Part shown: positions 1 to 64,000 of the stretch, piece by piece | How positions within the stretch are numbered: position 1 is the first letter of the stretch | Layout: each line of letters starts with the position of its first letter | Assembly (NCBI GenBank): GCA_013289585.1 | Contig: JABCZR010000001.1 | Coordinates: forward strand, 62,001-126,000 | DNA from: Acidobacteriota bacterium | Lineage (GTDB): Bacteria > Acidobacteriota > Terriglobia > Acidiferrales > UBA7541 | Direction of reading: 5' to 3' | Length of the DNA: 64,000 nucleotides | Position numbers and translations under genes: made by a program | The notes under the pieces: model-generated | Database searches by the model: none | Told to the model about the DNA's origin: nothing | What the model saw: only the letters and a program-made list of their open reading frames with translations

Positions 1-1216
1 TGAACACTTTGTTGCCGATGGTGGTGGGATATTTGTGGAAGCCGTCGTAGTTGCAAGTGATCGTGCCGGCGCCGATATTCGATTTTTTCCCGATCTTTGC
101 ATCGCCGAGATACGAGAGGTGCATGGCCTTCGTGCCTTCGCCGATGGTGCTCTTCTTCAGCTCCACGAAATTGCCGATGCGCGCGCCTGCTTTCAAGTGA
201 TTGTCCGGGCGCAATCGCGCGAAGGGTCCGATGATCACGCGGTCATCGAGGCGGCTCTGGGCTACCACGCAATGCGCTTCAACCATCACGTCATCGCCCA
301 GAATCGCATCTTTCAGCACGCTCCCGGTTCGAATCGTGCAGCGCGCGCCGATTTTCGTTTTTCCGAGCAGCTGCACTCCGGGTTCGAGGATCGTGTCTTC
401 GCCTGCCGTCACATCCGGATCGATCAGCACCGTCTCCGGCAACTGGATCGTAACGCCCGCATCCATTAGCGCATTGCGCTTCCATTCTCTGAACACGCGG
501 TCTACCTCGGCAAGGTCCGCACGCGTATTGCATCCCAGAACTTCCCGCGAATCGACGGCCACTTGAGCGATGACCGTCTCGCCTTTGGCATTCAGCGCCG
601 CGATCGCATCGGTCAGGTACAGTTCGCGATGATGGTTGTTTGGCTTCACCAGGCTGAGCGCCGGCCAGAGTTTTTCCAGACTAAAGCAGTAAATCGCTGA
701 ATTGATTTCATTGATTTCGCGCTGCTCTTCGGTGAGCTGCGATTCCTCAACGATGGCGGAAACCATGCTCTCGGACTTTCGGACTACCCGTCCGTAGCCC
801 GAGGGATCCGCGAGCACCGCCGTCAGAATGGTTGCAGCGGCATTCCCTTTGCGATGCATCGCCACTAAGTTCTTCAAAGTTTCCGTGCGCACCAGTGGTG
901 CATCCCCAGGCAAGACGATTGCAAATTTCGCCCTGCCCAGCGCGCGCCGCGCCACCTGCATTGCGTGGCCAGTTCCATTTTGCGGTTGCTGTAGAACGGT
1001 GACCGCACCCAGTGGTTCAACCATCGCCGTCACTTGCTCCGCCTGGTGCCCCACGACGACAATCGTCTCCCGCGCCTTCAGCGGCGCGCAGGCCAGCACC
1101 ACTTGCTCGACGAGTGTTCGTCCGCCCGCGCAGTGCAGCACCTTGGCAATGCTGGATTTCAGCCGCGTGCCTTTTCCCGCGGCCAGGATCACGATGGCAA
1201 GGTCGTTATTGGACAT
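1..1216 (-). CDS. glmU: GlmU, bifunctional UDP-GlcNAc pyrophosphorylase / glucosamine-1-phosphate acetyltransferase (3' end cut by window)
   Basis: Cytoplasmic enzyme that acetylates glucosamine-1-phosphate and joins it to UTP, giving UDP-GlcNAc for peptidoglycan and lipid A. The frame is open to the left edge, so about 405 residues are visible of the usual 450-480. The uridylyltransferase half shows LAAGKGTRLKS (residues 11-21) and GTGHA. The C-terminal left-handed beta-helix half shows KAMHLSYLGDA, with the acetyltransferase His, and NIGAGTITCNYDG. ATG at 1216 is chosen because it sits just before the nucleotide-binding loop; no clear ribosome site is visible. It lies 70 bp downstream of lpxC on the same strand, which fits a shared envelope-precursor operon (inference). 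Confidence 0.95.
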   Translation of the reverse strand, partial: MSNNDLAIVILAAGKGTRLKSSIAKVLHCAGGRTLVEQVVLACAPLKARETIVVVGHQAEQVTAMVEPLGAVTVLQQPQNGTGHAMQVARRALGRAKFAIVLPGDAPLVRTETLKNLVAMHRKGNAAATILTAVLADPSGYGRVVRKSESMVSAIVEESQLTEEQREINEINSAIYCFSLEKLWPALSLVKPNNHHRELYLTDAIAALNAKGETVIAQVAVDSREVLGCNTRADLAEVDRVFREWKRNALMDAGVTIQLPETVLIDPDVTAGEDTILEPGVQLLGKTKIGARCTIRTGSVLKDAILGDDVMVEAHCVVAQSRLDDRVIIGPFARLRPDNHLKAGARIGNFVELKKSTIGEGTKAMHLSYLGDAKIGKKSNIGAGTITCNYDGFHKYPTTIGNKVF

Positions 1217-1286
1217 GGTTTTCAGCCCATTCTGCTGGAGTAGCAGCCAATTCGCAATGAAGGGATGAACAGGACGCGGCGAATGC

Positions 1287-2198
1287 CTAATCAGTAGCGG
1301 GGGCGGGAGAAAGTGCGGCCAGGTAGCTCTCATCCCGTTCGGGGGGGGATGCTTCCTCGGTCGTGATAGTCCAGAGCGAGGGGTCGGCCAGCAGGCGGCT
1401 GACGAGCTGGGTGTGCAGGGCGTGGCCGGCCTTGTGTGCTTCCACACGCGCCAGCAGCGGAAGCCCCGCAAGAGCCAGGTCACCGATCAGGTCCAGCGCC
1501 TTGTGGCGGCCGAACTCGTCAGGGAAGCGTAGGGGACCGTTCATGACGCCGTCACTGGTGAGGACAATGGCATTGTCGAGCGACCCGCCGCGAATCAATC
1601 CCATGGCCTTCAGTGGCTCAATGTCTCGTTCGAAACAGAACGTTCGCGCCCGCGCCAGCAAATGTCGAAAGGTTTCCGGACCGACGACCATCTCCACTTC
1701 CTGCTGGCCAACCAGCGGATGCGGAAAGTCCACATAGCAGCGCACGCGAAACTCATCGGCGGGATAGATCCCGATGCGCCGGTCGCCCTCCACAACTTCC
1801 AGCGGCTTCAAGACCTTTAGATAGCGCCGCTTCCTGCGCAGCTTTCGAATGCCGCAGTGCTCCAGCATTTGCATGAAAGGCTCTGCCGAACCGTCCAGAA
1901 TGGGTACTTCGATGGAGTCAATATCGATGAATACGTTGTCGATTCCGCAGGAATAAATGGCCGCAAGCAAATGTTCGGTGGTGGAGAGCAGGACGCCCTG
2001 CTTCATCAGGCTCGTCGCGTAACTCACACGCGCGACATTCTGGCCTTGTGCTTCGATATGGAAGTTGTCCAGGTCTACGCGGCGAAACACGATGCCTGTC
2101 TCCGCCGGTGCCGGAACCAGGCGCACGTGGCCGTACACTCCGGTGTGAAGGCCCACACCCTCGGCGCTGGCTTCTCGAGTGATGGATGTCTGGAACAT
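1287..2198 (-). CDS. lpxC: LpxC, UDP-3-O-acyl-N-acetylglucosamine deacetylase
   Basis: Zinc deacetylase catalysing the committed step of lipid A synthesis in the cytoplasm; its presence says the cell has a lipopolysaccharide outer membrane. The 303-residue length fits the family. Visible signatures are GVGLHTG near the N terminus, TTEHLLAA (zinc His and catalytic Glu), RGGSLDNAIV, RHKALDLIGDL (zinc His and Asp) and AHKAGHALH (catalytic His). The frame extends upstream to a GTG at 2231, but ATG at 2198 (MFQTSITREA) gives the normal family N terminus. Transcribed toward glmU, 70 bp away. Confidence 0.95.
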   Translation of the reverse strand: MFQTSITREASAEGVGLHTGVYGHVRLVPAPAETGIVFRRVDLDNFHIEAQGQNVARVSYATSLMKQGVLLSTTEHLLAAIYSCGIDNVFIDIDSIEVPILDGSAEPFMQMLEHCGIRKLRRKRRYLKVLKPLEVVEGDRRIGIYPADEFRVRCYVDFPHPLVGQQEVEMVVGPETFRHLLARARTFCFERDIEPLKAMGLIRGGSLDNAIVLTSDGVMNGPLRFPDEFGRHKALDLIGDLALAGLPLLARVEAHKAGHALHTQLVSRLLADPSLWTITTEEASPPERDESYLAALSPAPATD

Positions 2199-2415
2199 GC
2201 CCCAACTCAATGGTAGCATGTTGCGTACCACCAGCTGTCAAGCTTGTTCTTTAATATCAACAACTTAAGAACAACCCCTTGCACATCCAACGCTGCCATG
2301 TGGTTATTTCACAACATTTCAGTGATTCCCTGTGTCTCTTTCCCGAAATGACCTTCGTCCCGCAAGATTACCCAGGCTTCCTTTTGCATTCCTACCGCGT
2401 CCCAATCCTTTGCGG

Positions 2416-2424
2416 TGCTATAAT
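2416..2424 (+). promoter_or_regulatory. Extended -10 promoter of the S41 peptidase / polysaccharide deacetylase pair
   Basis: TGCTATAAT is a perfect extended -10 element (TG at 2416-2417, TATAAT at 2419-2424). No good -35 hexamer lies 16-18 bp upstream, as is common for extended -10 promoters. Transcription would begin near 2431, 27 bp before the ATG at 2458, which is preceded by GGTGAGGA as ribosome site. Confidence 0.6.
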
Positions 2425-2457
2425 CAAAACTTGTAGCTTTCTGAGGATAGGTGAGGA

Positions 2458-3696
2458 ATGAATCGAGCGGCTCGCATTGCAATCATCTCCGTTTCGGTGG
2501 TCATCTTCTGTTACGCAGGCTTGGGGCACGTCCTGGGGCACGCTACCGACGACAAAGCGTATAAGTCACTGACGGTCTACGGTGAGGTCCTGCAAAAAAT
2601 TCAGCAGGATTACGTCGATGACCCAAATATGCACACGGTGACCGCAGGCTCGCTCCACGGTCTGCTCGAATCGCTTGACGCTCAATCCAGCTACCTCACT
2701 CCGCGCGAATACGACGAGTACAAGAAGAAACTCGCCAACTCCGCCACAGGTGATACTGGCCTCACCCTAAGCAAGCGCTACGGCTACATCATTGTTCTCT
2801 CCGTTCTTCCTGAGAGCCCGGCCATGAAGGCTGGCATTCGCAGCGGCGACATTTTTGAATCCATCGGCGGATTCACGACGCGCGATATGTCCGTCGGTCA
2901 GGCGCTAAACCTGCTCTCGGGCCAGCCCGGCAGCGGCATCAAAGTAGCGGTCATTCGCCGTGGCAAAGCGACGCCGGAAGAAGTCGATATCGTGCGCGAA
3001 AAACTCTCCACACCCAAGATCATCACCCAGAAGGCGGATCCGGACATTCTCGTGCTCCGCCTGCCCTCGCTGGACGCCGGACGAGCCGAGGAAGTGCGCA
3101 ACCGGCTGATCGAAGCGGAGAAGCAGGGCATTCACAAGGTGATTCTGGATCTGCGGGAATGCGGCCGCGGCCCAGTTTCTGAAGCCATCGCCATCGCGCG
3201 GCTTTTTGTTCCCTCCGGCACGCTGACGACGCTTCGCGGACAAACCGTCTCGACACAGGTCTTTGCGGCCGAGCCCAAGCAGGTCATTTGGAAAGGCCCG
3301 GTTTCGGTGCTGGTGGATGTCACCACCTCCGGCGCTGCGGAGGTTCTCGCCTCCGCCATGGTTGCCAACCATCGTGGCGATGTCGTGGGAGAGCGTACCT
3401 TCGGTCTCGCCTCCGAGCAAAAACTGATCACCATGGACGATGGCGCCGCGCTGATTCTCACGGTAGCGAATTATTACAATCCTGGCGGGAAAGCGATCCT
3501 GGAAGAAGGCGTCACACCTACGGAAGTTGTGCGCGCGGTTGCCGAAGACGATTCCGATTCCGGGGATGAAGATGCCGCGCCTGCGCCGGAGAATCAGAAA
3601 GAACCCGGCCTTGGCCCGCGCCCGCTTTCTCCGGAAGATCCGATCTACCATCGAGCGCTGGACCTGTTGAAGACGCCTGTAAAAAAGGCCGCTTAG
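2458..3696 (+). CDS. S41-family (CtpA/Prc-like) PDZ protein, probably catalytically inactive
   Basis: An envelope protein built like C-terminal processing proteases: N-terminal membrane anchor or signal (residues 7-25), S41 N-terminal helices (about 35-95), PDZ domain (about 98-170) and S41 core (about 185-350), then an acidic, Pro-rich tail. In active relatives the nucleophile is the second Ser of SASASE and the general-base Lys follows 25 residues later in TFGKG. Here the segment reads TTSGAAEV and TFGLA, so the aligned residues are Gly292 and Leu317; Ser291 is one position off. The DLRxNPGG-type oxyanion segment is also changed (DLRECGRG). I infer a pseudoprotease or substrate-binding scaffold. 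It is followed 6 bp later by a polysaccharide deacetylase gene. Confidence 0.85.
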   Translation: MNRAARIAIISVSVVIFCYAGLGHVLGHATDDKAYKSLTVYGEVLQKIQQDYVDDPNMHTVTAGSLHGLLESLDAQSSYLTPREYDEYKKKLANSATGDTGLTLSKRYGYIIVLSVLPESPAMKAGIRSGDIFESIGGFTTRDMSVGQALNLLSGQPGSGIKVAVIRRGKATPEEVDIVREKLSTPKIITQKADPDILVLRLPSLDAGRAEEVRNRLIEAEKQGIHKVILDLRECGRGPVSEAIAIARLFVPSGTLTTLRGQTVSTQVFAAEPKQVIWKGPVSVLVDVTTSGAAEVLASAMVANHRGDVVGERTFGLASEQKLITMDDGAALILTVANYYNPGGKAILEEGVTPTEVVRAVAEDDSDSGDEDAAPAPENQKEPGLGPRPLSPEDPIYHRALDLLKTPVKKAA

Positions 3697-3702
3697 TTTT
3701 CC

Positions 3703-4869
3703 GTGGCTTGGCGGCTCGTCTTTATCAAACCACATTCTCCGTTTGCACCTGAAACACAGACCACCCGTTCCACCTTTACATGGCTCTTCGTTCTGTTTGC
3801 TCTATTCGCCGCCATCGGCTGCAAGAAACCGGAAGCAGAGCGCCCGGCACCCTCGAAGATCCATGCCATCACGCGGGAACTCGCCGACGCGGCCAAATCA
3901 GCGGCTCCGGCTGGAACTGAAATCCGTGTCAGGTTGCAAGTGTCCGAAGGAAACGCCGAACCCACAGATCGTGTAGACATCACTCTTTCCCCGAGCGGAC
4001 CAGATGCCGTTGTGCGGTCCCAGGTTGCGAAAATCCAGCAAGCCCTCGGCGCGGTAGCTACCCGCAATAGCCTGACGGAAGAGCCTTCAGAAAGTCGCGA
4101 AGGAATTCTCTTCTTTTACCTGAAATCCGGAGTAAGGACGCACACGATTCACATTCACTCCGGCGAGAATCCTTCGTCGCGCTCCGGCAACGCTACCGGC
4201 CGGGCCTCTTCCCCAAAGCTTGCCATCATTCTCGACGATCTCGGCAGCGACCGTGCCGTCGCCGAGGCCATCTTTGCTCTTCCTTACCCGCTGACGATTT
4301 CTGTTTTGCCCAACCATGAGCATTCCACCGAAATTGCCAACGAAGCGCATCGCCGCGGCTTTGAGGTGCTGCTCCACCTGCCAATGCAATCCATCGCGAA
4401 CGAACAGCCCGAAGCGCAGGAACTTCGTCCGGGGATGCAGGCGGCCGAGGTGTCCGCGATGGTCAGCCAGTTCCTGCAGAATGTTCCTGGCGTTGTTGGC
4501 GTCAACAATCACCAGGGCTCGCAGGCTACGTCTGATCCCGCGCTCATGTCCGAACTGATGCCCGTGTTGCGTGACCGGCATCTCTTCTACATCGACAGCC
4601 GTACCACGGCAGCGACGGTGGCGTTCGATACTGCGCAAAACTCCGGGGTTCACTCTGCCTTTCGAAACGTCCCGTTCCTCGATGATGTCGCAGAAGTTGC
4701 AGCGGTGCGAAAGCAGTTGAATCTGGCCCTCCGCGGCGCTCGCGAAAAGGGTGAAGCCATTGCCATCGGGCATCCTCACCCCGCAACACTTCAAGCTTTA
4801 CGCGACGTCTTGCCGCAAGCCAAAGCACAAGGCGTTCAGCTGGTCTTGGCCTCCGGCCTTATCCACTGA
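3703..4869 (+). CDS. Divergent polysaccharide deacetylase (YibQ/Polysacc_deac_2 family), putative lipoprotein
   Basis: Member of the divergent polysaccharide deacetylase family, thought to act on cell-wall or other envelope glycans; no substrate can be read from the sequence. Signatures in order: LAIILDDLG, ISVLPNHEHS, LLHLPMQS, GVVGVNNHQGSQAT, YIDSRTT, FLDD and AIGHPHPAT. A hydrophobic segment (25-39) ends in AAIGC, a weak lipobox with Cys40, so a lipoprotein is possible. The start is GTG at 3703, only 6 bp after the S41 stop; an ATG near 3779 is out of frame. In several proteobacteria members of this family sit beside ctpA or envC, so the linkage to an S41 protein is meaningful. Confidence 0.88.
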   Translation: MAWRLVFIKPHSPFAPETQTTRSTFTWLFVLFALFAAIGCKKPEAERPAPSKIHAITRELADAAKSAAPAGTEIRVRLQVSEGNAEPTDRVDITLSPSGPDAVVRSQVAKIQQALGAVATRNSLTEEPSESREGILFFYLKSGVRTHTIHIHSGENPSSRSGNATGRASSPKLAIILDDLGSDRAVAEAIFALPYPLTISVLPNHEHSTEIANEAHRRGFEVLLHLPMQSIANEQPEAQELRPGMQAAEVSAMVSQFLQNVPGVVGVNNHQGSQATSDPALMSELMPVLRDRHLFYIDSRTTAATVAFDTAQNSGVHSAFRNVPFLDDVAEVAAVRKQLNLALRGAREKGEAIAIGHPHPATLQALRDVLPQAKAQGVQLVLASGLIH

Positions 4870-4882
4870 GCAAGCTTTGCTG

Positions 4883-5827
4883 TTAACTCGGCGCGAGCGT
4901 TGAGTTTTTCGCGGGAAAGAACAGATGAACGGCCAGTGCAAGGATCCCCATCATCATAAAACTGAAGATGCTACCTTCTGGGCCCACGGAACCCCCGGTA
5001 AGCCAAGTGGGACCGTGCAAAGCAGCATTGGAAAGGTGTCCATCAAAGCGCACACCGCTGTCCGGCACCGAATAGAGAAAAGTCTCGCCAAAATCGAAAC
5101 TTGCATGCCATCCCACCACAAACCAGAGATTGCCAGTGCGCCGCAGGGCAAAGGCGAATACCAGTCCGATGGTCACGACGCCCGCCGCGCCCACCCAATT
5201 TTCTCCCGGGTTTCGCAGGTGCACGGCGCCAAAGGAGCAGGAAAGCAGAATCGCCGCAGGCCAGAATCCGATCCCATCGGCAAGTGTGTATTGAGTGTAG
5301 CCGCGGAACAGGAACTCTTCGAACAGACCCGTAAAAATAAAAACAATCGCCCACAGGATGCCCCAGCGCAGCAGCTCCCCGCCTTGCAGCGCCAGACTTC
5401 CGAACGAATATCCGCCAAAAGCGTAAATCAGCCCGATCAGTGCGGATATTTCAACCAATCCAAACAGGTAGCCTTGCCAGAACAACTTGCCAAACGCGCC
5501 TCGTGCCGGCAATCCGTACACCCAGACGGGCCGGCGTTCGATCCGCGCCATGATCAGCGCCGCCCCAAAAACAGCGAGAAAGCTGAGCACTTCCTCTGCG
5601 AATAAAAACCCAGGGGAATACAGCTCACGCCCCGGCGGCGCAAAGAGGAGAAATAGGAATCCACCGCCAAACTCAAGTCCGATCACGAAGGTGGCGTAAA
5701 CCAGCAGGCGCCAGCCCGCGCGCAATTCCCCCTCTTCGTTGAAAAATAACTTTCCAGAATTCCCTTCGTGAGCCGGGGGCGTAGGGAGCGGTTGTGAGGA
5801 AGAATCCGTGGAACCTTCAATGTCCAA
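4883..5827 (-). CDS. CPBP-family intramembrane glutamic endopeptidase (CAAX protease-like)
   Basis: Polytopic inner-membrane protein of the CPBP/Abi family; members include prenyl-protein proteases and bacterial immunity or maturation peptidases. About eight hydrophobic segments follow a 30-residue soluble N terminus. The three family motifs are present: EEFLFRGY, FGAVHLRNP and a late HASFDFGET, which supply Glu, Arg and His for catalysis. Start is a TTG: GAGGTGA lies immediately upstream of TTG at 5830, so the second TTG at 5827 has the better ribosome-site spacing. It converges with the polysaccharide deacetylase gene, 13 bp away. Substrate unknown. Confidence 0.85.
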   Translation of the reverse strand: MDIEGSTDSSSQPLPTPPAHEGNSGKLFFNEEGELRAGWRLLVYATFVIGLEFGGGFLFLLFAPPGRELYSPGFLFAEEVLSFLAVFGAALIMARIERRPVWVYGLPARGAFGKLFWQGYLFGLVEISALIGLIYAFGGYSFGSLALQGGELLRWGILWAIVFIFTGLFEEFLFRGYTQYTLADGIGFWPAAILLSCSFGAVHLRNPGENWVGAAGVVTIGLVFAFALRRTGNLWFVVGWHASFDFGETFLYSVPDSGVRFDGHLSNAALHGPTWLTGGSVGPEGSIFSFMMMGILALAVHLFFPAKNSTLAPS

Positions 5828-5990
5828 CAATCACCTCACGGAAAAATGTGAAACCCGTGTCCTTCTCAGACGCGTTCCGGGGCCCCCCGTAAGCGCGGCT
5901 CTCCCGATTCAGAGAGGTTTTACCGTTGCATAGAATACATTTAGTTGTCTTGTTTGATTCGCTCATCATCACGCTACCCGGGAGTGAGCG

Positions 5991-6032
5991 ATTCTGAGAA
6001 TGGCTTTGCCGTCCCGCGGCATTTCTCAGAAT
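5991..6032 (-). terminator. Hairpin just downstream of the DUF1223 gene
   Basis: ATTCTGAGAA (5991-6000) and TTCTCAGAAT (6023-6032) form a perfect 10-bp stem, with a further short GC pairing in the loop. It begins 11 bp past the stop of the minus-strand gene ending at 6044. There is no T-tract after it on the minus strand, so it may be an RNA-stabilising or Rho-type 3' hairpin rather than a classic terminator. The rest of 5828-6043 shows nothing coding. Confidence 0.45.
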
Positions 6033-6043
6033 TAGGGCCGCCG

Positions 6044-6856
6044 CTATCGTGCCACAGGCGCTTCCGCTGCGCCAACTATTTGCAGCCCTTTTTTCCCCTG
6101 TACAAATACCACCGCCTTCAGGTTTTCACGTTTCCAATCTGACTGAAGCGCCACGTTTACATCCCCTGCGAACGAGATTTCCTCTCCGCCTTTCGCTTCG
6201 CCGATCTTTCGAATGGAGCGCACCACGGCGGCGTGATGAAGGTCGTGGCCCGAGTTTTCTCCCCGTTTTACGTCCGAATGTAGTCCCGTCTCGGTGATCG
6301 CCAGCCACACTTCCACTTTGTCGTTCTGTTTGGCAGCGGGGAGTTTCCCGATCTTCACCGATAGAGTTTCCGTGCCGGCCTTGCCGGTGCTACCCGGCGC
6401 GATCGTCACTTGAGCCTTTTCCGATCGAGCGGATTCGGAGATTACCTGCCGGGCTTTCCGCGCCTGCCCGCCTACAAATTCGCTTCTCCCGTCCACAACC
6501 ATTTGCGGAGTGTACGGATTGCCATTGCCCAGGACCCCGGAATACGCGTACTGCCGGGCCGTCCAATCATGCGAGGAAAACGGATCCACCCAGCCCAGTT
6601 CATTCCAGTAATCCACGTGCTCCTCGAGCGCGATCACGTCCACATTCTCGATAGGCTGTTGCAACTCCAATCCGGCCAGCAACGCATCCGCCGGAGGACA
6701 ACTGGAGCAGCCCTCGGAGGTGAACAATTCCACCACCACCGGAGTACGAGTTCCAGCCGACGCCGCAGGAGAGGTTTGCGTTGGAGAGTGGAGGACGGCA
6801 AAGGCCGTCAAAATACACACTGAAAGGGCTGCCGATCCTGTTAGTACCACCTTCAT
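6044..6856 (-). CDS. DUF1223 thioredoxin-like secreted protein
   Basis: Exported protein of the DUF1223 family, a thioredoxin-fold group of unproven function. The N terminus has a signal peptide (about 1-33, ending near ASAGT). VVELFTSEGCSSCPPAD contains the family CxxC, and NPYTPQMVVDGR supplies the cis-Pro segment expected in a thioredoxin fold. The C-terminal half is a beta-rich domain (AQVTIAPG to the end). The 270-residue length is normal. It is transcribed divergently from the CGNR regulator that starts 100 bp away; no functional link is evident. Confidence 0.85.
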   Translation of the reverse strand: MKVVLTGSAALSVCILTAFAVLHSPTQTSPAASAGTRTPVVVELFTSEGCSSCPPADALLAGLELQQPIENVDVIALEEHVDYWNELGWVDPFSSHDWTARQYAYSGVLGNGNPYTPQMVVDGRSEFVGGQARKARQVISESARSEKAQVTIAPGSTGKAGTETLSVKIGKLPAAKQNDKVEVWLAITETGLHSDVKRGENSGHDLHHAAVVRSIRKIGEAKGGEEISFAGDVNVALQSDWKRENLKAVVFVQGKKGLQIVGAAEAPVAR

Positions 6857-6927
6857 GGCCTTACTCCCCTATTCTCACAGCCCATCTGATTCGCCCCCAC
6901 CGCAAGAGGTTACCGGGATTTGGAGTA

Positions 6928-6939
6928 AAAGACGTCTTT
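6928..6939. promoter_or_regulatory. Perfect 12-bp palindrome upstream of the CGNR regulator (possible operator)
   Basis: AAAGACGTCTTT is a perfect dyad ending 17 bp before the ATG at 6956 of a DNA-binding protein gene and within the divergent region shared with the DUF1223 gene. Position suggests autoregulation, but a 12-bp palindrome may arise by chance. Confidence 0.3.
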
Positions 6940-6955
6940 GCGGGGAGTAACCGTT

Positions 6956-7594
6956 ATGTTAGCTTTAACTGGTTATTCGAGGCTCCCATTGCCTGTCGCT
7001 AACGCAAAAAATCGTCTACTCGGCGGCCGTCTTTGCCTCGATTTCATCAATACCACACCAGCCCAATCCGAGCTGACCTGGGAGGAACTCATTCTATTCC
7101 TCGAATCCGCGCGCGTTGTCTCTGAGGAACGCTGCGTCCAGCTTCTGGCTCTGCCCCAATCCGACCCCCAAGCCGCTCAAGGCCTGCTCCGAAAGGCGCA
7201 ACACCTCTGCTCCTCACTCCACATGGTGTTCATGGCCATGCACCGGAAGCAAAAAATAACTGTGGATTGGATCGAACCGATCAACGTAGTCCTGCGGATC
7301 ACCGAAGGTCATGACGAACTCTTTCACCGCCAAACGGCCTGGCAAATCGAATTCGTCGCGCGCGAGGGCGGTCTCGATTGGCTGCTGGCCGCCGTGGCGC
7401 GTTCTGCGGCGGAACTGGTCGCCGAGGGTGCCAAGGCGCGGCTCAGGCTGTGTGCCAATCCCAACTGCGGCCTTTTTTTCTACGACAAATCGCGCACCCA
7501 CCGTCGGCGCTGGTGTTCGATGGCCGTCTGCGGCAACCGCAGCAAGGTCGCGGCCTTTGCCCGCAAGCATTCTACGCTGCAGCGGGATAACTGA
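6956..7594 (+). CDS. CGNR zinc-finger transcriptional regulator (ABATE domain)
   Basis: Putative stress-type transcription regulator. The N-terminal part (about 8-150) fits the ABATE domain, opening with GGRLCLDFINT. The C-terminal CGNR zinc finger (about 165-205) shows CANPNCGLFFYDKSR and WCSMAVCGNRSKV, with four cysteines for zinc and the CGNR loop that gives the family its name. ATG at 6956 is chosen over a TTG at 6938 because GGGGAG lies 8 bp upstream. The effector and targets cannot be read. It converges with the M48 gene, 32 bp away. Confidence 0.88.
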   Translation: MLALTGYSRLPLPVANAKNRLLGGRLCLDFINTTPAQSELTWEELILFLESARVVSEERCVQLLALPQSDPQAAQGLLRKAQHLCSSLHMVFMAMHRKQKITVDWIEPINVVLRITEGHDELFHRQTAWQIEFVAREGGLDWLLAAVARSAAELVAEGAKARLRLCANPNCGLFFYDKSRTHRRRWCSMAVCGNRSKVAAFARKHSTLQRDN

Positions 7595-7626
7595 CCGGAA
7601 ATCGAAAACTCTGGCTATCTTCGTCT

Positions 7627-9063
7627 TTATTTCACGTATTTCGGTGATTCGCCCTTTGCCCACGGGTCATACGTGTGAGCGAACACCAGCCGGTCGGCCA
7701 ACGGCGGATGCGAATACAACCAGAACGTAATGAACTCAGGCGGATTCGGGTCCGACAAGTCCAGTTCCCCGAGTATTTGAAACGCGTGCGCTGCGACCTC
7801 CTCCGAATTCGGCACCAGCCCGTGAATCACTTCCAGTCCATAAATGTCCGCCGCATGCTCCTCCATTCGGCTGAGCCCGTTGATCACCGGTGAAGAGCAA
7901 AACAGCAACATTTGCAGCAGCAGTAGCAGTACCACGAAGGCTGCCCAATCTTCCTGCCCGCGGATCTTCCAGTCCTTGCCCCAGCGGTCGAGCGCCCACT
8001 GCAATCCGCGAAACAGGAAATAGAGCGCGAACAAGAGGCCAGCCGCACCCATAAAAAAACCCCTTCGCACATGCCCAAGTACGTAGTGCCCCAGCTCGTG
8101 CCCCACGATAAACAGAGCTTCATCCCGGGAGGTCTTTTGAAGGGTGGTGTCCCAAATCACGACTCGCTTGGAAGCACCCAGACCCGTTACGTACGCATTG
8201 ATCGCGTTGGTCTTTTCGCTCGCCATCATCAGGAACATCTGTTCCGCGGGAATGGGAACGCCGGCATGTTCTGTAAGCTTTTCGATGGATGCCACCAGAT
8301 CGGGATATCGTTTATTCAGCGGTTCGAACTTGTTGAACATCGGATCGATCACTAGAGGCGTGACGACGATCAATCCCAACAAAATCAGCACCGTCGGAAA
8401 CCAGAAATACAGCCACCACCGCCGCGGGCTGCGCCGCATCACCGCAAACAAAATCAAAATGATCACGAAAGCGAATCCCATCCTCAGGAATTCGCGCTTC
8501 ATCCAATCCGAAAGCCATGACCCCCAGCCCTGGATGGACTGTTCATAGCGCCGGGAAAGCGCATGCCAGTAGATGCTGACCGGCAAGTCGAGAAGATCGA
8601 TCGTCAGGAAGAGCAGTGGAACAAACACCAGTGCTTGGATCCACCTCTTGTCGCTTACATTCTCGGCGATGTCCCGGAATTTCGCCGCCACTCCCAGGCG
8701 AAGAATCAGGAACAGCACGATGGCTCCTAGAAAATAATAGAAAAAATATAAAGTGTAACCCGCTCGCGAATACGCTACCGCTTTCTCATAGCGCTCATGC
8801 GAGAGCGTGTACTGCTCCGTGCTGACCTGCTCGGCACTGTTTGCTTCCACACGCGATGTCTGTGGGGGAGTGTCCTGCTGCTTCTTTGTTGTTTCTCTCG
8901 CTGAGGCAGGTGCCGCGTTCTTCTCCGTCGTTTTCCCCGTAGTGGCTGAATCCTGCGCGCAGATGTTTGCCGCGCTCATCAGCGCCATCATCACCACTGA
9001 AACCACTCTCTTTCGATTCGTCAAAGTTTGCATTCCGCCCCGCGCGCCGGTGAAGGACCTCAT
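7627..9063 (-). CDS. M48-family (Ste24-like) membrane metallopeptidase
   Basis: Integral-membrane zinc peptidase of the CAAX-protease/Ste24 type, acting at the inner membrane. An N-terminal signal or anchor (up to AQ at 36-37) precedes a low-complexity linker, then transmembrane segments near 105-125, 142-162, 195-210 and 215-240. The active site is HELGH (322-326), followed by two more hydrophobic segments and the distal Glu in EEHAADIYGLE. The family usually has HExxH plus that distal Glu, so the enzyme looks intact. ATG at 9033 is an alternative start that leaves the signal intact. Substrates unknown. Confidence 0.88.
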   Translation of the reverse strand: MRSFTGARGGMQTLTNRKRVVSVVMMALMSAANICAQDSATTGKTTEKNAAPASARETTKKQQDTPPQTSRVEANSAEQVSTEQYTLSHERYEKAVAYSRAGYTLYFFYYFLGAIVLFLILRLGVAAKFRDIAENVSDKRWIQALVFVPLLFLTIDLLDLPVSIYWHALSRRYEQSIQGWGSWLSDWMKREFLRMGFAFVIILILFAVMRRSPRRWWLYFWFPTVLILLGLIVVTPLVIDPMFNKFEPLNKRYPDLVASIEKLTEHAGVPIPAEQMFLMMASEKTNAINAYVTGLGASKRVVIWDTTLQKTSRDEALFIVGHELGHYVLGHVRRGFFMGAAGLLFALYFLFRGLQWALDRWGKDWKIRGQEDWAAFVVLLLLLQMLLFCSSPVINGLSRMEEHAADIYGLEVIHGLVPNSEEVAAHAFQILGELDLSDPNPPEFITFWLYSHPPLADRLVFAHTYDPWAKGESPKYVK

Positions 9064-9247
9064 TGAGTATCATCGCAAGCTTTCAACCTGGAACCAAACC
9101 GTCTCTGGGATCTCGTTTGCTCGATCACAAAATTCTGCAGCCACCATTGGCTGTTTCGCACTCCCTCTCTCCTTTGGATTGTCATTCCAGCCACGCGGGC
9201 GTATCTTGAGAATTGACCCAGTTCACTCTTCCACGAGGAGTTGTATT

Positions 9248-9805
9248 ATGTCGCGCTTGATCTCCCTGCGCCTGGCTATTTCCGTTGTCCTGGCATCCGC
9301 GTTGCTTCCCGCGGCCGCGTTTGCACAGTCTCAGGATACGCAGTCTGTCGCGGAAGCCGCCCGTCGCGCTCGCGAACAGAAAAAGGCGGCCCCTAAGCCC
9401 GCTACCGTCATCACCAATGATGACGTGAAGCCCGCGACTCCCGCTTCGACGGAACCGGCGCCCGTTTCCGGGACAACCAATCCGCCAGCTGGGAATGCGG
9501 CCGCGGGCTCTGCGGCGCCAGATCCGAAGGATGAAAAAACTGCCAAGGAAATAGCGGATTTGAAGGAAGAGATCAAACAAGCGCAGAACGAGCTCGATCT
9601 TGCCCAGCGTCAGCTTTCACTGGAACAGGATTCTTACTTTTCTAATCCCGACTACACCCGTGCCACCGCGCAAAAAGCCAAAGTGGATGGATATAAGCAA
9701 CAGGTCAGTGACAAACAGCAGGCACTCGATACCCTGAAAGCGCGCCTCGCGGCATTGCAGCCAATCCCTCCGCCACCTGCCCCGGCGGCAGCGCCCAAAC
9801 CTTAG
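9248..9805 (+). CDS. Secreted coiled-coil protein with TND motif, unknown function
   Basis: I do not recognise a named family. The 185-residue product has a clean signal peptide (1-27, cut after AFAQ), a short basic segment (EAARRAREQKKAA), the motif VITNDDVKP, a Pro/Ala/Thr-rich linker (about 65-105), and a heptad-like coiled coil (about 110-175) ending in a Pro-Ala tail. ATG at 9248 has a GAGGAG ribosome site; the frame is open further upstream but lacks a good start. A paralogue with the same architecture and a KVWTNDNLAH motif lies at 25730-26251. Likely periplasmic; role unknown. Confidence 0.8.
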   Translation: MSRLISLRLAISVVLASALLPAAAFAQSQDTQSVAEAARRAREQKKAAPKPATVITNDDVKPATPASTEPAPVSGTTNPPAGNAAAGSAAPDPKDEKTAKEIADLKEEIKQAQNELDLAQRQLSLEQDSYFSNPDYTRATAQKAKVDGYKQQVSDKQQALDTLKARLAALQPIPPPPAPAAAPKP

Positions 9806-9870
9806 TATTCTCGCCTTGATCCCTCAGGTCTCTCTGGTTCTCCTCCAGCCAGAGCAACCCTAAATGTGTC

Positions 9871-10902
9871 CTAATCGATTCCATGAATTCGCATGCTGAC
9901 GAGCTGATCGACCGTCAGGTTCTTCATCCCCCGCGACTGCAGCCCGGCAATGAAGTCCGGCGTCACTCCGTGAATGCGCATGGCGATCAGCTGGTCCGGC
10001 TCTGGATGGGTAAATCCCAGCTTCTGAATCTGCCCGATAAACTCCGGCGAGACTCCATGAATTCGAAACGCGACGAGCTTGTCGAGATCCACGTGATCGT
10101 AGCCCTCTTTTTTCAATTGCTCGACCCACTCCGGCGTTACTCCGTGAATTCTCATGGCGATAAGTTTGTCCGCGTCAGGCGAGTAACCCGCCTGGTGCAG
10201 GCTGCCAATCATGTCTGCCGTCACGCCGTGAATGCGAAAAGCGATCAGCTTGTCGGCTTCGGTAATGTTCAAACCTGCTGATCGGATCTGCGAAATAAAT
10301 TCCGGAGAGACACCATGAATCCGGAACGCGATGAACTTGTCGCTCTCGGAAACGTTCAGGCCCGCTGCTCGGATGCCGTCTATAAATTCCGGCGTCACTC
10401 CATGAATCTTGAAGGCGATGAGCTTGTCGGTATCCAGGCCCTGCAGATTCTTACTTTTGATCTCCTTCGCGAATTTCACGCTGACATCGTGAATGGCCAT
10501 CGCCACTTGCTTATCCGTGTCAATCCCTTCGAAACCCAGCGACTTCATCTCTTGCGCATACTTCGGGTCAGACACGAAATGAAACAGGCCCGCGCCTTCG
10601 CCGTCGTTGAGGAATCCCTCGCATTCAAACTTGCCGGCGTCACGCGAAATCGTGAAGTGCACTTCCTGATGTCCTGCCTTGGAAAAGTCGACTCCGGAAA
10701 ATTCGCTGGCGGGCCAATCGGAGCTGTGCTGAAAATGCCGTCCCGCGTGGGAATCCATTAGCGCAAACTCCACGTTGCCGGGAACGTCAGACTTGTGAAT
10801 CGTCCAGTCGCCGCTTTGCGTCTCCACGCCTATTGTGTTCGCGACACCAAACAACACGCCCACCACGATAAGCACCAGCCCGGCAAATCGTTCAAAATTC
10901 AT
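9871..10902 (-). CDS. Membrane-anchored repeat protein (28-29 residue DKLIAFRIHGVTPEF repeats), third gene of the blaI/M56 operon
   Basis: No named family recognised. A single N-terminal membrane segment (about 6-24) is followed by a beta-rich domain (30-112), then at least seven tandem 28-29 residue repeats from Asp130 to the C terminus. The repeat core is DKLIAFRIHGVTPEFIxxIxxAG, ending in a half repeat. The same repeat, with K/RVQG in place of RIHG, forms the C-terminal region of the M56 peptidase encoded 31 bp upstream, so the two proteins probably share a fold or ligand. ATG at 10902 has a GGAAGGAGA ribosome site. Likely faces the periplasm; function unknown. Confidence 0.85.
   Translation of the reverse strand: MNFERFAGLVLIVVGVLFGVANTIGVETQSGDWTIHKSDVPGNVEFALMDSHAGRHFQHSSDWPASEFSGVDFSKAGHQEVHFTISRDAGKFECEGFLNDGEGAGLFHFVSDPKYAQEMKSLGFEGIDTDKQVAMAIHDVSVKFAKEIKSKNLQGLDTDKLIAFKIHGVTPEFIDGIRAAGLNVSESDKFIAFRIHGVSPEFISQIRSAGLNITEADKLIAFRIHGVTADMIGSLHQAGYSPDADKLIAMRIHGVTPEWVEQLKKEGYDHVDLDKLVAFRIHGVSPEFIGQIQKLGFTHPEPDQLIAMRIHGVTPDFIAGLQSRGMKNLTVDQLVSMRIHGID
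9874..10515 (-). repeat. Coding tandem repeat array (about 7.5 units of 84-87 bp)
   Basis: Encodes residues 130-343 of the repeat protein. Units diverge at DNA level but keep the D-K/Q-L-I/V-A and HGV-T/S-P-E-F positions. Predicted helix-turn-helix hairpin per unit (inference). Confidence 0.8.
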
Positions 10903-10933
10903 GGATCGTCTCCTTCCGCGGCTTTCCCGCACC

Positions 10934-12727
10934 TCAGAAAATATCGGCGTTCTTCAGCGCAATCAGTTTTTCCAGCGTCAAATTCTGAAATCCATGCTTC
11001 TTCGCTTTCTCAATGAACTCGGGCGTGACTCCCATCACCTTGGCCCCGATCAACTCGTCGCAGGTCAAGTCTTTGAATCCCGCCGCCTGCACCGACTTCA
11101 CATACTCCGGGGTGATTCCTTGCACCTTCATGCCGATCAACTCATCGGCATCGGGCTTGAGCCCGGTCGCCCTCATCCCGCGGACGTATTCCGGTGTCAC
11201 GCTCTGCACCTTCATTCCTATCAACTCGTCGGGGCCTGCTTGCAGTCCGAGTTCGCGCATCTCCTGCGCGTATTGAGGAGTGATGCCCTGCACCTTCATC
11301 CCGATCAGTTCGTCCACGGAAGGCTTTGGCGCCACCGTTCTCATTTCGCGAACATATTCCGGCGTAACGCCCTGGACTTTCATTCCCACGATTTCATCCG
11401 CGGTTGGCTGCAATCCCAGATCGCGCATCGCTTTGACGTATTCGGGTGTGACACCCTGAACCTTCATGGCAATCAGCTCATCCACATCGAGGTTCTTGTA
11501 GCCCGCGGCTTCCATCGCGTCCATATAGGATTGTTTGTTGCCGCCGGTCGACGGCTGCGGCTTCGGCGTAGGCTGGCTCGCTGCCGCGGGGGCAGGTTTC
11601 GGAGCTTGTTGGCTGCGTTCCTTTGGGGAGGCAGGTTCCGGCCTCACGACGATCACGCTGCCGCTTTCCTGGATCTCCTTTGAGGGAATGCTGTTCCCCA
11701 GCGACGCGTGCGCTACCCCCAGGAACGCGTTCCCCGCCAGCAGCGCGCCCGCCAGGCAGACAAAACTTACTCCGAGTCCTGCCATGCGCGTCCTCCCTGT
11801 AGCTCCATGCAGTTCCAGCAAACGGACGACGCGCTCCGCCAACGGGCTGCGATTCGCCGCCATCATCAACGCAGGCGCCGCCCTCCACTCTTCCATCAGC
11901 GTAAGAGCCCGCGCGTAATCCACCGCATCCCCGCAAACGGAAATCGCTTCGTCGTCGCAGCAGTGCTCCCTTTCGGCACGAATCCGCTGGCTCACCCACC
12001 ACACCGCCGGGTGATAGAACAGCAGCGTTTCCGCCGCAATCTGGAAAAGATTCACGAAGCAATCCAGTCGCCGGATGTGTGCCAGCTCGTGCGCTATCAC
12101 CGCTTCCAGTTGTTCACCGCTCAGCCCGGTCAGCGCCCGCACCGGCAAGAGCACCAGAGGTCGAATCCAACCCATAACCGCAGGCGCATCCAGCCGGTGA
12201 CACTCGCAATATCGAATGACGCGATCGAGACCCATCTTCCGTTGCAGCGCCGCACATCGTTCGTGCAGCTCTCGCCCCACCGGCCTGATCTCCTTGCGCC
12301 GCATCCGCTCGATCAAGAACAGTCCGCCCGCAGTTCTCAGGCTCAGTAGAACAACGCCCAGGAACCACGCTTCTACCAGCCACAACATCCCCATTTCTGT
12401 TCGCGATGCAGCGGCCGGAGCGCTGGATGGCGCGGCAACTGCCGCTTGCTGCGCCGTCTTTCCCAACCAAGGCAACGTCCCCTGCGCCCCGGACCGCACG
12501 GCCGGATTCGAATCTCTATGCAGCAAGACGAATGTGATCGCCGGTGCCGCCATCATCGCAGCCAGTGTGCCCACCGCCAGCGCGTAACGCGCTGCCGCAC
12601 TCCGGAAAGCCGCCACGGCGACGGCAAACACGGCCGCAAGCGCCGCGCCTTGCCAGATAAAGTGCAGCAAGGTCCAGCCCAACGTCCGCAAAATTTCCGG
12701 CGAGATCCAATTCGCGAAGTTCGTCAT
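10934..12727 (-). CDS. M56-family (BlaR1/MecR1-like) membrane metallopeptidase with C-terminal repeats
   Basis: Integral-membrane zinc peptidase of the BlaR1 type; in known systems the cytoplasmic peptidase destroys or inactivates a BlaI repressor after an outside signal. Transmembrane segments lie near 15-42, 48-68, 114-134 and 316-338. The active site is HELAH (213-217) with downstream Glu in AEREHCCDDEA. Instead of the penicillin-binding sensor of BlaR1, the C terminus has a Pro-rich linker (360-398) and about 6.5 repeats of 28 residues (416-597; core DELIGMKVQGVTPEYVxxMRxxG). This region is homologous to the repeats of the next gene. The start overlaps the blaI stop by 4 bp (ATGA). Confidence 0.9.
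   Translation of the reverse strand: MTNFANWISPEILRTLGWTLLHFIWQGAALAAVFAVAVAAFRSAAARYALAVGTLAAMMAAPAITFVLLHRDSNPAVRSGAQGTLPWLGKTAQQAAVAAPSSAPAAASRTEMGMLWLVEAWFLGVVLLSLRTAGGLFLIERMRRKEIRPVGRELHERCAALQRKMGLDRVIRYCECHRLDAPAVMGWIRPLVLLPVRALTGLSGEQLEAVIAHELAHIRRLDCFVNLFQIAAETLLFYHPAVWWVSQRIRAEREHCCDDEAISVCGDAVDYARALTLMEEWRAAPALMMAANRSPLAERVVRLLELHGATGRTRMAGLGVSFVCLAGALLAGNAFLGVAHASLGNSIPSKEIQESGSVIVVRPEPASPKERSQQAPKPAPAAASQPTPKPQPSTGGNKQSYMDAMEAAGYKNLDVDELIAMKVQGVTPEYVKAMRDLGLQPTADEIVGMKVQGVTPEYVREMRTVAPKPSVDELIGMKVQGITPQYAQEMRELGLQAGPDELIGMKVQSVTPEYVRGMRATGLKPDADELIGMKVQGITPEYVKSVQAAGFKDLTCDELIGAKVMGVTPEFIEKAKKHGFQNLTLEKLIALKNADIF
10937..11482 (-). repeat. Coding tandem repeat array in the M56 peptidase (84-bp units)
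   Basis: Encodes residues 416-597. Units start at DELIAMKV, DEIVGMKV, DELIGMKV (three times), DELIGAKV and a terminal partial EKLIALKN. The 28-residue period is regular. Confidence 0.85.
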
Positions 12728-13113
12728 GGCTTTCTCCCCTCATACTCATCCAGCAGCCTGCGTAGCTCTTCCAGCTCTTTCTTCGACGTCGGCCGTCCCT
12801 CCAGCGCATGAATCATCAATTCGCTCGCAGAGCCTTCAAACACCCGCTGAAGCACATCATCCACAAGCTGGCGCTTCGTTTCCGCGGCCGGCTGACAAGC
12901 TTCGTAGACGTGGGCACGCTGGTCTTCGTTTCTACGCACGGTGCCCTTGGCGGTCATTATTTGCAGGAGTTTTAAAACCGTGGTGTAACCAAGCGACTTC
13001 TGTTCGCTCAACGCCTCATAAACTTCCCGAACGGTGGAAGGCCCACGCGTCCACAAAACGCGCAGGATTTCCAGTTCCGAGGCCGTTGGCTTTTGAAGAG
13101 GTTCGTGTGCCAT
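12724..13113 (-). CDS. BlaI/MecI-family transcriptional repressor
   Basis: Winged-helix repressor of 129 residues, the normal size. The N-terminal DNA-binding domain (about 8-80) shows SELEILRVLWTRGPSTVREV and GYTTVLKLLQIMTAKG; the C-terminal helices (about 85-125) form the dimer region where M56-type peptidases act in characterised systems. It is first in a three-gene operon with an M56 peptidase (4-bp overlap) and a repeat protein. Two inverted repeats of the BlaI type lie upstream, one inside the promoter spacer, so autorepression is likely. No strong ribosome site is visible; the predicted transcript has a very short leader. The signal is unknown and no beta-lactamase lies nearby. Confidence 0.93.
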   Translation of the reverse strand: MAHEPLQKPTASELEILRVLWTRGPSTVREVYEALSEQKSLGYTTVLKLLQIMTAKGTVRRNEDQRAHVYEACQPAAETKRQLVDDVLQRVFEGSASELMIHALEGRPTSKKELEELRRLLDEYEGRKP

Positions 13114-13122
13114 GCGCGGAGC

Positions 13123-13149
13123 CTATTACGAAGCTCTTCGTATTGTCAA
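13123..13149 (-). promoter_or_regulatory. Predicted blaI promoter with operator in the spacer
   Basis: On the minus strand TTGACA (13149-13144) is a perfect -35. A weaker TAATAG (13128-13123) follows after 15 bp as -10. Transcription would begin only a few bases before the blaI ATG at 13113, a near-leaderless mRNA. The spacer is filled by the dyad at 13127-13142. Confidence 0.55.
13127..13142. promoter_or_regulatory. BlaI-type operator, dyad 1
   Basis: TACGAAGCTCTTCGTA: 7-bp arms TACGAAG/CTTCGTA with a 2-bp centre. Placement between -35 and -10 of the blaI promoter is ideal for repression. Size and TAC...GTA ends match known BlaI/MecI operators. Confidence 0.65.
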
Positions 13150-13163
13150 CGAAAATCTTCGTA
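13148..13163. promoter_or_regulatory. BlaI-type operator, dyad 2 (imperfect)
   Basis: AACGAAAATCTTCGTA repeats the ACGAA/CTTCGTA arms of dyad 1, centred 21 bp away, about two helical turns, on the same face. It touches the -35 region. One arm is degenerate. Confidence 0.55.
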
Positions 13164-13446
13164 CTTCCCCAAGATTCTTCTGGGGCTCCTGGCTCACACC
13201 CTCCGCAACAGCACCACAATAGCTTGTAGTCTTTTCCCTTGACACCACAGCCTTCTCGCGCCAGAATTCGCCCCGTCGCTTGCACCGTTCCCGCGTGTCC
13301 CCAGGCCAAATGGTATTCAACGGTTTTTTTTCAACGGGAGCATTGCATCGTGATGGGCCGCCAGGGGCTCAGCAAATTTTTCGCTCGAGAGAATTTTATC
13401 GCCGCGAAAAATCTGACTTGAGCTTTGCGGATTCTGAGGGAGCTAA

Positions 13447-13668
13447 ATGCAATATTTGCCCGGTTTCACCGTGCAGTGCATCAATCCGCTTTGCGAAGCG
13501 CGCGGCCAGTGGATGCGCGCCGATATCACCGTTCTCACTCCCAACAACGGCCACTGCCCCTGCTGCGGCGATTTCTTGCGCAACGTTCCCCCGCCGCTAG
13601 CCCCGCGCTTCCGCATGCGCCCTCGCTCCCTCACTGCCCGCCCGCCACTTCGACCGCGTCCGCGCTGA
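13447..13668 (+). CDS. Small zinc-ribbon-like protein, unknown function
   Basis: A 73-residue product with two Cys pairs (VQCINPLCEARGQW and HCPCCGDFLRN) spaced like a zinc ribbon, followed by a basic Pro/Arg-rich tail. I do not recognise a named family. Support that it is real: a GAGGGAG ribosome site 4 bp before the ATG, paired cysteines, and its own intergenic slot with a hairpin after it. Between blaI and this gene (13164-13446) I see no other gene. Confidence 0.7.
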   Translation: MQYLPGFTVQCINPLCEARGQWMRADITVLTPNNGHCPCCGDFLRNVPPPLAPRFRMRPRSLTARPPLRPRPR

Positions 13669-13703
13669 CCCCGTTTTTATTTTTCGTGCGATATTATAAC
13701 GAA

Positions 13704-13731
13704 ACGGCCGGAGCAGACGTGCTCCGGCCGT
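13704..13731. terminator. Strong GC-rich hairpin between convergent genes
   Basis: ACGGCCGGAGCA and TGCTCCGGCCGT form a perfect 12-bp stem with a GACG tetraloop. It lies between the zinc-ribbon gene (plus) and the hypothetical gene ending at 13754 (minus), so it could end both transcripts, though T-tracts are poor on both sides. Confidence 0.6.
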
Positions 13732-13753
13732 CATCGCATTACTCACTTTGACC

Positions 13754-14092
13754 CTAGCTCTCGACGAGGCCCCTCTCGATCATCTCCTCATCGCTGAGCC
13801 ACAGATCGGGGATGTTGGCTGAGCCTAGCCGAAGAATATCTTCCAGCGCCCCGCGCACTTCGCTGAGATGAAAATCCACCCCGATGCGTTCCAGCAATTC
13901 GATCAGCGCCTGCGCGCCTTCCGCCAGTGCCGGTTTCGCGTGCAGGCCTTCGCGGTCCAGGCGATGGTACGTCAGGATGTAAATGGCGTGGGGTCCGGCG
14001 CCATGCCGGACGATGTGCAGAAACCCGCGCGTCTTTGGCTTTGCAGGTGCGAGTCGTGCTGCTACTCCTGTACCGGAGGGGAGTGCGCTCAT
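13754..14092 (-). CDS. Hypothetical protein downstream of nrdJ
   Basis: 112 residues, no family recognised and no membrane segment. An alanine/proline-rich N terminus leads into a mixed alpha/beta body with HIVRHGAGPHAIYILTYH and a helical C-terminal half. It starts 34 bp after the nrdJ stop on the same strand, so co-transcription with the ribonucleotide reductase is likely, but this does not establish a shared function. Confidence 0.65.
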   Translation of the reverse strand: MSALPSGTGVAARLAPAKPKTRGFLHIVRHGAGPHAIYILTYHRLDREGLHAKPALAEGAQALIELLERIGVDFHLSEVRGALEDILRLGSANIPDLWLSDEEMIERGLVES

Positions 14093-14126
14093 CGTTTTTT
14101 CTGGGCTCTCTCCTGTTGATCGACGA

Positions 14127-16919
14127 TCAACTGCATCCGCTCGTGCTGCCGCAATTTTCGCACTTGTAGCACGCGCCGTTCGGCACCATCAGCATCCCGC
14201 ATTCGCTGCACGTCGGCGCGCCTTCATGCGCGTTGGTTGGTTTCAACATCGGCTGAGCCGTCCAATCTTCTCCGCTACCAATCGCCGGAGATGGCACAAG
14301 AGCCGAAGGCTGAGCTTGCGCAGCTGATGCCTGTTCTCCGTTTAGCTTCAGATAGTCCGATGAGATGAACTTCCCGCCCATCCACCGCGCGATGTAATCC
14401 AACACCGAAGAAACAAACCGGATATTCGGATTCGCAGTGATGCCCGATGGCTCGAACCGTGTGTTCAACAGCTTGTCCACGAATACCTTTAGCGGCACGC
14501 CATACTGCAAGCCCAACGAAATGGTCAGCGCCAGACCGTCCACCATGCCGGAAAGCGTCGAGCCTTCCTTGGACATCTTCATGAAGACCTCGCCCGGCCG
14601 GCCATCCTCATACATCCCGACGGTGATGTAGCCTTCGTGCCCCCCCACGCTGAACTTGTGCGTCACCGAAGCGCGCTCCACGGGCATCTTCTCGCGCTGC
14701 ATCCGCGCAAAGAGTTCACGTTGCATGTGTTCCACCACGGCCGCGGCTTCCGTCTTGGTTTCTTCCTTTTTCCCGCCGGCGTTCAGTGGTTGCGAACGCT
14801 TCGAATTGTCGCGGTAGATGGCCACGGCCTTCAGCCCCACCTTCCACGATTCGATGTATGCGTTCATGATGTCTTCGATCGTCGATTCCTCGGGCATGTT
14901 GATGGTCTTCGAAATCGCGCCCGAAAGGAACGGCTGCGCCGCCGCCATCATCTTCACGTGTCCTGTCCAGGTAATCGACCGCCCGCCGCCCTGCGGAGCC
15001 AGCGAGCAATCAAACACTGGATAATCTTCCATCTTCAGGTACGGCGCGCCTTCGATCTTCCCGTTCTTGTCAATGTAGGAAACGATTTCGCTGGTCTGCT
15101 CCGGCGTGTACCCCAGCTTCATCAGCGCTTCCGGCACGGTGTTGTTCACGATCTTGATCAGCCCGCCGCCCACCAACTTCTTGTACTTCACCAGCGCCAG
15201 GTCCGGTTCGATTCCCGTCGTGTCGCAATCCATCATGAAGCCGATGGTGCCCGTCGGCGCCAGCACGGTAACTTGCGAATTCTTGTAGCCGTACTTTTCC
15301 CCGTGCGCCAGCGCCGTGTCCCAGGATTCCTGCGCTCCCATAAACAATTCCGTCTGCACGTGCTCCGGCTTGATCCCGCGCATCGCTTCCCGGTGCATGC
15401 GAATCACGTCCAGCATCGGCTCACGGTTCACTTCGTAGCCCGGGAACGGCCCCATGCGCTCCGCAATGCGCGAAGACTGCGCGTACGCTTCGCCGCACAT
15501 CAGCGCGGTGATTGCGCCAGCCACGTCGCGCCCTTCGTCCGAATCATACGGCAGCGCCATGGACATCAGCAGCGCGCCAAGATTCGCGTAGCCCAGCCCG
15601 AGCGGCCGGAAGCTATGCGAATTCTCCGCGATCTTCGGCGTCGGATAGCTCGCATTGTCCACCAGGATTTCCTGCGCCGTGATGGTCACGTCCACCGCGT
15701 GCTTGAACGCCGGCACATCAAACTGCCCGCTGGCATTCACGAATTTCATCAGGTTCAGCGAAGCCAGGTTGCACGCCGTGTCGTCCAGGAACATGTACTC
15801 GCTGCACGGATTCGAAGCATTGATCCGCGCCGTGTTCTTCGATGTGTGCCAACGGTTGATCGTCGTGTCGTACTGCATCCCCGGATCGCCGCAGCGCCAC
15901 GTCGAATCCGAAATCTTCATCATCAGGTCGCGCGCCCGCAGCTTCTCGTTCGGCTGCCCGTCGAGCACGTTCTTCGTCCACCAGTCCTTGTCCTCCACCA
16001 CCGCGCGCATGAATTCGTCCGTCACGCGCACGGAGTGATTCGCGTTCTGGAAAAAGATTGAGCTATAGGCGTCGCCGTCGATCGAGCTGTCGTAGCCCTG
16101 CTCGATCAGCACGTGCGCCTTGCGCTCTTCTTTCATCTTGCATTCGATGAATTCGACGATGTCCGGGTGATCGATGTTCAGGATCACCATCTTTGCCGCC
16201 CGCCGCGTCTTCCCCCCGCTCTTGATCACGCCTGCGAACGCGTCGAACCCCTTCATGAAGCTCACCGGCCCCGACGCAATCCCGCCGCCCGACAGCGTTT
16301 CCCGGCTCCCGCGCAAACTCGAAAAATTCGTCCCCGTCCCCGAGCCCCACTTGAACAGCATTCCCTCGGTCCGCGTCAGCCCCATGATCGATTCCATGTT
16401 GTCGTGGACCGAGTTGATGAAGCATGCCGAGCACTGCGGCTTCGGCTGCACACCCACGTTGAACCATACCGGCGAATTGAACGCCATCTTTTGCTCGACC
16501 AGCAGGTGCGTCAGTTCATCGCGGAATGCGTCGCGCGATTCCGTGCCCGCAAAATACTTGCACTCTTCGCCCCAGCGCACGATGGTATTCACCACCCGGC
16601 TGATCAGTTGCCGCACCGAGCCTTCGCGTTGGGCGCTCCCGGGCTTCCCGTGAAAATATTTGCTGGTGACGATGTTCGTCGCCGTCTGCGACCAGCTCTT
16701 CGGCACTTCCACGTCTTCCTGGCGGAAGATCGTGACACCCTTCTCATTCCCGATCAGCGCGGTGCGCTTCTCCCATTCCACCAAGTCGAAGGGAGATTTC
16801 TTTCCATCCGTGAAGTACCGCTCGAAAGCCAGACCTTTCACAGCCGCTTCTGTTGTTGTGGCCGGTATCATCTCCGCCGCCACTTCTTTCCCTCTCAGTG
16901 CATGTTTCACAGTCGCCAT
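14127..16919 (-). CDS. nrdJ: NrdJ, adenosylcobalamin-dependent (class II) ribonucleotide reductase
   Basis: Cytoplasmic enzyme that reduces ribonucleotides to deoxyribonucleotides with coenzyme B12 as radical source, needing no oxygen. At 930 residues it is the long form. Visible parts: N-terminal region with FNSPVWFNVG, the CSACFINSV cysteine segment, WGSGTGTNFSSLRG, the active-site NPCSEYMFLDDTACNLASLNL region (Cys and Glu), a LAPTGTIGFMMDCDTTGIEPD loop, a TSCPD-like domain (about 770-860) and a C-terminal zinc ribbon CSECGMLMV/CYKCENCG. Start ATG has GCGGAGGA upstream. A TAAAAT at 16973-16968 is a possible -10; I see no cobalamin riboswitch in the leader. Confidence 0.95.
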   Translation of the reverse strand: MATVKHALRGKEVAAEMIPATTTEAAVKGLAFERYFTDGKKSPFDLVEWEKRTALIGNEKGVTIFRQEDVEVPKSWSQTATNIVTSKYFHGKPGSAQREGSVRQLISRVVNTIVRWGEECKYFAGTESRDAFRDELTHLLVEQKMAFNSPVWFNVGVQPKPQCSACFINSVHDNMESIMGLTRTEGMLFKWGSGTGTNFSSLRGSRETLSGGGIASGPVSFMKGFDAFAGVIKSGGKTRRAAKMVILNIDHPDIVEFIECKMKEERKAHVLIEQGYDSSIDGDAYSSIFFQNANHSVRVTDEFMRAVVEDKDWWTKNVLDGQPNEKLRARDLMMKISDSTWRCGDPGMQYDTTINRWHTSKNTARINASNPCSEYMFLDDTACNLASLNLMKFVNASGQFDVPAFKHAVDVTITAQEILVDNASYPTPKIAENSHSFRPLGLGYANLGALLMSMALPYDSDEGRDVAGAITALMCGEAYAQSSRIAERMGPFPGYEVNREPMLDVIRMHREAMRGIKPEHVQTELFMGAQESWDTALAHGEKYGYKNSQVTVLAPTGTIGFMMDCDTTGIEPDLALVKYKKLVGGGLIKIVNNTVPEALMKLGYTPEQTSEIVSYIDKNGKIEGAPYLKMEDYPVFDCSLAPQGGGRSITWTGHVKMMAAAQPFLSGAISKTINMPEESTIEDIMNAYIESWKVGLKAVAIYRDNSKRSQPLNAGGKKEETKTEAAAVVEHMQRELFARMQREKMPVERASVTHKFSVGGHEGYITVGMYEDGRPGEVFMKMSKEGSTLSGMVDGLALTISLGLQYGVPLKVFVDKLLNTRFEPSGITANPNIRFVSSVLDYIARWMGGKFISSDYLKLNGEQASAAQAQPSALVPSPAIGSGEDWTAQPMLKPTNAHEGAPTCSECGMLMVPNGACYKCENCGSTSGCS

Positions 16920-17068
16920 CCGATTCCTCCGCGCTTTCGGGCTCCCACTCGCGCGGGGAACCCCTTCATTTTACTCCTCTGCGCGCCGCAGAGTCGCCAC
17001 GCTTCGCTTCAAGGTCTGGATTGAAGCAACCGTGGCTTGATTCGTTCCCTTCGTGAAAGCCGCCATCG

Positions 17069-17096
17069 AAAAAAAAGCCGATCGCCTTGCGATCGC
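17069..17096 (-). terminator. Rho-independent terminator of the ncRNA
   Basis: On the minus strand CGATCGC-AAG-GCGATCG forms a 7-bp stem followed by GC and eight T residues (17076-17069). No minus-strand protein gene lies upstream within 700 bp, so the terminator must serve a non-coding transcript. Confidence 0.8.
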
Positions 17097-17313
17097 CCTT
17101 AAAGTCCCGGCCCAAACGCCAATGCTCTGCCGCTGGCTGGTGGGTCGCACACAGCCTCACAGCAGGTGCCGCGCCTCAAATGCGGGCGCGGAGCAGGTAC
17201 TTCGCGCTCGGTTTTTTTGCTTAGAGCCCGGGCCGACTTCGTGGCTACGAACGGACCTAACAGGTTCCCCGACTCGGTCCGTCTGGCGCTTCCACGTCCC
17301 CCGAATCTGGACT
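17069..17313 (-). ncRNA. Candidate structured non-coding RNA of about 240 nt with own promoter and terminator
   Basis: No gene fits this interval, yet the minus strand has a promoter (see 17317-17345) and a terminator (17069-17096). Within it the ends pair: AGTCC (17313-17309) with GGACT (17107-17103), then AAGCGCCA (17291-17284) with TGGCGTTT (17121-17114), 8 bp with one G-U. Internal hairpins include ACGGACC/GGTCCGT (17282-17251) and CCGCGCC/GGCGCGG (17191-17169). A closed-end multi-stem RNA of this size resembles housekeeping RNAs such as 6S, but I do not find the conserved bases of SRP RNA, RNase P, tmRNA or a riboswitch. Class unknown. Confidence 0.6.
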
Positions 17314-17316
17314 CGA

Positions 17317-17345
17317 AGTATCAACGGATGTAAATTTCCTGTCAA
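17317..17345 (-). promoter_or_regulatory. Promoter of the ncRNA
   Basis: Minus strand TTGACA (17345-17340), 17-bp spacer, GATACT (17322-17317; 4 of 6 consensus). Predicted start near 17311. Confidence 0.6.
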
Positions 17346-17479
17346 GAGAAAAACGCTAAATGTGGTTGACGTTTACGTACTGTGTCTATTTGTAGTGGTG
17401 CTCTTTCTGCATAACCGCCTTCGTTGCAACACTTTTCACTTCTTCCATCGTCGGCTACAATTTTTGCATCCAATCCATT

Positions 17480-18109
17480 ATGAAACGGTTTCGCTTTCTC
17501 CTCTTTCTCGTTTTTTTCCTCTTCGCGCCTCTTCTTCTTTGCGCTCAGCAACCTCGGCTTCCCGCTCCTCCTTCCGAAATGCATTCGGCCTACGGCGAAA
17601 AACTTCGCATCCCCTTTATTCCCAACAGCGGCAAAGTGAATGATCATTTCTACCGCGGCGCCCAACCCAAAGCCGATGGTCTCGCCGAACTCAAAAAACT
17701 CGGCATCAGCACCGTCGTTGACCTCCGCCTCGAAGATCCCGCAAAAATCCTCTGGGAACGCCAGCAGGTCGAGGCCCTGGGGATGCGCTTCGTCAATATC
17801 CCCGTCAATGAGTGGTCCCCGCCGACCAACGAACAGGTGGTTCAATTTCTCTCCCTCTTCCGCGAAGATCCGGCTCAAAAAATATTTGTCCACTGCCATT
17901 TCGGCGAAGACCGCACCGGCATCTTCGTGGCTACCTATCGCATGGCCTTCGAAAAGTGGCCGAGCGAGCAAGCCTTGAACGAGATGTATTTCTTCGGCTT
18001 CAACGGTCTCTGGCATCCCTCCATGAAATCCTTCATCCATGATTTTCCCGCTCGCTTGCATGCCGCCCCGGCCCTCGCGTCCCTCGCCACTCCTTCTCGC
18101 CAGCCTTAA
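17480..18109 (+). CDS. Secreted dual-specificity/tyrosine phosphatase-like protein
   Basis: Cys-based phosphatase fold with an export signal (1-22, ending LLLCAQQ). The body shows the DSP pattern: FYRGAQP (60s), TVVDLRLED, then the P-loop HCHFGEDRTG with catalytic Cys139 and Arg145, matching HCxxGxxR. An Asp/Glu-rich loop before it could give the general acid. Being exported, its substrate is more likely an envelope phosphoester or secreted protein than a cytoplasmic phosphoprotein. Start ATG has little ribosome site; the gene is divergent from the ncRNA candidate. The C terminus (from about 190) is Ala/Ser-rich and probably disordered. Confidence 0.85.
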   Translation: MKRFRFLLFLVFFLFAPLLLCAQQPRLPAPPSEMHSAYGEKLRIPFIPNSGKVNDHFYRGAQPKADGLAELKKLGISTVVDLRLEDPAKILWERQQVEALGMRFVNIPVNEWSPPTNEQVVQFLSLFREDPAQKIFVHCHFGEDRTGIFVATYRMAFEKWPSEQALNEMYFFGFNGLWHPSMKSFIHDFPARLHAAPALASLATPSRQP

Positions 18110-18216
18110 TCGCGTGCTCGCGTGCTCGCTCGCTCCCTCCCTCCCTCGCCCCAGCCAACTTTTTCCTGGACGACTCTATGCCGCATGGTGTACTCAACTC
18201 ATGGGTATACTGCGAT

Positions 18217-18243
18217 TTGGAGTGCGGCAGCAAAGCTGCCGCT
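18217..18243 (+). repeat. Short palindromic intergenic repeat, variant copy
   Basis: TTTGGAGTGCGGCAGC followed by AAAGCTGCCGC: same TTTGGAGTGCGG prefix and palindromic design as the two identical copies at 42611-42637 and 62511-62537, with a changed core (GCGGCAGC/GCTGCCGC). A REP-like dispersed element. Confidence 0.65.
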
Positions 18244-18346
18244 CTTCCGTCCGCCACGCACGATCCCCTAAACCCACACCAGGGTTTTCGCGACATACCC
18301 CAGATCGAGGGCCTCTTCAGCGGACTTGCGCTGCCCCCTAACCTCC

Positions 18347-18451
18347 TTAGAATCAACACTCCCACGCCTCCCACAAGTGTTGATTCTAAAGGGTTTAGGG
18401 AATTGCTAAGTCCTTTAGATTCCACACTTACAAAAAAATTGGGGGGGTGCC
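18347..18451 (+). repeat. Dispersed three-arm inverted-repeat element, copy 1
   Basis: Arm 1 TTAGAATCAACACT (18347-18360) and arm 2 AGTGTTGATTCTAA (18376-18389) are perfect complements; arm 3, within 18406-18428, is again complementary to arm 2 and its flank (19 of 23 positions). An A-tract and a G-run (18431-18447) close the element. The inverse copy lies at 60239-60343. The surrounding gap 18110-18653 holds this and the palindrome at 18217, and no gene that I can support. Confidence 0.75.
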
Positions 18452-18653
18452 ATTTCCCCTCAAGCCAGGACCCACCCTCTCGCGAACCCAGAGCTTTCCC
18501 GCTAGCCGTTGAAGATTAAGAACTTACAATTCCGCCTTGCTTCTAGTACTTCCGTACCCTTCTCAACAGGACGCTTGCCCCATTTAATAGAACAACCCCT
18601 TTCGTCCATCATTCATCGACAGGAATCGTCATCAGTCTGAGGGAGAGGTCCCC

Positions 18654-19544
18654 GTGCAAGTCGGACGCTACGAAATTCTCGAAATCATCGGCACCGGTGC
18701 CACTGGCCGCGTCGCACGCGCCCACGATCCCATGATCGGCCGCCAGGTAGCCATCAAGCTTTTCGCCAAGGAACTCGCGCGCGGTGAAGCCCGCCAGCGC
18801 TTCCTGCAGGAAGCACGCGTCGTCGGCCAGCTCTCGCATCCTTCGATTATCGCGCTCCACGACATGGGCATCGAAGAAGCGACCCAAACACCTTATCTGG
18901 TTATGGAATTCCTAGAAGGCCAGCCGCTCGATCGCATCCTCGAAAGGGGAAGCATCCCTTACCCGCGTGCTTGCGCTATCGTAGCGGAAGTCGCCTGTGC
19001 GCTCGGCGCTGCGCACCGCAAGGGCGTCATTCACGGGGACGTTAAGCCCGCAAACATCCTTATCACCGACGACGGCCGCGTGAAGCTCATGGACTTCGGA
19101 ATGGCGCGCCTCTCCAGCCACGATACCGGCACCACCCCGCTTTTGGGCACCCCTGCCTACTGGTGCCCCGAGCAGATCATGGGCAAGCCGCAAGACGCGC
19201 GCTCCGATCTCTTTTCGCTTGGCGTTGTGCTCTACGAATTGGTCACTGGCAAGCGTCCATTTGACGCGGATTCTCTTCAAGCCATCTGTGGCCGCGTGCT
19301 TTCTTCCACGCCGCTTCCGCCGTCGCACGCGAATCCTTCGGTGCCTACCGGGTTCGATGAAGTGGTAGCCCGCTGCCTGGCAAAGGATCCCATCGCGCGC
19401 TATGGCGTAGGCGAAACGCTCGCGGAAGATCTCTATCCCTTCGCGCGCCGCAAGACGGTTCCCCAGTCTTCGCCACAATCCGTCGGCAATGGCAACGGTA
19501 ACGGCCTGCGTGACCGCGCCGCGCGCCTTCTTCGTTCCGCCTGA
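18654..19544 (+). CDS. Serine/threonine protein kinase (PknB-like, non-RD)
   Basis: Cytoplasmic Hanks-type kinase domain filling most of 296 residues. Glycine loop GTGATGRV (13-20), VAIK with Lys35, catalytic loop HGDVKPANIL with Asp129, DFG at 147-149, GTPAYWCPEQ, and DLFSLGVVLYELVTGKRPF. The usual Arg of HRD is Gly128, making it a non-RD kinase that may not need activation-loop phosphorylation. There is no membrane segment or sensor domain; the C terminus is a short Asn/Gly-rich tail. Start is GTG at 18654 with GGGAGAGG upstream. Its stop overlaps the next kinase start (TGATG), so the two are co-translated. Confidence 0.9.
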   Translation: MQVGRYEILEIIGTGATGRVARAHDPMIGRQVAIKLFAKELARGEARQRFLQEARVVGQLSHPSIIALHDMGIEEATQTPYLVMEFLEGQPLDRILERGSIPYPRACAIVAEVACALGAAHRKGVIHGDVKPANILITDDGRVKLMDFGMARLSSHDTGTTPLLGTPAYWCPEQIMGKPQDARSDLFSLGVVLYELVTGKRPFDADSLQAICGRVLSSTPLPPSHANPSVPTGFDEVVARCLAKDPIARYGVGETLAEDLYPFARRKTVPQSSPQSVGNGNGNGLRDRAARLLRSA

Positions 19545-21145
19545 TGATCACCCTATCAAAGGACCGCTACGAACCCCTGGGTCACCTGGGTTCCGGGGCC
19601 ACGAGCCGCGTCGAAAAAGCGCGCGATACCGTCATCGGAAGAACCGTCGCCCTCAAAACCTTTTTGAATAGTTTCGGTAAAGGGATCGAAGAACAATTCC
19701 TTCGCGAAGCGCAGATCATCGGCCAGCTTTCTGATCCGTGCATCGTTCAGTTGTACGACGTCGGAATCGACGAGCAGGGCACTCCTTTCCTGGTGATGGA
19801 GTACGTCGCCGGCAAAACGCTGGAAGAGAAACTTGATCCGTCGGTCCTGACCACTCAGCGGACCTGCGCCTGGGCCGCCGATTTAGCCGGCGCTCTCGCA
19901 CTCGCCCATCGCGCCGGAATCATTCACGGCGACGTCAAACCCGGCAACATTCTGGTCACCGCGGAAAACAAGGTGAAACTCGGCGACTTTGGTATCGCGC
20001 GCTTTGCTTCCCAGATTTCCGGCTCCGGCAACCTGATGGGCACGCCGGCCTATCTGGCCCCTGAACAGATTCAGGGCGAACCACAAAATCCGCTTTCGGA
20101 TCAATTTGCTCTTGGTGTGGTTCTCTATCAGTTGCTGACGGGTCAAAGGCCGTTCGATGGTAGTTCTGTTGGCGCCGTGTGCGCTCAGATTCTAAATGCC
20201 GAGCCTGTGCCGCCTTCGCAGCACAATCCGGCGGTTCCCGCGGCGCTGGATCGCATCGTTGCACGGTGCCTGGCAAAAAATCCCAAGGACCGTTTCACCG
20301 ACTGCCACAAACTCGCTTCTGCTCTTTATCCCCTCGCGCGTTCGAGCACTTCCTCCGTGGCGCCGAAAACCAGGAACAGCTTCTGGTGGTCGAAGCCCGG
20401 CGGCCAGCGCGACGTCTGGATCACCGCCGCTGTTTGTTTGCTTCTCGCAGCTTCGATTCCGGCATCCCGTTTCTTCCGCGCCAAGTTCGAAGCTCACCCC
20501 GTTCCTCCGATCCATTTCTCGCCGCCAGAAGTGCCAGTGGAAGCCTTCAACCATTCAGTAACGCCAGCGGCAGAAGCAGCTCATCCAGTCGCCGCGGATG
20601 AGACCGTCACACAACTCGCCGACCGGCACGTCGTCCATCGGGCGAAGCTACTTGCGGTTCCCACGAAGCAAACCGGTGATTCTCAAGGCTTCCAAAGGAA
20701 TGCCTCTCCTCCTCCGGCCTCGTCTGTGGCGCTGTCATCCGAATCCGCGGCCCAGCCTGCCCCCGCTTCCAGCCTGCATATTGAGATCACTTCCACGGTA
20801 ACCGAAGGCACTTTGGCTGTTTTTGCGGATCGCGAACTACTCTTCACTACAAACTTTGTCACGCTCACGCCGGGCGAGCCAATTCGGTTTGAACATACGC
20901 TTCCCACCGGACCGCATCAATTTCGTGTAGCCCTTTACAAACCGGACAAGACTCTCCGTTTGGAGAAAGAAGGTCTGGCGGAGATTCGTCCGGACGGGGC
21001 AAACACCCTGGCAGTTCATGTAAATCATCGTTCCAAACTGCTCGTCCGCCACGAGTTCACCATGGAGGTCACCTGGCCAGCGGGATCGGCCACGGGTTCT
21101 GAACGCGCCGACGCGACGCTGAAATCCTCTGCCTTGATGAAGTAA
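19544..21145 (+). CDS. Serine/threonine protein kinase with C-terminal membrane anchor and beta domain (non-RD)
   Basis: Second kinase of the pair, 533 residues. Kinase domain 9-265: GSGATSRV, VALK with Lys38, HGDVKPGNIL (Asp130, again Gly in place of Arg), DFG 148-150, APEQ, DQFALGVVLYQLLTGQRPF. One transmembrane segment (291-307) puts the rest outside: a Pro/Ala-rich linker and a C-terminal beta-rich region (about 405-515; ITSTVTEGTLAVFADRELLF, FEHTLPTGPHQFRVALY) of PEGA-like look. The kinase could sense an envelope signal through this region, possibly controlling the soluble kinase encoded just before (inference). Overlaps its neighbour by one base. Confidence 0.9.
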   Translation: MITLSKDRYEPLGHLGSGATSRVEKARDTVIGRTVALKTFLNSFGKGIEEQFLREAQIIGQLSDPCIVQLYDVGIDEQGTPFLVMEYVAGKTLEEKLDPSVLTTQRTCAWAADLAGALALAHRAGIIHGDVKPGNILVTAENKVKLGDFGIARFASQISGSGNLMGTPAYLAPEQIQGEPQNPLSDQFALGVVLYQLLTGQRPFDGSSVGAVCAQILNAEPVPPSQHNPAVPAALDRIVARCLAKNPKDRFTDCHKLASALYPLARSSTSSVAPKTRNSFWWSKPGGQRDVWITAAVCLLLAASIPASRFFRAKFEAHPVPPIHFSPPEVPVEAFNHSVTPAAEAAHPVAADETVTQLADRHVVHRAKLLAVPTKQTGDSQGFQRNASPPPASSVALSSESAAQPAPASSLHIEITSTVTEGTLAVFADRELLFTTNFVTLTPGEPIRFEHTLPTGPHQFRVALYKPDKTLRLEKEGLAEIRPDGANTLAVHVNHRSKLLVRHEFTMEVTWPAGSATGSERADATLKSSALMK

Positions 21146-21187
21146 TTTGAATTTGAAAATGCGTGCGACAGAGAGAATCTCGCCGCG

Positions 21188-22435
21188 TTATTCGTAGCGT
21201 AGCGCTTCGACGGGATCGAGCTTCGCGGCCTTCATCGCCGGCCAGACGCCGAACACCAGTCCCACACAGATGCTGACAATGATTCCCGTAAGCGCGGCCC
21301 ACACCGGCACGCTCCCCGGCCATTTCAATCCCAGCCGCACCAGCAGCACCAGGCCGTTCACAAGGATCAGGGCGATGATGCCGCCCGCGCCGGTCAGCGT
21401 CATCGCTTCCAGCAAAAATTGCCAGGTGATGTCCCCGCTCTTTGCGCCGATGGCCTTACGGATTCCAATTTCCCGCGTGCGCTCCGTCACGCTCACCAGC
21501 ATGATGTTCATCACTCCCACGCCGCCGATCAGCAGGCCTATCCCGCTCAGCACGATTGTGGCGAGCGCCACCATCCCCAGGATGCTGTGAAATTGCTCCA
21601 CGATCTGCTGCGACGTCTGGATGGAGAAATTATCTTTGCCGTTGTAAGGAACGTTGCGGCGTCTGCGCAATACTTCCGTCGCCTGGTCCACGGCCTGATC
21701 CAGCAGGGCGGGTGAATACGCCTGCAGACGGATGCTGTTTTCATATGCGCCAGGATAAATTTTCCGGAAAGTGTTGTAGGGAATCAGCACGCGGCGGTCT
21801 TCGTCATCGGTGCCGAACATGCCCTTGGGTTTTTCCACCACGCCAATTACGCGGAAAGCCGAGCCGTCGATCATTACGTCTTTTCCGACCGGCGCGCCCT
21901 CGGGAAACAGCACCGGCGCTGCGTTTTCTCCGAGCATTACGACTTTCTCACGGTGCAGATCGTCGCCTTCACTGATAAACCGCCCTTCCAAAGTCGCGGC
22001 GTTGGCGTAGACCTGTCCAAAATTTGCCTGTACGCCGCGATAATCGATGGAGGTTACCTCGCCCGACTTCGTTCGAACGGTATGCGGCTGCTCCCACCAG
22101 GTAATGAAAACCGTTAAATCCTTGACTGCAGGACTGCCTTCCTTGATGGCTTCCGCGTCTTCCAGGGTCAGCGGCTTGCGTTCGCGTTCTTCCTTGGGCC
22201 GGCGCCCGCCACCGTGCGGGCCGCCTTGATCGAATCGCGCGATAAACGCCGTGTCCGCGCCGTACTGCTTGATGTTTTCCTGGACTTGCTGATCGAAGCC
22301 GGTGATCAGGGCGGCTACCAGCATAATCACGCTGACGCCCAGCACCACTCCGAAAACCGTCAGAAAGCTGCGCAGTTTGTGCGCTTTCAGCGTGTCCATC
22401 GCCTGCTTGAGATTTTCACCGTGTGCTTGTGCCAT
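21188..22435 (-). CDS. MacB-type ABC transporter permease 1
   Basis: Inner-membrane protein of the MacB/FtsX permease class: N-terminal transmembrane helix (about 20-45, LRSFLTVFGVVLGVSVIMLVAAL), a large periplasmic MacB_PCD domain (about 50-260), and three C-terminal transmembrane helices with the family sequence SVTERTREIGIRKAIGAK between the first two. Relatives act as mechanotransmission proteins that move substrates or lipoproteins from the periplasm. Lies 9 bp downstream of a second permease on the same strand. No ATP-binding subunit is encoded beside either. Converges with the kinase gene. Confidence 0.9.
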   Translation of the reverse strand: MAQAHGENLKQAMDTLKAHKLRSFLTVFGVVLGVSVIMLVAALITGFDQQVQENIKQYGADTAFIARFDQGGPHGGGRRPKEERERKPLTLEDAEAIKEGSPAVKDLTVFITWWEQPHTVRTKSGEVTSIDYRGVQANFGQVYANAATLEGRFISEGDDLHREKVVMLGENAAPVLFPEGAPVGKDVMIDGSAFRVIGVVEKPKGMFGTDDEDRRVLIPYNTFRKIYPGAYENSIRLQAYSPALLDQAVDQATEVLRRRRNVPYNGKDNFSIQTSQQIVEQFHSILGMVALATIVLSGIGLLIGGVGVMNIMLVSVTERTREIGIRKAIGAKSGDITWQFLLEAMTLTGAGGIIALILVNGLVLLVRLGLKWPGSVPVWAALTGIIVSICVGLVFGVWPAMKAAKLDPVEALRYE

Positions 22436-22444
22436 CGCCGTTCC

Positions 22445-23674
22445 TTAGCCATCTGCCCGGAGGGCTTCGATGGGATCGAGCTTTGCTGCGCGCATGGCCG
22501 GATAAATTCCGAAGAAAAGACCCACAGCCGTCGAAACGCTCAGGGAAAGAATGACCGCGCTCATCGGGGTCCTCATGGGGATGGACGTCGCGGCGCGCGC
22601 TGCTGCAACCAGCGCGTAGGCCAGGCAAATTCCCATGAGTCCGCCCGTGGCCGCAAGCACCGCCGATTCCGTCACGAACTGCAAAACGATGTGGCTCTTC
22701 CTTGCTCCCAGCGAACGCCGCAAACCAATCTCCCGCGTGCGCTCGGTGACGCTCGCGAGCATGATGTTCATGATCACGATGCCGCCGACCACCAGAAACA
22801 CCGCCGTCAAGCCCACCGCTACCATGAACAAATTTCCCGTGAGCGATTTCCACAAACCCATGATCGAATCGGAGCCTACGATTCCGAAGCTGTCGGGGTC
22901 GTCCCAGGGTGTGTGGCGCCATGCGCGCAATAGCATCCGCGCCTCGTCTTCCGAAGCCGGCATCATCTCCGCGTTCTGCGCCTGGATAAACAGAATCAGG
23001 GAATCCCGCTGCGTACCCCATTCCTTGCTGTAAGTCCCCAGCGGAATAAAGACGAAATTATCCTGCGATTGTCCCAGCGCGCTCCCGATCACCGCGGCCA
23101 CGCCGATGACTTCGTAGCTGTGCGTTCCCGCGCGGATCATTTTGCCGATGGGATCCACGTTGGAGAAAAATTTCTTCTGCACATCCCCGCCGATGAAGCA
23201 CACCGGGGAATGATGCGTTTCGTCCGCTTCCGTCAAAAACCTGCCAGAAGCAACATTGACGCTTCGCACTTCGGAATAGTTGGCGGTCACTCCAAAAAGG
23301 TTCACATCCTGCATCAGGTCGTTGCCGGAACGGATGTCGGAGACCGTAGGCAGCAACGCAGCCACCTGGCTTGCAGTCCGCATTCCCGCTTTTAGCTTCG
23401 CAAATTCGTCCGCGGTTACCAGCGGCCTCTTTTGCGCTTTCACCCACGCGTCGTTGCTGGTGATGATTCCGAATCGCGTGAGCACGTAAACGTTGGCGCC
23501 AAGATTGGCGATCTTGTCGGCTACATAGAAATTCAGGCCCGCGACCACGCTCATCACCGCTACCAGGGTCGTCACCGCCAGGATTACTCCCAGCAGCGTG
23601 AGGAAGCTCCGCAGCTTGTGCGCTCGCAGCGCGTCCAGGGACAGCCGCACGGTCTCAAGCAGGGTCACCGCCAT
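22445..23674 (-). CDS. MacB-type ABC transporter permease 2
   Basis: Paralogue of the neighbouring permease with the same plan: N-terminal helix (AHKLRSFLTLLGVILAVTTLVAVMSVVAG), periplasmic MacB_PCD domain, three C-terminal helices with SVTERTREIGLRRSLGARKS. The open frame extends to 23860, but the first 62 codons look unrelated to the family, so ATG at 23674 (MAVTLLETVRLS) is preferred. Together with the downstream permease it could form a heterodimer; the ATPase must be encoded elsewhere or the pair is an orphan remnant. Confidence 0.88.
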   Translation of the reverse strand: MAVTLLETVRLSLDALRAHKLRSFLTLLGVILAVTTLVAVMSVVAGLNFYVADKIANLGANVYVLTRFGIITSNDAWVKAQKRPLVTADEFAKLKAGMRTASQVAALLPTVSDIRSGNDLMQDVNLFGVTANYSEVRSVNVASGRFLTEADETHHSPVCFIGGDVQKKFFSNVDPIGKMIRAGTHSYEVIGVAAVIGSALGQSQDNFVFIPLGTYSKEWGTQRDSLILFIQAQNAEMMPASEDEARMLLRAWRHTPWDDPDSFGIVGSDSIMGLWKSLTGNLFMVAVGLTAVFLVVGGIVIMNIMLASVTERTREIGLRRSLGARKSHIVLQFVTESAVLAATGGLMGICLAYALVAAARAATSIPMRTPMSAVILSLSVSTAVGLFFGIYPAMRAAKLDPIEALRADG

Positions 23675-24000
23675 GCCCCGCAACTTGCCCAGCTTCAGCC
23701 CTGCGCTCGCAGCGCGGGGCACCAGCCGCGGTATGGCGTTCAGCCCGTCAATAGGGGTCACACCCAAACAAACCTCCACGTCCTCAAATGAGTACGAAAA
23801 GCCCCGGCCATTCGTTCCTGGATATATAGACGTGTGGGAGGCGACTTTGCTTTCAACCACACTTGGGGTAGCCTTGGGCCCGGCTCCATAGGGGGTACAG
23901 CCTGTCCGTTGTTACCTCCTGATTGTACCGTCTTTGAGTGGGCTTCGGGCAAATACGTGGCCAGTTTGGACGCAAAGAGCAGTGCGTGACGGAGGATGCA

Positions 24001-24609
24001 ATGGGCCGTATCTATATTTATTTTCTTTGTCTTACGGGCATGGCTCTAGCTTTTACAGGTGCAAATCGAGGTCAGGAGAAGCCCGCAGCAGCTTTGGGGG
24101 CACCTGCCTCCGGCCTTCGCGCCGAGTTCCTTGAAGAGGTCGCCTACTACGAGCAACGCTACGTTCGTCTCGCCGAAGCCATGCCCGCCGAAAAATACGC
24201 CTGGCGCCCCGCCGAGGGTGTTCGCTCCGTCGGCGAAGTTTACGCGCACATTGTCTCGGCCAATTACGGCATTGCCCGCGCCCTCGGGACGGCCCCGCCC
24301 GCAGGTCTTGATTTCAAGGCTATCCCCGCCCTCGCCGCCGACAAGACAAAACTCATCCAGGCGCTGAAGGATTCCTTCGCGCATTTCCGCGGATCCATCA
24401 TCGCCCTCAATGACGCTGATGCCGACAAGCCTCAGAAAATGTTTGGCCGGCAGACCACCGTGCGCGGCTCCTTCATCATGATCACCGGACACTTGGGCGA
24501 ACATCTTGGGCAATCGATTGCCTACGCGCGCGTAAATGGCATCGTGCCGCCGTGGACGGAGGAGACCATGCAGCAACAGCAGAAGCCGCCCGAAAAACCA
24601 AAGCCCTGA
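24001..24609 (+). CDS. DinB-family protein, exported
   Basis: DinB/DfsB four-helix-bundle fold, usually carrying a three-His metal site; some relatives are thiol transferases, most are uncharacterised. After a signal peptide (about 1-20) the bundle shows EFLEEVAYYEQRYVRLAEAMP, WRPAEGVRSVGEVYAHIVSAN (first His) and a closing HLGEHLGQSIAYARVNGIVPPW (other two His). ATG at 24001 has GGAGGA upstream; earlier codons in frame lack support. Export is unusual for the family but is shared with the paralogue at 44936-45463, which ends in a similar AYAR-PPW sequence. Confidence 0.85.
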   Translation: MGRIYIYFLCLTGMALAFTGANRGQEKPAAALGAPASGLRAEFLEEVAYYEQRYVRLAEAMPAEKYAWRPAEGVRSVGEVYAHIVSANYGIARALGTAPPAGLDFKAIPALAADKTKLIQALKDSFAHFRGSIIALNDADADKPQKMFGRQTTVRGSFIMITGHLGEHLGQSIAYARVNGIVPPWTEETMQQQQKPPEKPKP

Positions 24610-24635
24610 CGATTGGGAAAGCGCGGAGGCCAGTG

Positions 24636-25661
24636 ATGCTTTGGGGGCTATGGAGACATTTCAAGAAGCTAGCGGTGTACAACAGTTATGTGCCCGTTCG
24701 AATCAAACGATTGAACACACTTGCGGCAGACTTGCCGCTCCAAAACATGCCTGGACGAGTGATCATTCGAATCGCGGCACTCTCTCTCTCGCTGGCCGCC
24801 AGCGCTGAGGCGCAATCGGTGGTGCCGGATTCCACAGCGGCGATCGCCGCATCGAAACCAGGTCTTTTCGACCGCGTAGTTGCGAACCAGCGCAGAAATG
24901 AAGAGGCCGGCGACATGTACGAGCGCGTCGAACGCCTCGAAATCCGCAAAAGTCCGAGTGATCCTGCGATCATCTCGGTAAAAATCACTCGCGTCATCCC
25001 CTCCGGCACCGGCATGTACCATATCGTGCTGGGCCCCGACGGCCAGCCCACGGATGCAGCAGTCTACCGGCACGATCTGGAAAACCTCGAGAAGGCGCTG
25101 GTGCTTGCCGTTGGTGACAGCCGCTCTCAGCGCGAGGCGATGGAAAAGTTCGCGAAAAAAAAGAAAGACCGCAACGATCTCATCGACTCCACGCGCACTG
25201 CTTTTCTCTTCACGTTCGTGGCCCGTGAGCCTCGCGCGGACCGCATGCTTTCGAAGTACGCCATGGAACCCAACCCGGCTTTCAAGCCCACTTCACGTTT
25301 GTCCACGGTGTTCAGCAAGGTCCACGGATTCGTGTGGATCGATGAAGATTCCGGCGAACTCGCGCGCATTGAAGGTGAAGTCACCGAGGATATTTCGGTC
25401 GGCCTGTTTCTTGCCAAGGTTTATAAGGGAAGCCACTTCATGCAGGAGCGCTACGAATTCATGCCCGGTCTGTGGCTCGCCAGTTTTTCGCAATACGATT
25501 TCGATGGCCGCAAGTTCTTCTCAAGCTTTTCCATCCACGAGCGCACGTTCTATTCGAACTACCGCTATATCGGCCCGCCTAAGGAGGCCCTGGAGGCCGT
25601 TCGAAAGGAACTCAAGGGTGCCGGGTTGGGCAAGTCTGGTTCTACGCCCCCAAGCCCCTGA
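24636..25661 (+). CDS. Hypothetical secreted protein, possibly LolA/LppX-like fold
   Basis: No firm family. From ATG at 24636 (GGAGG 6 bp upstream) the product is 341 residues with a hydrophobic signal at about 40-58 (VIIRIAALSLSLAASAEAQ); an ATG at 24747 would give a conventional signal peptide instead. The rest is an alpha/beta body with a Lys-rich stretch (KFAKKKKDRNDL) and late beta strands reading FVWIDEDSGELARIEGEV and MQERYEFMPGLWLASFSQYDF, which resemble the strand pattern of outer-membrane lipoprotein-sorting proteins. Follows the DinB gene by 26 bp, same strand. Confidence 0.7.
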   Translation: MLWGLWRHFKKLAVYNSYVPVRIKRLNTLAADLPLQNMPGRVIIRIAALSLSLAASAEAQSVVPDSTAAIAASKPGLFDRVVANQRRNEEAGDMYERVERLEIRKSPSDPAIISVKITRVIPSGTGMYHIVLGPDGQPTDAAVYRHDLENLEKALVLAVGDSRSQREAMEKFAKKKKDRNDLIDSTRTAFLFTFVAREPRADRMLSKYAMEPNPAFKPTSRLSTVFSKVHGFVWIDEDSGELARIEGEVTEDISVGLFLAKVYKGSHFMQERYEFMPGLWLASFSQYDFDGRKFFSSFSIHERTFYSNYRYIGPPKEALEAVRKELKGAGLGKSGSTPPSP

Positions 25662-25729
25662 AACCTTCCCTGCTAAAATTGGTTTATTGTCCCCAGCAGC
25701 CTCGACCCCGAGAGTCTAGGAGGTTTTAT

Positions 25730-26251
25730 ATGCCCCGTTCGGTCTCATTCATGGTTCTTGCGGCCTTTTTGGCGGGCTCTGCCGCCGCGCAGTCTCCGGA
25801 ATCGAGTTCGCCGCCACCGGCAGCTTCCTCGCCGAACCCCGCTCCACCGGCGGATCCCGCGAAGCCCAAGAAAGTCTGGACCAACGACAATCTCGCGCAT
25901 ACCAATAGCCCCGTGTCCGTAGTGGGCAATGCGAACGGCGGCCCGAAGACGAAGCCGGCGGCAGAGAAACCCGCGGACGCGCAGTACGTCGCCTCGGTCC
26001 GCAAGCAATTGGAAAAACTGCAGGAGCAAATCACCGAAGTGGACAAGCAGCTCGTGGATCTGAAGAATTTCAGCTCGGGCGAGCCGTCGTCGTCCGCCAG
26101 CGGCATCAAGCTCAACAAGAGCTTTGATCGCGACCCCATCCAGGTCCAGATCCGCGAATTGCAGGACAAGAAAAAAGATCTGGAAGCCAAGACCGACGCG
26201 CTTCTCGATGAAGCTCGCAAGAGGGGCGTCGAGCCCGGACAACTTCGCTGA
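25730..26251 (+). CDS. Secreted coiled-coil protein with TND motif (paralogue of 9248-9805)
   Basis: 173 residues, no named family. Signal peptide (1-20, cut after AAAQS), Pro/Ser-rich segment, KKVWTNDNLAH motif (about 46-56), a Gly/Pro linker, then two coiled-coil stretches (about 88-110 and 140-165) split by a Ser/Gly patch. TAGGAGG five bases before ATG at 25730 fixes the start. The plan (signal, K-x-TND motif, linker, coiled coil) matches the product of 9248-9805, so both belong to one unnamed envelope family. Confidence 0.8.
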   Translation: MPRSVSFMVLAAFLAGSAAAQSPESSSPPPAASSPNPAPPADPAKPKKVWTNDNLAHTNSPVSVVGNANGGPKTKPAAEKPADAQYVASVRKQLEKLQEQITEVDKQLVDLKNFSSGEPSSSASGIKLNKSFDRDPIQVQIRELQDKKKDLEAKTDALLDEARKRGVEPGQLR

Positions 26252-26285
26252 TCCAGCTACACGCTGCGCAAATCGTGGCGCTATG

Positions 26286-27014
26286 CTAGCGAATCAGGTT
26301 CCAGGGATAGACGCCCACGTTAATCTTCATAATGAAGTAGCTGAATCCTCCAGCGTCGGGCTTGGGTTGGTGCGGCGTATCCGGCGGAATGAGGAGCCAG
26401 TCGCCCGCTTTCACTTTGTATGTTTGTCCTCCGATGACCGGCTGGCCGCGATATTCGCCCGGCACGGGTCCGTCCTTGTCCATTAGATTTTGGCGGTTGG
26501 CGATCTTGCCCCCCAAAACCATCTCGCCAGTTCCGGCGGTGAACACATAAAAATCGTAAGCGCCGGCATGCTGCTCCGCGTCATCCCACACGCTGTTGAC
26601 TTTGGTCAAGCTGAGGACCGGTTGCTCGCGATGCAGGCGGTAGAGCATGAACATGCTGAAATTCCGTGACTGCACGTGCACCGGCCCGCCGCCGAACGAT
26701 TGCGAGCTTCCGCTACCGGCCTCCTTGGCCATTTTGGTGGCCTTCTCGGCCATCTCCGCACTGGCCTTTCGAATGTCGTCAATGTTCCAGTACGTGATCG
26801 GCGGCGCGTCGGGGGCGAGCGCCGGCTCCCGCGGAGAATTGAATCCGAACGGCATGACTTCGGGTTTATTTTCCTGAGCGGCAACACTGGGAATCATCGA
26901 AAGATCATCGAAGTGCCCGCTGAGAATCCCCGGCGGACTCGGTTTCGCGGCATAGCCGGCGATGAACCCGATGAGCGCAGCGCCAATCACCATTGCGGGA
27001 AACATTTTCTTCAT
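26286..27014 (-). CDS. Membrane-anchored cupin-domain protein
   Basis: 242 residues. An uncleaved anchor or signal (about 5-24) precedes a linker and a C-terminal cupin barrel (about 120-235) with AYDFYVFTAGTGEMVLGGK and KAGDWLLIPPDTPHQPKP, the two cupin motifs; the HQP His and upstream residues could bind a metal. Last gene of a minus-strand group with cytochrome c, PQQ dehydrogenase and a DapA-like lyase, all predicted to be exported. Ribosome site GGAGGAA before the ATG. Enzymatic role not determinable; could be an isomerase or a small-molecule binder of the same pathway. Confidence 0.8.
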   Translation of the reverse strand: MKKMFPAMVIGAALIGFIAGYAAKPSPPGILSGHFDDLSMIPSVAAQENKPEVMPFGFNSPREPALAPDAPPITYWNIDDIRKASAEMAEKATKMAKEAGSGSSQSFGGGPVHVQSRNFSMFMLYRLHREQPVLSLTKVNSVWDDAEQHAGAYDFYVFTAGTGEMVLGGKIANRQNLMDKDGPVPGEYRGQPVIGGQTYKVKAGDWLLIPPDTPHQPKPDAGGFSYFIMKINVGVYPWNLIR

Positions 27015-27088
27015 ATATTCCTCCTCCGTTTACAAAATCACTGGACAATGCAACGTAAAGCCGCGATGAGAGCCGAGATTTTCTCGAA

Positions 27089-27547
27089 CTACTTTTTCGC
27101 TTCAGGTTTCGTCGCTTCGAATCGAATTTCTTTCAGCATCTCCGTCTGGCGATAGAGTTCCGTTTTTCCTGCGGGGAACTTGTTGAAGCTCAGCACGTAG
27201 GCCAGGATGTCGGCGTTCTGCTGACGGCTGAGTTTTCCCGGCGCGTTCTGAGGCATCGTCTTGCGAACTCGTTCGAACAAATCCCCGAGCGTCAGGCCAT
27301 TCCAGTTCGAAAGAAATGCTCCGCCGGTAAGCGGCGGGGCGGACTCTCTACCGGCAAGCTTGTCGCCGTGACAGGGAGAGCATTGCTTTTCATAGAGTTC
27401 TTCTCCGCGCTTGGCTTGCTCCTCCGTGTATACGCCGTCCCAGACAGAGCGCTCCGAGGGCGGTGGCTCCTGTGCGCGTAGCGCGCAGACAAACGCCGCG
27501 ATCACGGCGAGGCCAACGATTGCAATGGCTGAATCTCTGGTTTTCAC
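27089..27547 (-). CDS. Exported c-type cytochrome
   Basis: Class I cytochrome c of about 152 residues. Signal peptide (IAIVGLAVIAAFVCALRAQ), heme-binding CSPCHG, and a distal Met in KTMPQNAPGKLS followed by QQNADILAYVLSFN, the typical C-terminal helix. It follows the PQQ dehydrogenase gene and is the obvious electron acceptor for it in the periplasm. Start is uncertain: GTG at 27547 keeps a normal signal peptide, whereas the first in-frame codon at 27652 would overlap the dehydrogenase gene by 29 bp. Confidence 0.88.
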   Translation of the reverse strand: MKTRDSAIAIVGLAVIAAFVCALRAQEPPPSERSVWDGVYTEEQAKRGEELYEKQCSPCHGDKLAGRESAPPLTGGAFLSNWNGLTLGDLFERVRKTMPQNAPGKLSRQQNADILAYVLSFNKFPAGKTELYRQTEMLKEIRFEATKPEAKK

Positions 27548-27623
27548 GCAATCTTTAATCCTCAAAACCTCGCGCGTTCGAATCACCGGAGGTCTCCCGC
27601 GCCAGAGAAATGCGTGGCCTGCC

Positions 27624-29690
27624 TCAATCGCTCGAAGGCAAAGTGTAAGCAATATACTCGCCGGAATAAGGCCCGCCGCTCACCGCAATGACGATGTACT
27701 GTTTGCCGTTCAGCATGTAAGTCATCGGCGATCCCGTCTGCGGCGCGGGCATGTAGACGGCGCCAACTTCTTTGCCGGTGGCTTTGTCGTAAGCGCGCAG
27801 CATCGCACCGCGAGGATGATCCGCGGTGGTCGTCACGTGGCCTTCGCCGGCAATGACCAGCGTCTTGGTTACCAACGTGCCGATGTTGTAGGTCTCCTGG
27901 CCGGTGCGCGGAATGGTCATGCCCTTCAACGCCGGGGAATTGCGAACCACGTCCTCGGTCTCGCCGTGGGCTATCTGCCAGATGAACTCTCCCTTATCCA
28001 GATTGATGGCAGTGATGGTGCCGTAGGGAGGCTTGATGAGCGGCAAGCCGTCCACGTTCATCGGAACATACTGGCTGCCGGGCATTTTCTTGGGAGGTTT
28101 TGGAGCATCCGCACCCGCGTTCTCGCCGGGGCCTTTCAGAATCTGCACTTCTTTACCAGCGGTGCCCGCAATGTAATTCAGATCCGAAATATCTTTCGGA
28201 GCGGGTACAAGCCCGATCGGTTCGACGCAAGCGTTGCACGCGTAGACGTAAACGATGTGAGTTTCGGGATCGTACGAGCCGCCGGGCCAGTTCGTGCCGC
28301 CGGACGCGGTGCCTAGCGTGAGCGTGCCGAGGGGGCCCTCCAGTTTGCTGACGGTTGGCGGCGTGTAGACCGGGCCCAGGTGATAGTGCGAAGCGATCTC
28401 CTTCGCTCGTTCATGGAGAGCCGGAGTGAAATCAATCAAGTCATCCACGGAAACGCCGTTGCGGCTGTAAGCCGGAGGCTTTGAAGGAATTGGCTGCGTG
28501 TGCGAGTACCATTCGCCCGGCACGTTGCCGACTTCCACGAGCTTTTCCGGCATGGGCCAGATCGGTTTGCCGGTCATGCGATCGAAAACGTAAAGAAAAC
28601 CCTGCTTGGTCGGCTGGGCCACGGCTTTCACCGGTTTTCCATCCACCGTGATGTCAGCAAGAATCGGCGCCGAGGAAATATCCATGTCCCACAGGGCGTG
28701 GTGCACCAATTGGAAATGCCACTTACGCTCGCCCGTTTTCAAATCCACGCATACCAGGGTCTCGCCGAATAAATTGTTGCCCGGGCGATGCCCGCCGTAG
28801 AAATCGCTGGTGGGCGACTCGACGGGCAGGTAAACCAGTCCCAGCTGTTCGTCTACGGTCAGCTGCGTCCACATCCCGGTGTTGCCTGTATATTCCGCCG
28901 AACCTTTTTCCCAGGTGTCGTAGCCGAACTCCCCCTTTTTCGGGATGGTATGGAAAATCCAGAGGCGCTTGCCGGTGCGCACGTCGAAGCCACGCACGTA
29001 TCCTTTGTTGTTGCGCATGCTCCTGGGAGTCATGCCTTCGCGGAAAGCCGCCCCGATAATCACCGTGTCCTTGGCAACCACGGGCGCGGACTGGATTCCG
29101 ATTTCTCCGGTTATCAAATCCGGAAGAATTTCCTGATCGTCGTTCAGCTTGAGGTCGACTTCGCCGTTGTTGCCGAACGTCGGAACACGAATGCCATTTT
29201 TCGCATCTAGACAAATCAGCCGGAAGCCCGGCGTTACATAGAGGATGCGTTCTTCTTTTCCGTCGGACCAATAGGCCAGGCCGCGGCCGGAGAGTTGCCG
29301 CGGAGCGGCGCCGCCGCGTTTTCCTTCGTGTTCGCCGTGAATCCACAGCAATTCGCCGGTGGCGGGATCCAGGGCAATGACCGCGCGGCGCGAACCGGCA
29401 GTGGCATAAAGAACGCCGTTGACCATCAGTGGCGTTCCTTCCAATTTGTATTCGGGGCGGTCGCCGAAGTTGTCGGTCTTGATGCGCCAAGCGATTTCCA
29501 GATCGCTGAAGTTGGAGGCATTGATCTGATCCAGCGGACGGTAACGCGTTCCAGCCAGATCAGCGGCGTATGACGGCCACTCCGTAACTTTCGTCTGAGA
29601 CTGGGCCAACACCGAGGCAGGCATCAAGGCGACAACCACCGCGCTCCACACGATTAAACGCTTCCATGCACATACTTTCTTTCGAACCAT
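27624..29690 (-). CDS. PQQ-dependent dehydrogenase (quinoprotein, eight-bladed propeller)
   Basis: Periplasmic quinoprotein that oxidises an alcohol, aldose or polyol and passes electrons to cytochrome c. Signal peptide 1-29. The 688-residue body has recurrent propeller W-motifs (IALDPATGELLWIHGEHEG, RGFDVRTGKRLWIFHTIPK, CVDLKTGERKWHFQLVHHALWDMD, AINLDKGEFIWQIAHGE), as in glucose and related dehydrogenases, with YACNACVEP near blade 6. There is no fused heme domain; the heme is in the neighbouring cytochrome gene. GGAGGAG precedes the ATG. The exact substrate is not readable. Confidence 0.92.
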   Translation of the reverse strand: MVRKKVCAWKRLIVWSAVVVALMPASVLAQSQTKVTEWPSYAADLAGTRYRPLDQINASNFSDLEIAWRIKTDNFGDRPEYKLEGTPLMVNGVLYATAGSRRAVIALDPATGELLWIHGEHEGKRGGAAPRQLSGRGLAYWSDGKEERILYVTPGFRLICLDAKNGIRVPTFGNNGEVDLKLNDDQEILPDLITGEIGIQSAPVVAKDTVIIGAAFREGMTPRSMRNNKGYVRGFDVRTGKRLWIFHTIPKKGEFGYDTWEKGSAEYTGNTGMWTQLTVDEQLGLVYLPVESPTSDFYGGHRPGNNLFGETLVCVDLKTGERKWHFQLVHHALWDMDISSAPILADITVDGKPVKAVAQPTKQGFLYVFDRMTGKPIWPMPEKLVEVGNVPGEWYSHTQPIPSKPPAYSRNGVSVDDLIDFTPALHERAKEIASHYHLGPVYTPPTVSKLEGPLGTLTLGTASGGTNWPGGSYDPETHIVYVYACNACVEPIGLVPAPKDISDLNYIAGTAGKEVQILKGPGENAGADAPKPPKKMPGSQYVPMNVDGLPLIKPPYGTITAINLDKGEFIWQIAHGETEDVVRNSPALKGMTIPRTGQETYNIGTLVTKTLVIAGEGHVTTTADHPRGAMLRAYDKATGKEVGAVYMPAPQTGSPMTYMLNGKQYIVIAVSGGPYSGEYIAYTLPSSD

Positions 29691-29731
29691 ATGCGCTCCT
29701 CCGCTGAATTCAGTGGTGCTTGCAGCTTCTC

Positions 29732-30742
29732 TTACCCCATTTGCTTCATCTGTTCGAGGGCCTGCTTGATTTTTGTTTTTTGCTCGTCGGTCACATCGGA
29801 GTTGGGCGGCCGTTGATAAAATTGGCGCGTTCCCATCTGCAGACTGAGAGCGTATTTCATCGGCCCGTATTCGTCGACGCCCCCTGCGCGCAACAGCTTC
29901 AAGGCCGCGTCCAGCTTGGCAACGGATTCGCTGAGGTCTTTCCCGGCGCGTTTGGCTGCGAACACCGACGCAATCTGCTTGGTGAAATTGTTTCCTTCGG
30001 CGAGGATCGCACCCATATTGTGGTCCAGCGCGTACTTCAGATTTTCGGTTGTCCCTGTCCGCATGTTCAGCTTGGGAAATTCCGCGACAAATTGCTGATA
30101 GACCGCGGGGTCGCTTACCGAGTCCTTGATGCCCGCAAGATTCGGATATTTTTCCAGGCTGTGCAACAGCTCGTGGCTGATGGGCACGCCGCTGGCAAAC
30201 GGGATGTGGTAGAGGTTGATGGGAATTTTCACCTTGTCAAAAATCATGGAGAAATACTTCGTCAAGGGTTCTGTGCGCACGCGCTTGTAGTAAAACGGCG
30301 GAACGATCAGCAAGCCGTCGGCGCCGTTGGCTTCGGCGTGCTGCGACAGCTCGATGGTCTCCGGAAAATTCGACGTGCCGCTGCTGACGATGATGTTCAG
30401 ACCGTTGCGGTGCTTGAAGGCCGTCTCCGCAACTTTTTTCCTTTCGGCGAAGGAGAAGGACGGGAATTCGCCTGTCGTTCCCAGCACCACCACGCCGTCG
30501 GCTCCGTTGGCCTTCAGGTAAGCGAGCAGGTCCTTGTAGAGTTCCTCATCAAATTTCAAATCCTTGTCGCAGGGCGTCGAAACCGCAACCCAGAATAAGA
30601 CTTTCTCTTCGGTGGCCGCAGCGGCGTTTGCCGCGCGCGGCGAGCCCTCGGGCGCCGCCGCGAATGCTGTTTTTTCCACGACACCGAGGGCAGCGGCCGC
30701 TCCCACAGCCCCTAGAAAAGTTCTGCGTGTTGTTTGCATCAT
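29732..30742 (-). CDS. DapA-superfamily lyase with Tat signal
   Basis: TIM-barrel class I aldolase of the dihydrodipicolinate synthase / N-acetylneuraminate lyase superfamily. Catalytic features are intact: GTTGE, the Tyr of PPFYYK and the Schiff-base Lys in AGIKDS. Uniquely for the superfamily it opens with a twin-arginine signal, QTTRRTFLGAVGAAAALG, so it should be exported folded. ATG at 30742 is chosen because GGAGGG lies just upstream. First of four co-directional genes with PQQ dehydrogenase, cytochrome c and cupin. A true DapA role in lysine synthesis is unlikely outside the cytoplasm; a sugar-acid or keto-acid lyase is more plausible (inference). Confidence 0.88.
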   Translation of the reverse strand: MMQTTRRTFLGAVGAAAALGVVEKTAFAAAPEGSPRAANAAAATEEKVLFWVAVSTPCDKDLKFDEELYKDLLAYLKANGADGVVVLGTTGEFPSFSFAERKKVAETAFKHRNGLNIIVSSGTSNFPETIELSQHAEANGADGLLIVPPFYYKRVRTEPLTKYFSMIFDKVKIPINLYHIPFASGVPISHELLHSLEKYPNLAGIKDSVSDPAVYQQFVAEFPKLNMRTGTTENLKYALDHNMGAILAEGNNFTKQIASVFAAKRAGKDLSESVAKLDAALKLLRAGGVDEYGPMKYALSLQMGTRQFYQRPPNSDVTDEQKTKIKQALEQMKQMG

Positions 30743-31063
30743 TTCTCCCTCCTGCAAGCCCGCGGAAGTCTAAGGCAGTGGGACGCAATACTCAAATCTT
30801 TAGTTTGCGGAGTACCCTGCCGTTCCTTGCGAAAGCTGGCCGAGGGTTTGACGGCCGGCGTCCTGGCTACTTTCGTTGCGGTGACGGACAGCCAGCGGTA
30901 TGATGCGACGCGCGAGTGCGGTTTTTTCAGCCCTGTGAATTCCTTTGTTGCCGAAGGCCACGGTCGCCGCTTGGGGAAATCCTTGCGAAATGCCGGCGGG
31001 CGCTTTCGATTCACACTCCAAATCCGTTGAAGAGAAACTCGCGCGATTCGAGGAGAGTTTCGA
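30743..31063. other. Divergent intergenic region without a gene
   Basis: 321 bp between the DapA-like gene (minus) and the M61 gene (plus). TTGCGG (30876-30881), a 17-bp spacer and TATGAT (30899-30904) form a plausible plus-strand promoter about 150 bp before the M61 start. No conserved RNA motif seen. Confidence 0.4.
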
Positions 31064-32941
31064 ATGAACAGATTCGTCTTGCGTCTCTTGCTCTTAATTG
31101 GTGTGGCTGCCGTGCTGAGCAACGCTCTCGCTTTTGCGCAATCCGGCTCGACTATTCGCCTCGCGGTAGATGCCACGCAGGCCACGCAGAAAATTCTGCA
31201 CACCCGCGAAGTGATTCCCGCGGCACCGGGCGCGCTTACGCTTTACTATCCGAAATGGATTCAAGGCACGCACGCGCCGATCGGACCCATTGCAAATCTG
31301 ACTGGATTGAAAATATCCGCCAATGGCAAAGTCCTCCCGTGGAAACGCGATACGCTGGACGTATTCACATTCCACGCCGACGTGCCTTCCGGCGCAAAAG
31401 AAGTGGAAGTTTCTTTCGATTACCTGATTGCCGGCGGTCCAGTCTGCTCGGCGACGGCAAAACTGCTCGATCTCAACTGGTATCCCGTGGTGCTTTATCC
31501 CGCAGGCGCTCCCGCTGAGCGGATTATCCTGAAACCTGTGCTGCGGCTCCCGGCCGGGTGGAAGTTTGGCACCGCGCTGCCGATTGAAAACCAGTCGGCT
31601 TCTGAAATCAGTTTTCAGCCTGTGGCGCTCGATCGCTTACTCGATTCTCCGGTAATCGCCGGCGAGTATTACCGCGTTTTCGATCTGACGCCGCCGGGCG
31701 AACCCATTCATCACGAGATCGATGTCGTCTCCGACAGCGAAGCAGCGCTGGCGATGAGCCCAGAAGTGCAAAAGAGTTTGACGAATCTCGTGGCGGAATC
31801 CGGAAAACTTTTCGGTTCGCGCCACTATCGCGATTACCATTTCCTGCTCACGCTGAGCGAGCACACGCCGCATTTCGGCGTCGAGCACCATGAATCCAAC
31901 GACAGCCGTCTTCCAGAGCGCGTTTTGCTTTCACCGGGCGCATCGCGCGAAGTCGGCGGCTTGCTGGCGCATGAATTCGCGCATTCGTGGAGCGGAAAAT
32001 TCCGGCGCGCGAAAGACATGTCCCCCGCAGATTTCCAGATTCCACTGCAGACGGAGCTGCTGTGGGTCTACGAAGGCAATACTTCCTATCTTGGCGATTT
32101 GCTCGCCGCGCGCAGTGGACTGTGGACTCCCGATGATTATCACCAAGCGATGGCGAGTTACTCCGCAAGTCTTGGACCGGGACGCCCCGGGCGCACCTGG
32201 CGGCCAGTGGTTGACACAGCCGTCGCCGTCCCGGGAACTTTTACCGGCGGGCCGGACACCGGTGGATGGATCAGTTGGCGGCGTGGTTCGGATTACTACG
32301 AAGAAGGAGAACTGCTCTGGCTGGAAGCGGCCAGCATCATTCGGGAGCAGAGCCACGGTCAGAAATCGCTTGAGGATTTCTTCCACATTTTTTATGGCGG
32401 ACCCAATAACGGACCGGAACTTAAGACCTACACGTTCGACGAACTCATGCAAACGCTGAATCAGGTAGTGAGTTACGATTGGGCAAGTTTTTGGAACGCG
32501 CGCTTGATGTCCATTTCGCCGGAGGCGCCGGTCGGCGGCATCGAGGCTTTCGGGTGGAAAATGACTTTTACTCCCGAGCCGCCGGCGCAGGGGCGAATTT
32601 CCCGCGGGATTTCCAACAGCACATACACAATCGGGCTTAATCTCAGTAAAGAAGGGGTAATCAGCGACCCGATTTTTTATGGCCCCGCGTTCAAGGCCGG
32701 GCTCGCGCCCGGAATGAAAGTTGTCGGGGTAAACGGCCGGCTGTTCACTCCTGAAATTCTCGACGACGCCATCAAGGCGAGCAAGAGCAATTTGAAACCA
32801 ATCGAGTTGCTGGTGATCGTCAACGATTACTACAAAATCGTTTCGATCGATTATCAAGAAGGCGAGCGCTATCCGCATCTCATTCGAATCCCGGACAAGC
32901 CCGATTATCTGGACGAGTTGCTCAAGCCGGAAGCGCGGTAA
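31064..32941 (+). CDS. M61-family metallopeptidase with PDZ domain
   Basis: Exported zinc aminopeptidase of the glycyl-aminopeptidase group. Signal peptide (1-25, AFAQ), N-terminal beta domain (about 28-170), catalytic domain with HEFAHSW (zinc His and Glu) and the third ligand Glu in LLWVYEGNTSYLGD, and a C-terminal PDZ-like domain (about 510-600; PIFYGPAFKAGLAPGMKVVGVNG). Length 625 is normal. GAGGAG ribosome site before ATG at 31064. Probably digests short peptides in the periplasm or outside. Confidence 0.92.
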   Translation: MNRFVLRLLLLIGVAAVLSNALAFAQSGSTIRLAVDATQATQKILHTREVIPAAPGALTLYYPKWIQGTHAPIGPIANLTGLKISANGKVLPWKRDTLDVFTFHADVPSGAKEVEVSFDYLIAGGPVCSATAKLLDLNWYPVVLYPAGAPAERIILKPVLRLPAGWKFGTALPIENQSASEISFQPVALDRLLDSPVIAGEYYRVFDLTPPGEPIHHEIDVVSDSEAALAMSPEVQKSLTNLVAESGKLFGSRHYRDYHFLLTLSEHTPHFGVEHHESNDSRLPERVLLSPGASREVGGLLAHEFAHSWSGKFRRAKDMSPADFQIPLQTELLWVYEGNTSYLGDLLAARSGLWTPDDYHQAMASYSASLGPGRPGRTWRPVVDTAVAVPGTFTGGPDTGGWISWRRGSDYYEEGELLWLEAASIIREQSHGQKSLEDFFHIFYGGPNNGPELKTYTFDELMQTLNQVVSYDWASFWNARLMSISPEAPVGGIEAFGWKMTFTPEPPAQGRISRGISNSTYTIGLNLSKEGVISDPIFYGPAFKAGLAPGMKVVGVNGRLFTPEILDDAIKASKSNLKPIELLVIVNDYYKIVSIDYQEGERYPHLIRIPDKPDYLDELLKPEAR

Positions 32942-32997
32942 ATAACCTTTTGCGCTTTTCGCGCGGGAGTTTTGCTGCGCCTGCTAAAATGCGCGCC

Positions 32998-34053
32998 ATG
33001 CGTTTACTTCTACTCTTGCTGCTTTTCAGCTCCTCCGCCGAAGCTCAATGGTGGAAAGTGCAAACCAGTGGGATCGACACCAATTTGCGTGGTGTTAGCG
33101 CGGCCTACACTTCGGACGCAAAAGGCGTGCCCGTGCCAGTGGTTTGGGTTTCCGGTTCGAACGGCGTGATTCTTCGCTCGCTCGACGAAGGCAAAACGTG
33201 GAAGCGCCTGCACGTTGCAGACGGCGACACGCTGGACTTCCGCGGAATCGTGGCCTTCAACGGCACCACCGCCTATGTGATGTCCAGCGGTGAAGGCGAA
33301 AAATCCCGCATCTACAAAACCACCGACGGCGGCGAAACCTGGAAGCTGCAATACACCAAGAATCGCAAAGAATTTTTTCTGGATTCCATCGCTTGCCTTT
33401 CCGAAACGCACTGCTTCGCGGTCAGCGATCCCATTGACGAAAAGTTTCTTCTGCTGACCACAACCGATGGCGAGCGGTGGAATCCTCTTCCGAGTGGCAA
33501 TATGCCTGCGGCCCTGCCTGGCGAGGGCGCGTTTGCGGCTAGCAACACTTGCCTCTCGCTCTCCGGCGAAGATATCTTTTTGGGCAGCGGCGGCCCGGCC
33601 GCCCGTGTCTTCCACTCCCCGGATTCTGGCCGCACTTGGACTGTCGCCGAAACGCCGCTGGCTCACGGCAACGCCTCCTCGGGAGTTTTCTCCATCGCGA
33701 GCGGGAATGGAAAGGAACTTGTCGTTGTCGGCGGTGACTATCAGGATCCCAAACGTGCTTCGGCCGTTGCCGCGTATTCTAAGGATCGAGGCAAGACTTG
33801 GCAACTCTCCAAGCAGCACCCCGGCGGCTATCGCTCTGCAGTCGCATGCGATGACGACTTATTGTGTGTAGCCATCGGGCCGAACGGCGAAGACATTAGC
33901 ATGAGCAAAGATTCCGGTGCCGGGTGGAAGCCCACGGATTGGCTGAACCTCAACGCTGTAACCATTTTGGACTGCAAGCATGGCTGGGCCGTCGGACCTA
34001 ACGGCACCATTGCAGTCTTCATAAACCACTTGCAATTCGAAATCCGAAATTAA
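32998..34053 (+). CDS. Exported Ycf48-like / BNR-repeat beta-propeller protein
   Basis: Secreted protein (signal about 1-16, SSSAEAQ) of about 351 residues built from repeats with Asp-box-like turns: SLDEGKTWKRL, KTTDGGETWKL, SPDSGRTWTVAE, SKDRGKTWQLS, SKDSGAGWKP. This is the pattern of Ycf48/Hcf136-like and sialidase-fold propellers. Catalytic residues of sialidases are not evident, so a binding or assembly role is more likely. Start ATG at 32998 (MRLLLLLL) keeps the signal at the N terminus; an ATG at 32989 is equally possible. Lies 56 bp after the M61 gene. Confidence 0.8.
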   Translation: MRLLLLLLLFSSSAEAQWWKVQTSGIDTNLRGVSAAYTSDAKGVPVPVVWVSGSNGVILRSLDEGKTWKRLHVADGDTLDFRGIVAFNGTTAYVMSSGEGEKSRIYKTTDGGETWKLQYTKNRKEFFLDSIACLSETHCFAVSDPIDEKFLLLTTTDGERWNPLPSGNMPAALPGEGAFAASNTCLSLSGEDIFLGSGGPAARVFHSPDSGRTWTVAETPLAHGNASSGVFSIASGNGKELVVVGGDYQDPKRASAVAAYSKDRGKTWQLSKQHPGGYRSAVACDDDLLCVAIGPNGEDISMSKDSGAGWKPTDWLNLNAVTILDCKHGWAVGPNGTIAVFINHLQFEIRN

Positions 34054-34185
34054 GGGCTGTACGGCGCCCATCTCTCAGCGACATCCAGCATTGCCGAGTG
34101 AATCCAGAAGGTATAGGCTCCCGCGTTGGGTTTTGATAGAGCAGTTCAAACGGCATCGAAATAGGGCACGATTCAGGAGGCATCC

Positions 34186-35760
34186 TTGGCAAATTCAGCG
34201 AAAATCGGTGACAAAACCAGCGCGAAGTTAAATTCGAACGCGTCAGACCGGCGCACTTTTCTGCAAGGCGCCGCGGCCACCGCTGCGGCAACAGCGGCCA
34301 CACTCGCGGTGCCGCGCTGGGCGCAGGCGCATCCAGCCGAAGCGGACGCCATTCGAACAGAAATTGAAAAGCGCCACGACGAATCCGTGAAGCGCCTGCA
34401 GGATTGGATTCGCCAGCCTTCCATCGCCGCCGAAAACCGTGGCATGACCGAAGGTTGCGACCTGACCATGCGCATGCTGCGTGAAGCGGGATTCGAACAG
34501 GTCACCAAGGTGCCCACCGACGGCCAGCCCGGTATTTTCGCCACGCTCGACGCCGGTGCTCCGCGCACCATCGGCCTCTATTTCATGTACGACGTGAAGC
34601 AAGCCGATCCCGCCGAGTGGTCGTCGCCGCCGTTCGAAGCCGCGCTCATTGATAAGCCCGGCCTCGGCAAAGTCGTGATGGGCCGGGGCGCCGTAAACCA
34701 GAAGGGTCCGGAGGCCACGCTGCTCGCCGCGATTCACGCCATTCGCGGCGTGGGCAAAAAGCTGCCGGTGAACATTGTTTTTGTGGCCGAAGGAGAAGAA
34801 GAGATCGGCTCGCCGCATTTCCCGCAAGTAGTTCACAAGCCGGAAGTGGCCGCTGCCCTGAAAAAGTGCACCGGCGTGTACATGCCTTACGCTTCGCAGG
34901 GTCTCGACGGCGAAGTCACCATGTTTCTCGGCGCGAAAGGTGTCGTCGAGTGCGAGCTGACTTCCAGCGGCGAACGTTGGGGCCGCGGCCCGCGCAAGGA
35001 TGTACATTCCAGCAACAAAGCGCGCCTCGACAGTCCTGCATGGCATCTTGTCGAAGCGTTGGTCACGCTTGTCTCTCCCGACGGCAATGAACCGGTCATC
35101 GAAGGATTCGCCGCCAATGCTCGCCCTCTCTCTGCGGCCGACAAGAAAATGATTGCCGAGGCAGCGCGGCACTTGAGCGAAGCCGACGCCAAGAAACTGC
35201 TCGGCGTGGATCGTTGGGTGCATGATGTAAATTGGACCGAGGCCCTGGAGTTGCTGGTGTCGCGCCCGACAGTCAATATCGAAGGCCTCGTGGGCGGCTA
35301 CACTGGCCCGGGCGGAAAAACAATTCTCCCTGGCAAGGCCGTCGCGAAGCTGGACATGCGTCTTGTTCCAGATATGACCGCCGCGGGAACACTGGAGGCG
35401 CTCAAAGCACATCTGTCCAAGAAGGGATTTGGCGATATTGACGTACACATGAGCGGCGGTTACGACCCCACCAGCACGCCGGGCGACTCCGCAGTGATTC
35501 GCGCGGCGGCTTCGGTCTACAAAAAGAACGGAATCGATCCGGTCACACTTCCGCGCCTCGCCGGTTCGTGGCCTGGCTTCGTTTTCACCGGTCCTCCCTT
35601 GCACTTGCCCGCCGGACACTTCGGCTTGGGCCACGGAAACGGCGCGCACGCCCCCGACGAATATTATTTGATCGAATCGAAGAATCCAAAAATCAAGGGT
35701 ATGGACGGAGCCGCGCTCTCACACGTCGAGTTCCTCTACGAATTCGCGCAGACCACTTGA
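34186..35760 (+). CDS. M20/M25/M40-family hydrolase with Tat signal and altered metal ligands
   Basis: Peptidase-like fold of the M20 family, 524 residues, exported by Tat (DRRTFLQGAAATAAATAA at 21-38). Start is TTG at 34186, fixed by GGAGG five bases upstream. In normal members the first zinc His sits in xHxDV and the bridging Asp in RGxxDDKG. Here these read LYFMYDVKQ (Met134) and GRGAVNQKG (Asn171), while the catalytic Glu segment AEGEEEIGS and the C-terminal His (GNGAHAPDEYY) remain. A dimerisation domain lies between about 255 and 400. The metal site is therefore changed or absent; activity uncertain. The two changes are embedded in otherwise conserved sequence, suggesting a subfamily rather than decay. 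Confidence 0.87.
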   Translation: MANSAKIGDKTSAKLNSNASDRRTFLQGAAATAAATAATLAVPRWAQAHPAEADAIRTEIEKRHDESVKRLQDWIRQPSIAAENRGMTEGCDLTMRMLREAGFEQVTKVPTDGQPGIFATLDAGAPRTIGLYFMYDVKQADPAEWSSPPFEAALIDKPGLGKVVMGRGAVNQKGPEATLLAAIHAIRGVGKKLPVNIVFVAEGEEEIGSPHFPQVVHKPEVAAALKKCTGVYMPYASQGLDGEVTMFLGAKGVVECELTSSGERWGRGPRKDVHSSNKARLDSPAWHLVEALVTLVSPDGNEPVIEGFAANARPLSAADKKMIAEAARHLSEADAKKLLGVDRWVHDVNWTEALELLVSRPTVNIEGLVGGYTGPGGKTILPGKAVAKLDMRLVPDMTAAGTLEALKAHLSKKGFGDIDVHMSGGYDPTSTPGDSAVIRAAASVYKKNGIDPVTLPRLAGSWPGFVFTGPPLHLPAGHFGLGHGNGAHAPDEYYLIESKNPKIKGMDGAALSHVEFLYEFAQTT

Positions 35761-35778
35761 ATTAGCCCGAGCCACGGC

Positions 35779-36201
35779 TTATAGCGGGAGGATTCGAAGC
35801 CGGGGGAAAGCGGCGCGATAGAGACGATCGTCAAAGGTCAGCAGGCTGTGGCCATGATGCAGAGAATGCGCACCGATGAGAAAATCGGCAAGGATGCGGC
35901 GAGGACCAGTATCCGCGTGTTTGCGCCGCCGCGCTACGTAGGACTGAAATGCGCGCCCGGCCATCCGCCAGATAGCTTCATTCAATTCCCAATCAATGGA
36001 GATGTTGGTATCCCGAAAGAAGCGATCTAGAAATTCCTCGTCACGTGTGGGGTAGGCAAGTAGCTCGGCGAAGACGGGAGCTGTAATCACCAGGTTTGCG
36101 CGCTTGTGGGCCTCGTCGAGCGCAGACAAAGCAAGCGAATTGAGTGCGTCGTCGATTTTCCAGAAGCCGACAAAAATGTTGGTGTCGATCGAAATCGTCA
36201 T
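35779..36201 (-). CDS. PIN-domain toxin (VapC-like)
   Basis: 140-residue PIN-domain ribonuclease, toxin half of a type II toxin-antitoxin pair. Acidic residues expected at the metal site: Asp in SIDTNIFVG, Glu in APVFAELLAYP, Asp in LADFLIGAHSL and Asp in LLTFDDRLY. Its ATG overlaps the stop of the AbrB-type antitoxin gene by 4 bp (ATGA), the usual arrangement with antitoxin first. Sits between the M20 gene and an ABC ATPase. Confidence 0.9.
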   Translation of the reverse strand: MTISIDTNIFVGFWKIDDALNSLALSALDEAHKRANLVITAPVFAELLAYPTRDEEFLDRFFRDTNISIDWELNEAIWRMAGRAFQSYVARRRKHADTGPRRILADFLIGAHSLHHGHSLLTFDDRLYRAAFPRLRILPL

Positions 36202-36440
36202 CGGCCACGCATTTCGCGAATCCGGCGGACGATTGCCTTTTTCCCGCCGGACTTGGACCCCGGTATCCCGATCCCGCGATACTTCGCGAACGGACTCCTG
36301 GTTTTCACAGGCCGCATGCGGAAATCGCCGCCGTCCTTCTCGAAGAGAAGTTTGTCACCAGCTCGCACACCCAGCGCACGCCGCACCTTGACGGGTATTG
36401 TGATCTGACCCTTGCTGGTGATTTTAGCTTGCATCTTCAT
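36198..36440 (-). CDS. AbrB/MazE-type antitoxin (VapB-like)
   Basis: 80-residue antitoxin. The N-terminal swapped-hairpin DNA-binding domain shows AKITSKGQITIPVKVRRALG and GDKLLFEKDG; the basic C-terminal tail would bind the PIN toxin. ATG at 36440 (GGAGAG upstream) is chosen because the AbrB motif follows at once; the frame runs upstream to 36554 with no domain sense. Such antitoxins usually repress their own promoter. Confidence 0.88.
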   Translation of the reverse strand: MKMQAKITSKGQITIPVKVRRALGVRAGDKLLFEKDGGDFRMRPVKTRSPFAKYRGIGIPGSKSGGKKAIVRRIREMRGR

Positions 36441-36504
36441 CGCGGCTCTCCAATGCCTTACTCTATCACACCTGTCCTTACTTTTCTGGCGTGCCCCCCA
36501 TTTG

Positions 36505-37302
36505 TCAATAGAGGTGAAAGAACCCATCGTGCTGGCCGAGCCGCACCGTGGCACCGAACAGATTCGAGAGGTTTTCCTGCGTAAGCACGGAGCGTTTCGA
36601 ACCGTCGGCCAAGATACGCCCTTCCCGCAAGAGAACTACGCGCTCGATCTCCGGAATAATTTCCGAAACATGGTGTGTCACCAACAAAATCCCCAGCCCG
36701 GATTGCGCCAGCTCGCGCATGGTGTCCCGGAGTTGCAGCTGCGCCCCAATGTCCAGTGCATTGCTGGGCTCATCGAAAAGCAAAGTTTGCGGGTCATGCA
36801 CCAGCGCTCGCGCGATCAGCGTGCGCTTGGCTTCGCCGGAGGACATTTCAGCAACCGCGCGCTCCGCCAGATGGGCGATCCCGAGCCGTGCCAATGTTTC
36901 GTTCGCACGCGCGAGATGCCCGGGATCGGGATGATGATGCGGAAAGATCCGCGTGCTGCTGAAAAAACCGGAGAGCACCACATCGCGCCCCGTGGCGTCC
37001 GTGGTGCATGATGCCAGCAAATCCGGCGAGACGATTCCCAGCTTCGAGCGCAGCTCGAAAATGTCCCACCGCTCGCGCCCCAGAATGGAAATACATGATC
37101 CCTCGCGCGCCAACGGGTAGCACTCCCGCGTAATGGTCTTGATCAGCGTGGATTTGCCGCATCCGTTGGGTCCCAGGACACATACATGCTCCCCAGCCCC
37201 AATCCGCAGGGTGACGTCGTCCAGGGCAGGCCGCTGCTCGCGCACGCCGCGGAGAACGGTAACGTGTTCCAACGAAAGGAGTGGAGGTGTAGGGAAGCTC
37301 AT
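36505..37302 (-). CDS. ABC transporter ATP-binding protein (ModF/YlmA-like)
   Basis: Single ABC ATPase domain, 265 residues. Walker A GPNGCGKST, signature MSSGEAKRTLIARAL (a degenerate LSGGQ), Walker B LLFDEPSNALD, switch His in VTHHVSE. The opening LLSLEHVTVLRG and KTITRECYP resemble the ModF/YlmA group. No permease or binding protein is encoded nearby, so partner and substrate are unknown. ATG at 37302 is favoured by the family start; no ribosome site is evident. Confidence 0.85.
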   Translation of the reverse strand: MSFPTPPLLSLEHVTVLRGVREQRPALDDVTLRIGAGEHVCVLGPNGCGKSTLIKTITRECYPLAREGSCISILGRERWDIFELRSKLGIVSPDLLASCTTDATGRDVVLSGFFSSTRIFPHHHPDPGHLARANETLARLGIAHLAERAVAEMSSGEAKRTLIARALVHDPQTLLFDEPSNALDIGAQLQLRDTMRELAQSGLGILLVTHHVSEIIPEIERVVLLREGRILADGSKRSVLTQENLSNLFGATVRLGQHDGFFHLY

Positions 37303-37403
37303 TTCTGATAGAAACTGCCCGGCCCATCTTAACTCAGAAGCCTCCGGGAGCAAGAAGCCATTGAAAATAATGGAGTTAGAGACGGCAGGCTATTGCAAGA
37401 CAT

Positions 37404-37444
37404 ACAAATAAAAAGGAGGTGAAAACAGATGCATTTTCACCTCC
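37404..37444 (-). terminator. Rho-independent terminator of the response-regulator/kinase group
   Basis: GGAGGTGAAAA (37415-37425) and TTTTCACCTCC (37434-37444) form a perfect 11-bp stem with an 8-nt loop. On the minus strand it is followed by TTTTTATTTGT. It lies 264 bp beyond the PilZ response-regulator stop at 37708. The stretch 37445-37707 between them shows nothing else that I can support. Confidence 0.7.
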
Positions 37445-37707
37445 CGGGGTGGGTGGGGTGTTGCATGACAATAGCTCTCGGCGGCACAGCAGACCTGCCC
37501 TGCCAGGCAGGACTGCGGCCTCACTCGCGGACTGCATTTGGCAATTCGTTAGGAGACTCACCACCAAAAAGCTTGTCTTTGTGCGATTTTTTAACACTCG
37601 GAGATGCCTGTGTCAACGGCAAAAACGAGGAGATTCTGAGCGAGTGAGCGAACGGATCAAACCGGGCAGGTGACGTCGCGATACAGGACTAGCCGGGTCA
37701 CGCGAGG

Positions 37708-38370
37708 CTAGTCAAGCACCCAGGGACCTGTCTTTTCCACAAATCGAAAACCATATCGTGTGGAGGGTGGTACCGAAGATTCCGAGCGTACGGCACGGGC
37801 TTTCCCCACGAGTTGCTCATGCGGTTCCATCAAATAAGTTTCCACCACGGAATCCATGCGCAGGGGCGCGACGCAAGAACAGAGAAAACCGCTGAGGCTT
37901 ACATTCTCCGTGTAGGCTTTTTCCTCAAAATTCTTTCCCTGGGCATCGACCCCCGCGATTTTGATGTGAACGCGGAGCCGGACGCGGACTTCGGCCCGGG
38001 GAATAGCGTTCTGCTTTTGCAGGCGCGCCAGGCATCCGCGCAACGCTTCGAAATCGATGGGCTTCTCAAAGAAGCCAGCGGCTCCGAGTTCTTTGCAATA
38101 CCGCTGGGTATCCGCGGCGGGCTCGCCACTCACCAGGAAAACGGGAACCGGTTGCGTCTTGCTGCAGGCTCCCAAAGTTCGGCACAAATCGATGCCCGAA
38201 AGCTTGGGCATGCGCAGGTCCAACAGGATGGCGTCGGGCCTGTGTTCCATTGCCAACGCCAGAGCCTGCTCGGGATCGCCCGTGTCGATGATCTCGTAGC
38301 TGTCGGACAAATTCAGGCGCAGAAGGCGGCGCATCGCATCATCATCATCTACGATCAAGAGTCGTTTCAC
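37708..38370 (-). CDS. Response regulator with C-terminal PilZ domain
   Basis: Two-domain regulator of 220 residues. Receiver domain 1-118: acidic pocket VDDDD (8-12), phospho-acceptor Asp in LLDLRMP and Lys in FFEKPID. PilZ domain about 125-220: RVRLRVHIKI and TENVSLSGF approximate the RxxxR and D/NxSxxG c-di-GMP motifs, then RYGFRFVE. It would link phosphorylation to cyclic-di-GMP binding with no DNA-binding domain. It starts 15 bp downstream of a hybrid histidine kinase gene on the same strand, its likely partner. Confidence 0.92.
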   Translation of the reverse strand: MKRLLIVDDDDAMRRLLRLNLSDSYEIIDTGDPEQALALAMEHRPDAILLDLRMPKLSGIDLCRTLGACSKTQPVPVFLVSGEPAADTQRYCKELGAAGFFEKPIDFEALRGCLARLQKQNAIPRAEVRVRLRVHIKIAGVDAQGKNFEEKAYTENVSLSGFLCSCVAPLRMDSVVETYLMEPHEQLVGKARAVRSESSVPPSTRYGFRFVEKTGPWVLD

Positions 38371-38385
38371 TGGTTTGCCAGCTTC

Positions 38386-40727
38386 CTATGGCCTGACTGT
38401 GCTCACGTTTCCTGCGAGAACCGGAACCTCCGCGAGAGGCGCGTTGCGCTTGCCTGCGTCAAGGACTTCACGGATTTTTCGGACCAATTCCTCTTCGGTG
38501 AACGGTTTGTGCAATAAAGAGATGCCGGCCTCCAGGACGCCATGCTGCGCGATGGAGCTGTCCGTGTAGCCCGACATGTAGAGAATCTTCAGGCGGGGAC
38601 GCAGCGCCACGAGGCGTTGGGCGAGTGCGTGGCCGCCGAGCCCTGGCATGATCACGTCGGTCAGCAGGAGATCAATGCCCCGCACCTCTTTTCTCGCTAC
38701 TAGCAGTGCGTCGGCTCCATTCGAGGCGGAGAGCACGCGATAGCCGTATTGCTCCAGAAGCGTAATGGAAAGTTTTCGTAGCGCGTCGGCGTCTTCCACG
38801 ACCAGCACGGTTTCCGTTCCGCGAAAAGACTCAGCAACGGGCGCCACGGCTTCCAGCACATGAACGGGCTCTTCTATCAACGGCAGATAAACTTTGAAGG
38901 AGCTGCCGCGGCCAATTTCGCTATCCACGGAGACGTAACCGCCGCTCTGCTTCACCACGCCGTAAACCGTCGCCAGACCTAGACCCGTTCCCTTGCCAAG
39001 TTCCTTGGTGGTGAAAAATGGCTCGAAGATATGGATTAGAGTTTCAGGGCTCATACCCATTCCAGAGTCGCTGACGGAGAACATCACGTAATTCCCCGCT
39101 TTCGAACCGGGGTGCTGGTGCGTGTAAGCCTGATCGAAGGTAGCTGTGGCGGTCTCGAGGGCCATTTTTCCGCCTTCGGGCATGGCGTCGCGCGCGTTGA
39201 CCGCCAGGTTCATCACCACTTGTTCGATCTGACCGTGATCCGCTTTCACGCTTCCGATCCCGGCATCCAGTTTCATGATCAGTTCGATGTCCTCGCCGAT
39301 CAGGCGGTGGATCATCTTTCCCATGTCGGAAATGAGCGCATTGAGGTTGAGTACCGCAGGAGCCAGCACCTGTTGGCGGCTGAACGCCAGGAGCTGGCGA
39401 GTGAGCGACGCTGCACGCTGGCCCGCTTTTTCGATCTCTTCGGCGTATTCGAAGAGATCCTCTCCCGCTTTCAGTCTGCGTTTCAAAACCTGGGCGTAGC
39501 CGATGATCACGCCCAGCAGATTATTGAAATCGTGCGCGATTCCTCCGGAAAGTCTTCCCACCGCTTCCATTTTCACCGCCATGTGCAGCTGCTGCTCCAG
39601 CACGCGCTTCTCGGTCACGTCTTCCACGAAGACTTCGAAGCAGGGTTCTCCGTTACACTCTCCCGGCTCGCCCTCAATCAGCCGGCCGCTGCAGCGTGCC
39701 CGGAGCGGGCTGCCGTCTTTCCGTTTCCATTCCACTTCCACGTCGAAGCCTTTTGCACCGGCGAACTGTTCGTCGGCCCGGCGATGTTCCTGTGGATCCC
39801 GATAAATGTCCGTCGCCAGGTTTGCGCGGATCAGCCTCTCCTGCGTTTCGTAACCGAGCATTTTCTGGAGCGCCGGGTTAACCCTGAGAAATTTTCCAGC
39901 AGCATTTGCGCGATAAATGCCGTATGGTGCGTTTTCGATGACCGACCTGAAACTGGCCTCGGAAAGACGCAGCGCTTCCGACGCGCGTTTGCGATCGGAG
40001 ATGTCGCGATTCACGATAATGAGTTTGTCGGGCTGGCTTTCGGCATTCTTGACCACGCTGGAGGTCGATTCCAACGCCCGCCACGATCCGTCCTTGTGCC
40101 GGATGCGGTATTCCAGCGGCCGGCCAATTCCCGTTTTGCGCGCCTCTTCGGCTGCTCTCTTCACGTGATCGCGGTCGTCCGGATGGATCTGCTCGATGCC
40201 CGAAGAGCTCTTCAGTTCTTCGGGGGTGTAGCCGAGAATTTTTTGATAAGCCATGCTGTTGTAGATTCGCCGGCCTTCCATATCCACGATGGCGATCATG
40301 TCTGCGGCATTTTCATTAATCAGGCGGAAAAGCTCCTCGCGCTGAAGAAGTTCGCGTCGTATGCGGTGGACTTGCAGTTGCTGATAGATGGTGTAGACAT
40401 CGAAGAGGAGCACCAGCCCCACTAGTCCGCGCACTGCCTGGCGAAGAATAAAAAAAGAAAAGAGGCTTCCGCGAGGTGCCGCGCTGGGAGGACGAAAGAA
40501 CTCAGCCCCAGCGTGACGAGGAGCGTGACGGTAAATGCCATTCCCCACAGCCACCACTCACGCCTCTCCATCCGCCGAAAATTCGCCGGCAGGCTGTCGC
40601 CTTCGACGTCTATTTGTGTCTGGCGTTTGAGCAGCTTTGTCGGCTTCACGAGGCTCCCATCAAAACCACGAGTGCGTACCTCCCGGGCTGGAAACCACTC
40701 CGGCGGAATCGTGCTGCCGGGGCGCAC
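38386..40727 (-). CDS. Hybrid sensor histidine kinase (PAS-PAS-HisKA-HATPase-REC), N-terminal membrane part in another frame
   Basis: The main frame (38386 to about 40449) encodes two PAS domains (about 75-190 and 200-318), HisKA with His342 in GGIAHDFNN, HATPase (N box [10 protein letters not shown], then SDSGMGMS and [11 protein letters not shown]) and a receiver with Asp634 (LLTDVIMPG). It lacks a proper membrane start. A second frame, 40422-40727 (GTG), encodes the missing N terminus, including [22 protein letters not shown], and stops just past the junction. The frames meet at CTTTTTTTA (40457-40449), where U UUU UUA allows a -1 shift or where one missing T would explain the break. Joined, they give a membrane-bound kinase followed by a PilZ regulator. 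Confidence 0.88.
40449..40455 (-). other. U UUU UUA heptamer at the kinase frameshift point
   Basis: On the minus strand the zero-frame codons are CTT TTT TTA; a -1 slip re-reads A and continues ATT CTT CGC in the kinase frame. X XXY YYZ with this exact sequence is a classic slippery site. An indel in the T7 run is the plain alternative. Confidence 0.45.
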
Positions 40728-40997
40728 GCGTATCCAGTTACTGGCTGCACGCCGCCTACCATTAGCGAGCGGAGATTCGGTTCACCCTAAGTCACTGAAA
40801 GCGCATTTCAGCCCGAAGGAGATTGGCCACTAGCACAGGCTCAAGGTAAGCGTTCTCGATCGACTGTGTGTCAGTTCGAATCGCAAGTCCCGGTTCGATA
40901 CAGTGCCCAATCTGAAAGCTTCTTCCGGCTCGTTCGATTAGCGGAAGAGTCCTGCTGTTCCCCGCTCCCTGAATCGCCGGGAATGGCCCCTGCAGCA

Positions 40998-41909
40998 TCA
41001 CCGGCGGGGTACGGAATTGGACGGCGCGGGCGCTTCTCGCGAAAGGAGCGGGGCCCTGCGCAGCCCGGCTTCGACCGCGTCCAGAAAATCGCAGAAGGCC
41101 TCCGGCTCTCGAGGTTTCCAAAGACCCACGCTGATCCGCAGCTGCAGCGGAGCGCCGCTAAGATTGCCGCCGTTGAGCGCGGCGATCGGTCTATCGAGTC
41201 GTTGGCGAAGCGCTGTCCCGCTCGGCTCGGCGGTGTCCACCGCGAGAGCCGCGAATTGCGACTCTCCGATATGCGCGATAAAGTCCGTGCGGCGAAAATT
41301 TTCCTTGAGCAGTGCGGCCGCGGCACGCAAGGCATTCGCGACCGCGCTGCTTCCCTGTTCCGCGCGCAGCGATTCCAGGTTCTCGATTCGAACGCACAGC
41401 AGAATCAGGGTGCTGCGCTTGCGGTTTGCTATCTCCATCGCATGCGCGCCCAAGGTGAGGAAACCGTCACGCGTGTGAAGCCCGGTCACGGGATCCCGCA
41501 GGAGATCCGTTAATCCTTCGAGCGTGTTGTGTTCCAGTGCCGCGCGCAGAACGCGATCCATGGTGCGCGGATCCATGAATCCCTTGAGGAGATAATCCAG
41601 CGCGCCTTCCTTGAGGCTTTGCGCGGCATAATCTTTCTCGGCCGCCTCGGCAAAAACGATCAGCGGCACATTGGGCGCGGCGCGGTGCACGCGTCGCACG
41701 ACTTCGAGCGGTTCCGGGAGCGCAAGCGCGAGATCGAGAAAGATGACTTCGGGGTTTACGGCCTGAATAGTGGGGATGAGAGCGGAGACGGAGGAGACCA
41801 GCGTCAAATCCAAACGGTTTTGGTCCGCGGGGAAAAGTACCCGCAAGGAGGTGGCCGCTTCTCCGGAGAAATCTTCCGCGAGCACTATCCGCAAATTCTC
41901 ATTTTTCAT
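40998..41909 (-). CDS. Response regulator with degenerate GGDEF domain
   Basis: 303 residues. An N-terminal receiver-like domain (about 5-125) keeps an Asp in VIFLDLALALPEP and the late Lys in YLLKGFM. The C-terminal domain (about 135-285) has the diguanylate-cyclase frame, opening DPVTGLHTRDGF, but the active-site loop reads IGESQFA where GGDEF is expected, so cyclase activity is unlikely; it may bind nucleotide or protein. The C terminus is Pro/Ser-rich. Upstream of the kinase/PilZ pair on the same strand, with 40728-40997 between showing nothing convincing. GAAGG ribosome site. Confidence 0.85.
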   Translation of the reverse strand: MKNENLRIVLAEDFSGEAATSLRVLFPADQNRLDLTLVSSVSALIPTIQAVNPEVIFLDLALALPEPLEVVRRVHRAAPNVPLIVFAEAAEKDYAAQSLKEGALDYLLKGFMDPRTMDRVLRAALEHNTLEGLTDLLRDPVTGLHTRDGFLTLGAHAMEIANRKRSTLILLCVRIENLESLRAEQGSSAVANALRAAAALLKENFRRTDFIAHIGESQFAALAVDTAEPSGTALRQRLDRPIAALNGGNLSGAPLQLRISVGLWKPREPEAFCDFLDAVEAGLRRAPLLSREAPAPSNSVPRR

Positions 41910-42158
41910 TTGTGTAGCCTTCTTTTAGTGGAGAACTGCAAAAAGAATAAGTTCCTGAAATTCGAAGGCGCGTGGGAGACCGATTTGGCGGCGGTCCAAC
42001 TTTTTAGAATCTGCATGGCAGAACGACTCGCAGGACGAGACCGGAGAGGGCAGTCCTCTAGAAAATCAAGAGCATGGAAGGGGGTTTCATAGTTGTCGCG
42101 CAGTTTCAGCAGGAGTCAAGGAAAGTTCGGCGCAGTTTCCATAGCTGCGAGAAGCAAA

Positions 42159-42449
42159 TCAGGCGCGAAAGAGCTCGTTGACCTTTTCCGCGAGGACAAA
42201 GTCGTAATCGCTGATGCCCTTCACGCTGTGAGTAGTCAAATCAATGACCACTTTGTTCCACACGTTGAACCACTCGGGATGGTGGTTCATGGCTTCGGCG
42301 ACAAGCGCGACGCGCGTCATGTTGCCGAAGGCGGTGACGAAATCCTTGCACGTAAATTCCTTGTGCAGCTTGCCGTTGACGATGCTCCACCCGGCGGCTT
42401 TGGGGAGCAGCACGGCGATTTCCGCATCCGAAAGTTTTTTTGCTGGCAT
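42159..42449 (-). CDS. Pterin-4a-carbinolamine dehydratase (PhhB-like)
   Basis: 96-residue cytoplasmic enzyme that dehydrates 4a-hydroxytetrahydrobiopterin. The active-site segment [16 protein letters not shown] supplies the family His-His-Pro, and [13 protein letters not shown] supplies the later His and Asp. ATG at 42449 is fixed by GGAGG eight bases upstream; the frame is open upstream but has no sense. No phenylalanine hydroxylase gene lies nearby, so the pterin-dependent partner is elsewhere or the protein has another role. Confidence 0.9.
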
Positions 42450-42610
42450 GAGGTAATCCTCCGGGAACGCCTGGAAGTTGGTCCGAGCCATTATGCGTGG
42501 CAATTCGGGCGCCAGCAACACCGGCCGTGCTCCGGCGCAGGTTTGCAACAGATGGGAATTGCAGGGTTGCCTCGACCGCGGACGTCGAAGCAAGTTTCGA
42601 CGGGGGGGGA

Positions 42611-42637
42611 AGCGGGAGCAAGCTCCCGCACTCCAAA
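42611..42637 (-). repeat. Short palindromic intergenic repeat, copy A
   Basis: 27 bp identical to the element at 62511-62537: palindrome GCGGGAGCAAGCTCCCGC with a flanking CACTCCAAA (TTTGGAGTG on the minus strand). Located between the pterin dehydratase and the DapB-like gene. Confidence 0.75.
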
Positions 42638-42744
42638 GCGCGGTTCGTCGTTGAATGCGCGCGGGAATTCCATTATCGTAGGGGTTTCTCTTTAAGCGAA
42701 AATGCGCGCTGTGGGCGCACGCCGATGGAAAAACGGAGAACGAC

Positions 42745-43761
42745 GTGAAGAAAAAGATTCGCGCCATCCAGTATGGTGTCGGGCCGATCGGCGCATCGAT
42801 TGCTCGGTTGATGCGGGAAAAACAGGCAATCGAAATAATCGGGGCGATCGATACGGATCCGTCGAAAGTAGGGCGCGATCTTGGCGAGGTGGTGGGTGCG
42901 AAGGACGCCCCGTGGGGCGTAATTGTTTCCGCGGAAGCCAAGGAAGTGCTGGAACAGGCGGCGGATGTGGTGATCCATTCGACGTCGTCGTCCCTTGAGA
43001 AAGTAATGGACCAGTTGCTGCTGTGCCTGGAAGCGGAGTCGTGCATCGTTTCGACGTGCGAGGAATTATCGTATCCGTTCCGGACGCATCCGGGGCTGGC
43101 GACGAAACTGGATACGGCGGCGAAGGAGTGGGGCGTGGCGCTGGTGGGGACGGGAGTGAATCCCGGATTCGTGATGGACAAGCTGGTGGTGACGCTGGCG
43201 GCGGTTTCGCAGCGAATCGAGCACGCGAAAGCGCTGCGCATCGTGGATGCTTCGACACGGCGGCTGCCGTTGCAGAAGAAAATCGGTGCGGGAATGAGCG
43301 TTGAAGAATTTCGCGCGAAAGTTGCGGAAGGCGTGATCAAGCACGTGGGATTGCCGGAGTCAGTGGCGATGGTGGCGGACAGCTTGAATTTGCCGGTGGA
43401 ACAAATCACGGAAACGATCGAACCGAAAATGGCAAGCGAGCGCGTGCAGACGGAATTTCTGGCCGTCGAGCCGGGACAAGCGGCGGGCGTGCACCAGATT
43501 GCGCGTGGGCTATCGAAAGACGGAAAAGAGCTCGTGTACCTTGAGTTGCAGATGTATGTTGGCGCGAAAGACCCGGCGGATACGATTTCGCTGACGGGAC
43601 ATCCGAACATCAGCCTGGTCATTCCGGGCGGGTCGCACGGTGATATCGCGACGGCATCGGTGGTGGTGAATTCCATTCCGGCCATTCTCGATGCTCCGGC
43701 CGGGTTGCGAACTTCGCGCGATTTGCCGCTGGGATTCTTTTCGCCGAATGCGAGACCGTAA
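42745..43761 (+). CDS. DapB-like NAD(P)-dependent dehydrogenase (2,4-diaminopentanoate dehydrogenase-like)
   Basis: Rossmann-fold oxidoreductase of 338 residues related to dihydrodipicolinate reductase and amine dehydrogenases. Nucleotide site [16 protein letters not shown] (8-23) and an acidic residue after strand 2 ([10 protein letters not shown]). The core shows [13 protein letters not shown] and [16 protein letters not shown]; a C-terminal domain with [10 protein letters not shown] and [15 protein letters not shown] follows. It is not a standard DapB, which is about 270 residues and has a conserved His-His-x-x-K-x-D motif that I do not see. GTG start at 42745 with GGAGA upstream. Stands alone on the plus strand. 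Confidence 0.82.
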
Positions 43762-43888
43762 GAAGCAATGAAGCAACGAGGTAAGGACAAGCTCGGCCTG
43801 CAGGGCCTCCGGGTAGAAGGAGTCGGAACGCAGGAAGCGCGAAAACCCAACCTCCACGTTCGCCCCCAATTCCACGGCAATCCTCGCT

Positions 43889-44854
43889 TCAGTTGTGTTT
43901 TACAAATTCTCCTTTGTGGCCGCTGAGGGAATTGTAGAGCGTTTCGATGAAAACGTCGGCGTTGATGAATGCTTTCTCCGGGGCCCACTTTTCGCGCCAG
44001 GGCTCGAGAATTTTTTCCTGCTTCATTTGATCCAGCGTTTTGTGGTCGTTGATAGCCTTCTGGACGACGGCGGAAGTTTCTTTCAGCATTTTTGTGAACG
44101 CGCGAACGTCATCGAGGTTCGAGAGAGCGCCGTGGCCGGGAATGACTTTCACATCTGCCGGGAGCTGGGCGGTGGCTTTTTCCATGGCGTCGATCATGCC
44201 CTGGACGCTGCCGCCGCTGGCCACGTCAATGAACGGGAAACCGTAACGCACGAAGTCGTCACCCATGTGCACGACATTATTTTTCGGAAAGAAGATGATG
44301 GAGTCGCCGTCGGTGTGGCCGGATGGAAAATGCAGCGCGCGAATGTCTTCTCCATTCAGATGCACAGTGACGTCGTGCTCAAACGTGATGATGGGCAGTG
44401 CCGCTTTCTCGGCGGGCTTCACGTCCATCTTGATCGAGCCCCCATTGCCCGCTGTACCGCCGGTTTCGAGGCGCTTGCGGACGTTATCCTGGGCGATGAG
44501 TGTAGAGCCCGCGTTGTTGAATGGCACGTTTCCGCCAGTATGGTCGCCGTGATAATGAGTGTTGATGACGAAGCGCACGGGCTTGTCCGTAATTTTTAGT
44601 TCTTTCAGGGCGGTCTGGATTTTTTCCGCAAGCGGTGCGAACTGATCGTCCACGATGACGATGCCGTCTTCCCCGACGGATGCCGCGATGTTGCCGCCCT
44701 GGCCTTCGAGCATGTAGATGTTGCCGGAAACCTTGGTGACCTTGATTTGAACTTTGGACCAGTCCGTCTCCTGCTGCGCCACGGCAGCCAGGCCAAAAAC
44801 GAGCGACGCACTGACCAGTGCAAAAACCATCCAGATCCGTATGCCCTTGCTCAT
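43889..44854 (-). CDS. Exported MBL-fold metallo-hydrolase
   Basis: Metallo-beta-lactamase-fold hydrolase of 321 residues with signal peptide (1-27, AAVAQQ). Zinc ligands: [12 protein letters not shown] (HxHxDH), the His of [10 protein letters not shown], the Asp of HMGDDF and the late GHG. The family includes cyclase-type and quinoprotein-relay proteins as well as lactamases; no close sign of a lactamase is present. ATG at 44854 is chosen by GGAGGAG just upstream, whereas the frame opens at 44902. Adjacent to an exported DinB protein, 33 bp downstream. Confidence 0.9.
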
Positions 44855-44935
44855 CTCGCTCCTCCTCAGGAAACCGCCGGGGATTCTATATCGCCCGCTC
44901 AAGTCATTCGCATTTGCTTCAAAGATAGTAGTCGG

Positions 44936-45463
44936 TCACTGGTTTTTCGACCAGGGGGGAGCGACGCCGGTCATGCGGGCGTAGGCGATGAGCTGGCCCA
45001 TGTGCTCGTTGGCGTGAACGAGGATGCGCAGATACATGCCGTCGACGGTGGCGTCGCGGTCGTAAATATGGACTTTGCGTTGAAGATCTTTTGGCGTGAC
45101 CGCCAGGTGGGCGGACTTCACGGCGTCGAGGGAACGGGTGAGCCAGCTGACGACTTCGGCTTTCGAGGTGACTGATTTCTCCAGCCCCTCTTTCATGTCG
45201 GCGGGCATTTTGGGGCCGGTGACACTGAGCAGATAGAAATTCGCGAGAGCGATGTGCATGAAGACTTCGCTGGTGGAGCGCACTCCTGGCGCGGGACGCC
45301 AGGCGAATTTTTCTTCCGGGGTGGCCTCGGCCAACGCGAGCAATTGGCTGGACATGTGACGCCACTCACGGTCGTATCCCTGCCAGATGCCTTCGGGCGC
45401 CGTTTGCGCGAGCAAGGGTCGCGCGCTGAACAATAAAAGGAATGCGAAAAGCGCTTTTCTCAT
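44936..45463 (-). CDS. DinB-family protein, exported
   Basis: 175 residues with a signal peptide (1-19, ARPLLAQ). Four-helix DinB bundle with EEKFAWRPAPGVRSTSEVFMHIALAN (first His) and the closing HANEHMGQLIAYARMTGVAPPW (two His). Closely related in plan to the product of 24001-24609. Likely metal-binding, periplasmic, function unknown. On the same strand as and upstream of the MBL hydrolase. Confidence 0.87.
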   Translation of the reverse strand: MRKALFAFLLLFSARPLLAQTAPEGIWQGYDREWRHMSSQLLALAEATPEEKFAWRPAPGVRSTSEVFMHIALANFYLLSVTGPKMPADMKEGLEKSVTSKAEVVSWLTRSLDAVKSAHLAVTPKDLQRKVHIYDRDATVDGMYLRILVHANEHMGQLIAYARMTGVAPPWSKNQ

Positions 45464-45588
45464 AGGTTGTTTCGTTTCCGGCCCGTCGCCGAAACCTGCA
45501 GAGCCACGGAAATAATTCTATACCCAGGTGACGATCGAAACGGAGGAAGAGTTGCGCCATTCGGAACGGACCGGGGCAATCGGTTTGA

Positions 45589-46797
45589 TCAGGGCCAGTC
45601 AGGCAAGGAGCGGCGGGCGAGGAGGGCTTGGGCGGCCCATTGGCCGAGGTAGACGGAGAGGGCGACGCCGTGGCCGTTGAAGCCGGCGAGGAGCATTACG
45701 CCAGTACTGTGGGGATGGTGGCGGAAAATGGGGAGCATTTTTTCGGTGAGGAGGATGGGGCCACCCCAGCGGTGAGTGATGCGCACGGAGGCGAGAGAAG
45801 GGTGCAAATGGCGGACGCGGGATTCGAGCCAGCGGAGGCGGGCGGCGGATTCGCCTTTGCGGACATCGTAGCGGCGCAGATCAGAGGCGCGCTTTTTGGT
45901 CCAGTGGCCACCGAGAGGAAAGCGCGCAGGCGTGCCGAGGTAAGGAGGGACGAAGCCGGCGCCGAAAATGACGCCGTTATTTTCGAGCAGACGTCCCCAC
46001 AAATAGGGAAAGTCAACGGTGTAGAACGGAAAGCGCGAAGAAAGGCCGACAGCTTTGCGCTGTGCGGCGGAGAGCGGAGCCGTGGCGAGGGCGAAGGTGA
46101 GTTTCGGCTCGGCGGCGGAGCGCACGCCGGACAAATCCAGAGAGAAGGCGTTGGTGGCGAGGAGGACTTGGCCGGCGCGGATTTCCTTGCGGTGGATGCG
46201 GCCGCGGAGTTTGTGGCGGACCTCCAGACGCACGGGATCTGAAAAGTTCAGGGCGTGAACTTCAGCGTGTTCGAGAATCTGGGCGCCGGCGTTTTCCGCG
46301 GCGCGGGCCAGACCAGCGAGAACTCTGCCGGGGTCAACCGTGCCGCCAGGCACGCGGCGGACGGCTTTCAGGTTGCCGGAATCGTTCCATGAGATTGGCG
46401 AATTTTTCATCGCCGAAGCGGAGCGGCTGAGCTCCCAGACGCCAGGCAAGGTCAAGCGCGAGTCAATCTGGAGCGCGCGGAGAATTTTTTTGTAGCCAGC
46501 GAGTACGTCCCCGAGGCCGGGGAGATTGCCGGCGGCGGTCTCCGCGAGAGCCATACCGCCGGTGCGGCCGCTGGCGCCGTCACCAAGAGAGGCAGACTCA
46601 AGCACGAGGACCGACTTTGAAGGAGCATACCTGCGCAGCCAGGCAGCAGCGGAAAGGCCGCTGAAGCCGCCGCCAACGACGGCGAAATCCACGTGATCCG
46701 GGATGGCCAGCGGGGCCGGGCGGAAATTAACGGTCCATGGCGGGCGGCCCCAGGGATTCGTTTTGCGGCGCATGGTGTTTCTTTGATGCAGCGGCAA
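45589..46797 (-). CDS. FAD-dependent oxidoreductase (DAO family)
   Basis: 402-residue flavoprotein of the glycine/D-amino-acid oxidase class. The FAD-binding Rossmann motif DFAVVGGGFSGLSAAAWLRR lies at about 37-56, with VLVLESASLGDGASGRTGG following; the C-terminal FAD segment is MLLAGFNGHGVALSV. The middle substrate domain gives no firm substrate. Last of six co-directional genes. Starts 3 bp from the methyltransferase stop; ATG 24 bp inside is an alternative. Confidence 0.88.
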   Translation of the reverse strand: MPLHQRNTMRRKTNPWGRPPWTVNFRPAPLAIPDHVDFAVVGGGFSGLSAAAWLRRYAPSKSVLVLESASLGDGASGRTGGMALAETAAGNLPGLGDVLAGYKKILRALQIDSRLTLPGVWELSRSASAMKNSPISWNDSGNLKAVRRVPGGTVDPGRVLAGLARAAENAGAQILEHAEVHALNFSDPVRLEVRHKLRGRIHRKEIRAGQVLLATNAFSLDLSGVRSAAEPKLTFALATAPLSAAQRKAVGLSSRFPFYTVDFPYLWGRLLENNGVIFGAGFVPPYLGTPARFPLGGHWTKKRASDLRRYDVRKGESAARLRWLESRVRHLHPSLASVRITHRWGGPILLTEKMLPIFRHHPHSTGVMLLAGFNGHGVALSVYLGQWAAQALLARRSLPDWP

Positions 46798-46800
46798 GAG

Positions 46801-47676
46801 TCAGGGGCGCGTGCCGGTGCCGATGACGATTTCGAGGGGTATGTTCAGTTCCTTGCTGCTCCAGAACTTATTCAATGCGGCGAGGCTTTCGGCTTTGGCT
46901 TCGGTTTTCTTTTCGGGGGTGAGTTGCTCGAGGAGCGGACGGAACGGAGCAGCGACTTCCGTGAACTGCTCCCAGTATTCTTCGACGGAGGTGGACCAGC
47001 GGCCGGCGATGATGCGGTCTTCTTCATGCACGTTGGAGAAGCCAGCAGTTTCCAGAGAGCGGCGAAGGCGGCCGCGTTCGCCAAACATGAAGAGGCTCGG
47101 CGCATCAGGATCGGGCGGAGGTGGGGGCGCGGGCAAATGTTTCAGTAGGATGCCTGCCGTAGTGGTGAAGAAGGGTTGCGCGAGCTTGCCCCAGGCAACG
47201 AAAGCGGCGCGGCCGCCGGGCTTGAGGACGCGGAGGCATTCGTGGAGCGCTTTGGGGAGGTCAGGAAAAAACATGATGCCAAACCGGCAGCTGATGACGT
47301 CGTAGCAGGCGTCAGCGAAAGGGAGGGATTCGGCGTTGGCCTGGCGGAATTCGATGTTGGTGAGACCTTTTTTGCGGGCGAGCTCTTCGGCGAGAGACAT
47401 CATGCCCGGACCGAGATCGGTGGCGGTGACGCGTCCCGAGGGAGCAACTTCTTGCGCGATGGAGAGGGCGGGATCGCCGACGCCGCAAGCGAGGTCGAGA
47501 ACGCGCATGCCCGGGCTGAGATGCGCGGCTTCGAGAATGGCTTCGGTGGCGCCACGCGTAAACGCGGCGATCTGAGCGTGCCATTTGCGCCAGGCGGCGA
47601 CGGTTTTTTCGTCCGTCCATTCCTGGCGAAGACGCTCGCGGAATTCTTGGATCTTGGATGGATCAGGCGCGCTCAT
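46801..47676 (-). CDS. Class I SAM-dependent methyltransferase
   Basis: 291 residues with the Rossmann methyltransferase motif I MRVLDLACGVGDPALSIAQ and post-I Asp in VTATDLGPGMMS, then motif II-like YDVISCRFGIMFFPDLPK and LKPGGRAAFVAWG. This is the UbiE/menaquinone-methyltransferase-like subclass of small-molecule enzymes. Substrate not readable. Between the hydratase and the flavoprotein in a compact minus-strand run. Confidence 0.88.
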   Translation of the reverse strand: MSAPDPSKIQEFRERLRQEWTDEKTVAAWRKWHAQIAAFTRGATEAILEAAHLSPGMRVLDLACGVGDPALSIAQEVAPSGRVTATDLGPGMMSLAEELARKKGLTNIEFRQANAESLPFADACYDVISCRFGIMFFPDLPKALHECLRVLKPGGRAAFVAWGKLAQPFFTTTAGILLKHLPAPPPPPDPDAPSLFMFGERGRLRRSLETAGFSNVHEEDRIIAGRWSTSVEEYWEQFTEVAAPFRPLLEQLTPEKKTEAKAESLAALNKFWSSKELNIPLEIVIGTGTRP

Positions 47677-47700
47677 GAGTGATCTCCACGAAGAAGAAGT

Positions 47701-48450
47701 TTAGCAAGATGTTTGGATGGGTGCGGGAGCAAAGCGAACGGAGACGGAATCCACCGGCGCGAGGTTGAAGACGATTTCTTCGCCAGGCTTTACCCAGATG
47801 GGCGGGATGAGGGAACCAGCGATGATGATTTGACCAGCTTGGAGCGTTTCGCCGAAGGCGGCGAGCAGGTTGGCGATGTGACGCAGGATATCGATGAGAT
47901 CGCCCGTCAAATACTGCAGGGACAGGGGATCGGAAATGCTGGCAATTTCGGCAGCGTTGCGGAGCACGCTAGCGGCGAGGCCGTCGAGAATGCCGCCGGC
48001 TCGCGTGGGATCGCTGCGGCCCAGGATGACATGGCGCTGATAGATGTCGCGGGCGAGCGTTCCTTCGACATCGTCGGAAGGGTGATCGACATCGGCAACT
48101 TCGATGGCGGGGCCGAGGCCGGTGATTGCGGCTTTTGTGGTTTCGCGGTCAGCGCCCGCGGGCACATCTCTGCCGAGATGCACGGTGATTTCGGGCTCTG
48201 CCGCGGGCTTCTCCCAATCCAAGAGGGAAAGCGTTGCGCCAGAAGGAACAATTGCGCTTTTCATGAGGAAACCGACGAGGGGCGCACTGATGCGAAGCCG
48301 CTCCAGAGCGGCTGGGCCGCCGAAGGCAAGTTTCCAACCTAGAGGTTTGTGGCCCGAGTTAAGGAGCTCGCGACGACGGCGAAGCTGTTCAACCATTCCG
48401 CGGGAGATGCGCGGATCGTCCCAAGCTGCGGTCATGGTAATAGCGGCCAT
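47701..48450 (-). CDS. 2-keto-4-pentenoate hydratase / decarboxylase-family protein
   Basis: Member of the MhpD/DmpE hydratase-decarboxylase fold (FAH-like), which adds water to 2-hydroxydienoates in aromatic meta-cleavage pathways. Signs: GWKLAFGG, GFLMKSAIVPSGA, EPEITVHLGRDVP (metal Glu segment), PAIEVADVDHPSDD and IIIAGSLIPPIWVKPGEEI. Length 249 is near the family norm. ATG at 48450 is preferred because an earlier start at 48483 would overlap the cupin gene further; both overlap slightly or abut. Suggests a catabolic role for this run. Confidence 0.85.
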   Translation of the reverse strand: MAAITMTAAWDDPRISRGMVEQLRRRRELLNSGHKPLGWKLAFGGPAALERLRISAPLVGFLMKSAIVPSGATLSLLDWEKPAAEPEITVHLGRDVPAGADRETTKAAITGLGPAIEVADVDHPSDDVEGTLARDIYQRHVILGRSDPTRAGGILDGLAASVLRNAAEIASISDPLSLQYLTGDLIDILRHIANLLAAFGETLQAGQIIIAGSLIPPIWVKPGEEIVFNLAPVDSVSVRFAPAPIQTSC

Positions 48451-48457
48451 GAAAGAG

Positions 48458-48859
48458 TCAGTAGCCTTCGGGCGGAATCTCATAGCCGGCGGCTTCGAGC
48501 GAGCCGGCGCCGCTCCAACCCCAAACGAGCACGACGTCTTCGGTGCCGGTGTTGTCGAAACCGTGCCAGTGGTTGCGCGGCGTGAAAATCACGTCACCCT
48601 GGCTGGACGGCTCGCGGCCCGTGTCCGTGTAGATCAGCCCATTTCCTTTGATCACGACGAAAAATTCATCGACATTGGGATGACGATGCTTGTCGTGGCG
48701 GGCACCGGGTGGAAGAACGGTCCAACCCACGAGAAGTTTGTCCGAGCCGGCGGTTTTTTGGTCGATGAGGAACTGGACCTGCATGTTGATCCAGCCTTCG
48801 TCACGCGAGAGGCCGTCGACTTTAGGGACATCGTGGAGATTGGTGCGGTAAGGCTTCAT
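48458..48859 (-). CDS. Small cupin-domain protein
   Basis: Single cupin barrel of 133 residues. Motif 1 HDKHRHPNVDEFFVVIKGNG (His, His, Glu metal ligands) and motif 2 GDVIFTPRNHWHGFDN (His). Such stand-alone cupins are often isomerases, dioxygenases or sugar-binding regulators. ATG overlaps the stop of the upstream dehydrogenase gene (ATGA at 48856-48859), so it is translationally coupled to it. Confidence 0.88.
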   Translation of the reverse strand: MKPYRTNLHDVPKVDGLSRDEGWINMQVQFLIDQKTAGSDKLLVGWTVLPPGARHDKHRHPNVDEFFVVIKGNGLIYTDTGREPSSQGDVIFTPRNHWHGFDNTGTEDVVLVWGWSGAGSLEAAGYEIPPEGY

Positions 48860-49740
48860 TTCGACATTCCTCCCAGACGGCGGTAGACCTCATAGACAGT
48901 GACAAAATCGTGATGCGCGAGGCCAAGGCCGCGGCATGCGTTCAACATTTCATTGGCGGCAGCGCCGAGCGGAACCGGGACGCCCATTTTTCGGCCGAGA
49001 TCGAGCGCGAGCAGCATATCTTTTTGCTGGAGATTCACGTTGCCATAGGTGGCGTCGGAAATGTGCCCGTCCAGAATGAGCGGAGCGCGATAGTTCAGCA
49101 CCGGGGAAGCAACGACGCTCTTGAGAAAGGCGTCGACAGCAACCTCGCGGGGGACGCCTCCTTTTTCCGCGAGCGCGATGCCTTCGCAGAAACCGATGAC
49201 CTCGATGACGAGCGTCATGTTGAGCGCGACTTTGAGCTGCACGGCCAAGCCTTGTGCGCCGATGTAGGTAACTTTCGGGCCGATGGCGAGGAGGACGGGC
49301 AGGACGCGATCGAATGCAGCTTTGTCGCCCGCGACCATGAGCGAGGCGTTGCCTTTCGCAAGCGTGAGAGTGGTACCGGAAATGGGTGCATCCATCATGA
49401 TGAGGCCAACTTTTGTGAATTCGGCGGCAACAGAACGGCTGACGTCAGGGTCAATGGTGCTCATGTCCAGATAAATGGCATTTTTGCGCAAGCCGGCGAT
49501 AATGCCGTTTTCACCGAGAGCGAGGGCGCGGACTGCTTCGGAGTCCGTGACGATCGAGAAAACGATCTCGGATTCTGACGCCACTTCGCGGGGACTTCCA
49601 GCCCAGAGCATTCCGAGCTTGAACATGGGCGCAGCTTTTTCCTTGGTGCGATTCCAGCCGGTGACGGCGTGACCGGCGGCGAGCAAACGCGGAATAATCG
49701 CCTGGCCCATGTCGCCAAGACCGAGGAAACCGATTTTCAA
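48856..49740 (-). CDS. 3-hydroxyisobutyrate dehydrogenase-family oxidoreductase A
   Basis: Beta-hydroxyacid dehydrogenase, 294 residues. N-terminal NAD(P) motif IGFLGLGDMGQAIIPRL, then WNRTKEK; the substrate loop MDAPISGTTLTLAKG; catalytic Lys with Asn in VQLKVALNMTLV. The C-terminal helical domain is complete. Substrate could be a tartronate semialdehyde, 3-hydroxyisobutyrate or related acid. A paralogue lies 57 bp upstream on the same strand; the two may act on different acids of one pathway. Confidence 0.9.
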   Translation of the reverse strand: MKIGFLGLGDMGQAIIPRLLAAGHAVTGWNRTKEKAAPMFKLGMLWAGSPREVASESEIVFSIVTDSEAVRALALGENGIIAGLRKNAIYLDMSTIDPDVSRSVAAEFTKVGLIMMDAPISGTTLTLAKGNASLMVAGDKAAFDRVLPVLLAIGPKVTYIGAQGLAVQLKVALNMTLVIEVIGFCEGIALAEKGGVPREVAVDAFLKSVVASPVLNYRAPLILDGHISDATYGNVNLQQKDMLLALDLGRKMGVPVPLGAAANEMLNACRGLGLAHHDFVTVYEVYRRLGGMSK

Positions 49741-49797
49741 GAAACACCTCCTTCTCGATTTGAAGAAAAGCCCGCCAAGTTTAAAGATGCCAAGACG

Positions 49798-50679
49798 TCA
49801 TGCTTTCCAGAATTTCATGACGGCGGAATAGTCGAGGTCTTCCTGGGCAGCGCCTTTGACGGCGCTGTAGGTTTCGCGTGCGGCAGCGGTGGCGGGAAGA
49901 GGAACGCCAAGCTGATTAGCGAGGTCGAGCGCGAGGCCGAGATCCTTGTGCATGAGACGCAGCGGGAAACTCGGGACGTATTCGCCTTTGAGCAGATTGG
50001 GAGCTTTGATATCGAGAACGCCGGAACGAGCCATGCTGGATTGCAGGACCTCCACCAGTTTTTCTCCTTGAAGACCGGCGCGAGTGACCAGAGCGAGAGC
50101 TTCGGCGAGCGCGTCGATCTGGAGTGCAAGAATCAGATTCATCGCGAGCTTGACGGTTTGACCGGCGCCGTGCGGGCCGAGGTGAAACCATTTTTTGCCC
50201 ATCACACCGAGGATGGGCTCCGCTTCTTTCAACGTGGCGGCGTCACCGCCAATCATAAAAAGTAATTCTCCTTTTTTCGCGCCCCAGTCGCCCCCGGTTA
50301 CGGGAGCATCCAGGAAGCGCGCGCCGCGTTCGGCGCAGGCTGCCGCGATTTTGCGGGCGAGCGCAGGAGAAATTGTGCTGGAGTCCATGTAGATGCAGTC
50401 GCGCTGGAGGGATTGCATGGCGCCGCCAGGGCCCCAGAGGACTTCTTCGAGGGCGGGGGGATCACTGACCATGGTGATGAGAAACTCGGAAGCGGCGGCG
50501 GCTTCCTGCGGAGATTTGGCGAGTTTGGCCCCCGCGGCGACCAGCTCGTCGGCACGCGAGGCGGTGCGATTCCAAACGGTGAGAGAGTGGCCAGCTTTCA
50601 GTAGATTCATGCCCATGGGGCGGCCCATGAGGCCAAGACCGATGAGTCCAATTTTCTTGGGAGCTGCAGCGCGTTCCAA
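49798..50679 (-). CDS. 3-hydroxyisobutyrate dehydrogenase-family oxidoreductase B
   Basis: Paralogue of the neighbouring gene, 293 residues: IGLIGLGLMGRPMGMNLL, VWNRTASR, LDAPVTGGDWGAKKGELLFMIGG, and GQTVKLAMNLI with catalytic Lys. Start is TTG at 50679: GAGGAGG lies six bases upstream, and the codons before it (to 50784) have no domain sense. First gene of the six-gene run (dehydrogenase B, dehydrogenase A, cupin, hydratase, methyltransferase, flavoprotein). Confidence 0.9.
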   Translation of the reverse strand: MERAAAPKKIGLIGLGLMGRPMGMNLLKAGHSLTVWNRTASRADELVAAGAKLAKSPQEAAAASEFLITMVSDPPALEEVLWGPGGAMQSLQRDCIYMDSSTISPALARKIAAACAERGARFLDAPVTGGDWGAKKGELLFMIGGDAATLKEAEPILGVMGKKWFHLGPHGAGQTVKLAMNLILALQIDALAEALALVTRAGLQGEKLVEVLQSSMARSGVLDIKAPNLLKGEYVPSFPLRLMHKDLGLALDLANQLGVPLPATAAARETYSAVKGAAQEDLDYSAVMKFWKA

Positions 50680-50855
50680 GGGGAGCCTCCTCGACGACGG
50701 CGAATGCTTAGCACGCCAGATTTTGCTGAAGCAGAGGAGAAGATTGTAGCCGAATTGCCGGACGGAAGCAGCGAAGCGGACCAACGGGGGGATGGTGAAG
50801 AATCGGCAATCGCCGATTCCATTCCAGGCGAAAGAAGCGAGGAAGGCGAGAGGCG

Positions 50856-51654
50856 TCAGCCGTACCCGCCGGTGACGCGGCGCTCATAGGCAAGTGTTTC
50901 TAGAACTTTTTCGATGGAGAGCGTGTTTTCCGGAGGGAGCGTGAGCTTGGACTTGAGGCGTCGGAAGATTTGGTCAGCCATGCGGAAGCGCACATCGGGA
51001 GCGAGGTCCAGGCGGCGTGTGAGGAACGAATCGATAAGCGCGCATTCGTCCGGGGAGAGGCGATCAGCGCCTAGAGAAGGCTGAGCGGGACCGGCGGGCG
51101 CCTGCGCCGTCTGCCAGGCGGGCTTGAGGTCGGCGAAAGAGGACTCGCGAACGACGAGCGATCCGGCAATCAAGTCACCGAGGCGCTTGTTTTCCCTGGT
51201 GAGAAGGGCAGAGACAATGCCCACAGCATAAAAGGCGGGGAGCCAATCAACGATGCGCATGAGATTGCGGGCGATGGATTCCGCGGGAGTAAGCGGGCGG
51301 CCGGAATCCTTGATGACCCGAATGCCGGCTTTGCGCTTGCCGGGAGTCTGGCCGTTCCAGATGATTTTGAGCAAAAAGATAGACGACCCAGTAGATCAAA
51401 AGGACGAGGATCGCACCGCCAAAACCGAGTGTGAACAATCCGCTCGGCGCACGCGCTTGCAATTGTTGAGTGGGAACAGGCACTGGCGCAACCGGGAACT
51501 TGGTCATCATGGTTGTCGCCAGGTTGTAGGCGAGAACCAACAGATTCGGGATGGCGGTAATGCCCAGGAAGAGCATGAAGTGCCGCCGATACAGCGAGAA
51601 GGTTCGGTCGAGAATCTCGCCGAGTGACAAGGGCCGTAGATCCAACTGGGCCAT
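50856..51654 (-). pseudogene. Broken membrane gene: GPDPase_memb-like N terminus joined out of frame to an RDD-family C terminus
   Basis: Two frames meet near an A5/T5 run at 51373-51377. The upstream frame (51654 down) gives MAQLDLRPLSLGEILDRTF and two membrane segments up to YWVVYLFAQ, then nonsense. The downstream frame gives the second half of an RDD protein: IIWNGQTPGKRKAGIRVI, SIARNLMRIVDWLPAFYAVG, NKRLGDLIAGSLVV and a soluble tail to 50856. Removing one T restores a continuous frame. However the N-terminal half looks like a different membrane family and the RDD start is absent, so a deletion fusing two adjacent genes is also possible. Either way the gene is not intact as read. Confidence 0.7.
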
Positions 51655-51750
51655 GAGCCTCCTGCTGAGAGGATAGGGATGTTGCGCGGGTGCACTTTAC
51701 CAAAGATTAAGTGAAAAGGGGAAGAACATCGCAAGCTCGCAGACCCAAGG

Positions 51751-52125
51751 TTAGGCAGTCTTAGGACGATGAGGTAGCGGGAGGATGCCTGGTGCGCCAC
51801 CGGCGGAGGCGGTGGCCGCGGCGCTGCGCGGCTCGTTTTCGCATTTGGAGGCGAGGGAAGGCTCGAGCGCCGGTTTTGAACTTACCGGAGCGGACCCGGC
51901 ATTTACCGAGGATCCAGAATCGGGCTTTTCCTCGATGCGCACGAGGTATTGGTAAGGGATTTCCCAGCGGAAGTGCTTGTGCTGGCCGCGCTGTTCGAAA
52001 TTCTGTTCGAGGAAGATGGAGCGGCCGGAGTCGGCAACGAGGATGCCCGAAGCGGGCAAGAGGATGTCGCCGGCGCGATATTGCACCTCAACCCTGCGGC
52101 CGAGGAAAGGGGAGTAGCGGGCCAT
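51751..52125 (-). CDS. Hypothetical protein, unknown function
   Basis: 124 residues, no family recognised. A compact beta-rich N-terminal half (GRRVEVQYRAGDILLPASG, ADSGRSIFLEQNF, FRWEIPYQYLVRIEE) is followed by a Ser/Ala/Pro-rich tail that looks disordered. No signal or membrane segment. ATG at 52125 (MARYSPFLG) is more sensible than 52164. On the same strand as the broken RDD gene, 96 bp upstream of it. Confidence 0.65.
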   Translation of the reverse strand: MARYSPFLGRRVEVQYRAGDILLPASGILVADSGRSIFLEQNFEQRGQHKHFRWEIPYQYLVRIEEKPDSGSSVNAGSAPVSSKPALEPSLASKCENEPRSAAATASAGGAPGILPLPHRPKTA

Positions 52126-52420
52126 GCTGTACCAAGTGTCGGAGGGCGGTAGTAACAGGGTCAATAGTACGGAAGGACTCCCCCGTGAAAAGGTGTGGAA
52201 AAGTAGAAATGGAGATCGAGACGCGCAGGGGGCGCTTTGCCGACCCGGCGGTGCTGTGCATGCGAAAAAGCCTAGTAGAGCTTAGGTGCGCTGGGCGCAT
52301 TTGCGGAGGTAGTTTTTCGCGGAGAATTTACGGGCAATGTTTTCGGAGCTCATGCAGCGGATGAGGCCGAAGATGGGGCGCGCGGGACCCCAAGGGTGGT
52401 TGTAGCAGCACAGCGAATCC

Positions 52421-52448
52421 TTGACATTTTCTGGGGTAGGGCTATTGT
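52421..52448 (+). promoter_or_regulatory. Promoter of the amidohydrolase gene
   Basis: TTGACA (52421-52426), 16-bp spacer, TATTGT (52443-52448; 4 of 6). Start of transcription near 52455, about 32 bp before the ATG. In 52126-52420 I see no firm gene (a short minus-strand frame is discussed in the findings). Confidence 0.6.
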
Positions 52449-52486
52449 CTGCGTTCCGGGACTTGGATGCTCATCGGGGGCAACGA

Positions 52487-53824
52487 ATGATTCGCAAAGT
52501 GAGTGGGGTAGTTTTGGTATGTCTTGCCATATTGGCGCCGGCGTATGGCCAGGCGCAGAAAGCAGCGAGCAAGACGATCGTGGTGAAGGCTGCGCGAATG
52601 TTTGACGGGAAGAGCAACGCGCTGGTGAAACCGGGAGCGGTTGTGGTGACCGACGGAAAAATCGTCGCGGCCGGCACAAGCGTGCCGATACCCGCGGGAG
52701 CTGAAGTGATCGATCTGGGAGACGCGACACTGCTGCCGGGTTTCATTGACGCGCACACGCATCTGACCAGCATGTACAACGAAGATTGGAAGCAAGCGGC
52801 GGTGGACGGCTTGCGGAAACCGATCGCGGAAGAGGCGCTGGATTCCATCGCGAACGCGAAGGTGACCCTGATGGCGGGATTTACGACCGTGCGGGACGTC
52901 GGTTCGCACGACCAACTGGACGTCGGCTTCCGAAACGCCATCAACGACCGGAAGGTGCAGGGACCGCGAATGCTGGTGTCGGTTCACGCGATTGGTGCGA
53001 CGGGCGGCCACTGCGACCACACGGACGGCTATCGCCAGGGACTTTTCCCCGAGACCACTCCCGAGAATGGGGTGATTAACGGGCCGGAGCAGGCGCGGTT
53101 CGCGGTGCGTCTGGACCACAAATACGGAGCAGACATTATCAAAGTCTGCGCGACGGGCGGAGTGCTTTCGCTCACAGATGACGTGGACACACCACAACTG
53201 ACGCAGGAAGAGCTGAACGCCATCGTGGACGAGGCGCACGCCCTGAGGCGGAAGACGGCAGCGCACGCGCACGGTGCGGAAGGTGCAAAGCGGGCGATCC
53301 GGGCAGGAATTGATTCGATCGAACACGGGTCGTTTCTGGATGACGAAGCCTTGGAAATGATGAAGGCGCGCGGCACCTACCTGGTGCCGACATTGATCGC
53401 AGCAGAAAGCCTGAAAGAAAAAATAGACAAGGGGCTGTACCTGCCGCCGGCGATCGTGGCGAAGACGAGAGCGGCGCTGGCCGCGCGCACGAATATGTTT
53501 CACAACGCAGTGGCCAAAGGCGTGAAGATCGGGTTTGGCACGGACGCGGGCGTCTATGCTCACGGAAGGAATGCGGAGGAGTTTCACCTCATGGTGGACC
53601 TGGGAGGGATGAAACCGATGGACGCGCTGCGGTCATCGGCTTTGGCGGACGCCGAGCTGCTGGGAATGGCGGACAAGATCGGGACACTCGAGCCGGGAAA
53701 GCTGGCGGATGTGATTGCAGTACCGGGCGACCCGGTGGAGAATATCCGCCAAACGGAACACGTTTTCTTTGTGATGAAGGAAGGCGTGATTTACAAGAAT
53801 GAGCCCGTTTCGGCTGTCAAATAG
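52487..53824 (+). CDS. Exported amidohydrolase (imidazolonepropionase/Xaa-Pro dipeptidase-like)
   Basis: Metal-dependent amidohydrolase barrel of 445 residues with signal peptide (1-21, APAYGQ). Metal ligands and catalysis: GFIDAHTHL (HxH), bridging Lys in DIIKVCATGG, His in TAAHAHGAEG and SIEHGS, Asp in FGTDAGVYAHG. The order and spacing resemble exported acidobacterial and proteobacterial prolidase-like amidohydrolases acting on dipeptides or small amides. Start ATG at 52487 gives a normal signal; ribosome site is weak (GGGGG). Confidence 0.92.
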   Translation: MIRKVSGVVLVCLAILAPAYGQAQKAASKTIVVKAARMFDGKSNALVKPGAVVVTDGKIVAAGTSVPIPAGAEVIDLGDATLLPGFIDAHTHLTSMYNEDWKQAAVDGLRKPIAEEALDSIANAKVTLMAGFTTVRDVGSHDQLDVGFRNAINDRKVQGPRMLVSVHAIGATGGHCDHTDGYRQGLFPETTPENGVINGPEQARFAVRLDHKYGADIIKVCATGGVLSLTDDVDTPQLTQEELNAIVDEAHALRRKTAAHAHGAEGAKRAIRAGIDSIEHGSFLDDEALEMMKARGTYLVPTLIAAESLKEKIDKGLYLPPAIVAKTRAALAARTNMFHNAVAKGVKIGFGTDAGVYAHGRNAEEFHLMVDLGGMKPMDALRSSALADAELLGMADKIGTLEPGKLADVIAVPGDPVENIRQTEHVFFVMKEGVIYKNEPVSAVK

Positions 53825-53896
53825 GAAGGAATAAAAGCGACCATCCCGGGGTAAATTGAAGTAACACGCAGAAGGAGTTGAGAAGGATTTCTTTCC

Positions 53897-54364
53897 GTGG
53901 CAGACCTGAATGACACCGTGGCAGGTGGGCTGGCAGCGTACTACGAATACGTGGCCATGGATTTGCATAAATGGGTGGACCCCCTTTCGAATGAACAGTT
54001 CTGGCGGAATCCGTTCCCGTACGGAAATAGCGTGGGGCACCTGGTGCTGCATCTGACAGGAAATTTGAGCTATTACATCGGAGCGCGAGTGGCAGAGAAC
54101 GGATACGTGCGGGACCGTAACCGCGAGTTCACGGACAAGCAGCCTCCTTCCAAGGAGGAAGCGCTGCGGGCGTTTGACCGGACGATGGCGATGGTAGTGG
54201 CAACGATTCGAAAGCAGGCTGCTGGGGACTGGGGAAAAGAATACACAGCGGAGCTCGAACCGGAACCGGCGGACCGATTTCAGATTTTCGTGCGTTGTGC
54301 GGGACATGCATATCATCACGTCGGGCAAATTGTGTACCTGAGCCGAGAGTTGGCGAGAACTTAA
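53897..54364 (+). CDS. DinB-family protein, cytoplasmic
   Basis: 155 residues, no signal peptide. Four-helix bundle with GHLVLHLTGNLSYYIGARV (first His) and the late GHAYHHVGQIVYLSREL (two His), the DinB metal triad. Start is GTG at 53897 with GAAGGA upstream. Third DinB protein of the window and the only one not exported. Lies 72 bp after the amidohydrolase on the same strand, perhaps co-transcribed. Function unknown. Confidence 0.85.
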   Translation: MADLNDTVAGGLAAYYEYVAMDLHKWVDPLSNEQFWRNPFPYGNSVGHLVLHLTGNLSYYIGARVAENGYVRDRNREFTDKQPPSKEEALRAFDRTMAMVVATIRKQAAGDWGKEYTAELEPEPADRFQIFVRCAGHAYHHVGQIVYLSRELART

Positions 54365-54394
54365 GGCCGGGAGATTGCGCCGGCACGGTGCAGA

Positions 54395-54601
54395 GTGGGC
54401 ATCGCGCGGGCGAGAACTGAAGCGCGAGTGGTCGAACAGAAACGACTCACAAGGGGCAAGGCTGCCCTGTTGGTGATTCTTTCCGCCGTGGGGGCGGTCG
54501 TGTCAGCAACGAAGCTGCACGGCTGGCACGTTTATCTGGGGTTTGCCCTCGTGGCGATTGGTCTTTTCGTTGCCTTCATCCGCTGGAACCGCAAGTACTG
54601 A
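54395..54601 (+). CDS. Small two-helix membrane protein
   Basis: 68 residues with two hydrophobic helices (AALLVILSAVGAVVSAT and VYLGFALVAIGLFVAFI) flanked by basic residues; no family recognised. GTG start at 54395 is uncertain, with another GTG at 54428. Same strand as the DinB gene, 30 bp after it. The two clean helices support a real gene but it is short. Confidence 0.5.
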   Translation: MGIARARTEARVVEQKRLTRGKAALLVILSAVGAVVSATKLHGWHVYLGFALVAIGLFVAFIRWNRKY

Positions 54602-54730
54602 GTAAAGCTCTCTCCCAAGGATTGGGTTGCACAGGAAATGCTGAGGGTCTCTTTGGCAGCTGGCGCGGAAAGCCAGAATAAACCAAGGCACTGCAGCCGA
54701 TGACGTCCCATAAAGAGCGGATAAAAGAAA

Positions 54731-55183
54731 TCAACAGCAGCGGTAAATTCGCAGAGCGGGAAGCGGCTGGAGATCGGGTTCGACCCAGGCTTCGCGCGCG
54801 CTGGCAGACTGCAGTAGTTCATTCGAATAGTATTTCGCCAGCAGATTTTTATCGCTCAAATCGGGTTGAGCGGCCATGAACTGGTCGAAGGTTTTGCCCT
54901 CCGGCGTCTCCACCAGAGCGACGGCGACCAGACGCATCCAAGCCAATGTAAGTGTGTGGTGATATTTCTGGGTTGCGCCATGGTGATTGGCGAACCGGCG
55001 GATACCGCCGGCCAGGCGCTCCGCGGCGCGAGAGGCGTCTGAGGATTGCAGGTAGAGCCAGGCGACGCGGAGATGCTCGCGATGATGAAAGAGCTCGGCG
55101 GGAAAAGACAAGTCTTCGAACGCGCGGAGAAAATCCTCGTCGCTCCACACCGATGTGCGAGAAGTGGAATCAAGATCCGACAT
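54731..55183 (-). CDS. Hypothetical protein with HHREH motif
   Basis: 150 residues, mostly helical, no signal. The segment ELFHHREHLRVAWLYL is His-rich and could bind a metal; a second conserved-looking stretch is QKYHHTLTLAWMRLV. I recognise the general look of a conserved bacterial hypothetical family but no function. Upstream on the same strand lies the ABC permease gene, ending 42 bp away. Confidence 0.7.
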   Translation of the reverse strand: MSDLDSTSRTSVWSDEDFLRAFEDLSFPAELFHHREHLRVAWLYLQSSDASRAAERLAGGIRRFANHHGATQKYHHTLTLAWMRLVAVALVETPEGKTFDQFMAAQPDLSDKNLLAKYYSNELLQSASAREAWVEPDLQPLPALRIYRCC

Positions 55184-55225
55184 AAGAATTTGGAAAAATG
55201 AAAAACTCGTGCTCAGAGGATTGTA

Positions 55226-57001
55226 CTACGTCTCCAGCTTGAAGCGGGAAGCGGCGAGGCGGTAGAGACGGCGCCAGACCAGGCGATTGATGAGCACAAC
55301 GACCGTGGCCATGATCAGCGTGGAAGCCAGAAGCACATCGAAACGGCCGGAATCGCTGGCGCTGCTGATCGTGCTGCCTAAACCGGGGGCCGAGACGATG
55401 CGGCCCTGGAAATGAAAATATTCCGCGACGATGCTGGCGTTCCATGCGCCACCCGAGGCCGTGACCATGCCGGTGACCAGATACGGAAAGATGGCGGGCA
55501 GGATCAGATGGCGCCAGCGATCCCAGGAACTGAAGTGAAAAACGTGAGCGACTTCTTTCAGGTCGGTGGGAATAGCCATGGCGCCGGCGATGACGTTGAA
55601 AAGGATGTACCACTGCGTGCCGAGGAGCATGAGGAGCAGGGCGGCGATCTCGAGTCCGCCGCGAAGGCGAAGAAGGAATAGGAGAATAATCGGAAAGAGC
55701 GCGGTGGCGGGAATCGAAGCGGCGATTTGCACCAGCGGCTGTGCGATGCGGGCGAATCGGGGATTCGAACCGATGGCGACACCGGCGGGAACGGTCCACA
55801 GCGCACCCAAGATGAGCGCTGCATTGACTCGCAGAAAAGTAAGCGCGGCACTTTCCAGCAGCTCGCGGTAATCCTCGCCGTGGAGGCCGGACAATTCCCG
55901 GACCGCGTGGTAAACGGTGAATCCGAGTCCGACGAGGACGCCGACGCCAAGCAGGTAGCCGATCCAACGGCGCAGCTGGTGCTGCTTAGGAGCGGAGAAC
56001 GTTTTCGCGGCGCGGCGGGCGCCGAGAGTAAAAGTCAGAGTGAGCCAGTTGAAAAAGGGCAGAAAGAGAAGGCGATAAAGACGAATGAGAATGGAAGCGC
56101 GACCGATGATATGGAGCAGACTGGTCTGCGCGGTGCCGGAGCTTTCAACTTGCTCGAATTTGAATTTATCCGCCCAGATGATGATGGGCCGCCAGACGAG
56201 TTGATCGAGCAGGACGATGACGGTGACCATCGCGGCAACGCCCCAGAGAATCGCGCGCGTGTCGCCATGGCTGGCCGCGGTTTGCAGGAAAGAGCCCAGG
56301 CCGGGGAGGCGGAAGTCGTGCGTGCCAAGCACGAACATTTCGCAAGCCATCAGGAAAAACCAGCCGCCGGCGACGGACATCATGGAATTCCAGACGAGAC
56401 CGATGGTGGAAAAAGGAAGGTCGAGCTCGGCGAAGCGTTGCCAGCGGCTGAAGCGATAGATGATCGCGGCCTCATGCAGTTCGCGCGGAACGGATTTCAA
56501 AGAAGAATAGAAACTGAAAGCAATATTCCAGACCTGCCCGGTGAAGATGAGCAAGATGCAGCCGAGTTCTACGCCGAGTTCGCTGTGGGGAAAGATGGCG
56601 ACCATAGCGAGCATCACGCCGGGAAGAAAACTCAGCACCGGGATGGACTGGAGAATGTCCAAGAGCGGAATCATGATGATTTCGGCGCGGCGCGAGCTTG
56701 CGGCAATGTAACCATAAGCGAGAGCGAACAGTAGGCTCAGTGTGTACGCCACGCCAATACGCACAAGTGAATACAGGGCGTAGAGCGGAAGATCACGCGG
56801 GTTCTGCGAAATCTGGGCTTCGGGATGTACAGGGCCCAGCCAGGTACGGCCTATGGCATACAGGCCAAAGATGGCGGCGAAGACACACAGAAAGAGACCG
56901 ATGTCGATGAGAAAACCCCAAGCCCAGCGCGAGCCAGCGGGACGCACTGTGGGGGGAGGCAACGGCGTTGCTTCGGAAAACGAGGAAATGAGTGCGGGCA
57001 C
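55226..57001 (-). CDS. ABC transporter permease, two fused NitT/TauT-type domains
   Basis: 591-residue inner-membrane protein with two tandem binding-protein-dependent permease domains (about 20-280 and 330-580), each about six helices. EAA-type loops for the ATPase: ELHEAAIIYRFSRWQRFAELDLP in the first and DLKEVAHVFHFSSWDRWRHLILP in the second. One fused chain can replace the usual permease dimer. The ATPase gene lies 7 bp upstream on the same strand. No periplasmic binding protein gene is nearby. Substrate class by family: nitrate, sulfonate, bicarbonate or similar anion. Confidence 0.9.
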   Translation of the reverse strand: MPALISSFSEATPLPPPTVRPAGSRWAWGFLIDIGLFLCVFAAIFGLYAIGRTWLGPVHPEAQISQNPRDLPLYALYSLVRIGVAYTLSLLFALAYGYIAASSRRAEIIMIPLLDILQSIPVLSFLPGVMLAMVAIFPHSELGVELGCILLIFTGQVWNIAFSFYSSLKSVPRELHEAAIIYRFSRWQRFAELDLPFSTIGLVWNSMMSVAGGWFFLMACEMFVLGTHDFRLPGLGSFLQTAASHGDTRAILWGVAAMVTVIVLLDQLVWRPIIIWADKFKFEQVESSGTAQTSLLHIIGRASILIRLYRLLFLPFFNWLTLTFTLGARRAAKTFSAPKQHQLRRWIGYLLGVGVLVGLGFTVYHAVRELSGLHGEDYRELLESAALTFLRVNAALILGALWTVPAGVAIGSNPRFARIAQPLVQIAASIPATALFPIILLFLLRLRGGLEIAALLLMLLGTQWYILFNVIAGAMAIPTDLKEVAHVFHFSSWDRWRHLILPAIFPYLVTGMVTASGGAWNASIVAEYFHFQGRIVSAPGLGSTISSASDSGRFDVLLASTLIMATVVVLINRLVWRRLYRLAASRFKLET

Positions 57002-57008
57002 GGGAAGG

Positions 57009-58328
57009 TCAGGCCTCGGTGAGGGTCAGCTTGCCGGTGGCGGCATCGTAATCGAAAATCTCGGCATAGCGTCCCCATTGGATGGCGGTTTCGAGCTGGC
57101 GGCGGGCTTCGTCTTCGCTGAAATGCTCGTCAAGCAGGTCGCGGAAAAATTCATCGTTGAGAGTGCGATCGGATTTGGATTTGAGCGCTTGTTCCATCTG
57201 GCGGAGTAAGGGCACATTGGCGATGGCGGCTTTGCGGAAGATTGCTTTGCGGCCTTGGATGTCGGCTTGCGCGAAGATCTGGCCCTCCGGAGTGATGACG
57301 GCTTCACCTTCCTCGACGCGGAGCAAGCCGAGGAGAACGGCGGTGTCAACAGTGGGAAGGAGCGCGTCAACTTCCAAACTGAGTTCGTCGGCGAGACGAT
57401 GGAGATCCGCGCGGCCGCCATGGTCGGCGAGAATCTCCAGGAGGCCGGCCATTCCGCCGGGGCGCGTGTGCGGCAGCATGATGACTTTCGGGCGGACGGC
57501 AACGCCGGCGCCGTAAGTGCGAGGCGGAGAGGTTTCGTCCTTGTGCTCGGGGCGCGTAAGAACGCGATAGATGGAATCGACAAGCTCGATGAACTTGGCG
57601 GCTTTGCGGTCGCGAGGATGCGGGAGATCAACAGTGAAGTCCGCGTGGATATGCGCGGGGTTGCGGCCGAGGACAATGATGCGGTCAGCGAGGACGACAG
57701 CTTCCTCGATGTTGTGTGTAACGATAAAGATGGCGCGCGTGGGAATCTTGTGACCGAGCCAGAGCTCAAGAAGTTCGCCGCGCAGCGTTTCCGCGGTTAG
57801 AACGTCGAGGGCAGAGAAAGGCTCGTCCATGAAGAGCACTTCGGGCTCAACGACCAAAGCGCGGGCGACTCCGACGCGCTGTTTCATGCCGCCGGAGAGT
57901 TCCTTGGGATAGGCGGTTTCGAATCCATCGAGTCCAACAGCGTCGATGATGCGGAGCGCGCGCTTGTGGCGCTCGATGGGAGGCATGCCGCGGGCTTCGA
58001 GTGGAGCTTCGACATTTTCCAGAACGGTGAGCCAGGGGAAGAGGGCGAAGCTTTGAAAGACAATCGAAACGTTCGGCGATTCTCCCTGCACGGGCTGGCC
58101 GTGCCAAAACACGGAGCCAGCGGAGGCCGGCGAGAGGCCCGTCAACATGCGGAGCAAGGTGGATTTGCCGCAACCAGAGGCACCGAGCAGGGCAATGATC
58201 TGGCCGGGATAGACGGCGAGATCGGTGGCGGCGATGACCTGGATGCGGCTGCCGTCGGGCTGCGGATAAAATTTTTCCAACTGGCGCGCTTCGATGATGG
58301 GAACGGGCTCGGTGTTTGCAGTGCTCAT
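57009..58328 (-). CDS. NitT/TauT-type ABC ATPase with C-terminal AAA-associated domain
   Basis: 439 residues. ABC domain 1-250: Walker A GASGCGKST, Q loop FQSFALFPW, signature LSGGMKQR, Walker B VLFMDEPFSALD, switch His THNIEEA. The C-terminal part (about 290-435) is an AAA-associated regulatory domain, winged-helix-like, seen in nitrate and bicarbonate transporter ATPases. Forms a two-gene operon with the fused permease. ATG at 58328 abuts a region upstream of the divergent membrane-protein gene. Confidence 0.92.
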   Translation of the reverse strand: MSTANTEPVPIIEARQLEKFYPQPDGSRIQVIAATDLAVYPGQIIALLGASGCGKSTLLRMLTGLSPASAGSVFWHGQPVQGESPNVSIVFQSFALFPWLTVLENVEAPLEARGMPPIERHKRALRIIDAVGLDGFETAYPKELSGGMKQRVGVARALVVEPEVLFMDEPFSALDVLTAETLRGELLELWLGHKIPTRAIFIVTHNIEEAVVLADRIIVLGRNPAHIHADFTVDLPHPRDRKAAKFIELVDSIYRVLTRPEHKDETSPPRTYGAGVAVRPKVIMLPHTRPGGMAGLLEILADHGGRADLHRLADELSLEVDALLPTVDTAVLLGLLRVEEGEAVITPEGQIFAQADIQGRKAIFRKAAIANVPLLRQMEQALKSKSDRTLNDEFFRDLLDEHFSEDEARRQLETAIQWGRYAEIFDYDAATGKLTLTEA

Positions 58329-58425
58329 GAGCGCGTGTATTATCGCTCAACTGCGGGATACCCGCATACAAATGGATGAGCCGGGAAGCGCTGCTCTTTG
58401 ACGGTTACAATTGCATGAACACTGC

Positions 58426-60156
58426 ATGACATCCCCTGCGGAAAATCAAACTCGATTGAAGATCGCGGCGAACTCCCGCGAATGGCTATTGGCCCTGGGT
58501 GTTTCGCTGGGAACGGCGCTGCTGGTGATTGCGCCGTTTTTCTGGCTTGGAAATGCTTCCGGGCATGATTTCGGATTCCATGCGGCGTCGTGGCTGGATG
58601 CCGCCGGGCAGTGGAAAGAAGGGATTTTCTACCCGCGATGGACCGAGTGGGCCAACCATGGATTCGGCGAGCCGCGGTTCATTTTTTATCCGCCGCTTTC
58701 GTGGATGTTGGGAGCGGCCATCGGGCTGGTGGCTCCCTGGAATAGCGTGCCGATGCTTTTCATCGCGCTGGTGCAGACGATAGCGGGAATCTGCGCGTTT
58801 GCGCTGGTGCGGCGCTTCGCGTCGGGGAAAGCGGCGCTATTCGGCGCGGCTGCTTATGCGGCGAATCCGTATGCGCTGCTGATCATCTATATGCGCAGCG
58901 ATTTTGCGGAATTGCTGGCCTGCGCATTGATGCCGGTGGTGTTGCTGGCGGCACTGAAGAACTGCGGGCTGGCGAGGGATCGCCGGCGTTTGCAAACACG
59001 GGCCATCGCGTTTTTCGCGGTGGTGTTCGCGGCGGTTTGGCTGTCGAATGCGCCTGCCGGGGTGATGGCAAGCTATACCGTCGCGCTTATTTTTGCCTGG
59101 GCGACGCTCAGGGAAAAATCGTTTTGGCCGCTCTGGCGAGGCGCAGCAGGAATTGCCGTCGGTTTCAGCCTGACGGGCTTCTATCTCCTGCCGGCCGCGT
59201 TTGAACAGCGCTGGGTGAACATCACGCAGGCACTCGCTTCCGGCTTGCAACCTGCCGACAATTTCCTTTACACGATGATCAACGATCCGGAACACAACTT
59301 GTTCAACTGGATCGCTTCGAGCGTGGCAATCGTGATCGTGCTGATGACAGGCATCGCGGCTATTGCCGCGCGTGGAAGGCCGAGTAAGGAAGAATCAAAC
59401 GAGGAAGGAGAAAAACTCTGGCGAGTGTTGCTGCTCGTTGCAGCGGCGGCAACGATTCTGATGATTCGGCCTACTGGAGTTTTTTGGGAGCATCTTCCCA
59501 AGCTGCGGTTTGTGCAGTTTCCGTGGAGGTGGATGGCGATTCTTGCGGTGCCTTATGCCTGCTTTCTGGCAGGCGCCGTGATGCGAAGGCGAACGGGCTG
59601 GATCTGGGCGGTGATGGCGCTGTCCGCCACGGGCGGAACGGCGACGTTTCTAGTTCAGCACGCCTGGTGGGATTCCGAGGATATTCCGGCGTTGCGGGAA
59701 GCGATTGCCAAGGACCAGGGCTTTGAGGGAGTGGATGAGTACGATCCGTCCGGAGATGATCATTCCAGTCTTCCGGAAAAAGCGCCAAGAGTGGAAATTC
59801 TGCCGGCCCGGGAATCGGATGTCAGCACGCCGAACGCGCAAGTCCGCATCGTGCGATGGAGCGCGGAAGAAAGAGAGCTACAGGTTTCATCAGAGCAGCC
59901 GGTACGATTGTCGCTGCGGCTGCTCGATTATCCGGCGTGGCTCGTGGAAGTGAATGGCAAGGCCGTCACGCCGCAGCACGCGGAGAGTACTGACCAGATG
60001 GTTCTGGTTCTTCCGGCGGGGGCGCAGCGCATCACGGCACGATTTGTGCGCACGCCGGATCGGAAGCTGGGCATTGCCCTGTCCGTGTTGGGGGCGTTGA
60101 CGCTGCTCGCGCTCTTCAACGCCGGCGGCCTGCGGCTCCTTTCGGCAAGCCCGTGA
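58426..60156 (+). CDS. Large membrane protein, 6-pyruvoyl-tetrahydropterin-synthase-related / GT-C-like
   Basis: Polytopic membrane protein of 576 residues with about ten helices, ending in a periplasmic beta domain (about 470-550) and a last helix. The opening loop GHDFGFHAASWLDAAGQW and FGEPRFIFYPPLSWMLG are typical of the PTPS-related membrane family, which has a GT-C glycosyltransferase-like layout with Asp in the first loop (GHDF). It may transfer a lipid-linked sugar, but no donor or acceptor can be named. ATG at 58426 chosen; a TTG at 58411 is in frame. Divergent from the ABC operon. Confidence 0.8.
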   Translation: MTSPAENQTRLKIAANSREWLLALGVSLGTALLVIAPFFWLGNASGHDFGFHAASWLDAAGQWKEGIFYPRWTEWANHGFGEPRFIFYPPLSWMLGAAIGLVAPWNSVPMLFIALVQTIAGICAFALVRRFASGKAALFGAAAYAANPYALLIIYMRSDFAELLACALMPVVLLAALKNCGLARDRRRLQTRAIAFFAVVFAAVWLSNAPAGVMASYTVALIFAWATLREKSFWPLWRGAAGIAVGFSLTGFYLLPAAFEQRWVNITQALASGLQPADNFLYTMINDPEHNLFNWIASSVAIVIVLMTGIAAIAARGRPSKEESNEEGEKLWRVLLLVAAAATILMIRPTGVFWEHLPKLRFVQFPWRWMAILAVPYACFLAGAVMRRRTGWIWAVMALSATGGTATFLVQHAWWDSEDIPALREAIAKDQGFEGVDEYDPSGDDHSSLPEKAPRVEILPARESDVSTPNAQVRIVRWSAEERELQVSSEQPVRLSLRLLDYPAWLVEVNGKAVTPQHAESTDQMVLVLPAGAQRITARFVRTPDRKLGIALSVLGALTLLALFNAGGLRLLSASP

Positions 60157-60777
60157 GTACGTGGCAAGAGTTCCCGCCATTGCCCGGCCGCCGGCCAACA
60201 CTGTAAGGGATGTGCCCGGTCTGTACCCCGATGGGGAGGCGGCCCCCCTTTTTTTTGTAAGTGCGGAATCTAAAGGACTTAGCATTTCTGTAAGTCTTTT
60301 AGAATGAACACTTGCGAAGGTGTCTTGGAGGTGTTGATTCTAAAGAAGTTGGCGGGAATGAATTCGCCAGACAACCAAGGACCTGAGAACGTTGTCTTAC
60401 AGAGCCTCGCTTGGAAGGGGCAGAATATCTCCCAGCCTTAATGTACTAAAGTCTTAACCGAGTCGTCAACAAACAATTCGGTAGTTCCCCGAATCCAGAC
60501 CGAACTACGACTTTACGTTTAGAGTCTCCTGGTCAGCTCCGCTGGCGCTGCGGAACTAAGGAGCTGTGTACTCATAGCTTTAAGGGTGTCAGCGACAAGG
60601 GACGACACGCACGGATGGTCATCCGGATGTCGCGTGATGTCGCTTGCCAAGCCACCGGTCGAGGAGCATCATTCGGCCCAACGCTGAAACTACCCGGCAA
60701 GAGGTCAGGCACGACTCACGTCTTATCAGAGTGTGTTGCTTCTGGCGGCCGGCAGGACAGGCAAAAAGGAGGCAATC
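60157..60777. other. Gene-free intergenic region holding a dispersed repeat
   Basis: 621 bp between the membrane protein and the first small secreted protein. It contains the inverse copy of the three-arm repeat (60239-60343) and, at about 60480-60511, a short stem GTAGTTC/GAACTAC. I find no gene, tRNA or clear promoter in 60344-60760. Confidence 0.5.
60239..60343 (-). repeat. Dispersed three-arm inverted-repeat element, copy 2 (inverse of 18347-18451)
   Basis: Read on the minus strand it repeats copy 1 in order: TTAGAATCAACAC, CAAGTGTTCATTCTAA, GCTAAGTCCTTTAGATTCC, a GCACTTAC block, an A-run and a G-run. Arms TTAGAATGAACACT (60299-60312) and GTGTTGATTCTAA (60331-60343) show one mismatch. 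Most divergence from copy 1 is in the spacer. Confidence 0.75.
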
Positions 60778-61236
60778 ATGATCCAGCCAAGACGAAAGCG
60801 GGCCCTTATGGGGTTTGGCCTAGCCCTTTTCCTAGTGACCGTCGCTGCAGGGCAGGATGGCAAAAGCGTTGACCAGAGCAACCGAGCCATTGAGAGGAGC
60901 TCCAAAGTCTACATCGCGCCGATTGAAGGCGGCTTCGACACGTTTCTGGCGGCGGCGATCATCAAGAAGCAAGTTCCTGTGGTGGTGGTGACGGACCGGG
61001 CCAAGGCGGAGTATGAGATTTCCGGGATCGCCAATACGGAGAGGGCGGGTTGGGCGAAGATGCTGTTCATGGGAGTGGACAATTCAAATGATATGGCCAG
61101 CATCAAGGTGGTGTATCTGAAGGGCGATGAAGTGGTTTACGGCTATTCAGTGAAGAAAGGCAATTCCTATAGAGGAAAGCAGAGCGCGGCCGAAGCGTGC
61201 GCAAAGCATTTGAAAGAGAAAATCGAAGGGAAATAG
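60778..61236 (+). CDS. Small secreted protein, tandem paralogue 1
   Basis: 152 residues, no named family. Signal peptide (about 1-25, TVAAGQ). Body begins SKVYIAPIEGGFDTFLAAAI, continues VPVVVVTDRAKAEYEISG, then MASIKVVYLKGDEVVYGYSV and ends SAAEACAKHLKEKIEG. The pattern suggests a small alpha/beta fold with a lone Cys. ATG at 60778 fixed by AAAGGAGG. A paralogue follows 40 bp downstream with the same blocks; the two form an operon-like tandem duplication. Role unknown; likely periplasmic. Confidence 0.8.
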   Translation: MIQPRRKRALMGFGLALFLVTVAAGQDGKSVDQSNRAIERSSKVYIAPIEGGFDTFLAAAIIKKQVPVVVVTDRAKAEYEISGIANTERAGWAKMLFMGVDNSNDMASIKVVYLKGDEVVYGYSVKKGNSYRGKQSAAEACAKHLKEKIEGK

Positions 61237-61276
61237 TTTCCTGGTAGAGCTCATAGAGAGAGGTTGGAGGGCTGAA

Positions 61277-61732
61277 ATGAGATACATGAAATTGATAGCA
61301 GTGCCGTTGCTGCTGGGGGTGACCGTTTATGGCAGGCCGACTCGCTCGCAAGAAAAGCAAAGCGAGCCCACTCAGCAGACGAAGATACCAGCCCACGCCA
61401 AGGTGTATATCGCTCCGATGGGCGGGTTTGAAACTCCCTTGAAAAAGGCCATTGCCGACAAGAAGGTGCCGATCGAGATCGTCGAACAGCGCGAACAGTC
61501 GGAATATGAAATCACCGGCACATCGGACAGCAAAAAGGCCAGTACCGCGAAAAAAGTGATCATGGGAAGCTGGCATTCCGACGAAGACGCAAGCATCAAA
61601 GTGGCCAGCTTGAAGAGCGGTGAAATCGTCTACGCCTACGCCGTGCACAAACAGGACTCGGCGCATGGACAAAAAAGCACAGCAGAGGCGTGCGCAAAAC
61701 ACTTGAAGGATGAAGCTGTAGCGGCAAAATAG
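61277..61732 (+). CDS. Small secreted protein, tandem paralogue 2
   Basis: 151 residues, same family as the gene before: signal peptide (about 1-24), AKVYIAPMGGFETPLKKAIADKK, VPIEIVEQREQSEYEITG, DASIKVASLKSGEIVYAYAV, STAEACAKHLKDEA. Shared blocks align without gaps over most of the mature part. GGAGG precedes ATG at 61277. It converges with phoU, 26 bp away. Function unknown. Confidence 0.8.
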   Translation: MRYMKLIAVPLLLGVTVYGRPTRSQEKQSEPTQQTKIPAHAKVYIAPMGGFETPLKKAIADKKVPIEIVEQREQSEYEITGTSDSKKASTAKKVIMGSWHSDEDASIKVASLKSGEIVYAYAVHKQDSAHGQKSTAEACAKHLKDEAVAAK

Positions 61733-61758
61733 GGCAAACGTCGGACCGCGACGTTCGA

Positions 61759-62424
61759 TCAGCGGCGGTCGACGGTGGGGTGGCGGACGTCCTGGCCCTG
61801 GACTAGATAGATGACGTCTTCGGCGATATTGGTGGCGTGGTCGCCGATGCGTTCAAGATTCTTGGCGACGAGAATCAATTCGAACGCTGGAAAGACCACA
61901 CTGGAATCACCCATCATGTAAGTGAGGAGTTCGCGGAAAATCTGGTCGCGGTAGTGGTCGACGCGATCGTCGGAAGCCAGGACTTTTTGCGCGAGGTCGA
62001 CGTCGCGCCGGACGACAGCGTTGAGAGCGTCGCGCACCATTTCTTCGGTGAGCTCGCTCATGCGCGGCAGATCAACGTAAGGCTTTACGCGGGGGTGGCG
62101 CAGGATGCGCAGGGCGCCCTGGGCAATGTTCACGGCCTGATCGCCAATGCGCTCGAGATCGTTGTTGATGCGGGAAACGGCCAGCACGAAACGCAGATCG
62201 ATGGCCATCAGCTGGTGCAAGGCGAGAAGTTGAACGACGCGGTCGTCGATTTCCAACTGCAGTTCGTTGATGGCATCTTCTTCCTCGAGGACGCGCTTGG
62301 CGAGCTGCTCGTCGGATTCCAGGACGGCGTGGACGGCCTGGTGAACGGCGCGCTCCGCGAGGCTGCCCATCCAGAGCAGCCGCTCCTTTAATTCGTTCAA
62401 GTCTTTTTCAAAGTGGCGTTCCAT
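61759..62424 (-). CDS. phoU: PhoU, phosphate uptake regulator
   Basis: 221-residue helical-bundle protein with the two PhoU repeats. It carries family sequences ERHFEKDLNELKERLLWMG, DRVVQLLALHQLMAIDLRFVLAVSRINNDLERIGDQA and the matching second-half LILVAKNLERIGDHATNIAEDV with metal-binding E/D patches. It restrains Pst transport and PhoR signalling when phosphate is ample. ATG at 62424 follows GAGG by six bases; the frame opens at 62475 without domain sense. Last gene of the pst group, 113 bp after pstB. Confidence 0.95.
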   Translation of the reverse strand: MERHFEKDLNELKERLLWMGSLAERAVHQAVHAVLESDEQLAKRVLEEEDAINELQLEIDDRVVQLLALHQLMAIDLRFVLAVSRINNDLERIGDQAVNIAQGALRILRHPRVKPYVDLPRMSELTEEMVRDALNAVVRRDVDLAQKVLASDDRVDHYRDQIFRELLTYMMGDSSVVFPAFELILVAKNLERIGDHATNIAEDVIYLVQGQDVRHPTVDRR

Positions 62425-62510
62425 GAAGTCCTCAGCTCGGGGTAGTTGAAATCCAGTTTCGCGCCTGCTTTCCAAGGGCGTCTGCGGCGCTTGGCTAGGG
62501 CAGACGGAAA

Positions 62511-62537
62511 AGCGGGAGCAAGCTCCCGCACTCCAAA
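62511..62537 (-). repeat. Short palindromic intergenic repeat, copy B, doubling as a terminator
   Basis: 27 bp identical to 42611-42637, abutting the pstB stop. On the minus strand GCGGGAGC-TT-GCTCCCGC is followed by TTTTCC, so it has the form of an intrinsic terminator that could lower phoU expression relative to pstB. Confidence 0.75.
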
Positions 62538-63365
62538 CTAGCCGAAGCGGCCGGTAATGTACGCCTCCGTGCGCGGATCGGTGGGCGTGGTAAAGAGCTG
62601 CGGCGTCGGGCTGAACTCGATGAGCTGTCCGAGAAGCAGGAAGGCGGTGAAATCGCTGACGCGCGCGGCCTGCTGCATATTGTGAGTGACGATAACGATG
62701 GTGCAGAGATCTTTCAACTGCACAAGAAGCTCTTCAATTTTCGCGGTGCTGATGGGGTCGAGCGCGGAGCAAGGCTCATCGAGCAGCAGCACTTCCGGCT
62801 CGACGGCGAGTGCGCGAGCGATGCACAAACGCTGTTGCTGGCCGCCGGAAAGCTCGTAGGCGGATTTGTGCAGATGGTCCTTTACTTCGTCCCAGAGTGC
62901 CGCATGGCGCAGACTTTTCTCGACGGCTTCGGCGATGGGGAGCTTCGAACCGTTAATTCTGAGGCCGTAGGCGACGTTGTCGAAGATGGATTTCGGGAAG
63001 GGATTCGGCCGCTGGAAGACCATGCCGATGCGGCGGCGGAGCGCAGTAACGTCCTGCGCGATAATATCCTGGCCATCGAGAAGTATTTCGCCCTGGAGGC
63101 GCGAGTTGCGCACGGTTTCATGCATGCGATTGAAGGTGCGCAGCAAGGTGGATTTGCCGCAGCCGGAGGGCCCGATGAGGGCGGTGACCTTGTTGGTGGC
63201 AATGCCCATGCTGATGTCGAAAAGGGTCTGTTTGGCGCCGTAGAAAAAGTTGACCTTGGAGATGGTCATGCGCATGGAAAGCGCCGAGGTCGCCTCACGA
63301 GTCCCTGCGTTTGTGACGGTCGGTGGAATGTTTACGGACACAGCTGGCCTCACAGAAGCGTGCAT
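62538..63365 (-). CDS. pstB: PstB, phosphate ABC transporter ATPase
   Basis: 275-residue ATPase of the high-affinity phosphate transporter. Walker [28 protein letters not shown], signature LSGGQQQR, Walker [14 protein letters not shown] and THNMQQA, all PstB-typical. The first 35 residues (from MHASVRPAV) are a short extension before the ABC domain. ATG at 63365 lies 2 bp past the pstA stop with GAGGTC inside pstA as ribosome site. Codons upstream of it to 63479 overlap pstA and are not used. Confidence 0.96.
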
Positions 63366-63367
63366 AG

Positions 63368-64000
63368 TCAAGACCTCGGGACCGCGATGCCGCGGGAAAG
63401 AATGGCCCGGGCAACGATATTGATAACCAGAATCAGACCGAGCAGGACGAGTCCCGCGGCCCACGCCTGCCGATGCCAATCTTCATACGGGGCGATAGCG
63501 TAAGTATAGATCATAGCCGGCAAAGAGGCCGTAGGTTGATTCCAGCCCGGGCTCCAAAAGCGATTGCCTAAGGCGGTAAAGAGAAGCGGAGCAGTTTCAC
63601 CAGCGACGCGGGCGAAGGCCAGCAGAATAGCGGTCAGAATGCCCCGGTAAGCAGCTGGAACGATGACCGTAGAGATGGTTTTCCACTTGCTGGCGCCGAG
63701 AGCCATGGCGCCTTCGCGGAGTGCCCGAGGCACAGCGCGGAGAAATTCCTCGGTGCTGCGCAGGGTGATGGGAATCATCATCAGGCCGAGAGCGAAACCG
63801 CCGGCGAGCGTGGAGAAATGCTTGAAAGGCTGGACAACCAGGGTGAAAGCAAAAATGCCGATGACGATCGAAGGGACGCCATTGAGCAAGTCCGCCGCAT
63901 AGCGAACCACGAATGCGATAGTGCCGCCACTGAACTCCGCGAGGTAGATGGCACCAAAGAATCCGATGGGGACGCCGATGAGCGTAGCGAGCAGAAGCAA
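63368..64000 (-). CDS. pstA: PstA, phosphate ABC transporter permease (5' end cut by window)
   Basis: Inner-membrane permease of the Pst system; the frame is open to the right edge, so the N terminus is missing and 210 residues remain. Five or so helices, with the permease signature [26 protein letters not shown] and the closing [18 protein letters not shown] typical of PstA. Followed by pstB with 2 bp between. pstC and pstS would be expected beyond the edge (inference). Confidence 0.94.

Follow-up and report, generated by a model that had tools for sequence, protein, structure and literature searches.

Ribonucleotide reductase provides the cell with its DNA precursors, and few RNA elements that control this enzyme are named in Rfam and in the papers that we searched. 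Hence, what is the role of an apparently non-coding and strongly structured minus-strand interval of an acidobacterial genome that is flanked by nrdJ (14127-16919) on one side and by a divergent phosphatase-like gene (17480-18109) on the other? A reading of the bare sequence had described this interval as an orphan RNA with its own promoter and intrinsic terminator that resembles 6S RNA in size and closed ends. We re-assessed it in a window of 64,000 nt (JABCZR010000001.1, positions 62,001-126,000; assembly GCA_013289585.1), the whole stretch of DNA that was analysed; all feature coordinates count from window position 1.

The nrdJ locus and the window copy of the RNA

The structured RNA, about 240 nt in length, occupies approximately positions 17312-17069 of the minus strand, directly upstream of nrdJ, whose predicted product can be assigned with confidence to the class II reductases. 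The gene on the far side of the RNA, transcribed divergently from the plus strand, encodes a dual-specificity phosphatase-like protein (PF22741). The features of the locus are as follows.

17383-17398, minus strand: NrdR-box-like site 1, CCACTACAAATAGACA, with C at position 4 and G at position 13; 10/16 matches to the consensus used for scoring
17353-17368, minus strand: NrdR-box-like site 2, CAACCACATTTAGCGT, 30 bp from site 1 with a 14-bp spacer; 10/16 matches to the consensus used for scoring
17317-17345, minus strand: distal promoter of the sigma-70 type, TTGACA-17-GATACT, which hardly varies across the genus alignment
17102-17315, minus strand: conserved structured RNA core (model R1); the window copy scores 229.6 bits
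17223-17308, minus strand: domain I, in which helix P1 encloses hairpins P2 and P3
17308-17300 with 17232-17223, minus strand: P1, the outer helix of domain I
17299-17285, minus strand: P2, a GNRA-type hairpin inside P1
17281-17276 with 17257-17252, minus strand: P3, a covarying hairpin inside P1
17108-17208, minus strand: domain II with P4, P5 and P6 (coordinates mapped by hand)
17208-17201 with about 17115-17108, minus strand: P4 (mapped by hand)
about 17195-17167, minus strand: P5 hairpin (mapped by hand)
about 17164-17128, minus strand: P6 hairpin, consisting of two helices (mapped by hand)
17069-17095, minus strand: predicted intrinsic terminator, a 7-bp stem (17095-17079) followed by T8
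16968-16973, minus strand: second -10-like element TAAAAT, a possible nrdJ promoter, within a further conserved element (16920-16979); the hexamer recurs before nrdJ
16926-16964, minus strand: hairpin-forming stretch (identified by eye) up to the Shine-Dalgarno sequence GGAGG before nrdJ
14127-16919, minus strand: nrdJ, vitamin-B12-dependent (class II) ribonucleotide reductase (NF005122, 1424.5 bits; TIGR02504, 599 bits; PF02867, PF08471)

Several properties ascribed to the interval by the sequence-only reading were recovered. The proposed promoter is present and scores 10/12, with two promoter-like sites in the surrounding 2.5-kb region versus 0.7 expected by chance. The predicted folding energy of the minus strand is -113.7 kcal/mol (z = -3.24), and not one of 200 shuffled sequences was equally stable, in keeping with the strong structure that had been claimed. 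The terminator stem and its T8 tract are likewise found, about 220 bases downstream of the promoter, but terminator-like matches occur in the region at a frequency near chance (four versus 2.7 expected). The pairing of the RNA ends (AGTCC/GGACT) appears in the fold of the window copy but is not shared by its relatives. The description of the stretch as free of reading frames holds only in part: mechanical open reading frames of 62 and 64 amino acids are present on the same strand (17157-17345 and 16966-17160), but none that is preceded by a Shine-Dalgarno-like stretch is common to all 29 genus copies described below. We rejected a conserved leader peptide: some of the 29 copies lack any reading frame of at least 12 codons with such a stretch, and where one is present, its place differs between copies.

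Two further gene pairs in the vicinity gave scores under curated cut-offs, a BlaI/BlaR1-like regulator pair (10934-13113, minus strand), whose BlaR1-like member has repeats such as ELIGMKVQGVTPEYV at its C terminus, and two tandem PknB-type serine/threonine kinases (18654-21145, plus strand) downstream of the phosphatase gene.

Conservation, covariation and comparison with known RNAs

DNA matches to the interval were found in 29 of 61 genomes, the source genome counted, and all of them belong to one genus of uncultured soil bacteria, which appears to represent the lineage of Candidatus Acidiferrum. A covariance model with 214 positions (R1), built from 12 copies, matched 30 of the 36 genus genomes, each with at least 82.9 bits and each upstream of nrdJ. 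Under search filters that were stricter than usual, so that weak matches can be lost, and with 15 candidates scored per genome, the best score among 115 genomes of other relatives was an unconvincing 19.2 bits, and nothing exceeded this value at places other than nrdJ in 151 genomes. The six genus genomes without an R1 match comprise two without an nrdJ match at E<=1e-50 (G003, G007), two with just the C-terminal part of nrdJ (G022, G029), one in which the contig edge is reached before the nrdJ upstream region (G026), and one (G033) in which box-like sites and a promoter precede nrdJ but the leader, about 380 nt long, has diverged further. When one genome per species was searched for the exact pattern of the 5' part of the RNA, 22 records were recovered; the titles of 21 name Acidobacteria, Terriglobia or Candidatus Acidiferrum, and the remaining one, titled Betaproteobacteria, may correspond to the same-genus locus L013. 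Viral contigs did not contain this pattern. The RNA carries a near-invariant 5' segment, CCAGATTCGGGGG, and near-invariant unpaired segments. The distance from the end of the core to the nrdJ start codon is 142-340 nt.

The sequence-only reading had proposed an alignment of relatives as a check for compensatory changes, and this alignment spoke for a conserved structure. With the 29 copies in a model-guided alignment, pairing held in 90.3% of 1431 cells and 24 of the 50 modelled pairs changed on both sides; these counts lean towards the structure, since the alignment was fitted to it, and are not independent, since the aligned sequences are related. None of 500 shuffles reached the observed values on any of five measures, and sliding the partners by one to three columns yielded at most 12 pairs with changes on both sides. 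Such changes affect five of six pairs in P3, six of eight in P4 (a helix that has weakened in the copy from the window), five of eight in P5, seven of 14 in the two helices of P6 and one of five in P2; P1 is 93.3% paired and shows compensatory changes in none of its nine pairs. RNAalifold, applied to an unfitted alignment, returned a smaller structure of 21 pairs, seven of them with compensatory changes. The AGTCC/GGACT closing stem was rejected as a conserved feature, being absent from the alignment of the relatives. As judged from these comparisons, the best-supported structure consists of two domains without a conserved closing stem.

Could such a fold have arisen by chance in an intergenic region? 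The terminator match, taken by itself, is near expectation and would fit this view, which is contradicted by the conservation and the covariation of the RNA; the feature exceeds chance because it is conserved in relatives, and we regard a chance structure as practically negligible.

It is nearly as improbable that the RNA is a diverged copy of a known one. A search with the Rfam covariance models, also suggested by the sequence-only reading, gave no match at the gathering score anywhere in the window (Rfam 15), and a permissive search of the interval returned only P26, on the other strand and with an E value of 0.68. tmRNA, RNase P RNA and SRP RNA were each located elsewhere in the genome. The RNase P RNA match (G000:C19:64635-65293) covers 659 bases versus a model of 367 positions, suggesting a large insertion.

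6S RNA folds into one long hairpin with a central bubble. The RNA studied here recalls it in its length, its many hairpins and the closed ends of the window copy, but its supported helices form two domains rather than one closed hairpin, and the resemblance does not extend to a conserved closing stem. There is no match to RF00013 in the window, and the genome contains a separate 6S candidate. This candidate lies on the same contig as the window (G000:C1:389084-389309) and is below the cut-off (30.4 versus 46.4 bits). Scores over the cut-off were obtained in nine of the 36 genus genomes (the source genome not among them) and never on the contig of the nrdJ leader. The genus 6S matches mostly measure 211-228 nt, and 6S RNA seems to be diverged in this lineage.

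Three RNAs deserve comparison on account of their gene context. The nrdJ motif (RF03034) reportedly stems from the 2017 survey by Weinberg et al. One report (PMC8079986) mentions it as preceding nrdJ in Streptomyces lividans, a linkage that the RNA described here recalls. Its model has 80 positions, in contrast to the 214 positions and two domains found here, and it matched neither the window nor, at E<=10, the source genome; it exceeded its cut-off in none of 41 genomes, in a search that lacked a positive control, since none of the 14 control genomes passed either. Cobalamin riboswitches act upstream of the Streptomyces nrdABS genes and share with our leader the context of a B12-linked ribonucleotide reductase and the design of a leader with an expression platform. 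Unlike them, the leader does not match RF00174, whose two canonical copies in the genome both reside on contig C4, none being found at the leader locus on contig C1. The 2'-deoxyguanosine riboswitch, a small purine-type aptamer, is linked to a ribonucleotide reductase gene and likewise represents a leader able to end transcription early, but the leader studied here has no Rfam match. Structured RNAs of Acidobacteria have been reported before, namely Acido-1 (RF01686) and Acido-Lenti-1 (RF01687) in PMC2864571; the window holds no match to them at the Rfam cut-offs. A description of the RNA was not found in the titles or abstract openings of the open-licence papers that we searched. Collectively, comparative sequence analysis shows that the RNA represents a genuine structured family within a single acidobacterial genus and has no counterpart in Rfam 15; to this extent the sequence-only reading, which saw a structured RNA equipped with a promoter and a terminator, is supported.

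NrdR-box-like sites at the distal promoter

NrdR is a sensor of dATP and ATP. Two studies describe it as a repressor of ribonucleotide reductase genes (PMC9110341, PMC12051234) that recognises pairs of boxes separated by about three turns of the helix, with spacers of 14-17 bp permitting binding and those of 15-17 bp being best (PMC12051234); each box contains conserved GC pairs nine positions apart (PMC9110341). Upstream of the -35 element of the distal promoter we found two NrdR-box-like sites offset by 30 bp, each with the C and G nine positions apart; the spacer between them, 14 bp, is the shortest that permits binding. The score of this box pair was reached by one of 100 shuffles. The exact box-pair pattern of the lineage occurs once in the genome, at this place, and the genome encodes NrdR (G000:C22:68757-69197; 199.6 bits).

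To place these sites in a wider context, we used the nrdJ upstream regions of the family, in which 78 of 89 genomes contain nrdJ. The set of 76 regions consists of the 29 genus loci, one region from each of 45 family genomes outside the genus (nrdJ was matched in 46 of these, of which G107 was not taken), G033 and G005; G026 was left out on account of its contig end. Promoters were picked permissively (TTGACA plus three of six positions in the -10 element), and a promoter call was absent in one region of the leader set and in two of the box-pair set, which leaves 75 leaders and 74 regions for box pairs. Searched at offsets of 30-32 bp only and among related species, the best box pair was matched by at most five of 100 shuffles in 69 of the 74 regions, and in 72 of the 74 it stands 53-55 or 64-66 bp upstream of the -35 element. 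The first-box pattern was present in 58 of the 74 regions versus 10 of 1520 shuffled stretches. Box pairs thus recur before nrdJ in the other genera of the family; three of the five regions from genus g32 contain, at a place similar to that of site 1, a near-consensus first box (15/16) in the form ACACTATATATAGCGT, and box-like sites were seen by eye at L012 and L198. The sequence features of an NrdR regulon are therefore assembled here, i.e., paired boxes, a spacer within the range, the promoter of a ribonucleotide reductase gene and an NrdR gene, with boxes that are degenerate in the genus. The distal promoter is probably under NrdR control.

The leader region and its possible modes of action

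Each of the 29 loci has nrdJ as the next gene downstream of the RNA and in the same orientation, and G005 provides a thirtieth case. Contrary to its description as an orphan, the RNA most likely belongs to nrdJ as a leader that starts from a promoter with NrdR-box-like sites. Linkage alone is no proof of an action in cis, because the phosphatase gene is syntenic as well, being found beside the RNA in 24 of the 29 loci.

A comparable arrangement is found in many of the other-genus regions that we read, some of them in part: box-like sites, a TTGACA promoter, a leader, a hairpin with a U-tract, a -10-like hexamer and nrdJ. The leaders in these regions are about 160-380 nt long. By a loose rule, 55 of the 75 contain a terminator-like site, versus 26.4 in dinucleotide shuffles (25 of 31 leaders in the genus and 30 of 44 outside it). 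Among the 29 genus copies, 24 pass and five fail (L016, L020, L026, L027, L029); the diverged G033 leader and those of g32 (0/5) and g33 (0/1) do not pass this rule either. Of the 16 leaders from g24, 15 have the site at nt 150-162. Beyond it, a -10-like hexamer lies 30-130 bp before nrdJ in 56 of the 76 regions versus 4.1 expected from mononucleotide shuffles, mostly about 50-110 bp (51-107 bp) from the start codon, and reads TAAAAT, TATAAT, TACAAT or TATACT depending on the genus, as a -10 element would vary. A matching -35 element was not apparent by eye. R1 does not recognise the leaders of other genera; position and short common segments, CAGAYTCGGGG and CCGGGTTCA-like partners, suggest rather than statistically demonstrate a common descent beyond the genus. 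A conserved structured RNA thus lies between a probable NrdR-controlled promoter and nrdJ throughout the genus, with comparable leaders in much of the family.

From the conservation, the covariation, the nrdJ linkage, the box-like sites and the hairpin-plus-U-tract sites, all of them computed, we lean, with modest confidence, towards the RNA being the structured first part, about 240 nt in length, of the nrdJ transcript, i.e., an attenuator-type leader that starts at an NrdR-controlled promoter and ends in an intrinsic terminator. NrdR would control the frequency with which transcripts start at the distal promoter, the fold adopted by the leader would determine whether polymerase stops at the terminator or reads through into nrdJ, and the second -10-like element just before nrdJ may provide basal expression. 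Both termination at this site and a regulated choice would be part of such a mechanism, and a cobamide, the cofactor of the enzyme, or a deoxynucleotide would be the obvious candidates for the signal. Against this reading stand the looseness of the terminator test, with its considerable expectation in shuffles and the leaders that fail it, and the -10-like element past the terminator, which would allow nrdJ expression without the leader.

The same element is the main support for a somewhat unlikely alternative, an NrdR-regulated small RNA that ends at the terminator and acts in trans on other mRNAs or on a protein, with nrdJ being expressed from the second promoter. The position of the terminator before nrdJ, the extensive structure and the near-invariant 5' segment would all suit such an RNA; the lack of a visible -35 element at the second promoter and of any strong copy away from nrdJ would not, and NrdR, described as a repressor of ribonucleotide reductase genes in PMC9110341 and PMC12051234, fits better with a promoter serving nrdJ.

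An attenuator-type leader might be expected to form competing structures. Two switch-like rival helices (5'-arm/3'-arm and CGTGG/CCACG) pair in 83-86% of cells and in most copies, but their pairing was reached by 206 and 161 of 500 shuffles, respectively, and neither shows covariation. This counts against the leader reading and would be in accord with a structured 5' untranslated region that acts constitutively, its role being no more than to shield the mRNA or adjust translation, with leaky termination and no switching, as would the 20 of 75 leaders in which the terminator-like site is missing. We consider this view unlikely: near-invariant unpaired segments and a fixed terminator position within g24 exceed the needs of stability, and the core ends well before the nrdJ start codon.

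A bolder form of the leader reading, possible but doubtful, holds that the RNA represents a new riboswitch class of a single acidobacterial lineage, responding to a cobamide or a deoxynucleotide and gating nrdJ transcription downstream of NrdR. It is consistent with what is found in the genus, namely the leader of a related gene with a conserved structure and a terminator-like site that is frequent but not universal. If it were true, a single gene would integrate the dATP/ATP signal through a protein repressor with a second signal through an RNA. The leader offers a defined and testable case of two-layer control, and the collected copies a sequence set for a riboswitch screen. With respect to a possible switch, we compared duplexes between the U-tract and the A-rich strand that precedes domain II. 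The own partners had no advantage in g25 and g27 and a small one in g23; in g1 and g24, the mean duplex energy of the own partners was -13.1 and -13.4, respectively, versus about -10 for partners exchanged across genera and -12.0 in both after swaps within the genus, a hint only that these two strands may pair.
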